DNA from: Candidatus Colwelliibacteriota bacterium
GTDB taxonomy: Bacteria; Patescibacteriota; Minisyncoccia; UBA6257; Colwellbacteraceae
NCBI GenBank assembly: GCA_027448785.1
Contig: DAIDMW010000006.1
Span: 1 to 35,908 of the forward strand
DNA length: 35,908 nucleotides
Direction: 5' to 3'
The notes under the pieces are model-generated. The model was not told the origin of the DNA, made no database searches, and saw only the letters and a list, made by a program, of their open reading frames with translations. A program made the position numbers and the translations under genes. Positions 1 through 35,908 of this stretch are shown here, piece after piece (positions within the stretch are counted from its first letter, which is position 1; each line of letters begins with the position of its first letter).

Positions 1-77
1 GCGGCTCAGGATGTTTTCATCCTTCGACGCGGCTCAGGATGTTTTCATCCTTCGACGCGGCTCAGGATGTTTTCATC
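1..77. repeat. 28-bp direct tandem repeat (about 2.75 copies), unit gcggctcaggatgttttcatccttcgac
   Basis: Direct reading: copies at 1-28 and 29-56 are identical; a partial third runs 57-77. There are no spacers. Confidence 0.95.
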
Positions 78-130
78 TACTATTTCTGTATATCCTCGCT
101 GCAAGCAGCGAGGTATTGTGGATGAAAACA
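70..130. repeat. Structured intergenic element, copy 1: TTTTCATC ... CCTCGCTGC-AA-GCAGCGAGG-TATTGTGGATGAAAACA
   Basis: Inner stem at 94-113 and outer arms ttttcatc/gatgaaaa. A second copy is at 26320-26374. Confidence 0.8.
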
Positions 131-196
131 AAGCGCGAAATTTAAAAAGCGCTGTTTTGCGTTTTAAGTTCGGCCTTTTAGTGTAGTATAAAAGAA

Positions 197-2317
197 ATGT
201 CTAAGATCCCGTTAGATACGCCTCTCGGAGAATTACACGGCGTCGGGCCCCGCTTCGTCTCCAAGTTGAAGAAGCTCGGAGTAACAACCGTCCGCGATCT
301 CCTTTGGCACTTCCCGAGTCGCTACGAAGACTGGAGCAGTGTTGCTAAAATCGCCGAGTTGAAGCCAGGCGACCTAAAAACGGTGCGCGGGAGAGTGGAA
401 AAAATCGAGGTGAAAAAAGCGTGGCGCCGAAGGATGTTAATCGTCGAGGCCGACATAGCCGACGACTCAGGATCGATTAAAGCGATTTGGTTCAACCAGC
501 CGTACGTCAAAAACATACTGAAGCCTGAGACGGTTGCCAACTTCGCCGGAAAAACGGCTATCCGGAACGGCAAGCTTTATCTTTCCAACCCCACCTACGA
601 ACTGGCCGGGCCGCTTGAGGAAACGAAGCATACCGGCCGCCTTGTGCCGATCTATCCGGAAACCAAAGGCCTTACCTCGAAGGGCCTGCGCTTTTTGACC
701 CTGCCGATCCTCGAAAATGCCGAGCCAGCGGATGAATTTCTGCCGGAAAAAACATTAAAGGCCAACCGCTTGCCGGAAATAAACCGGGCCCTTAAATCCA
801 TTCACTTTCCAACAAAGCTTTCGGAGGCGGAAAACGCCCGGCGGCGCTTTGCTTTCGAGGATCTCTTTCTTCTGCAGCTCAACAACATCAATCTGCGTTC
901 TACGCTTTTAAAACAAACCGCTCCGCAAATCAAAGTGGCTAACGATCGAATAAAAAAATTAATCAGCGGCTTGCCGTTCGAGCTGACCTCCTCCCAGAGC
1001 AAAGCGCTAAAAGAAATACTGACAGACTTATCAGCGAAGCATCCCATGAACAGATTATTGCAAGGAGACGTCGGCTCCGGGAAAACCATAGTCGCCGGTT
1101 TGGCGGCGGTCGTCACCGCCGAAAACGGCCGCCAGGCGGCATTGATGGCGCCGACCGAGATTCTGGCTAGGCAGCATTACCGGACGCTTTTAAAATTCTT
1201 TGGCGACTCGGGAATCGGCATCGGCTTGCTAGTTTCTAAGGAGGCGCGCGCCAGCTACGGCGAGGGTTTGGAGTCTGGTTTTGCCAAAACGGATGCCTTA
1301 AAACAGCTGGCTTCGGGCGACATCAAGATCCTCGTCGGCACCCACGCCCTTATCCAATCTTCAGTCCGCTTCGCTAACCTCAGCCTTATCATCGTCGACG
1401 AGCAGCATCGATTCGGCGTCGCGCAGCGGGCCGCGCTGTCCGGAGGAGAGCAAAAGGTCGTCCCCCATTTCCTAAGCATGTCCGCCACTCCAATTCCCAG
1501 GACGCTGATGATGACTATCTTCGGCGACCTCGACGTCTCGCTGATTCCCGAGTTGCCCAAGGGAAGAAAAGAGATAATTACGAAAATCGTCGCGCCGGAA
1601 AACCGCAATAAAGCTTACGGCTTCATTAAGGGCCAAATACAGCGCGGACGGCAGGCTTTCGTCATTTGTCCGCGCATCGAACCGAGCGAAAGCGAATATC
1701 TCTTGACTGCCGAGGAAGAGAAAAAGCTAGAAATAAAATCGGTGAAGGAGGAGTTTGATAAGCTCTCCAAGCGCATCTTCCCCGAGTTGAAGGTCGGAAT
1801 GCTACACGGGAAAATGCCAGCGAAAGAAAAAGAAGAGATCATGAAAAAATTCTCTTCCGGAGAAATCGACCTATTGGTTTCCACCTCGGTGGTCGAGGTC
1901 GGCGTCGACGTTCCGAACGCAACAATCATGATGATAGAAGGAGCGGATAGATTTGGATTATCCCAACTTTACCAGTTTCGCGGGCGCGTGGGCCGCGGCG
2001 AACACCAATCCTTCTGCTTCCTATTCTCCGAAGCCGGATCGAGATCCGGATACTCGCGCTTAAACTCCCTTCTTACCGCCAAAAACGGCTTCGAGCTGGC
2101 GGAAGAAGACCTTAAAATTCGCGGTCCTGGAGAATTTTTAGGACACGAACAAGCGGGAATGCCTGATATCGCTATGCGCTCCTTAAATAACCTCGAGTTG
2201 GTCAAGGCGACGCGTGAAGCGGCCGAAGATGTTTTACGTTCCAGTCCAGGACTCAAGGAATACCCGCGATTGCGCGCTAAACTCAAAGACTTCTCCAACG
2301 ATATTCATTTGGAATAA
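197..2317 (+). CDS. recG: ATP-dependent DNA helicase RecG
   Basis: N-terminal wedge region (GVGPRFVSKLKKLGVTTVRDLLWHFPSRYED), Walker A GDVGSGKT, DEQHRFG, VSTSVVEVGVDVPNA, and GRVGRG motifs. Confidence 0.97.
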   Translation: MSKIPLDTPLGELHGVGPRFVSKLKKLGVTTVRDLLWHFPSRYEDWSSVAKIAELKPGDLKTVRGRVEKIEVKKAWRRRMLIVEADIADDSGSIKAIWFNQPYVKNILKPETVANFAGKTAIRNGKLYLSNPTYELAGPLEETKHTGRLVPIYPETKGLTSKGLRFLTLPILENAEPADEFLPEKTLKANRLPEINRALKSIHFPTKLSEAENARRRFAFEDLFLLQLNNINLRSTLLKQTAPQIKVANDRIKKLISGLPFELTSSQSKALKEILTDLSAKHPMNRLLQGDVGSGKTIVAGLAAVVTAENGRQAALMAPTEILARQHYRTLLKFFGDSGIGIGLLVSKEARASYGEGLESGFAKTDALKQLASGDIKILVGTHALIQSSVRFANLSLIIVDEQHRFGVAQRAALSGGEQKVVPHFLSMSATPIPRTLMMTIFGDLDVSLIPELPKGRKEIITKIVAPENRNKAYGFIKGQIQRGRQAFVICPRIEPSESEYLLTAEEEKKLEIKSVKEEFDKLSKRIFPELKVGMLHGKMPAKEKEEIMKKFSSGEIDLLVSTSVVEVGVDVPNATIMMIEGADRFGLSQLYQFRGRVGRGEHQSFCFLFSEAGSRSGYSRLNSLLTAKNGFELAEEDLKIRGPGEFLGHEQAGMPDIAMRSLNNLELVKATREAAEDVLRSSPGLKEYPRLRAKLKDFSNDIHLE

Positions 2318-2330
2318 TTAACCATCAGGG

Positions 2331-2394
2331 TTGACAGACTATTGACATATATGTAAAATCGTTTCGTTGTTCCTTATCGCCTTAAGTTAAGGCG
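2331..2394 (+). promoter_or_regulatory. Sigma70-like promoter (TTGACA 2331-2336, 17-nt spacer, TAAAAT 2354-2359) and leader hairpin CGCCTTAAGTTAAGGCG (2378-2394)
   Basis: Near-consensus -35/-10 with optimal spacing upstream of the 2471 CDS; palindrome at the start of the predicted leader. Confidence 0.65.
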
Positions 2395-2470
2395 GTTATT
2401 TCAAGGGCCAGTCCGGCTAGCTCTTCAAATACCCGTCTTCTCTCACTAAGCTAGAAAGAGGAGGATACGT

Positions 2471-3124
2471 ATGATGACTGAGTCTCGTTTAGAATCGGCT
2501 CGGAAGGAGTTGTCGATGATTCGCTTAACAATGGCAGGGCGCTTTTGCGGTACGCGTGAATGGGTAAAGCTCGGGCGGCCTATCACCAAAGGAGAGTTGA
2601 ACCTGTTGCCAGAAATTCCATGGGGAGACGAGATTCTCACCTCACCCTGCCTGTTCTTCCCTGAGAAAGCGGTCAGTCAGACCCACCTGCTTTTCTTAAG
2701 CGTTCCCGAGTCTATCCGCTCGCTAACTGGATATCTCCCGAGGCAGTTCACGCGTTCGGACATCGAGGCTTGGCATATGAAGGAGGAAGAGAAGTTCTCC
2801 GCTATAAATTCTTCCTTCTCTTGGCACCTGGTGCCAATTGCGCCTATTTTGTCCTTCGCGGGCAGAAGTTATGAGGAGCAGCTCGCGCTTCTGCCGGAAG
2901 GGTACCGGGTGATGAGCGCTGTCGACGCCACGATCGAACACCTTCTCTACCGCACCTCCTTCGGTAAGCCTCTTTTGGAGTCTGGTCATTGGAGAAACTG
3001 CCGAGACGTCACCAGTGACGGCAAGGTGGTTAAGGTCTGCGAAACCGAGAAAGGCGTTTCATACGGCAGATATCCGGAATATCCGCGACCGACAACCACG
3101 CTAGCGATCGAGAGAATGCCGTAA
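2471..3124 (+). CDS. Hypothetical protein, 217 aa
   Basis: Strong SD (AGAGGAGGATACGT-ATG), promoter upstream and terminator downstream; no family recognised. Confidence 0.8.
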   Translation: MMTESRLESARKELSMIRLTMAGRFCGTREWVKLGRPITKGELNLLPEIPWGDEILTSPCLFFPEKAVSQTHLLFLSVPESIRSLTGYLPRQFTRSDIEAWHMKEEEKFSAINSSFSWHLVPIAPILSFAGRSYEEQLALLPEGYRVMSAVDATIEHLLYRTSFGKPLLESGHWRNCRDVTSDGKVVKVCETEKGVSYGRYPEYPRPTTTLAIERMP

Positions 3125-3141
3125 ATTGCACCACAAACCCG

Positions 3142-3176
3142 ATCCCCGACGGACAGCCGCCGGGGATTTCTTTATA
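3142..3176 (+). terminator. Hairpin terminator-like structure atccccg...cggggat followed by ttcttta
   Basis: Inverted repeat 3142-3148 / 3161-3167 with an inner cgg/ccg pairing, just after the 2471 CDS stop. Confidence 0.55.
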
Positions 3177-3183
3177 AAAAGAG

Positions 3184-3220
3184 GCCCCGCCTTTCCGAAG
3201 AAAGACGGGGCGATGTTTTT
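3184..3220. terminator. Bidirectional intrinsic terminator between convergent genes
   Basis: gccccgcctttc-cgaa-gaaagacggggc stem; T6 follows on + and CTCTTTTTA follows on -. Confidence 0.8.
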
Positions 3221-3459
3221 TACTTTGGCTTTTCTTCCAGCGGGGAGAGAATTCCCCAAACAATCAAGGCGACGCCGCCGACGGTGAAGGCAATCGGAAT
3301 TGCCATCGGGGCCGAGAGCTCAAGGCCCATAGCCAACGCGAAGTTGGTTAACCCCTTGAACAAAACACCAACGCCCACTCCAACCGAGCCGAGCGCCACC
3401 TTAGTGATCGGAGATCTCCGCAGGAGGCCTATTATATTTTGCAGGTACAGGATGACCAA
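3220..3459 (-). CDS. Small hydrophobic membrane protein, 79 aa
   Basis: ORF with two probable TM segments; terminator immediately downstream. Confidence 0.6.
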   Translation of the reverse strand: MVILYLQNIIGLLRRSPITKVALGSVGVGVGVLFKGLTNFALAMGLELSAPMAIPIAFTVGGVALIVWGILSPLEEKPK

Positions 3460-3498
3460 TAAATATGCCTTAAACAGCGAATTGTCAAGCCACGCGCG

Positions 3499-4566
3499 TT
3501 AGCTATGCTTGCTCAGACTTTCTGCCGCCCGATTAAAAGCGTAAGCGGCCTCTTCGATCTCGTCTCCGGTTTTGATGTTTATCCGGTAGTTTTTGTCGTC
3601 CGACTGCAGGACCTCCAATCCCCTCTTTAATTCGGACAACGACTCAGTCAAATCGGCGGAGAAAGTCAGGCTGGAAACATAAACGATCAGGATGACTTCC
3701 AGAGAAGTTATCGCGAGGCCCAAATAAAAGATTCCGGGCGGTAGATGACCTTCGATGAAATTCCATACCAGTGGCGCATACAAGACAACCCCCAAGATGA
3801 TTGAGCTAAATCCCAAAAACATTATTTTTGTCTTAAGCGGAAGGATTGCTTTGGGCTCGAGAATATCTCCGAAACTGGCGAGCACTCCGTTCACTTTCTG
3901 CAAAACCCAGTGACCGAAACTATAAAGAGTCAGAAAGGCTATCGGCGACATTGCTAAAGCCACCAATAGGTCCTTTATCGCCTGGTCGCGGTTTGCTCCG
4001 GCAAAAACAACAAGCATCGCGTCTCCCAACAGGTAACCGCCGAAACTGATAAAAAATCCTAGCAAGCTTATCCTCAAAGGATAGTACGAAATAGAATTGG
4101 ATACGCTTCTAATCCGATCTTTGGTAATGGTAGAAACATTGGAAGAATAATCTTTTAAGAAGAGGTCGAACTCCCGGAACCAGCGGAGAGCGATAAATAT
4201 GAATACTCCGCCGAGCACGGCCACTTCCAAAAAATATTCCAGCGCGGCGAAGCTTATCTGGCGGCTAGTCAGGTGGAGCGCGAAAGCCGACTGGAGCGGC
4301 CCGATAATCCAAAAGATGACCACGGTTGTGGATATAAATGAAGAGATTAGCGTCCTCTTTATTTCCGACTGGGGATTTTTGGGCCACAGCAACAAAATCA
4401 AGACGGCTGACAAGGAAACCAAAAACACCAGCCACCAGGCGAAAGTGTTCCAACTATAATGATCTCCGACTAGGAAATCTGAGATTGAAACTTTCATCGA
4501 AAGAATCCAGACGGCGGCGAGCAAGAAAAGGACTATTGCGCTTATCCAACGCCTAATTTGGTCCAT
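3499..4566 (-). CDS. Multi-TM membrane protein with C-terminal HAMP-like segment and no output domain
   Basis: Repeated TM helices, then LTESLSELKRGLEVLQSDDKNYRINIKTGDEIEEAAYAFNRAAESL (HAMP-like) at the C-terminus. Confidence 0.75.
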   Translation of the reverse strand: MDQIRRWISAIVLFLLAAVWILSMKVSISDFLVGDHYSWNTFAWWLVFLVSLSAVLILLLWPKNPQSEIKRTLISSFISTTVVIFWIIGPLQSAFALHLTSRQISFAALEYFLEVAVLGGVFIFIALRWFREFDLFLKDYSSNVSTITKDRIRSVSNSISYYPLRISLLGFFISFGGYLLGDAMLVVFAGANRDQAIKDLLVALAMSPIAFLTLYSFGHWVLQKVNGVLASFGDILEPKAILPLKTKIMFLGFSSIILGVVLYAPLVWNFIEGHLPPGIFYLGLAITSLEVILIVYVSSLTFSADLTESLSELKRGLEVLQSDDKNYRINIKTGDEIEEAAYAFNRAAESLSKHS

Positions 4567-4670
4567 TGTTTTAATTATGAACTACAACAATAAAACTGCA
4601 ACGGTGAATAACTCTAAAAAAACTTGGCCGACCGAAGCGCCCCGGTCGAAAAGCTTTAGTGAAGCGAAAG

Positions 4671-4755
4671 CGGAGAGGGAGGGATTCGAACCCTCGATAC
4701 CTTGCGGTATACGCGCTTTCCAAGCGCGCGCACTAGGCCTCTATGCGACCTCTCC
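4671..4755 (-). tRNA. tRNA-Ser (anticodon GGA)
   Basis: Acceptor GGAGAGG/CCTCTCC, anticodon loop TTGGAAA, long variable arm TACCGCAAGGTA, T-arm GGGTTCGAATCCC. Confidence 0.95.
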
Positions 4756-4769
4756 AAGCAAATAAAAGA

Positions 4770-5354
4770 CTAAGGGATATCGCTGAATTTTACAACTCGG
4801 TTTTTCCCGCCTTTTTTGGCGGCATACATCGCCTTGTCCGCTCGATCTATCAGTTTGGCGAGGTCGTCTTTTAGGCGAAATTCAGCGACGCCGAAGCTGG
4901 CCGACAAGGGTATTTTCTTCTTCTTAAAAGCGAGCTTTTTGTCCGCAATGGTTCGGCGTAGATTTTCTGCCACCAGCGCTCCGTCTTTCTCGCCTGCACC
5001 TAAGAGCGCTATAACGAACTCTTCTCCTCCCCACCGGCCGACGAAATCGCTCTGCCGAACGCCGTCGATCAGAGTTTGGGCCGCGTCCTTTAAGGCCGCG
5101 TCCCCGGCGTCGTGGCCATAAGCGTCGTTCAGTTTTTTAAAATCATCGACGTCCAGCATCAACAGGCACAAAGCGGTCAGGCTAAACTTGGCCTTAGACC
5201 GGCCGTGCGCACGTCCTCGCTCGACAGCAGCCAGGATTTTCTGTACTTCTTCGGTAAAGCCGCGGCGGTTATAAACGCCGGTCAACGGATCTTTGTAAAC
5301 CAGGAGGCGCAGCTTCGCCACCTCCCTTTTTAATGCGGATAATTCGCTAGCCAC
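4770..5354 (-). CDS. Diguanylate cyclase (GGDEF domain; GGEEF signature, intact RxxD I-site)
   Basis: DPLTGVYNRRGF, DVDDFKKLND, RQSDFVGRWGGEEF, SASFGVAEF and ADKAMYAAKKGGKNRV motifs. Confidence 0.95.
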   Translation of the reverse strand: MASELSALKREVAKLRLLVYKDPLTGVYNRRGFTEEVQKILAAVERGRAHGRSKAKFSLTALCLLMLDVDDFKKLNDAYGHDAGDAALKDAAQTLIDGVRQSDFVGRWGGEEFVIALLGAGEKDGALVAENLRRTIADKKLAFKKKKIPLSASFGVAEFRLKDDLAKLIDRADKAMYAAKKGGKNRVVKFSDIP

Positions 5355-5367
5355 TTATTCAAATGTT

Positions 5368-5646
5368 TTACGAACGAGCGATCTTTTTTAAATCCTCCTT
5401 CGTATGCGCTAAATCCATCAACGCAGACAATCCTTCCTCTTTAAATTTCATCAGAGCCTCAGCGTCTTCGCTATTGTCTTGCACCGCCTCGGAGAAAAAA
5501 CCAAAGATCAAAGAATCTCTTACGTCTTCCGGAAACTCTTTAATATGTTCGATTACAAAATCGCGCACGCGCTTTTCATCGCCTGTCTTCACCAAATCCA
5601 ATAGCTTATTCTTGATCTCGCTCGGTATAGAAGAGTATTTATCCAT
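5368..5646 (-). CDS. Hypothetical protein, 92 aa, predicted helical
   Basis: ORF tightly spaced with its neighbours in a co-directional run. Confidence 0.6.
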   Translation of the reverse strand: MDKYSSIPSEIKNKLLDLVKTGDEKRVRDFVIEHIKEFPEDVRDSLIFGFFSEAVQDNSEDAEALMKFKEEGLSALMDLAHTKEDLKKIARS

Positions 5647-5658
5647 GTTTAGTATTTA

Positions 5659-6795
5659 TTATTTAACAACCTCTTTTATTAGGCTATCCAATAAGATATT
5701 GAAAATTTCTCCCCAAAATCCAATCTTTTGCTTTTTTCCCATATACTCTTCAAGGAACTTGGATTCCACTTGGTCTGCCGGAATACGCTCCTCTTCCGGC
5801 TTCTCATCGTTAGCTTCTACGAATTCCTTATAGCTCTTTTCTATTTCCTTTTTAGTTTTGTCAGTATTGCTGGAAAAATCAACTACTTCCTGGAAAGGAG
5901 TATCGTTTCTTTCTGTCTCGGGTTCCTCTTCGGACCTCAAGGCCTTAGTTAAATGTCCCCGAATCTCTTTATTGCCCTTGATGGCTGAGTTAAGTAGCTG
6001 TCCGGTTGACCTAAAATTGTCATCCAATCTTTTAGTTAACGACTCCAACTCCGCGGGAGAAATTACTACTCCCTGCTTCTCTATTTCTTTAATTTGCGCG
6101 ACAATACTTTCCCGGCTATTCTTCGAGCGAAGCCTCCGGAAAAATCCAATCTCTCCTCGTACAGCTGCGGCGATCTGTTCAGCCGAAGGATTTTCCGGGA
6201 GATTCGCCAATATCTTACTCATACTATCCTCGCTGATCCCGTATCGCGAAGTAAACTCCCCTATCTTGCCATCGATCTCCTTCATTCTGGATCGTGTTGC
6301 CTCTAGCTTATTTAAGCTTGCCGCCAGTCGTTCAAAAGAACTATCGCCCGAGACGGCCATTAATGAAAGCTGTCTCTCCACCGCATCGCGCAAAGCCTCT
6401 ACTCCCACCCCTTCAGCCAGTCGCTGTAAATATTCGTTGCTATTAACAATAACTTGGAGCTCTTGACCTCCAAGCATCTCCTTAAAATGGGAAGCGGCTT
6501 CCATTCTCTCAAAGAATCCATTTCGAGCGTCGCTCAAAACAAGCAGCTCTTCGGAACTAAGCGTCTCTCCGGACGCTAACTTCCTCGCTAATTCAACTCC
6601 GTTCCCGACATGCGCGCCCACGTACGATCCGAACAGCGATGATTCTTCCTTATTTTTTAGAATTTCGACTACTGTCGGCAGTTTCTCTTTTTTCTCCTCA
6701 CGCGCGGTTTCCCGGGTTTTATTACCTTCTGTTTTATCGCCCTCTGCTTCTTTTTTTTCTTCTTTTGCGCGCTTATACGATTCGAATATCGGCAT
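5659..6795 (-). CDS. Hypothetical charged/helical protein, 378 aa
   Basis: Long ORF rich in E/K/A, co-directional with the ATPase (7-nt gap). Confidence 0.75.
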   Translation of the reverse strand: MPIFESYKRAKEEKKEAEGDKTEGNKTRETAREEKKEKLPTVVEILKNKEESSLFGSYVGAHVGNGVELARKLASGETLSSEELLVLSDARNGFFERMEAASHFKEMLGGQELQVIVNSNEYLQRLAEGVGVEALRDAVERQLSLMAVSGDSSFERLAASLNKLEATRSRMKEIDGKIGEFTSRYGISEDSMSKILANLPENPSAEQIAAAVRGEIGFFRRLRSKNSRESIVAQIKEIEKQGVVISPAELESLTKRLDDNFRSTGQLLNSAIKGNKEIRGHLTKALRSEEEPETERNDTPFQEVVDFSSNTDKTKKEIEKSYKEFVEANDEKPEEERIPADQVESKFLEEYMGKKQKIGFWGEIFNILLDSLIKEVVK

Positions 6796-6801
6796 GTTTG
6801 T

Positions 6802-9153
6802 CTATAATCTTAGTCTTCTCCAAATTTCGTCCTCGACCAAATTTCTGTCACCTCCGTATCTAAGCCGTGATTGGCTTTTTGCATCATTGAGGGTATTAAT
6901 TGAGCCCTTTTCCGGAGGAATGGTTTTGATGTTAAAAGGTGCTGCTGGTTGGCCTTTAATTAAAAGCTTAGCGTATGCGTTATAGTTGTCAATATTCATC
7001 AGATCATTCTTACTGAACACCGGCTCAAACTCCCTGGCTAGTCCTTCGGCGTCGGTTACCCCCACGCGGAAGGCGATCTTCGATCCGACATTGCCGAAAA
7101 CGGAATCCCTAATCCTATCGGTAAGCTGCGCGATAAACTGGTGGGCGATCACCAGGTTTAGACGGTACTTCCGCGCCTCGGACAAGATGACGGAGATGGA
7201 ATCGGTGGTGAAGTTCTGGAACTCATCGATGTAAAGATAAAAATCGCGGCGCTGGCTCTCTTCGGGAATATCAACGCGCGACAAGGCGGCCAACAAAAGC
7301 TTGCCGGTGATGATCATCCCCAAAAGGTTGGCGTTGATATCGCCGATCCTGCCTTTGGACAAGTTAACGATTAAAATTTTTCCTTCGTCTATCACCTTGC
7401 GAAAATCAAAAGCCGAGACCGCCTGTCCGATGATCGGCCGAATATAGTCGTTAGCGGTGAAGTTGTTGAACTTCGAGGTAATGTAGGGCGTCATATTCTG
7501 CAGCGCCGCCTCGCCTCCGGCCTTAACCGCTTCTTTTTCCCAGAAGTCGATAACCGCCGGATTCTTTATCCTGGCCAGTTTGCGCTCGCGGAACTCGGCG
7601 TCGGTGAAGACCCGTGGCACCTCCATCAGCGTTGCCGGTTCATTCGGCATATCCTCCATCAGAAGCAATAGGGCGTTTTTCATATACTGCTCGAACATCG
7701 GCCCCATGGTCTCGGGAGGGAAAAGTTTGTTGAAAATACTCTGCATCTCATTGACTATAAAGGTCTTCTCCTCGGGACGCGCAAAGTCATACTCCAGCAT
7801 ATTTAATCCCACCGGGCGCTCCAAATCCGCCGGGTCGAAGACGATGACGTCGTCGTATCTTTCTTTGGGAACCAATGACAATATGCCGTCAGCCAAATCG
7901 CCGTGCGGATCGATAACCGCCAGCCCCTTGCCGTTCCGCAGGTCATTCACCGCCATATTTTTTAATAGCGCCGACTTACCCGTTCCGGTCTGCCCGATGA
8001 TATAGAGATGGCGCCGGCGATCGTCGTCGGAGAGCATTATCGTTTTTCTTGTGCCGCGGAAAATATTTTCTCCGAGGACGACTCCGCCCGTCGGCAGCTC
8101 GGCCGGCGCCGGTGCCTCTTTGCTCTTCAGCCACTTGATCTTCTGCACGCCGGTCAAAGGAGTCGGCAGATGAAAGATGCTGGCCAGCTCGACTACATTC
8201 AGAATCAAACTCTGGCCAGGCTCGAACCGGCGAAAAGAATAATCGAAAGAGAAATTGTTGATTTTGCCAGGGCGAACCGCGATCAACTCGCCGCGGCGCG
8301 GGGCCTGAAACTGTGAGAAAGAACCGGCCACCGAGTTAGCCAGGCTTTCAGCGGAGGCATAATCGGCGGCCGAAGCGAGAACGCGAAAGTTAACCTGCAG
8401 CAACGGTTGGCTCAATTTCATTTCCAAAGCCTTGACCGCCTCCGCGTCGACCGTCTTCCCCTGCTTTTCTTCAGGCTCCGGCTTCTTCGAGGCCAATGCC
8501 CTGGTTACGTCGCTTAAAGACACCTTCATCGCGGTCATAATCCGATCCAAACTCTCTCCCTTGTTAAGCTCGGCGGCGGCGCGCGCTATAGTTTTTTTCA
8601 CGCTGGCCGGAGCCGGGCGGGCGACGATCTGGATCGCCATCCCCTCGCCGACCTCCGCCACTTTGGAGAGTCCGCTTAAAATCGGCCCGAATGTGTCGAT
8701 GTTCGTCTCCTGGTAGGTGCGGATCGGCAACAGATATTCTCCTTTTTGCGATAGATAAAATCCGGCAGCCGCCCCCGTCGGGTTGAAGATGTTATACTCC
8801 TCCCCTTCTTCAACCTGGGCTTCGCTGAACAATCCCTCAATCTGTCTTTTTACCGCCGCCAGGGAATTATGCGGAGCGGAAATATAAAAATGAATTTCTT
8901 CGCCGACGTGCGGAACAGCTGCCTCAAGAGTGAAAGGCGTTCCTAGTCCGGCCAGCAAACTAAAAAGCTGGGCGGATTTATTAATCTCCTCCTTCAAGTC
9001 TTGGTTAGCTTCCGGCTGTTTTTGCGGAAGGCGGACCAAAAGAAGCCTCAACCGCAAAGACTCGGCAAGCAATTGTTTGCTTGCGCGCCTTTTAATAAGG
9101 ATATACGCAACTAGTATAGCGGCTACGAGAACGGCGACGATAAAAGTGATCAT
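6802..9153 (-). CDS. VirD4/TraD-like (HerA-FtsK fold) ATPase with N-terminal TM helix
   Basis: N-terminal TM; Walker A IIGQTGTGKSALL; AVIDPHGDLA; Walker B FYLYIDEFQNF; VIAHQFIAQL. Confidence 0.9.
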   Translation of the reverse strand: MITFIVAVLVAAILVAYILIKRRASKQLLAESLRLRLLLVRLPQKQPEANQDLKEEINKSAQLFSLLAGLGTPFTLEAAVPHVGEEIHFYISAPHNSLAAVKRQIEGLFSEAQVEEGEEYNIFNPTGAAAGFYLSQKGEYLLPIRTYQETNIDTFGPILSGLSKVAEVGEGMAIQIVARPAPASVKKTIARAAAELNKGESLDRIMTAMKVSLSDVTRALASKKPEPEEKQGKTVDAEAVKALEMKLSQPLLQVNFRVLASAADYASAESLANSVAGSFSQFQAPRRGELIAVRPGKINNFSFDYSFRRFEPGQSLILNVVELASIFHLPTPLTGVQKIKWLKSKEAPAPAELPTGGVVLGENIFRGTRKTIMLSDDDRRRHLYIIGQTGTGKSALLKNMAVNDLRNGKGLAVIDPHGDLADGILSLVPKERYDDVIVFDPADLERPVGLNMLEYDFARPEEKTFIVNEMQSIFNKLFPPETMGPMFEQYMKNALLLLMEDMPNEPATLMEVPRVFTDAEFRERKLARIKNPAVIDFWEKEAVKAGGEAALQNMTPYITSKFNNFTANDYIRPIIGQAVSAFDFRKVIDEGKILIVNLSKGRIGDINANLLGMIITGKLLLAALSRVDIPEESQRRDFYLYIDEFQNFTTDSISVILSEARKYRLNLVIAHQFIAQLTDRIRDSVFGNVGSKIAFRVGVTDAEGLAREFEPVFSKNDLMNIDNYNAYAKLLIKGQPAAPFNIKTIPPEKGSINTLNDAKSQSRLRYGGDRNLVEDEIWRRLRL

Positions 9154-9548
9154 AGCAAGTTGCGCGCCTGCATCTCGTCGTAAAGCTTTTCGACTAAAGC
9201 GTCGTGGAAGGCGTCAGTAACGAACGAGCCCATCAGGCGGGCTTGGGCCGCCGCCTCAGAAACGCCCTTATGGAAGGCCAGATCCACTAGTCTCTCCACC
9301 TGTAGCCTCGCCTCCTGAGGCGCCTGGTTGACGTATTCCGGAAGATACGGAGAGGATGGTTCTTGATTAGTCGGAGCGGATGTGGCCGGAGCAGCCTGAT
9401 AAATGGCCGGATAGAGCGCTTGTTTCAGCGCTTCTTTGGGCGGCGCACCAAACTCCCTAGCCGAGCGCTCTTTTATCTCCGTCGAAAGCCGAGCGATGTC
9501 CGCCTCAATCGCCGAGTGTACAGCTCCCTCTCCTTCTATCTGTGCCAT
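9150..9548 (-). CDS. Hypothetical protein, 132 aa
   Basis: 4-nt overlap (ATGA) with the downstream ATPase start at 9153. Confidence 0.7.
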   Translation of the reverse strand: MAQIEGEGAVHSAIEADIARLSTEIKERSAREFGAPPKEALKQALYPAIYQAAPATSAPTNQEPSSPYLPEYVNQAPQEARLQVERLVDLAFHKGVSEAAAQARLMGSFVTDAFHDALVEKLYDEMQARNLL

Positions 9549-9584
9549 AGATTAATAATAAGCTGTGGCGGCCGGTAAAACAAT

Positions 9585-11396
9585 TTATTCCGAGTCCGGA
9601 TTTTCAATACGCTTCGCCAAATCTTTCGTCCGCTGATTACTTCGGATCTCCCGCCATAACGCCGAAGAAAACAACTTTTCTTCCCCGCCGAGCTCATCAG
9701 CCGCCTCACGTGCGTAATCCATGAAAAAGCTAGCTACAAAATCGTCATACTCGTGATCGATCAGAGACAGCGCCTCCTTTATCCCCGACAAGTTGCCGTC
9801 TACAGCCTCTTCGCAAGCCGCGTTCAGGCAATCCTCCACCGCCAACCGCAGGTATTTGGAAACATCTTCCTTAACGATGCCGCCGATCTCCTTAATTGTC
9901 CTGCAACTCCTGACACATCCGCCTGCGCCGCGCCAGGCCGCTAATTCTAATTTTGCATTCTCTTCGATCGCTTCAAGCGCGGCTTTTAAATCACTTTTTA
10001 CCTTATCGGTTAGCAGATCCGGGTTGGAACGGACAACGCGGATTATCGTCTCAGCTTCGTTATCCCAGGATATTTTTCTGGTCCGTCCATAAATCTCGTC
10101 AAGGATTTCCTCTTCTTTAGTAGCTTGTCCGGCAAAAAACGGCTCCTTGGTTAAGCGCCGAAGAGAAATGTGCATGTCGTATTTTTCCTTCCCTATCTCA
10201 TCGCGGAAGAAACGGCTTATTTTGCGGTATTCGGCGGGGTCGAAAAGAATCATTGCCGACTTCAGTTCCCCCGACATCCCCTCTCTTTCCGCGACAAAAA
10301 ACAAATCTCCCAGTTCTTGATAAAAATTACGGAATGAGCCGGTTAGCTGGCGCTCGTATTCGCCCAAGTAATCGCTGACAAGTTTGTTTCCCTCGCCTAC
10401 CTGCGACTGCAGCTCTTTTTTCTTGGAACGCAGAAAAGCGATCGCGTAGCGGAACTCTGAAAGTTCGGTATGCAGGTTACCCTTAGCCAGCTCCTCGAAA
10501 TTGGCGATCAATTCCCCTTTTGCCGAATAAATAAATTTTCTGGCACGCTCGGGTAGAGATTCGAGCTTCATCCGAAGAAGGTACTCCACCCTTTCCCCTT
10601 CTGCCAAATCTTTATAAGCATCAACGTCTCTTTCTATTTCCCTCTCCCCGTCGGCTTTCTGCCACAGGAAAGCTTCATAGACAGCGTGAATCGCCTCGTG
10701 TCGCGTGATTTCGTCGTTTTCCTCTCGGTTTCCTGAGTCGCGTACCAGGTTAACCATACTTCCGGGAAAATGCGCTCCCTGCATGCCGCGATCGTAATCA
10801 AGCTTGTCCATCTCGTCGTCGTTTAAAAAATAAGTAACGCTCAACCCGGATAGAAGCGGCTTTTTGCCGGATAAAACCTCCTTCAACCCCTTCTTTCGGG
10901 GCAGCTTCACTCCGCCCGGGTCTAGCTTTGCCCTTTCATACTCCTCGGCTTTTCTCCTCAAACTATCCTTGCCTCGCCGGAGAGTGAAAACCAACCTGAC
11001 ATTAGGGTCGTCATTTAGTTTGCTTATTTCCCTGGAAAGGCGTTCGCTCTCCTCTATCAGTAGATCGATATCCCCGCTTTCCGATTCGATTCGTTCATCA
11101 AAAATTTTTTCAATCTCCTCTTTTCTTTTTATAAGCGGGCTGATCTCATTTATCTTTTCTTCCGCGGCTGGCGAGTATTTTTCGAGCGTTTGGTCGATTT
11201 TTACCACTGCGGCTTCGAACAGCTCTCGTCCGTCCAAACCGCCGTTTTCCAGCGTCTCTCGTATTTCGGTAATGATGCCGATCCTCTCCTTCAGGCTGGC
11301 ATGCAGGTTTTCTTTCTTCTCGAAGAGTTCCGACTTGCCGTCAACTGATTTCTCTCCGTCTGGCGCGTTGGTTTCTGAATTCGGCCACTTTTCCAT
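9585..11396 (-). CDS. Hypothetical helical protein, 603 aa, with an HExxH motif (HEAIH)
   Basis: Long ORF; EITRHEAIHAVYEAFLW resembles a zincin HExxH helix. Confidence 0.75.
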   Translation of the reverse strand: MEKWPNSETNAPDGEKSVDGKSELFEKKENLHASLKERIGIITEIRETLENGGLDGRELFEAAVVKIDQTLEKYSPAAEEKINEISPLIKRKEEIEKIFDERIESESGDIDLLIEESERLSREISKLNDDPNVRLVFTLRRGKDSLRRKAEEYERAKLDPGGVKLPRKKGLKEVLSGKKPLLSGLSVTYFLNDDEMDKLDYDRGMQGAHFPGSMVNLVRDSGNREENDEITRHEAIHAVYEAFLWQKADGEREIERDVDAYKDLAEGERVEYLLRMKLESLPERARKFIYSAKGELIANFEELAKGNLHTELSEFRYAIAFLRSKKKELQSQVGEGNKLVSDYLGEYERQLTGSFRNFYQELGDLFFVAEREGMSGELKSAMILFDPAEYRKISRFFRDEIGKEKYDMHISLRRLTKEPFFAGQATKEEEILDEIYGRTRKISWDNEAETIIRVVRSNPDLLTDKVKSDLKAALEAIEENAKLELAAWRGAGGCVRSCRTIKEIGGIVKEDVSKYLRLAVEDCLNAACEEAVDGNLSGIKEALSLIDHEYDDFVASFFMDYAREAADELGGEEKLFSSALWREIRSNQRTKDLAKRIENPDSE

Positions 11397-11405
11397 AAGG
11401 ACGAT

Positions 11406-12299
11406 TTATCCCTCCATTTTTTTGAGCGCGGCTATTCGCTCATTGATCGGCGGATGGGTCATAAATAACTTCTGCATCCACGAAACGCTCTTGCTTCCGC
11501 GGTAAGGATCGCTCAGCCATAGGTGGGCGGTGGCGCTGCTCGCCCGGCGCAGCGGCAGGTTGGCTTTCTCTATTTTTTCCAAGGCGCTGACCAGCCCTTC
11601 TGGGTAGCGAGTCAGAAGCGCTCCGGATGCGTCGGCCAACAGCTCGCGCTTCCGAGAAATAGCCAGCTGTATGATGGTGGCAACGATCGGCGCAACGATA
11701 GCTAATGTCAATCCGACTATCAAGCCGAGTGCTCCGTTATCGCGCTCATTCTCCATTCCGCCCCAGAAAAACGAGTTTAGCAGCCAGTTCGCCAGCAAAG
11801 AGATCGTACCAACCAGAACGACCACTACTGAAGAAACTAGAATATCGCGGTTAGAGACATGGGACAGTTCGTGGGCGACAACCCCCTCGAGTTCGGTCTT
11901 ATCCATTATTTGCAGCAGGCCGGCGGTTACCGCGATCGAGGCGTGCTGCGGGTCGCGGCCGGTGGCGAAAGCGTTCGGTGCGGCTTCGGGAACAATGTAA
12001 ATTCTCGGCGTAGGCAATCCGGAAGCGATAGCCAGGTTTTCTACAGTGCGGTAAAGTTCGGGCGCATCTTTTTTTTCGATCGGCTTGGCGCCGGAAACCG
12101 ACAGCGCGATCTTGTCGGAGTACCAATAGCTGACGAAACTGGAAGCTACGCTAAAAATTACGGCGACAACCAGAATAAGCGAGTTACCATAAATCTGACT
12201 AAAAATGAATCCGAGCCCGATAATCACGATCAGGAAGATCGTAAAAATTAGATAGGTCTTACGGATGTTCGCGTCTCGGTAGGAATAAATATTCGCCAT
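11406..12299 (-). CDS. htpX: M48-family zinc metalloprotease HtpX
   Basis: N-terminal TMs; VVAHELSHVSNRDILV; ISRKRELLADASGA; THPPINERIAAL. Confidence 0.96.
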   Translation of the reverse strand: MANIYSYRDANIRKTYLIFTIFLIVIIGLGFIFSQIYGNSLILVVAVIFSVASSFVSYWYSDKIALSVSGAKPIEKKDAPELYRTVENLAIASGLPTPRIYIVPEAAPNAFATGRDPQHASIAVTAGLLQIMDKTELEGVVAHELSHVSNRDILVSSVVVVLVGTISLLANWLLNSFFWGGMENERDNGALGLIVGLTLAIVAPIVATIIQLAISRKRELLADASGALLTRYPEGLVSALEKIEKANLPLRRASSATAHLWLSDPYRGSKSVSWMQKLFMTHPPINERIAALKKMEG

Positions 12300-12300
12300 T

Positions 12301-12380
12301 GTTAATGATTAGCCACCGGGGACTAGTGATTAGCAAACGATAATGTTTCGTTGTCGCTAATCCTCTAGCCACTAATTGTT
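12301..12380. repeat. Imperfect long palindrome between lemA and htpX
   Basis: gattagcaaacga...ttcgttgtcgctaatc stem, with outer related words (ggactag / ctagcc). Confidence 0.6.
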
Positions 12381-12924
12381 AGAACTCTACTTTTACTGGT
12401 TCCTTCTCCGCTTCAGACGCGGTCTCGAAGAACTTCACCTGCTTCATTCCGAAAGCGCCGGCAAGAATGTTAGTCGGAAAAGTTCTGGTCGCGGTATTCA
12501 GATCGCGGGCCACGGAGTTGTAGAAGCGCCGCGCGGCCTGGATCTTGTCCTCGGTGTCGGTCAGCTCGTCCTGCAGCTTCAGGAAATTCTCGTTCGCCTT
12601 CAGGTTCGGATAATTTTCCGCCACGGCAAACAGGGTTTTCAGCGTTCCGGAAAGGGCATTTTCCGCCGCGTCCCTTTCCAAGGGATTGCCGCCTTGAGAA
12701 ACTGCGGCGCGCGCGTTAGTCACGTCTTCCAAGACGCTTTTTTCGTGCTGGACGTATCCTTTGACCGTCTCCACCAAATTGGGGATAAGGTCATACCTCC
12801 TCTTCAGCTGAACGTCGATGTCCGAAAGTGCCTCTTCGGTGCGGTACCTTAAAGTTACCAGCCGGTTATATCCGAAGATAAGCCAGGCAAGCAGTAAAGC
12901 GACAACGACGATTAAGTAAATCAT
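12379..12924 (-). CDS. lemA: LemA family protein
   Basis: N-terminal TM, then YNRLVTLRYRTEEALSDIDVQLKRRYDLIPNLVETVKGY and FYNSVARDLNTA. Confidence 0.95.
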   Translation of the reverse strand: MIYLIVVVALLLAWLIFGYNRLVTLRYRTEEALSDIDVQLKRRYDLIPNLVETVKGYVQHEKSVLEDVTNARAAVSQGGNPLERDAAENALSGTLKTLFAVAENYPNLKANENFLKLQDELTDTEDKIQAARRFYNSVARDLNTATRTFPTNILAGAFGMKQVKFFETASEAEKEPVKVEF

Positions 12925-12986
12925 TTTAATTTTAACGTTTTAGATTTAGGGTTTCGAATTTCTGTTTTCGGATTTCGGATTTTATG

Positions 12987-14937
<1,951 letters not shown>

Positions 14938-14995
14938 CTACTATTTACGAAGGAAACAGGGCCTTTGTCAAGCAAACCGCAGCAGAATCGCGAGG

Positions 14996-15108
14996 GGGCG
15001 CAAAGCGAAAAGCGCAAAGATGAGCGCAAAACTAAAAGCACAAAGTTTAAAAGAACTAACGACTGGCGGCTTACCGCTGTTTTTCGCTTTTAGCTTTTCG
15101 CTTTTTTA
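14996..15108. repeat. Family-I A/T-arm palindromic element (copy 1), 3' of rtcB
   Basis: gcgcaaagcgaaaagcgcaaag/gcgcaaaactaaaagcacaaag arm versus tttttcgcttttagcttttcgctttttta arm. Confidence 0.8.
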
Positions 15109-16485
15109 TCCCTTTATTACCGCCAGCGGTTTCAAGCGCGCCACTTTTTTGGCGATCCCAGCCTGAGCCACCACCTCAACCACCTGGTCGATATCCTTAT
15201 ACGCTCCGGGCGCCTCCTCGGCCAACCCGGAAAACGAACCGGCGGCCACCGCTATCCCCCGTTTTTCCAATTCTAATTTCAGCTCTTTTCCGCTCACTTC
15301 TCTTTTTGCCTGCGTTCGCGACATCCTCCGGCCGGCGCCGTGGCAGGTCGAGCCGAAGCTTTCTTCAAGCGATTTTTCTTCTCCGACTAAAACGTATGAA
15401 CCAGTGCCCATGCTGCCGGGGATGATCACCGTCTGCCCAGGAAAAGCCCTGGTCGCTCCCTTGCGGTGCACCACCAAATCGTTCTCCAGTTTAGCGATAT
15501 TGTGCGCCACATCATAAAGCAGCTCCAGCTCCCCGCCGCTCTCGCCGAGAACCTTCCGCCAGGCGTTCCGCACCTCCCAGCTCATTATCTGCCGGTTGGC
15601 CCAAGCAAAATTTGCCGCCGCCGACATCGCCTTGAAATAATCCTGCCCCTCGGGAGAGTTGAAAGGCGCACAGGCTAGCTCGCGGTCGGGCAAACTTATG
15701 CCGTAGCGCGGCATCGCCTTCATCATTACACGGATATAGTCGGTGGCAACCTGGTGCCCTAAGCCGCGCGAACCGGTATGCAGCAAAATCACCACCTGCC
15801 CCTGAAACAGCCCCAAACGCGTCGCTTCATTCTCGTCGAAAATCTCCTGCACCATCTCGGCCTCGACGAAATGATTGCCGGCGCCCATCGTTCCCAGCTG
15901 GTCCCGTCCTCGTCCTTTGGCCTGCGCCGAAACCAAAGCCGGATCAGCCTCGGGAAGCCTTCCTCGCGATTCGATTTGTTCCAAGTCTTTATCCGTTCCG
16001 TATCCCAGCGCTACCGCCTTCTCCGCTCCCAGGGAAAGGATTTCATCGAACTCCGCGGCGCTCATTTTTACTCGGCCGCTGCGCCCGACGCCCGATGGCA
16101 CCGCGGCGTAGATCTCCTTCGCCAGCTCCGGCATCCGCCCAATCGCCTCTTCGACTTTCAAGGCAGATTTCAATAACCTAACCCCGCAGTTGATGTCGTA
16201 ACCGATTCCTCCTGGCGAAATTACGCCTTCCCGCAAATTAAAAGCGGCCACTCCCCCGATGGGAAAGCCGTATCCCTCGTGCACGTCCGGCATGACCAGC
16301 GCGTGCTTTTCAATCCCTGGCATCGTCGCGACATTGACCAGCTGGTCCAGCGACCGATCCTTGATTATCTCGTCGAGCATCTCGGAAGAGGAATAAACCC
16401 TTGCCGGCACGCGCATATCCTGCCGGAAGCTTTTCGGTATTTCCCACAGCCAGTCGTGTATTTTTACAAGGTCCGACTTCTTCAT
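15106..16485 (-). CDS. rtcB: RNA-splicing ligase RtcB
   Basis: MPDVHEGYGFPIGGVAAF, GGIGYDINCGVRLL, GTMGAGNHFVEA, STCHGAGRRMSRTQA. Start taken at ATG 16485, in an ATGA overlap with the archease stop. Confidence 0.96.
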   Translation of the reverse strand: MKKSDLVKIHDWLWEIPKSFRQDMRVPARVYSSSEMLDEIIKDRSLDQLVNVATMPGIEKHALVMPDVHEGYGFPIGGVAAFNLREGVISPGGIGYDINCGVRLLKSALKVEEAIGRMPELAKEIYAAVPSGVGRSGRVKMSAAEFDEILSLGAEKAVALGYGTDKDLEQIESRGRLPEADPALVSAQAKGRGRDQLGTMGAGNHFVEAEMVQEIFDENEATRLGLFQGQVVILLHTGSRGLGHQVATDYIRVMMKAMPRYGISLPDRELACAPFNSPEGQDYFKAMSAAANFAWANRQIMSWEVRNAWRKVLGESGGELELLYDVAHNIAKLENDLVVHRKGATRAFPGQTVIIPGSMGTGSYVLVGEEKSLEESFGSTCHGAGRRMSRTQAKREVSGKELKLELEKRGIAVAAGSFSGLAEEAPGAYKDIDQVVEVVAQAGIAKKVARLKPLAVIKG

Positions 16486-16889
16486 ATATCGAAGACTATA
16501 TCCGTTTCCCACCGGCCTTGAGCGTTCTTAACGATATTCGCCTCGTGGTAGGTGACAGCTTTGATGTCGTCGCCGAACTCCGAAATCTTCTCGCCGACGA
16601 GAGTCGCTCTCAAGGACGAACTAGAAAGCTCGTCAAAGATTATCCGGGTATAAGTCTCTTTGTAGGTCGAGGCCAGCCTGACCAGTTCCCCGAGAAAATC
16701 AACCAGGAGCGCAGTGATATCGGAGGAATCGACGGCCACCTCTCTTTCCACGCGGGCCGATCCGGGAAGCGGCGAGGGTTTTAAAAATTCGAAGACGCCG
16801 CGCAGACCATCGACGAAAAGCTCTTCAAGATTTTTCCCTTCAAGATGCAGTCGAACATCGGCCGTATGTTCTAGGAACTTGTAGCTCAC
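16482..16889 (-). CDS. Archease (RtcB cofactor)
   Basis: YKFLEHTADVRLHLEGKNLEELFVDGLRGVFE...VKAVTYHEANI-type motif; overlaps the rtcB start. Confidence 0.93.
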   Translation of the reverse strand: MSYKFLEHTADVRLHLEGKNLEELFVDGLRGVFEFLKPSPLPGSARVEREVAVDSSDITALLVDFLGELVRLASTYKETYTRIIFDELSSSSLRATLVGEKISEFGDDIKAVTYHEANIVKNAQGRWETDIVFDI

Positions 16890-16918
16890 CTTAGTTGCTT
16901 AAATTATACAACACAAGA

Positions 16919-17172
16919 AGTGCAAAACTAAAAGCACAAAAGGCAAAATAACGAAAATCCTAAATCCGAAATACTAAATCCGAAACAAATTCGAAACACC
17001 AAGTTTCAAATTACAAACCCGTTCTTGTTTCGTATTTGGAATTTGTAGTTTGTGATTTGTTTAGGATTTCGGATTTAGAATTTCGAATTTGGCCAATTGC
17101 TGGCCGTTATTTTTCGCTTTTAGTTTTTCGTTTTGCGCTCGCCTGGTCGCTATTTTTCGCTTTGAGCTTCTT
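16919..17172. repeat. Family-I palindromic element (copy 2) with a nested family-II palindrome in its loop
   Basis: Outer agtgcaaaactaaaagcacaaaag / tttttcgcttttagtttttcgttttgcgct; inner aatcctaaatccgaaatactaaatccgaaac / tttaggatttcggatttagaatttcg. Confidence 0.8.
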
Positions 17173-18189
17173 TTATTCCTCCTCCGGCTCATCGAGCTTA
17201 AGCGGCTCGACGCCCATACTTTCCCCGCCGATCTTCACCACATCCTTGTCAATTTTTTTAAACGAGGCGTAGCCCTTGTTGTACGATCCGACGGCGCGGC
17301 CGAGATGAGTTCCGACATCGCGGATATACTTTTCGTATTCGGCCAGATGCCGGCTCAGTTCGAAGACCTTTTTCTTGATCTCCTCGGCCGACTTGTTGAA
17401 CTCGATCTGCTTCAGCCCCTGAACCACGGTCTGCAGATAAGCCAATAGCGAGGTCGGAGAAACCACGATGACCTTCTTCTCGTGCACGGCATACTCGATT
17501 AGGTCGCGAGCGTTGACCGAACCGACTTTGTTGATCAAGAGATCGTAATACAAAGCCTCGGAAGGTATGAACATAAAGGCGAACTCGATCGTCCCCTCAT
17601 CCGGCCGAACGTACTTAGAAGTCTCGTCGATGCGGTTTTTTAAATCGCCGCGCAGCGCATCCTCCATTTTTTTCCTCTCCTCCGGCGTCCCGGCTTCAAG
17701 AAGGCGGTTGTAATTCTCCAGGCTGAATTTCGAGTCCACCGGTATCATCCTCTCCCCGTAGTAAATGACCGCGTCCACGATATCTCCATTTTTGAAAGGA
17801 TGTTGCATCTCGTAGCTGCCGGGCGGCAAAACGTTGCTTAAAACGGTTTCCAGATAATACTCCCCCAGGATGCCCCGCTGTTTGGGATTCTTCAAAACGT
17901 CCTGCAGGTTGCGAAGCTGGTCGGCAAAACCAACCACCTGCCGGTTGGTTTCGTCTAGTTTGGTTAACCGCTCGGTCACCTCGCGGACGATGCGCGTGCT
18001 TTCTCCGAGCTGGGTCCGCGATATCTGCGAGAGGTCGCCCAATTTAGCGTCAATAGTCCGGCTGATTTCGCTTATCTGGTTCTGTATTAAAAGAAGAGAA
18101 TTGTCGCCCGCCGGCCGGCGGCGCGAAAAAACGAGGTAGACGATCCCCGCCGCGGCGGCTCCGATTAGAATACCCAAAAACACCTCCAT
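17173..18189 (-). CDS. rmuC: DNA recombination protein RmuC family
   Basis: N-terminal TM; KQRGILGEYYLETVLSNVLPPGSYEMQ; DAVIYYGERMIPVDSKFSLENY; FAFMFIPSEALYYDLL. Confidence 0.94.
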   Translation of the reverse strand: MEVFLGILIGAAAAGIVYLVFSRRRPAGDNSLLLIQNQISEISRTIDAKLGDLSQISRTQLGESTRIVREVTERLTKLDETNRQVVGFADQLRNLQDVLKNPKQRGILGEYYLETVLSNVLPPGSYEMQHPFKNGDIVDAVIYYGERMIPVDSKFSLENYNRLLEAGTPEERKKMEDALRGDLKNRIDETSKYVRPDEGTIEFAFMFIPSEALYYDLLINKVGSVNARDLIEYAVHEKKVIVVSPTSLLAYLQTVVQGLKQIEFNKSAEEIKKKVFELSRHLAEYEKYIRDVGTHLGRAVGSYNKGYASFKKIDKDVVKIGGESMGVEPLKLDEPEEE

Positions 18190-18237
18190 TACCCCCCATC
18201 ATACAGCAAAAAGCGGCTCTTGATGCAATCGCGTTTT

Positions 18238-18266
18238 TTGACAAAGACAACGTCCGGCTATAAAAG
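18238..18266 (+). promoter_or_regulatory. Sigma70-like promoter (TTGACA 18238-18243; TATAAA/TAAAAG about 15-17 nt downstream)
   Basis: Near-consensus boxes upstream of the 18308 small ORF. Confidence 0.6.
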
Positions 18267-18307
18267 AATGATGTTTGCTGCTCCAATAACTTTTAGGAGG
18301 GAGTAAG

Positions 18308-18448
18308 ATGCTTTCCAGACGATTGGCGTTTTATGCGCTTCTAGCTCTGTTTTGCCTGGTCATTCCGGCCTGGTTGCTAGCCCTGATGATTGGCGTCGCT
18401 CTCCTTTACCTGTTCTTCGGCGGACCAAAGCTGCCGAGGAATACATAA
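18308..18448 (+). CDS. 46-aa small membrane peptide MLSRRLAFYALLALFCLVIPAWLLALMIGVALLYLFFGGPKLPRNT
   Basis: ATG preceded by AGGAGGG; promoter upstream; intrinsic terminator starts right after the TAA. Absent from the supplied ORF track because it is short. Confidence 0.75.
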   Translation: MLSRRLAFYALLALFCLVIPAWLLALMIGVALLYLFFGGPKLPRNT

Positions 18449-18478
18449 AACAGAGGCATTAAAGCCTCTGTTTTTTTA
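18449..18478. terminator. Intrinsic terminator aacagaggc-attaaa-gcctctgttttttta
   Basis: 9-bp GC-containing stem followed by T7; lies between convergent genes. Confidence 0.9.
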
Positions 18479-18484
18479 TTTTAC

Positions 18485-20005
18485 TCAGGAAACGGCGGGC
18501 GCCGGGGAAACCTCCTCGGCCTTTCTGATTTTCGGCGTTACCCAGAAGCCCAGGCGGAACTTGCCGCCTAACATCAACCTGGTCTGCGCTTCAAAAGCCG
18601 GCAATGTTCCCAAAAGAACCATGTTAATCGGCGTCAGGAGCCATTGCGCCGTGTAAAAAACGTAGTGGTGCGCCTTGAACCACTGCGGCTTAGGCGGGAG
18701 GATGGATAAAGTCAGGATTCCGGACATAATCATTCCGAACGAGCCGACCCACATCAAGTAGCTTGCGATGTGCGGCAGGCTGTAGGAGAGAAGCGTTTTA
18801 TCGAACTCCTTTCCGCCAAGGAAAACCGGCAGCCAGCCCAAGGAAATTATCAAGGCGCTCGTCGTCCAAGAGTAGCCGCCGCTGAACTCGCTGTAAGCGC
18901 GATAAATTTTGTCCTTTAAGGGTATTTTCTTATTCTTCAAAAACCTGGTCACCACGTAAGGGAAGTTCTCGACTCCCCAGGCCCAGCGGCGCTGCTGCTT
19001 ATAAAGGTTGCGAACAGTCTGCCAGAACTTTGGAGCGACGTTTACATCCATCGAAACAGGATACTTCAGCGGCACCACGCGCCAGTCGCCGTTGTAGTGA
19101 GTGAAAAGCTGCCAGAAGATATGAGAATCCTCGGAAACGAAGTCCGTATCCCAGAATCCCATTTCCGCCAAAGCCTTGAATGGCGTGGAGTGCGAAGAAA
19201 AAGTTACCAGGTGCTCGGGGCGAGATTGCTCCATCATCCCCCAAAAGGTGGTCGAATACGCCATTACCCGCGCCAATGCCGGAGAATCGAAAATATTGTT
19301 ATTGAAGAAAGGAATTGGCTGGTAGCTGGAGCGTTGCGGATGCGAAGCGGTAAGGAAAGCATAAGTGAGGACGCCGAAGTATCCCTTGGCGACCTGGGTG
19401 TCGACATCGAAAACCGAGACCATCACTTTTTCGTAATCAATCTTCAGCTCGTCGATCAAAATACGCTGCGCCTCTTTGCCAGCCCAGGCTTCATTCGACC
19501 CCTTTCCCGGAATCTCGTTCGGCAGGTCGGCCGGGTGAGTGGTAACCAAAAATTTATAAAAACGGTCGCCGTAGGTTTCCTTTATTTTTCTACCGACCTC
19601 ATTAGCCTCCTCCCCGGCACGCTCCTCTTGGGCCAATACCACCAGCATCTTGTCTTTCGGATAATCAGCTTGCAGCAAGTTCTCGAAACTCTCTTTAACT
19701 ACCCCGAACGGCTCTTTATACATCGGCAGGATGATGAGGTGGTAAATCTCCTCCCAGCGCCCGGAAGTTTTAGGATCATTTTTTAACTTAGCCATCCAGT
19801 CGGTTTTCAAATTACGCTGCAAGTCCCGCCCGGCGGAATGCAAATGGAAATAGAAATAAATAGTCTTAAAGAGCCAGTAGGTGTCGAACAGGATCATAAA
19901 GATCGCCACGTAGAACGGGAAAAACTTCGAAGAGAGGACGAAGGCCGTGATCGTCGCCCAGGACATAAACCCCGGTATTATCTCGAAAAATCGGCGCAAA
20001 CTCAT
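18485..20005 (-). CDS. Membrane family 2 glycosyltransferase (synthase type)
   Basis: DVDTQVA (DxD), SEDSHIFW (ED), KQQRRWAWG (QxxRW), flanked by multiple TM helices. Confidence 0.9.
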   Translation of the reverse strand: MSLRRFFEIIPGFMSWATITAFVLSSKFFPFYVAIFMILFDTYWLFKTIYFYFHLHSAGRDLQRNLKTDWMAKLKNDPKTSGRWEEIYHLIILPMYKEPFGVVKESFENLLQADYPKDKMLVVLAQEERAGEEANEVGRKIKETYGDRFYKFLVTTHPADLPNEIPGKGSNEAWAGKEAQRILIDELKIDYEKVMVSVFDVDTQVAKGYFGVLTYAFLTASHPQRSSYQPIPFFNNNIFDSPALARVMAYSTTFWGMMEQSRPEHLVTFSSHSTPFKALAEMGFWDTDFVSEDSHIFWQLFTHYNGDWRVVPLKYPVSMDVNVAPKFWQTVRNLYKQQRRWAWGVENFPYVVTRFLKNKKIPLKDKIYRAYSEFSGGYSWTTSALIISLGWLPVFLGGKEFDKTLLSYSLPHIASYLMWVGSFGMIMSGILTLSILPPKPQWFKAHHYVFYTAQWLLTPINMVLLGTLPAFEAQTRLMLGGKFRLGFWVTPKIRKAEEVSPAPAVS

Positions 20006-20065
20006 AGGATTGGAATTTACATCTAAATTAAGTATATTACAATGGTAATCCGAATGCGGACCCAG

Positions 20066-20137
20066 GCCCCCATCGTCTAGCGGTCAGGACAGCGCTCTTT
20101 CAAGGCGTAAACACCGGTTCGACTCCGGTTGGGGGCG
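20066..20137 (+). tRNA. tRNA-Glu (anticodon UUC)
   Basis: Acceptor gccccca/tgggggc, D-arm tctagcggtcagga, anticodon loop ctttcaa, T-arm ccggttcgactccgg. Confidence 0.94.
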
Positions 20138-20152
20138 CATTATCAATATGTT

Positions 20153-20533
20153 TCAGCTTACGCGCACGTGGAGCTTCTTGCTTTTTTCGCGGCGCAGCTT
20201 GGGTAAACGAATAGTCAGCACGCCGTTCTTCAAGGAAGATTCGGCGCTTTCGGCATCCACCTCTTGCGGCAGGATGATGGTTCGGGAGAACCTCCCCCAG
20301 AAGCACTCTTGGAAAAGGTAATTTCCCTCCTCGCTCTCGCGCTTCTTTTTCCTCTCGCCGCGTATGGTTACCGATTCGCTGGTGGCGTCGATGTCGATAT
20401 CGCTCGGCTCGACTCCGGCGATCGTGGATTCGACAACGAACTCCGAAGGAGTCTCGAAAACATCGACCGTCAGCTGTCCCTCCTCTTCGTCAGCAATGCT
20501 GCCGCTGTTCTTTTCTATATTGATGCTAGTCAT
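20153..20533 (-). CDS. Hsp20/alpha-crystallin family small heat shock protein
   Basis: EFVVESTIAGVEPSDIDIDATSESVTIRGERK...FSRTIILPQEVDAESAESSLKNGVLTIRLPK. Confidence 0.95.
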   Translation of the reverse strand: MTSINIEKNSGSIADEEEGQLTVDVFETPSEFVVESTIAGVEPSDIDIDATSESVTIRGERKKKRESEEGNYLFQECFWGRFSRTIILPQEVDAESAESSLKNGVLTIRLPKLRREKSKKLHVRVS

Positions 20534-20535
20534 AT

Positions 20536-21201
20536 TTAAGTGAATTTTTCTTTGATTGTCTTGATTATATCAAAGTCACGGAAAAGGAAAATGGCGGCGA
20601 TAACCAGAATCGCGCTCGGGTAGATCGGTAGGCCGGGCGTCCCGAGTATCAGCCAGTTGAAAGAGGTATGCAAAAGCGTAGCCACCAAGAGCCCCCTAGC
20701 TGTCCGTCCGCGGACGTAGTAATAGCCGACGAAACCCGAAGAAAGAGCGTGAAGCAGCGTCGCTCCGATGAAGCGCAAAATTACCAGATCGGGAATGGCG
20801 GAGGCGGTGGCGCCGGCCAGCTCGAAGAAGTTCTCGATGGCGGCGAAACCCAAACCGACGCTTATGAGGTAGATCATCGCGTCGATCGGCTCGTCAAAAT
20901 ACTTGTCGCGCCACAAAAGCAGCCGGGCCGAGAGAAACTTCGTCGTCTCTTCGACGAAGGCGAAAGCCAATAAGGCGGCGATGGAAAAGTAGCCGATTCC
21001 GATTCCGGCGAAAACCCCTTTCAGCCAGAACTCGATGGCGATGGCCGAAGCTGAAGAGAGGAAGCCGCCGACGAGAAAGAATTTCAGTATTTCTTTTTTC
21101 GGCTCGGGACGAGCGGCGTCTTCGCGCAGGAAGAAAAGAAGCCAGAACAAGGTCGGCAGGAATCCGAAAGCGACCGCGATAATCAATTTAAGAGCTACCA
21201 T
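20536..21201 (-). CDS. PrsW-like intramembrane metalloprotease family protein
   Basis: Multi-TM; AFVEETTKFLSARL, HALSSGFVGYY and LLHTSFNW motifs. Start taken at ATG 21201 overlapping the valS stop. Confidence 0.85.
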   Translation of the reverse strand: MVALKLIIAVAFGFLPTLFWLLFFLREDAARPEPKKEILKFFLVGGFLSSASAIAIEFWLKGVFAGIGIGYFSIAALLAFAFVEETTKFLSARLLLWRDKYFDEPIDAMIYLISVGLGFAAIENFFELAGATASAIPDLVILRFIGATLLHALSSGFVGYYYVRGRTARGLLVATLLHTSFNWLILGTPGLPIYPSAILVIAAIFLFRDFDIIKTIKEKFT

Positions 21202-23360
21202 TTTTCTACCATCAGCAGGCTCTCCTTCCTGACGCCGGGCAGCATTCCCCAAATTTCTTCGGTCACGAACGGCATAAAAGGATGCAACATTTTCACCTGC
21301 TCCTTGAGCATCGTAAGCAACACTTCCTGGGCGGCCGCGCGGTCGCCGGCGTTTTCCGAACTAAGGCGCGGTTTCAACGACTCGATAACCTTGTCGGCAA
21401 AAACATCCCAGAAGTAATGATAAAGAGCGTCGCCGGCGCGGTTGAAGTCGAACCGGTCGATGTCGGCGGAAACTTTCTTTTTCAGCTCCGTCACCTCCCG
21501 CAAGCGCTTGCGGTCGGCGGTGGTAAATCTCGGTTTAGTTTTAGTCGGAGCGTAATTCATCACCGCGAAGCGGCTGGCGTTCCAAATCTTGGTGGCGAAG
21601 TTACGGTAGCCGCGGATCTTATCCTCGGACACCTTGATGTCGTTGCCCGGCGCCGAGCCGATGATTAACGATAGCCTAACGGCGTCCGCACCGTACTTCT
21701 CGCTCATCTCCAGCGGGTCGATGGTGTTGCCTAAAGTCTTGCTCATCTTCCTTCCCTGTCCGTCGCGGACCATGCCGTGCAGGTAAACTTTTTCGAAAGG
21801 TATCTCTCCCAATAAGTAGCCGCTCATAAGTACCATCCGCGCCACCCAAAAGAAGAGAATGTCATATCCCGTTTCTAAGACGCTCGTCGGATGAAATGCC
21901 AAAAAGTCTTTCGTCTCCTTCGGCCAGCCTAAAGTGGAAAAAGTCCATAATCCCGAAGAGAACCAGGTGTCTAACGTGTCCGGATCCTGTTCCCATCCCC
22001 CGCCTTTCGGTGGATTTACGCCGCAGTAAGTCTCGCCCCCGCGGTACCATACTGGAATGCGGTGCCCGTACCAGATTTGCCGGCTGATGCACCAGTCGCG
22101 CAGGTCGTTTATCCAGTGGAAGTAAATCTTTTCGAAGCGGTGCGGCAAGATCCTGATCTGGCCGTTTTTGACCGCGGCCCTCATAATTTTCTTCAAGGTC
22201 GTTTTCTCACCGCTCTTTATCCCTTTTATTTTGGACTTTGGCAGAACGAACTCTTTATTGACGTTAACGAACCACTGCTCTTTTATCTGAGGTTCGATTC
22301 TTCCGCCGCCCCGCTGGTTCACCGCGACATTATGCAGGTAGTTCTCGTCCACTTTCTCGAGAAGTCCTTTAGCTTTGAATTTTTCCGCAATAAGCGGCCG
22401 CGCCTTATTAATATTAATTCCGGAAAATTCCCCGGCCGCCGGCAACAGCTTGCCATAAGCATCGATAATTTGTTCCTTATCCAGTCCGTGCCGCTCGGCG
22501 ATCTCAAAATCAGTCGCGTCATGCCAAGGAGTGATGGTCATTACTCCCGTTCCGAACCCCATATCCACAGCCTTGTCTTTAATAACCGTCGCAGTGATCG
22601 GCCCGTTAATCCACTCGATCTGCATACTTTCCCCATCTTTATACTTTTTATAGCGCGGGTCGTCCGGGTGCATCACTACATACTTGTCTCCGAACTTAGT
22701 CTCCGGCCTGGCAGTCCCGATGGTGAACGGCCCGAATTTCAAATAATAAAACGGCGCTTTTTCCTCTATATATTCCAGCTCATCGTCGGAAACGGTGGTC
22801 TGCATTTTCGGATCCCAGTTTACGATGCGCGATCCTTTGTAAATCAGCCCCTCGTCGTACATTTTTTTAAAGGCCGTGCGCACCGCCAGGCTCCTCTTTT
22901 CATCCAAAGTGTAAGCCTCGCGGCTCCAGTCCACCGAAGAGCCCATCTTTTTCATCTGACGGACGATCGTGTCATGGCTTTCTTTGGCGAATTTTTCCAC
23001 ACGCTTTAAGAACTCCTCGCGTCCAAGGTCGTATCTCGTTTTCCCCTCTTTCTTATAGATGATGCCTTCGACTTTCGACTGAGTGGCGATGGCGGCGTGG
23101 TCGGTCCCCGGCAGCCAAAGTGTTTTTAGTCCGCGCATCCTGGCGTACCTCACCATGATGTCTTCGATGGCCAACATCGCCGCGTGGCCGACGTGCAGGT
23201 TGCCGGTGACATTCGGCGGCGGCAAGACGATGGAAAACTTCTTGGCGTTCTTTTTGGCTATCCCTTTTTTGACGCAAACATCCGGATTGAAATATCCGGA
23301 TTTCTCCCACTTGTCATAAGTCTTGTCTTCCAGATTCTGATAATCGTATCGGGTGTCCAT
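21195..23360 (-). CDS. valS: Valyl-tRNA synthetase (short form, 721 aa)
   Basis: PPPNVTGNLHVGHA (HIGH), GRKMSKTLGN (KMSKS), LRDWCISRQIWYGHRIPVWY, editing-domain GTARPETKFGD. Confidence 0.97.
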   Translation of the reverse strand: MDTRYDYQNLEDKTYDKWEKSGYFNPDVCVKKGIAKKNAKKFSIVLPPPNVTGNLHVGHAAMLAIEDIMVRYARMRGLKTLWLPGTDHAAIATQSKVEGIIYKKEGKTRYDLGREEFLKRVEKFAKESHDTIVRQMKKMGSSVDWSREAYTLDEKRSLAVRTAFKKMYDEGLIYKGSRIVNWDPKMQTTVSDDELEYIEEKAPFYYLKFGPFTIGTARPETKFGDKYVVMHPDDPRYKKYKDGESMQIEWINGPITATVIKDKAVDMGFGTGVMTITPWHDATDFEIAERHGLDKEQIIDAYGKLLPAAGEFSGININKARPLIAEKFKAKGLLEKVDENYLHNVAVNQRGGGRIEPQIKEQWFVNVNKEFVLPKSKIKGIKSGEKTTLKKIMRAAVKNGQIRILPHRFEKIYFHWINDLRDWCISRQIWYGHRIPVWYRGGETYCGVNPPKGGGWEQDPDTLDTWFSSGLWTFSTLGWPKETKDFLAFHPTSVLETGYDILFFWVARMVLMSGYLLGEIPFEKVYLHGMVRDGQGRKMSKTLGNTIDPLEMSEKYGADAVRLSLIIGSAPGNDIKVSEDKIRGYRNFATKIWNASRFAVMNYAPTKTKPRFTTADRKRLREVTELKKKVSADIDRFDFNRAGDALYHYFWDVFADKVIESLKPRLSSENAGDRAAAQEVLLTMLKEQVKMLHPFMPFVTEEIWGMLPGVRKESLLMVEKW

Positions 23361-23381
23361 TAGAGATATATTAGAGGGAAA

Positions 23382-23476
23382 AACGGAAAGCGCAAAGCTA
23401 AAAGCGGAAAGCGCAAAAGAACGATTCCAGCGAACGGCGTTACTGTTTTTCGCTTTTAGTTTTGAGTTTTGCGCTT
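23382..23476. repeat. Family-I palindromic element (copy 3), 3' of tsaD
   Basis: aaagcgcaaagctaaaagcggaaagcgcaaaagaacg arm versus gtttttcgcttttagttttgagttttgcgctt arm. Confidence 0.82.
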
Positions 23477-24503
23477 AAATACTTAGGTTGGCCTGCGCCG
23501 TTATCCTTCTCTCTTTGCCGCGTAACTTAGACAAATAAGCTGCGGCGGCAACCATGGCGGCGTTGTCGGTATTAAAACGCATCTCCGGCGCCAGGAATTT
23601 CATCTTGCGTTTTTTAGCCTCCTCTCCCAGCGCCTGGCGCAGTCTCTGGTTGGCAGCCACACCGCCGGATAGAATAACCGACTTTGCCCGGCTCGCCTCG
23701 GCCGCGCGTATCGTCTTCTTTATCAAGACCTCGACTGCCGCTTCTTGGAAAGAGGCTGCGACGTCGGCTTTTTCCTTCTCCTTTTTCGCGGGATAGTCGC
23801 GCAAATGATAAAGCACCGCTGTCTTTAATCCGGAGAAACTAAAATCATAGTTTTTTTGGTCGAGCATCGGGCGGGGAAAAGGAATTGCATCGCCTCTTCC
23901 GATTGCGGACAAGCGCTCTATTTCCGGCCCCCCTGGATACGGCAGCTCTAAAAGTCTGGCCACCTTGTCGTACGCCTCGCCCACCGCATCGTCTCGGGTC
24001 TCGCCAATTCTCCGCCATTTTTCCAGCGACTCCATTTTTAGGACAAGAGTATGGCCTCCGCTTACTAGGAGCGCTACCGCCGGGAAGACCTCCTTCATCT
24101 TAAGCCGTGAAGCTCCTTTCGAAAGAAGGAAGCTATAAATGTGTCCCTCGAGGTGATTCACCCCGATCAAAGGCTTACGGTATTTTCTAGCCAGCTCTTT
24201 GGCAAAATTCACTCCGGTCCATAAGGCCGGTTCCAAGCCAGGTCCGACCGTGACCGCCAAAAGATTCGCCTTTTTAATATCGAATCCGCTTTTTTCCAAC
24301 TGCTCCAATAAAATAGGCAGGTTTTTTAAATGTTCGCGCTTTGCCAGATTAGGAACCACGCCGCCGAACGGGCGGTGGATCTCGATCTGAGAGGAAACAA
24401 CGCTGCGCAGCACCTTGAATTTCGGCGCGCGCAGTCCCCCGCCCGCCTCCACGATCGCCAGCGCCGTTTCGTCGCACGATGTCTCAATGGACCAGATGAT
24501 CAT
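23475..24503 (-). CDS. tsaD: tRNA N6-adenosine threonylcarbamoyltransferase TsaD
   Basis: IETSCDETALAIVE, GVNHLEGHIYS, VSGGHTLVL, GEAYDKVARLL, SGGVAANQRLR. Confidence 0.97.
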   Translation of the reverse strand: MIIWSIETSCDETALAIVEAGGGLRAPKFKVLRSVVSSQIEIHRPFGGVVPNLAKREHLKNLPILLEQLEKSGFDIKKANLLAVTVGPGLEPALWTGVNFAKELARKYRKPLIGVNHLEGHIYSFLLSKGASRLKMKEVFPAVALLVSGGHTLVLKMESLEKWRRIGETRDDAVGEAYDKVARLLELPYPGGPEIERLSAIGRGDAIPFPRPMLDQKNYDFSFSGLKTAVLYHLRDYPAKKEKEKADVAASFQEAAVEVLIKKTIRAAEASRAKSVILSGGVAANQRLRQALGEEAKKRKMKFLAPEMRFNTDNAAMVAAAAYLSKLRGKERRITAQANLSI

Positions 24504-24536
24504 AGATAAAATTATATAACAAACCTTACCAAACTT

Positions 24537-24612
24537 AGCGCAAAACTAAAAGCTAAAAGCGAAAAACAACAACGTAGTTCTTTTGCGTTTTACGCTTTTC
24601 GCTTTGCGCTTC
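24537..24612. repeat. Family-I palindromic element (copy 4), 3' of the Cax-like gene
   Basis: agcgcaaaactaaaagctaaaagcgaaaaac arm versus cttttgcgttttacgcttttcgctttgcgctt arm. Confidence 0.85.
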
Positions 24613-25658
24613 TAGGGGTGCAGAAAAAATGCGACGGCCATTATCGCATAAGCCATCAATAGCTGCAGCCCCTCCAGCCAGTTGCTTTCGCCGTCTTGGA
24701 TAACCAAGTTGGTGATCAAGACAGAAAGAACGATGGAGATCAGCTCAAAGGCGTTGAAGACCAAGCTCATCTGCGCTTTGAAAAGCAGGCTGAAGAGAAC
24801 CAAAACCGGAGCCACGAAAATCGCGATCTGCGTAGCCGAACCGATGGCGATATGTAAGGCCAAGTCCATGCGGTTTTTAACAGCGGTCACAATGGCCGAG
24901 GTGTGCTCCGCGGCATTGCCGACGATGGCTATCAAAACCACACCGATGAAAAGAGGCGTCCACCCCAAGGTATGAATAGCCGGCGCAATACTGCCAACCA
25001 AGATTCCACTCATCCAGGCTACCGCCGCGGTAGCCAAAGCCAGGATCAACAAACTCTTCCATACGCTCCACTTCGATTCCAATTCGACGATCTCGTCCTC
25101 ATAAAGATGCCGGTGGGTGCGCAAGGAAAAGAGCAGGCTGGCCCCGTAAACCGCCAGCATGACGATCGAAACAAAAATACTCAAGTCGGTAACCCTGCCT
25201 CCCCCGGCCAACGGCGCGGCTTGGGCGAAGATAGCCGGCATCACCAGAGCGATAACGGCTAGGAGCATGGTCGAACTGGCTGCCATAGCGCTGGTCTTGT
25301 TGAACTTTTGCTTCTTATGCTTCAGACCGCCGGCTAGCATCGCTGTCCCTAAAACGAGAAGCAAGTTGCCAATAATCGAGCCGGTTATCGAGGCCTTGAC
25401 CACGCTGACCAACCCGGCCTGAATGGCGAAAAATCCGATGATTAATTCCGTGGCGTTGCCGAAAGTGGCGTTTAAGAATCCGCCGAAGGCCGGGCTGGTA
25501 CGGGCGGTTATTTCCTCGGTCGCCTCGCCGATGTATTTAGCGAGAGGAATAATGGCCGCCGCGGATAACAGAAAAACAAGGCTAGGTGCCACATGTAAAT
25601 AATCGGCTATTAAAGTAGCTGGAATAAAAAGCAGTAAAATTAAAAATGTCTTTTCCAT
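24612..25658 (-). CDS. Ca2+/H+ antiporter, CaCA superfamily (Cax/ChaA-like)
   Basis: Two pseudo-repeats: GNATELIIGFFAIQAG...SITGSIIGNLLLVLG and GNAAEHTSAIVTAVKNRMDLALHIAIGSATQIAIF. Confidence 0.93.
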   Translation of the reverse strand: MEKTFLILLLFIPATLIADYLHVAPSLVFLLSAAAIIPLAKYIGEATEEITARTSPAFGGFLNATFGNATELIIGFFAIQAGLVSVVKASITGSIIGNLLLVLGTAMLAGGLKHKKQKFNKTSAMAASSTMLLAVIALVMPAIFAQAAPLAGGGRVTDLSIFVSIVMLAVYGASLLFSLRTHRHLYEDEIVELESKWSVWKSLLILALATAAVAWMSGILVGSIAPAIHTLGWTPLFIGVVLIAIVGNAAEHTSAIVTAVKNRMDLALHIAIGSATQIAIFVAPVLVLFSLLFKAQMSLVFNAFELISIVLSVLITNLVIQDGESNWLEGLQLLMAYAIMAVAFFLHP

Positions 25659-25670
25659 TTTGACTGCGCT

Positions 25671-26243
25671 TTATAAGATTTCTAAGTGTGGGCGAGGAGG
25701 GACTTGAACCCTCAAGGTCTTTCGACCACAACATTTTAAGTGTTGCGCGTATGCCGATTCCGCCACTCGCCCAGCATTTTTTCTTGTTCGATTTCTGTAG
25801 GTTGGTTTTAAACTATGGCAATTCGGGCATAGTACCCTTAAATTACTTAACCTATTATCATGCCTGTCCCCGTTAATATGATCTAACTCTAACGGTAAAT
25901 AACCGCCTCTAGTCTTCTCTGCCCAACCGCATTCTTCACAATATAACGGTTTTAACCCTTCGGCAAATAACCTATTCTTAAGCTTAAAACTCTGAAAAAA
26001 GCTGTCCCTTATTAGAATTTCCTCCAAAGGAGTTCGAGGATGTCCAATGCCAACTAATCCCGAACTCCAACCCTTTCCTTTAAAGTGTTTAACATTTAGG
26101 CCTAATTCTTCGATATATTTTTTTATTTGATCATAATTTCCTCCAGCCTCTCGCAATCCCAACTTTGCCAAAACCTGTCTATAACTAAAAGAGTTTTTAA
26201 CCGCATTTTTCAGCTGTCTACTTGTCCAACTTCTCTTTCGCAC
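25671..26243 (-). CDS. HNH endonuclease-like protein; ORF extends in frame through tRNA-Leu
   Basis: CEEC...LELDHINGDRHDNRLSNLRVLCPNCHS (HNH with zinc-knuckle cysteines); N-terminal helix-turn-helix-like segment. C-terminal GRVAESAYAQHLKCCGRKTLRVQVPPRP is the translated tRNA. Confidence 0.8.
   Translation of the reverse strand: MRKRSWTSRQLKNAVKNSFSYRQVLAKLGLREAGGNYDQIKKYIEELGLNVKHFKGKGWSSGLVGIGHPRTPLEEILIRDSFFQSFKLKNRLFAEGLKPLYCEECGWAEKTRGGYLPLELDHINGDRHDNRLSNLRVLCPNCHSLKPTYRNRTRKNAGRVAESAYAQHLKCCGRKTLRVQVPPRPHLEIL
25689..25772 (-). tRNA. tRNA-Leu (anticodon UAA)
   Basis: Acceptor GGGCGAG/CTCGCCC, discriminator A, anticodon stem-loop CAACA-CTTAAAA-TGTTG, variable arm, T-arm GGGTTCAAGTCCC. 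3' CCA not encoded. Confidence 0.95.
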
Positions 26244-26294
26244 TTCTTAATAATACTAAACTAATGGTAGACGCGCCATTGTATTAATAAAGAA

Positions 26295-26323
26295 CTACCG
26301 CAACACAAGCGGTGCGGTATTTT
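26295..26323. terminator. Terminator-like hairpin taccgca...tgcggta followed by tttt
   Basis: 7-bp inverted repeat with T-tract, in the rpiB/HNH spacer, adjoining the structured element. Confidence 0.5.
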
Positions 26324-26374
26324 CATATTCTATATATACTCGCCGCAAGCGGCGAGGTATTGTAGGTGAAAACA
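26320..26374. repeat. Structured intergenic element, copy 2: TTTTCAT ... CTCGCCGC-AA-GCGGCGAG-GTATTGTAGGTGAAAACA
   Basis: Same layout as 70-130; the inner stem has a compensated base-pair change. Confidence 0.8.
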
Positions 26375-26391
26375 GATCTACCTTTTATCTC

Positions 26392-26841
26392 CTACTCTAT
26401 CTGTAAATTCCGTATCTTCTCCAGGCGGCGCTTGTGCCCCTCCTTGCCATCGAATTCGGTTTGCAGCCAGATGCTCACAATTTTCTTGGCTATCTCGGGA
26501 TCCAGAAAATCGGCCGGCAAGGCGATCATATTGGTATCGTCGTCCGTGCGTGAAGCCATTGCCTGGTCGGGGGAAAAAGTCAGAGCACAGCGAACCAACG
26601 GAAAGCGGTTGGCGACGATATCCATGCCAACACCGGAACCGCAGAACAACAATCCTCGGCTGCCCAAGAAATCCGCTCCGACTTTTTTGGCGACTGCCGC
26701 GGCGTAGTCGGGATAATCGTCGTCCGGCGTCAAAGCCGGCGCGCTTAAATCAACCATTTGGTACCCGCTCTGCTGCAAGTACTGCTTGATGGTTTCCTTG
26801 AGGGCGAATCCTCGGTGATCGGCTCCTAAGTAGATAATCAT
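26392..26841 (-). CDS. rpiB: Ribose-5-phosphate isomerase B (RpiB/LacAB family)
   Basis: IYLGADHRGFALKETIKQYL...YPDYAAAVAKKV...GLLFCGSGVGMDIVANRF. Start moved to ATG 26841. Confidence 0.95.
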   Translation of the reverse strand: MIIYLGADHRGFALKETIKQYLQQSGYQMVDLSAPALTPDDDYPDYAAAVAKKVGADFLGSRGLLFCGSGVGMDIVANRFPLVRCALTFSPDQAMASRTDDDTNMIALPADFLDPEIAKKIVSIWLQTEFDGKEGHKRRLEKIRNLQIE

Positions 26842-28328
26842 GGTTGAGTAGCAGTGGAAGAAATATCTGACCCGGCCTCGTACCAATTCGCAAGGTTTCC
26901 GCCATCGGTTGCTCCGAACTGCGCCTGATATTTAGAGCTTTCTAACGGAACATAAATTCGGTACTGGCCGAAGGTTTTGTCTAACCTGATCGCGTAGAAA
27001 CATCCCACGGCAGAAAATTGGCAGATAGGCGAATTGTTAGCCGGATCAATAGGTAAGCCGGATAATGGCGAGCCTCCCGGCAAAACGTTGAAATTTATCG
27101 GCACCCAGCCGGTTCCGTCAGTTGAGGTTGATTCGGAAACTAAGCACTTTCCCCCGCCGGGGAAGGAACCATTGCCTCCGCTGCAATACAGCCCAGTCTT
27201 CCAAGTAGTCGTCTGGACGTCGGCCAGCCATTGAGATATAGCGGAATTTAAAACCATCGCATCCTGTACCCGCTGTGAATCCCTAGCTTGCTGGAGAATC
27301 GCGCCAACCGATGATTGGGATGACGGAGAGATAAACGAGCCGAAAATGAAATTCAAGGCTAGGATGGGAATAGCGATAATAGCCGCAACTCCCAACCAAG
27401 CCGAAAACACGAAGAAGCCTCGCTTGCCAGAAACTTGAGCCTCAGCTAACTGTGGCTTGACCTCCATCAAATTCTTAAAAATCAGATATTCAAATATCAC
27501 CGCGAAGGGAACGGTTACCAACTGCACAATGTAGGAAATTACCAATCCGACGTCCGGACTAAGCGAAGCGAGAAACCTGACGGCGAGATCGATGATCCAA
27601 AATATTATTCCCAGGATAAACAATCTCCAGGCGACACCCCACCAATATCCCGTGACGTACTCCTTGCTGCGCAGAAGAGCCTTAATCCCCCTTTGACCTT
27701 GGAATACGTAAACAAAAATCGCAAATACGAACCAGACGCCGAAAATGAATGCCGGAATTATTCCCATTACTAAGCCGCCGAAACCGATGAAGAAACTGAG
27801 TAATAATATCCAATAGTAATTAAAAGCCGTCTTCCAAGCTTTAGCGTAAGATTGAGCAATATTTGATTGATCTTTTAGCGAATAAACCATTCCCAAGCCA
27901 GCCAAACCACTCAGTAATATAAAAACCACGAAGGCGGCGGCAGCGATAATCCCCGACGACACCGCCGGATTTCGGCTAAAATTGGAAACTAACGGAGAGA
28001 AAACTAAAGCGGAAAGCAAAATCGGAAAAACGTAAATCCCGACCATAATCCAAACTTTCTCCTTAAATATTTCGCCCGCGCTGTTAAAAAGGTTAGTAAA
28101 CGCCGCCAAGCGGGGTAAGCCATTCCGAGCGCTTGGCGCAACAGTTACCGGCTCGACAGCGTCTGTTTTTTCGCCAACGGCCGCTGGCCGTTGATTGTTT
28201 TCTCCCAAACATTCTCGCACCTCCTCTTCTCCGTATCCGGCGGCGGTCAATAATTTAACGATCGACTCGTCACTGTTCCCCTTCTCTTTAAAATCCTCTA
28301 CTAGCGCGCGCAGATTATCGCTATCCAT
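26838..28328 (-). CDS. Multi-TM membrane protein with short helical N-terminal domain and a type IV pilin-like C-terminal domain
   Basis: TM domain paralogous to the next gene; C-terminal QQARDSQRVQDAMVLNSAISQWLAD...GTGWVPINFNVLPGGSPLSGLPIDPANN resembles pseudopilin segments. Confidence 0.75.
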   Translation of the reverse strand: MDSDNLRALVEDFKEKGNSDESIVKLLTAAGYGEEEVRECLGENNQRPAAVGEKTDAVEPVTVAPSARNGLPRLAAFTNLFNSAGEIFKEKVWIMVGIYVFPILLSALVFSPLVSNFSRNPAVSSGIIAAAAFVVFILLSGLAGLGMVYSLKDQSNIAQSYAKAWKTAFNYYWILLLSFFIGFGGLVMGIIPAFIFGVWFVFAIFVYVFQGQRGIKALLRSKEYVTGYWWGVAWRLFILGIIFWIIDLAVRFLASLSPDVGLVISYIVQLVTVPFAVIFEYLIFKNLMEVKPQLAEAQVSGKRGFFVFSAWLGVAAIIAIPILALNFIFGSFISPSSQSSVGAILQQARDSQRVQDAMVLNSAISQWLADVQTTTWKTGLYCSGGNGSFPGGGKCLVSESTSTDGTGWVPINFNVLPGGSPLSGLPIDPANNSPICQFSAVGCFYAIRLDKTFGQYRIYVPLESSKYQAQFGATDGGNLANWYEAGSDISSTATQP

Positions 28329-28370
28329 ATTAATCTACATTTATGTTGGGCCTTTTACGTTTTAATTATA

Positions 28371-29402
28371 TCACAAAGGCAATCGGCCGTAACGCGCGGC
28401 GATTATGGCCGCCAGTGAAAGAATTATTAGCGGCGAGACGACTCCGAGCCAGGCGCTGAAAATAAAGAAATGTTTATTGCCCTTCACCGGCTCTCCGGCT
28501 AGCTCCGGCTTCATTTCCTTCAATGCTCTGTAGATCACATAGGAAAACGCTATGGAAAAAGGAACAGTTACAAGCTGCAGAGCCAGGCTGACGATATAAT
28601 TAACCGACTGGCCGAAAATCCCAGCTACGCCGCCAATTATCGCTTCGATTATTAAAACGATAAATGCCATAAGCAGCGTCCTGCCGAACGCCCCCCACCA
28701 GTAACCTGTAACATATTCTTTGCTCCGCAAAAGAGCGTTAATCCCACGCTGTTCTTGGTCGACAAATAAAAAGATCGCCAAAGAAAACCAGACGCCGAAA
28801 ATTATCGCCGGCAATACCCCCATTACCAAACCGCCGAGAGTGATTAAAAATTCCAGGAGGAGAAGCCAGTAGTACAACCCCGTCTTTTTCAGCGACCGCC
28901 AATATGCCTCCTCGCTGCTCATACCCTCCGAATTAAGAATCATCGCCATAGCCAGGACGGCTATGGTGGCCAGGAAAAAAGAGACAGTATATCCAAGTCC
29001 GGCCAGCACTCCCCAAACAAACCTTAAAACCGGCCAAGTGGAATGCGCCGCGCCGGAAAAGATCGCCGCCAAAGCTAATGCAATCACCGGAGGCAGATAA
29101 ACCTCCGTCAAAGCCAGGGCGTTTTTCTTGTATAAAGCCAGGGCGTTTGAAAAAAGCGCGACGAAGCCGGGTAAAAACTTTTTCTGAGGTGCGCTGATCG
29201 CCAGGCTTTTTACCGCTTCGCCCGCCGGAGCCGGCAAGCTTATCACCTCGTCCGCTTTTTCTTCGGATTCTTCCGCTTTCAGCGCGGTTCGAATATCGCT
29301 TTCATGATACCCTGCGGCGATGAGCAGTTTAACTATCTCCTCGTCAGACGAACCGTGCTCTCTTAGCGACTCTATTCTTTCTTTCAAGCCCCTTTCGCTC
29401 AT
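28371..29402 (-). CDS. Multi-TM membrane protein, paralog of the preceding gene without the pilin-like domain
   Basis: Shared QRGI(N/K)ALLRSKEYVTGYWWG and LR.HG.SDE.IVKLL.AAGY segments. Confidence 0.8.
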   Translation of the reverse strand: MSERGLKERIESLREHGSSDEEIVKLLIAAGYHESDIRTALKAEESEEKADEVISLPAPAGEAVKSLAISAPQKKFLPGFVALFSNALALYKKNALALTEVYLPPVIALALAAIFSGAAHSTWPVLRFVWGVLAGLGYTVSFFLATIAVLAMAMILNSEGMSSEEAYWRSLKKTGLYYWLLLLEFLITLGGLVMGVLPAIIFGVWFSLAIFLFVDQEQRGINALLRSKEYVTGYWWGAFGRTLLMAFIVLIIEAIIGGVAGIFGQSVNYIVSLALQLVTVPFSIAFSYVIYRALKEMKPELAGEPVKGNKHFFIFSAWLGVVSPLIILSLAAIIAARYGRLPL

Positions 29403-29405
29403 TTT

Positions 29406-30428
29406 CTAGGCCAGAGCGGCGACGCTCTTTACGTGTTTCACCAGAGTCGAGACATACCCCCACTCGTTATCGTACCAGGAAAGGACCTTAACCAAATCGC
29501 CGTCGATAACTTTGGTGAATCCGAGGTCGACGATGGCGCCGTACGGCTCGCCGATAATATCTGAAGAAACCAGCTGCTCATCGGTGGCCTTCAATATTCC
29601 GTGCCATCGCGGTTCCTGCGCCGCTTTGCGGAAGATGTCGTTAACCTCCTCAACCGAGGTCTTTCTTTTGGCCACGAAAGTTATGTCGGCGATCGATCCA
29701 GTAACGACCGGCACGCGGAAGGCCAGTCCGTCAAATTTGCCATCCAGCTCTTTGATTGCCCTGGTCACCGCGACTGCGGCTCCGGTGGTCGAGGGAGTGA
29801 TGTTCTGGGCAGCAGCCCGTCCGCGACGGTAGTCGTGCCCCCTCGCCGGACTATCGACCAGCGACTGGGTCGAGGTATAGCCATGCACAGTGCTGAGAAC
29901 AGCTTTTAATATTCCCGGGTTTTCGCTCATTACCTGGATAACCGGCGAAGAAGCATTAGTGGTGCAAGAGCCGTTAGAAGTAAGAACCACAGTCTGCAGC
30001 TCTCCTTCGTTTACCCCCATCAATACGGTTTTTCCTTCGGTGCCATCCGCGTCCTTGGCCGGAGCGGTGATTACCACCCGCTTGGCGCCGGCGTCGAGGT
30101 GCGACTTGGCTTTGGCGTATTCCTCAAAGAAACCCGTCGCTTCGACCGCGATGTCGATTCCCAAATCTTTCCACGGTAGCTGGGCCGGATCCTTCACCTG
30201 CAAAATCTTCACGGTCTGCCCGTCGACGACGAGGTTCCCGTCCTGAACCGAGACGCTTTTGTCGAAATTACGATAAACCGTGTCGTGTTGCAAAAGGTAC
30301 GCGAGGTTATTAATATCCCCCAGGTCGTTGATCGCCACCACTTCTATTTCCGGGTCGCTGAAAATCTGGCGGAAGAACAGCCGCCCAATCCGACCGAATC
30401 CGTTGATCGCTATTTTTTTCTTATTCAT
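29406..30428 (-). CDS. gap: Type I glyceraldehyde-3-phosphate dehydrogenase
   Basis: INGFGRIGRLFFRQ, SNGSCTTNASSPV (catalytic Cys), WYDNEWGYVSTLVKHV. Confidence 0.96.
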   Translation of the reverse strand: MNKKKIAINGFGRIGRLFFRQIFSDPEIEVVAINDLGDINNLAYLLQHDTVYRNFDKSVSVQDGNLVVDGQTVKILQVKDPAQLPWKDLGIDIAVEATGFFEEYAKAKSHLDAGAKRVVITAPAKDADGTEGKTVLMGVNEGELQTVVLTSNGSCTTNASSPVIQVMSENPGILKAVLSTVHGYTSTQSLVDSPARGHDYRRGRAAAQNITPSTTGAAVAVTRAIKELDGKFDGLAFRVPVVTGSIADITFVAKRKTSVEEVNDIFRKAAQEPRWHGILKATDEQLVSSDIIGEPYGAIVDLGFTKVIDGDLVKVLSWYDNEWGYVSTLVKHVKSVAALA

Positions 30429-30540
30429 TGTTGATTAATTATTAATTTATCGACTAATCCATCGGCAACTTTTAAAGTATAACAACATTCCGATGTTTTT
30501 TATAGAATCCACGAGTGGAATATCCGCTTTAATGGTCAAT

Positions 30541-30613
30541 TTGACAAAAACTGCCTTTCCTGGCCATACTTTTAATATTCTTGCACCCCAAATCTGAACT
30601 AGGGTGCAGTTTT
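30541..30613 (+). promoter_or_regulatory. Sigma70-like promoter (TTGACA 30541-30546, CATACT 30565-30570) and leader terminator-like hairpin tgcaccc...gggtgca-gttttt (30582-30613)
   Basis: -35/-10 with 18-nt spacing; 7-bp stem with T-run before the SD of the 30641 CDS. Confidence 0.6.
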
Positions 30614-30640
30614 TGTCTGAAGTCTCAAAAGGAGGCGTTG

Positions 30641-31897
30641 ATGATGAAGAGAATCGCTTCTCTGGCGCTGGCGGCCATTGTCGCCTTCTGCCTGATTTTC
30701 CTTGGTGGCACGTCCGTCAAGGCGCAGGGCGGGTCCACTTCTTCCACAACCTCAACCTCCTGGACCGGACCTGGAGGAGTAACCTGGACGATTGTCCAGT
30801 CGTTACCACCTATTCCACCTGCTCCACATAACCAACCTGGATTTCTCTTTGGTGGATATACGGGGCCAGTTGACGTTCCTGCAGTTCCCGGATTAGAAGT
30901 AAAGGCCTACGCCGGCATAATCGGCTTTGCCGACACACCGATCGTCGCTTTTTCAACCGATAGCGGCGCAACTTGGCAGAACATCACGGCAGAACAGATT
31001 TTGCCAAACTCTTGGCTGACACATAACCAACCTGCGGTGAGTAGCGTTAGTTTCTACTTTACCGATCCGTTCCTTCCGCAGATCTACCTATGGCCGTCAG
31101 CTAGTGGATCACTGTATCCGTTCATTGTCGGGACCTATTCTAACGGGGCCTGGACTTGGAGTTGGCAGAAAGTTCGGTGGTACATGGGCGAAAACGACTC
31201 ACCATTCGATCCAAAGTGGAGTGGAGTCGTTTACAGCGACTTGGTTGGCGGGTTCCAACACCTGTCAATCTCGGACAACAGCGGATGGAATTGGACAACG
31301 CTCCCCACCATCCCACAGCTCAGAGGCTACAATTTAGAGATCGTAAACATCTCCCGCGACCCCTCCAAGCAAGGCACAGATCTCTGGGTAACAAGCTGGA
31401 ATCCGCAAACCAAGACCAACGGCCCATCGGCCATTGTCTTTGTTCCAGACGCCACGATTCAAAATCCGTCGCTGATGACGACTACTCCGGTCAACCTTTC
31501 TCTGAAGATCGGCTCGCCTGAGCTTGTCATCACAAAAAACGGAACGAAGACCGTGGTGGCGCTGGACGCTAAGCCAATTGTCCTGGACGGCAGAACAATG
31601 CTGCCGATACGTCCGATCGTCGAGGCGCTGGGAGGAACTATCAGCTACTCCAACGGCGTCGTCTCGATCACGCAGGGAGACAACTCGGTAACTCTGCGGA
31701 TCGGCGACAACACGGCGGTAGTGAACGGTCAAAACGTTCCAATCGATCAAAATCCGAACGTCAAACCGTTCATTGTTCCCCCTGGAAGAACCATGCTTCC
31801 TCTGCGCTTCGTTGCCGAGGCGCTGGGAGCACAGGTCAACTACTTGGGAGCTGGCAATATCGCCATTACCTACCCCAATCCTAACCCTAGTCAGTAG
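30641..31897 (+). CDS. Secreted protein with C-terminal copper amine oxidase N-terminal-like (stalk) domain
   Basis: Signal peptide MMKRIASLALAAIVAFCLIFLGGTSVKAQ; LDGRTMLPIRPIVEALGGTISYS...PPGRTMLPLRFVAEALGAQVNY. SD aaaaggaggcgttg before ATG 30641. Confidence 0.85.
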   Translation: MMKRIASLALAAIVAFCLIFLGGTSVKAQGGSTSSTTSTSWTGPGGVTWTIVQSLPPIPPAPHNQPGFLFGGYTGPVDVPAVPGLEVKAYAGIIGFADTPIVAFSTDSGATWQNITAEQILPNSWLTHNQPAVSSVSFYFTDPFLPQIYLWPSASGSLYPFIVGTYSNGAWTWSWQKVRWYMGENDSPFDPKWSGVVYSDLVGGFQHLSISDNSGWNWTTLPTIPQLRGYNLEIVNISRDPSKQGTDLWVTSWNPQTKTNGPSAIVFVPDATIQNPSLMTTTPVNLSLKIGSPELVITKNGTKTVVALDAKPIVLDGRTMLPIRPIVEALGGTISYSNGVVSITQGDNSVTLRIGDNTAVVNGQNVPIDQNPNVKPFIVPPGRTMLPLRFVAEALGAQVNYLGAGNIAITYPNPNPSQ

Positions 31898-31908
31898 CAT
31901 AGAACCAC

Positions 31909-31937
31909 AAGAGGCAGTCACGCAGTGACTGCCTCTT
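31909..31937. terminator. Perfect 12-bp stem hairpin aagaggcagtca-cgcag-tgactgcctctt between convergent genes
   Basis: Direct inverted repeat just after the 31897 stop; weak T-tract. Confidence 0.7.
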
Positions 31938-31960
31938 CCCGTTCGTAGTCAATTACCAAT

Positions 31961-33154
31961 TCACTGAGCGTTGGCGGTACCTACGCCAAGCCCAAGATTA
32001 TTTGCCACCCAATTTTTTACATTGCCCAAGAACGAAGTCGGGCTGCTTTCTTGGATACTGGTTCGATAGACATCTACAGTCGCATTCGCGCTCACCGATC
32101 CAAATTGGCCGGTGCAGTTCAGGGTATAGGTAGTGTTGGCTTGCGGCTGGATCGACGCGGATCCAGAGATTGCAACCGTCTTCGTGCCGGTTCCGGTAGT
32201 CGGATTCGGAGTTATAGTGCAAGAATCCAGGTTGTAGCAGGACCAAGTCAAAGTCGAACTTTGATTGATCAAGATGCGAGTGCGGTTTGCGTTAAATACG
32301 CAATACGGCGTAGGGGTAGGTGTTCCGCCGCCAGTTCCGCCTCCGGTTCCTATACCAGTCCCGATTCCCGTGCCGATACCAGTTCCGCCTCCGGTTCCGG
32401 TACCGCCGCCTCCACTGGTAAGCTGCGTAATCGCGTTAAATAACTGGGCTCTTGTCAAAGGAGCATTCGGATTAGTGGATGAAGCCTGAAATCCTGTTAT
32501 ACCAAACTTAGCAAAAACAGCATTGGCCTGAGCGGCTGTAATGGCATTTCCAGAATTCGCAGTATTTATTCCAAGGTTTTGCGCTTCCTGCAAAGCAAGA
32601 AAGCTCCAATTAGCCCCGGTGGTTGAAGCAATAGACAATCCGTTGGCTCTGGCAGCAACCACTATTACCTGGGCTAAAGTCGTGTTTTGATCCAGCGCCA
32701 AGTTCGTGCCAGTCCCGGTAGGAGTTTGGACCTGGTACCCTTGCAATAATCCGCTTGTGCCACAAACACCCTGGACAGAAGTCGTCTGACAGAAAGTTTG
32801 CGTCCGGCTCTCGCTGGAGTCAGTGACTTGATTTATTCCATAATTAGCAGGGGGCGTAAGATTACCCGATATACCTAATGACGTCTGTTGTTGTGTGGTT
32901 AGAGTTGGTGTTCCTCTACCGGTAGCAGAGTTTATTGTTCCCGTAACAACAAGTGGTTGTTGTGAAGGAGAAGGAGGAAAGTCTGTAACCTGAAATGTTG
33001 GTTGGCCATTAGCATTATACCCCGCCCATGTTACTTGAACGATCTGGCCATTAATTTCATCCGTATAGTTGGCCAGCGCGGCATTATTGAAGAATGCCAG
33101 CGAAACAATTACCGCCAGGGGTGCCGTTAACGCTAGAAGCTTAAATTTGTTCAT
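31961..33154 (-). CDS. Secreted protein with Gly/Thr low-complexity linker and C-terminal Ig-like domain
   Basis: Signal peptide; GTGGGTGIGTGIGTGIGTGGGTGGGTPTPTP; ILINQSSTLTWSCYNLDSCTITP...TTYTLNCTGQFGSVSANATVDV. Confidence 0.8.
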   Translation of the reverse strand: MNKFKLLALTAPLAVIVSLAFFNNAALANYTDEINGQIVQVTWAGYNANGQPTFQVTDFPPSPSQQPLVVTGTINSATGRGTPTLTTQQQTSLGISGNLTPPANYGINQVTDSSESRTQTFCQTTSVQGVCGTSGLLQGYQVQTPTGTGTNLALDQNTTLAQVIVVAARANGLSIASTTGANWSFLALQEAQNLGINTANSGNAITAAQANAVFAKFGITGFQASSTNPNAPLTRAQLFNAITQLTSGGGGTGTGGGTGIGTGIGTGIGTGGGTGGGTPTPTPYCVFNANRTRILINQSSTLTWSCYNLDSCTITPNPTTGTGTKTVAISGSASIQPQANTTYTLNCTGQFGSVSANATVDVYRTSIQESSPTSFLGNVKNWVANNLGLGVGTANAQ

Positions 33155-33692
33155 AGGAGTTTAAATGTTGATTGACGTAGGTGTTAAGCCTGGCCGACCT
33201 GTCAAAAATGCCAGTGATGTACCACCGTCCGTTTATCTTTGCCAAACTTAGCATCTGCTCGACCGGAATCTGGGTGGGTTTGTATCCGACCACTCCGGCC
33301 GAATAAGTTCCGTCCGCCAGAACCTCAGCGGCGTTGCTAGTGTAAGAGTAAAGCCTTACAACCACAGGCGACGAGGTGGAGATCCAGTATTGTTCCTGCT
33401 TCGCCGCGTCGTTTAGCAGCGTCTGACCGTTTGCTGCCACCGTGATGCTCGCCGTGCTGGTGGTGTAGTTGGCTATTATCTTGTTCCAGCCATTGTTGCT
33501 GTTAACCGCAGCATAGTAGCTGTAATAGTAGCCGTGGACTAGGCTGCTTATCGCCTTTTTGTCCTGCGCGGCCGTTATCGCCGCCGGACTTTGGGAAACG
33601 CTCCGGCTGTAGATGTACCACCCGCCAACGATTATCACCAGCAGGATGATGATCCCGGCCAAAGTCTTCCACAACTCGAATCCTTTTTTCAC
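33141..33692 (-). CDS. Membrane-anchored extracytoplasmic protein, 183 aa
   Basis: Single N-terminal TM (LAGIIILLVIIVGGWYIYS); 14-nt overlap with the downstream CDS start. Confidence 0.75.
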   Translation of the reverse strand: MKKGFELWKTLAGIIILLVIIVGGWYIYSRSVSQSPAAITAAQDKKAISSLVHGYYYSYYAAVNSNNGWNKIIANYTTSTASITVAANGQTLLNDAAKQEQYWISTSSPVVVRLYSYTSNAAEVLADGTYSAGVVGYKPTQIPVEQMLSLAKINGRWYITGIFDRSARLNTYVNQHLNSYEQI

Positions 33693-33778
33693 TTTGTTTT
33701 TTAATTATAAACCGCCCGACTTTGACGTTTTTCTTATTATACATTATCCGCCAAGCGCAAAGTGTTGATAACTATTTA

Positions 33779-34141
33779 TTACTCCAGCCCATCCCCCTCT
33801 TTCAAACCTATTGCCGCAGCCGCTCCGGACGCCAGCTCCAGAGCCGCATCGATCGGAACCGGAGGATAATATGCTTTCAAGCCGAGAAGTGAAAAACCGC
33901 TTCCGGGAGGAATATCCTCCGTGATGCCAACGACTTTCCCTTTTCGCAGCCAGATGATATCGATCGGAAACTTCACTCCCTTCATCCAAAAGCCGTAACG
34001 CATCGGCACTTTGAACTCAAAGAGCATTCCCGTTCCTTCCAAAGTATTCAAGATAGAAACGCCCCGCTGCTTATCCCGTATTGTTTCAGCAACCAAAACC
34101 TCTAATTCGCGCCCGCCTATCTTTATCTTCCTTTTCTCCAT
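33779..34141 (-). CDS. DUF192 family protein
   Basis: VLVAETIRDKQRGVSILNTL...GMLFEF...YGFWMKGVKFPIDIIWLRKGKVVGITEDIPP. Confidence 0.88.
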   Translation of the reverse strand: MEKRKIKIGGRELEVLVAETIRDKQRGVSILNTLEGTGMLFEFKVPMRYGFWMKGVKFPIDIIWLRKGKVVGITEDIPPGSGFSLLGLKAYYPPVPIDAALELASGAAAAIGLKEGDGLE

Positions 34142-34234
34142 AATATCTCGTTGTTTTTTTAAACCTCCTTAAAATAACTTATCCACAATTACTAATCATT
34201 CTGGCCGATCAGGCTGGAGTGTTTAGTAAATCTA

Positions 34235-34741
34235 TTAACGCCTCTTCGATTTGTTTTGTTTCAAAGCCACCTGGTAGGCGACGATGCCGAAAGCGACCGA
34301 GACATTCAGCGACTCTTTTTTACCGAACATTGGAATTTCAACCGTGAAATCCGTGGCTCTTAAAATACTCGGGGGTACTCCTCCGACTTCGTTTCCAACA
34401 AGTAGTGCGATTTTTTTAAATTCTTTTTTACTGTAATCCAGCTTATCTAGTTGAACAGAGGTCTTGCTTTGTTCAACCGCCAAAACTTTATATCCGTCTT
34501 GTTGAAGCTCCTTGAGAAGTTTTATTGCTGCCTGCGGCGTTCCTCCTCTCTTCTCCCATGGGATATATTTTTCCGCCCCTAAGGCGACTTTTGAAAGCTT
34601 CGGTTCGGCGCGGCCGTACTTGTCGATCGGAGACGGTGTGTAGCCGCAGAGATAAATCTTCTCCACGCCGGCCGCATCGGCTGTCCGAAATATCGAGCCG
34701 ACGTTATGCAGGCTCCGAATGTTATAAAGTATGGCGACCAT
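34235..34741 (-). CDS. TrmH/SpoU family RNA 2'-O-methyltransferase
   Basis: YNIRSLHNVGSIFRTADAAGVEKIYLCG; LLVGNEVGGVPPSIL; IPMFGKKESLNVSVAFGIVAYQ. Confidence 0.94.
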   Translation of the reverse strand: MVAILYNIRSLHNVGSIFRTADAAGVEKIYLCGYTPSPIDKYGRAEPKLSKVALGAEKYIPWEKRGGTPQAAIKLLKELQQDGYKVLAVEQSKTSVQLDKLDYSKKEFKKIALLVGNEVGGVPPSILRATDFTVEIPMFGKKESLNVSVAFGIVAYQVALKQNKSKRR

Positions 34742-34790
34742 ATAAAAAAGATACCCTCGTGTTCAGCCAAGAGCAAATCCAAGAAAACTA

Positions 34791-35908
34791 TTACAATTGC
34801 GCCAAGCCAAGTTTCATATACCAATCCGATCCGCTTGAGTATCCGCCGAACGAGCACAGGCTGCAGTCGCCGTTGTTTCCTCTTCCTCCACCAAATCCCG
34901 CGCCACCTCCCGCATAAGGATCGCCGCTAGCGATCGCGTTCTGCCATGAGTTATACCAATACCCTTGCGGGCTAGAGTATCCGGCCACATCCAATACCGC
35001 CCATCCTCCTTCTATCGGCAAGCTTACGGGCGTGCTAAAGCTAAATGTTATGTCCTGTTGTTCGGCCACGGGATCCATATTCCGAACAACGCTTTCTCCG
35101 AGCGGGTTTATGAAATCCGGCGATCCAGTTGCGTCGGCGTAGATAGAAAGACGCAGGTCGGTAGGCGCCATACCGCCGTTTCCGCTTTGTCTTACTTTAA
35201 CCGTAAATTTATCGAAAGTCAGGCCATCGGCCGACGACAACTTTTGAAAGCTGGCCGAGTCGGGAGAGAAATATGGGTTCACGTGCGTATCCACGCTGCC
35301 AAATCCGCCGCTCCACTCCCCGCTCCATTGGCCCTGCTCCAAAACAACGGTCGTAGTTGCGTAAGACCAGATTGTGCTGGTCTCGGCGCTTCTGCCGAAC
35401 TCGTCCCTGGCGCGCAAAGTTATAAGGTATTCGTCTCCCGGATTAACTATCCGCGCGTAGCGGTAAGAAGAACTCTGCGGATCGCTGAAATCCGCCCGCG
35501 GTTCGGGCACCAGAGGCTGCCAGAGAGAATTATCCGATCCAGAAGCCGGAGAAAGGTTGATTTCATATCCGATGAGGCTGTCTAAGGTGTCGCTATCCCG
35601 CACTGGATCCCAGCTTACCACCAAGGCCGACGCGTCTTTTTTAAACTCCGCTCTCAAAGGAGAAACAAACTCCGGCGCCGCGTGCAAATTCTGTACCTCA
35701 ACTAGATCAAAACCTTGCAGCTCGTAATGCCTGCGGTCGGTTGCCGCCAGTTTGAATCTTCTTTCGCCGATTACGCCAGGATCCAAGTCAAAATAACCGA
35801 CAGTTAAGTAACTGCTGGTCGAAAGATTCAGCTCGGCGGTTGACGAAGCGAGGGAGTGGAGCGGCGGATTTGGCAGCGTGGATACGCACGTGAACCCATA
35901 TTTCTCTC
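34791..35908 (-). CDS. Extracellular protein, fibronectin-III-like segment, 5'-truncated by the window edge
   Basis: EFVSPLRAEFKKDASALVVSWDPVRDSDTLDSLIGYEI...YLITLRARDEFGRSA. The frame stays open upstream of the listed start (...ELNLSTSSYLTVGYFDLDPGV) to the window end. Confidence 0.7.
   Translation of the reverse strand, partial: EKYGFTCVSTLPNPPLHSLASSTAELNLSTSSYLTVGYFDLDPGVIGERRFKLAATDRRHYELQGFDLVEVQNLHAAPEFVSPLRAEFKKDASALVVSWDPVRDSDTLDSLIGYEINLSPASGSDNSLWQPLVPEPRADFSDPQSSSYRYARIVNPGDEYLITLRARDEFGRSAETSTIWSYATTTVVLEQGQWSGEWSGGFGSVDTHVNPYFSPDSASFQKLSSADGLTFDKFTVKVRQSGNGGMAPTDLRLSIYADATGSPDFINPLGESVVRNMDPVAEQQDITFSFSTPVSLPIEGGWAVLDVAGYSSPQGYWYNSWQNAIASGDPYAGGGAGFGGGRGNNGDCSLCSFGGYSSGSDWYMKLGLAQL
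35264..35320. repeat. 57-bp perfect inverted repeat, internal arm (partner 35852-35908)
   Basis: 35264-35320 equals the reverse complement of 35852-35908, base by base. Confidence 0.95.
35852..35908. repeat. 57-bp perfect inverted repeat, terminal arm (partner 35264-35320)
   Basis: Reverse complement of 35264-35320; ends exactly at the window end. Confidence 0.95.

What the first reader, a model, noticed from the sequence alone, without database searches (positions are those of the whole stretch)
25671..26243. HNH-endonuclease frame has no stop before tRNA-Leu and reads through the whole tRNA
The HNH ORF (LELDHINGDRHDNRLSNLRVLCPNCHSLKPTYRNRTRKN) continues in frame into the tRNA-Leu(UAA) gene on the same strand (AGRVAESAYAQHLKCCGRKTLRVQVPPRP). 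The first stop (25671-25673) lies about 16 nt past the tRNA 3' end. If HNH and tRNA share a transcript, RNase P cutting at the tRNA 5' end would leave a non-stop HNH mRNA, coupling tRNA maturation to HNH expression (tmRNA rescue and low protein level). Alternatively the HNH may be a mobile gene inserted next to the tRNA that lost its own stop. It starts with GTG and has no obvious SD.
Basis: partly seen in the sequence, partly recalled or inferred. Interest (0 to 1): 0.66.

Follow-up and report, generated by a model that had tools for sequence, protein, structure and literature searches.

The report
Homing endonuclease gene parasitising tRNA-Leu gene
The nuclease gene that runs into a tRNA gene belongs to a family of mobile nuclease genes, spread across tiny uncultured bacteria, that sit against the front end of one essential tRNA gene and are nearly always found with a changed form of that tRNA, which suggests a selfish element that cuts the normal tRNA gene and carries its own protected copy.

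Summary
In detail: HNH ORF 25671-26243(-) runs in frame through tRNA-Leu(UAA) 25688-25772(-). The read-through is not the main point. Of 100 distinct homologs (Patescibacteria, Elusimicrobia, Omnitrophica), 96 abut the 5' end of tRNA-Leu(UAA) and two abut tRNA-Leu(CAG). In 44 of 97 the stop overlaps the tRNA. Where the tRNA frame offers no stop, 29 of 30 stop before it; the window is the only exception, so its read-through looks like a recent stop loss, not a conserved switch. The genes have a conserved -10 box placed for a leaderless mRNA, overlapped by an inverted repeat resembling the tRNA D-arm; no promoter signal precedes the tRNA. Some loci keep an upstream relic of tRNA nt 1-27. HNH+ genomes carry an altered anticodon stem (C30:G40, 81/95, versus 2/78 in HNH- genomes; 9 families shift this way, none the reverse). 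A near relative with syntenic neighbours (rpiB 97%, cax 91% aa) has no HNH and a tRNA only 73% identical, so the window's tRNA was replaced along with HNH gain. I infer a tRNA-targeting homing endonuclease that carries a restored, resistant tRNA. A second HNH family sits likewise at tRNA-Thr. Cleavage, binding and RNase P effects are untested.

The parts
25671..26243 (-). HNH endonuclease ORF (GTG start, TAA stop 25673-25671); homologous core is 25773-26243, the last 33 codons are tRNA-encoded or just beyond it
   Evidence: phrog_10822 E=1.6e-43; Pfam HNH above gathering score
25688..25772 (-). tRNA-Leu(UAA), only copy found in the genome; 73% identical to the syntenic tRNA of the near relative G002 and 94% to that of G003
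25729..25745 (-). anticodon stem-loop of the HNH-associated type, CAACA CTTAAAA TGTTG (C30:G40); HNH-lacking congeners G001, G002 and G004 have GAGGA CTTAAAA TCCTC, HNH-lacking G003 has the CAACA/TGTTG type
26250..26255 (-). -10 hexamer TATTAT whose first base is 12 nt before the GTG, predicting transcription start at the start codon (leaderless)
   Evidence: consensus position in 41 of 95 homologs, -13 in 17 more
26266..26274 (-). GCGTCTACC, downstream arm of the conserved inverted repeat (reverse complement of the tRNA-Leu D-arm motif GGTAGACGC); putative operator
26291..26301 (-). GCGGTAGTTCT at the position of the upstream D-arm-like arm; poor match in this copy
   Evidence: weak
26312..26365 (-). 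CTACAATAC (like the tRNA promoter of G003) followed by GGCGAGT...; possible decayed relic of an older tRNA promoter and tRNA 5' end
   Evidence: alignment to L085; weak, no significance test
26392..26844 (-). rpiB-like upstream neighbour, syntenic with HNH-free relatives
24612..25658 (-). calcium/proton antiporter-like (cax) downstream neighbour, syntenic in G002
   Evidence: name from sequence inspection, not from a family search

Best explanation
It is a free-standing HNH homing endonuclease gene that parasitises the tRNA-Leu(UAA) gene. Inferred mechanism: the protein (N-terminal helical domain plus zinc-bound HNH domain) recognises the D-arm DNA of the tRNA gene (TGGTADACGC) and cuts in or beside the anticodon-stem DNA of susceptible alleles (stem NNRGA/TCYNN). 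Repair from an HNH+ donor copies in promoter + HNH + a new tRNA 5' part with a changed anticodon stem (CRRCA/TGYYG), so the essential tRNA is restored and no longer cut; the old tRNA 5' part remains as a decaying relic upstream. In the window the whole tRNA was exchanged. HNH is transcribed leaderless from its own promoter, overlapped by an inverted repeat of the D-arm motif, probably an autorepressor site; the tRNA depends on that transcript or an upstream one. The window's read-through of the tRNA is a recent, private stop loss. Shown by sequence: abutment, relics, inverted repeat and -10, altered stem, tRNA replacement, empty sites, patchiness, purifying selection. Inferred: DNA cleavage, binding site, resistance, autorepression, co-transcription.
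For: Abutment of tRNA-Leu(UAA) in 95/100 distinct homologs plus L008. Patchy: 28/380 genomes of the phylum, 1/27 of the family with a full-length copy; Elusimicrobia and Omnitrophica copies nested among Patescibacteria. Relics of tRNA nt 1-22/27 at -75..-36 from the start, e.g. L129 24/25, L015, L070, L005. Upstream and downstream arms 79/97 and 73/97 versus 27.6 and 15.7 in shuffles, and 28 and 20 in the wrong orientation; arms pair better than swapped ones in 1000/1000 shuffles. -10 at -12/-13; none above shuffle before the tRNA. G40 81/95 HNH+ versus 2/78 HNH-; within-family contrasts 9 for, 0 against, changes concentrated in the anticodon stem (60% versus 22% baseline). The mark is present even where HNH lies 3' of tRNA-Leu(UAA) (L030/L117, L116, L121). 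Window versus G002: flanks 85-87% nt, tRNA 73%, no HNH. dN/dS 0.01-0.18 in close pairs. Phage relatives also abut tRNAs.
Against: No cleavage, binding or transfer was observed. 14/95 HNH+ loci lack G40, including the pair G113/G085 with identical tRNAs with and without HNH. HNH-lacking relatives in the window's own family (5 of 14 seen, including G003) carry G40 without HNH; I read this as HNH loss, but it could mean G40 is a permissive state. The Fisher p-value ignores relatedness. The window itself shows only a weak upstream arm and relic. Whether the tRNA travels whole or only to nt ~43 differs between cases.
Confidence: 0.68

Rival explanations
1. Poison-antidote at the RNA level: the HNH protein cleaves tRNA-Leu(UAA) itself in the anticodon stem, and the linked tRNA variant is the resistant antidote; the pair is kept as a selfish or defence module.
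For: The altered part is exactly the anticodon stem; the mark is present even when HNH lies on the 3' side of the tRNA; a defence system with an HNH nuclease domain that cleaves a tRNA is known (Septu, PMC13096335).
Against: Does not explain tRNA 5' relics ending at nt 22-27, insertion at the tRNA 5' edge, or the D-arm DNA motif in the promoter.
Confidence: 0.12
2. C30:G40 is the susceptible state rather than the resistant one: HNH invades only lineages that already have that stem.
For: Several HNH-lacking genomes in the window's family have C30:G40.
Against: HNH+ genomes keep a complete tRNA gene of this type, which they would cut themselves; nine families would have needed the same multi-base stem change before invasion; in G000 versus G002 the whole tRNA changed along with HNH gain.
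Confidence: 0.1
3. One reading: the missing stop is a conserved expression switch in which RNase P maturation of the tRNA destroys the HNH stop codon and keeps the nuclease low.
For: 44/97 homologs have the stop overlapping the tRNA; shared transcript likely; tmRNA present.
Against: 53/97 stop fully upstream; full read-through is unique to the window and avoided elsewhere (29/30); many tRNA stops are simply the nearest available one.
Confidence: 0.07
4. Vertically inherited host gene with a role in tRNA expression, lost in most lineages.
For: Tree labels are partly clustered by lineage; strong purifying selection.
Against: 1 of 27 family genomes, 28 of 380 phylum genomes, foreign tRNA in the window, relics, presence in Elusimicrobia, Omnitrophica and phages.
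Confidence: 0.03

Closest known systems
SegB of phages T4/T6 (GIY-YIG free-standing homing endonuclease; PMC13096335)
   Same: Free-standing homing endonuclease next to tRNA genes; reported to cut inside tRNA genes and spread the tRNA region; microhomology of the 3' end of segB with a tRNA 5' end is reported.
   Different: Different nuclease fold, phage-borne, not tied to one isoacceptor; no leaderless promoter, borrowed stop or resistant anticodon stem described in the passages read.
Mobile ORFs (LAGLIDADG/GIY-YIG) in fungal mitochondrial atp6, atp9, cox2, nad3 (PMC3630166)
   Same: Endonuclease ORF inserted in a host gene together with a foreign copy of the host gene's end that restores it, the native end left as a relic.
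   Different: Restores a protein C-terminus rather than the 5' part of a tRNA; organellar; different nuclease folds.
I-TevI autoregulation (PMC2988022)
   Same: Operator resembling the homing site overlaps the endonuclease promoter and lacks the cleavage sequence.
   Different: I-TevI is GIY-YIG and intron-encoded; here the operator is only inferred from an inverted D-arm-like repeat.
phrog_10822-like HNH endonucleases of phage tRNA arrays (GodonK, Dorin)
   Same: Related proteins (about 40% identity to the window's), also squeezed against tRNA 5' ends.
   Different: Phage-borne, beside tRNA-Glu, -Gly, -Val, -Leu and others; no relic or resistance analysis done for them.
Group I introns in tRNA-Leu(UAA) (from memory)
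   Same: Same tRNA gene as a home for a selfish element.
   Different: No intron: the tRNA is contiguous and the insertion is at the 5' edge.

Membership tests
HNH endonuclease (Pfam PF01844/PF13392; phrog_10822) | HNH beta-beta-alpha metal motif with conserved Cys pairs and catalytic His | tested here: met
   (C105, H122, C139, C142, H143 invariant; C102 nearly)
Free-standing (intronless) homing endonuclease | Present/absent polymorphism at one site, with empty sites in relatives | tested here: met
Free-standing (intronless) homing endonuclease | Horizontal transfer with co-conversion of flanking target sequence | tested here: met
   (sequence inference, no cross performed)
Free-standing (intronless) homing endonuclease | Site-specific cleavage or nicking of the allele lacking the gene | not testable with these tools
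   needs protein
Group I intron-encoded homing endonuclease | Lies inside a self-splicing intron | tested here: not met
   tRNA contiguous, HNH outside it
tRNA-targeting toxin with resistant tRNA | Cleaves the tRNA molecule | not testable with these tools
   needs assay
IscB/HEARO-type RNA-guided HNH | RuvC plus HNH architecture above the NCBIfam cut-off | tested here: not met
   14.6 bits versus cut-off 175, HNH part only, 157-aa core

The most novel reading that the evidence does not exclude
A class of isoacceptor-specific selfish elements in bacterial chromosomes that capture an essential tRNA gene: the nuclease acts on the tRNA gene (or, in the stronger form, on the tRNA molecule) and the element carries the resistant tRNA, making itself hard to lose without losing the only tRNA-Leu(UAA). 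Separate HNH families would do this at tRNA-Leu(UAA) and tRNA-Thr. The probability given is for the stronger, RNA-level form, which the evidence does not exclude.
Probability: 0.15. Interest if true: 0.88.

Novelty: new variant of a known kind. Interest (0 to 1): 0.74.

Why it matters
If right, it shows how a mobile nuclease can live in an essential, unspliced RNA gene of bacterial chromosomes: by carrying a restored and protected tRNA. It predicts the cut site (anticodon-stem DNA), the binding site (D-arm) and a resistant allele that can be read from sequence, so homing in uncultured Patescibacteria becomes testable in a tube. It also offers a reason why tRNA-Leu(UAA) anticodon stems switch abruptly between close relatives, and a case of protein genes borrowing stop codons from a tRNA.

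Tried and rejected
Homology or function of the tRNA-encoded C-terminal tail: no homolog continues past the tRNA boundary with similar sequence. Internal promoter for the tRNA inside the HNH 3' end: no signal above shuffles. Immunity through the D-loop alone: HNH+ tRNAs favour GGTATAC, but the upstream arms are mixed and the contrast is weaker than in the anticodon stem. Some apparent tRNA relics (L004, L032, L056) are pieces of the neighbouring tRNA-Cys and were discarded. Plasmid relatives: none. PDB relatives: only the HNH domain of McrA-type enzymes, no useful full-length match. A wide alignment with L150 failed on coordinates. Literature searches found no paper describing this arrangement (open-licence library only, titles and abstracts of the hits read); one search was rejected for its term format.

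Full report
1. The observation. ORF 25671-26243(-) (190 aa, GTG) reads through tRNA-Leu(UAA) 25688-25772(-) and stops at TAA 25673-25671. The protein matches Pfam HNH and phrog_10822. Homology ends at residue ~155-157, i.e. at the first tRNA base; the remaining 33 residues come from the tRNA and the few bases after it.

2. The adjacency is the rule. tblastn-confirmed homologs from genome contigs and an even draw of 380 genomes of the phylum give 100 distinct genes. 95 abut the 5' end of tRNA-Leu(UAA), two abut tRNA-Leu(CAG), one is at a contig end, and two were scored as none. One of those two, L008, has a partly masked tRNA-Leu(UAA) downstream; the other (L030, same as L117) lies 3' of tRNA-Leu(UAA). 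tRNA-Cys(GCA) often lies 55-280 nt upstream, an order that recalls the Gly-Cys-Leu tRNA cluster of E. coli (from memory).

3. Where the ORFs stop. 53/97 stop fully before the tRNA, mostly with a 0-6 nt gap; 44/97 overlap it or stop inside or beyond it. If the in-frame tRNA offers no stop, 29/30 stop before it; if it does, only 24/67 stop before it (Fisher p=5e-9). So ORFs use their own stop or borrow one from the tRNA, and running through the whole tRNA is avoided. The window is the single exception, best read as a private stop loss. The statistic does not correct for relatedness.

4. Expression signals. The best -10 hexamer begins 12 nt before the start codon in 41/95 loci and 13 nt in 17/95, well above shuffles; before the tRNA there is no enrichment. 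With an ordinary sigma-70-like geometry (assumed for these bacteria) transcription would start at the start codon: a leaderless mRNA, which explains the missing SD. The tRNA would depend on that or an upstream promoter. An inverted repeat, TGGTADACGC about 57 nt upstream and GCGTHTACC about 28 nt upstream, overlaps the promoter: 79/97 and 73/97 loci versus means of 27.6 and 15.7 in shuffles, and 28 and 20 in the wrong orientation. TGGTADACGC is the tRNA-Leu D-arm sequence.

5. Relics of the old tRNA. In several loci the sequence upstream of HNH is a copy of tRNA nt 1 to 22-27, e.g. L129 24/25, and L005, L012, L015, L038, L063, L070, L071 above all shuffled controls. They end at the D-arm/anticodon-stem border. 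In the window this relic is at best weak.

6. Altered tRNA in HNH+ genomes. Base 40 (pair 30:40) is G in 81/95 HNH+ loci and in 2/78 HNH- genomes sampled from the same phylum. In the families where both kinds of genome were seen, nine shift from C/T40 to G40 with HNH and none the other way; two (f34, f68) keep C40; in f65 and in the window's family some HNH- genomes also have G40. The differences are concentrated in the anticodon stem (60% versus 22% between HNH- genomes), with the rest of the tRNA near baseline. L030/L117, L116 and L121, where HNH lies 3' of tRNA-Leu(UAA), also carry G40.

7. The window's own case. Congener G002 has rpiB (97% aa), tRNA-Leu(UAA) and cax (91% aa) in the same order, without HNH. 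Its tRNA is only 61/84 identical to the window's, while flanking genes are 85-87% identical in DNA; tRNAs of the more distant congeners G001 and G004 are 81-82/83 identical to G002's. The window's tRNA was therefore replaced, together with HNH gain. G003 carries a similar tRNA (79/84) next to rpiB but no HNH, as expected after HNH loss, though other histories are possible. tRNA-Leu(UAA) is the only copy found in the window's genome.

8. Mobility and constraint. One of 27 family genomes carries a full-length copy and 28/380 phylum genomes have a match; copies in Elusimicrobia and Omnitrophica nest among Patescibacteria (support moderate, only some branches starred). Close pairs have dN/dS 0.01-0.18. 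Broken copies exist (L138, L140, L141/L142). Phage relatives abut tRNAs too: GodonK overlaps tRNA-Glu by 10 nt, Dorin fits exactly between tRNA-Glu and tRNA-Gly.

9. A second family. A different HNH protein (L003-like), found in seven Patescibacteria loci, lies near tRNA-Thr in all of them: in five the tRNA-Thr(CGU) follows, with the stop formed by tRNA nt 8-10 (UAG) in L003 and L267 and a stop just before the tRNA in L268; in two a tRNA-Thr(UGU) precedes.

10. Reading. These facts fit a homing endonuclease that targets the tRNA gene and carries a restored, resistant tRNA, with autorepression by an operator that copies the binding site, as known for I-TevI (PMC2988022). Host-gene restoration by a carried end is known for fungal mitochondrial mobile ORFs (PMC3630166), and cutting inside tRNA genes for SegB (PMC13096335). 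Cleavage, binding, resistance and co-transcription remain inferences. The main rival is cleavage of the tRNA molecule itself.

11. RNase P cutting at the tRNA 5' end would leave a stop-less HNH mRNA in the window and in the other homologs with an overlapping stop (44/97 in all), and tmRNA is present. This may lower HNH levels, but nothing here tests it, and full read-through is not conserved.

Noticed in passing
L003:1287-1802; L267:1495-2007; L268-L272: A second, different HNH family lies beside tRNA-Thr in all seven loci seen; in L003 and L267 the stop codon is tRNA-Thr nt 8-10 (TAG).
   Followed up: partly
L207:1421-2010 (Rhodococcus phage Dorin); L206:1422-2009 (Gordonia phage GodonK): Phage members of the family are fitted exactly between, or overlap, tRNA genes.
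   Followed up: partly
L116, L121, L117/L030, L143: HNH directly 3' of tRNA-Leu(UAA) instead of 5'; in L116 and L121 it abuts a following tRNA-Leu(CAG).
   Followed up: partly
L222 versus L223: Same-genus pair with and without HNH and with identical tRNA-Leu(UAA) of the C40 type: an exception to the altered-stem rule.
   Followed up: partly
L085, L086, L087, L092, L097: HNH-lacking relatives of the window that carry the HNH-associated C30:G40 stem; possible scars of lost HNH genes.
   Followed up: no
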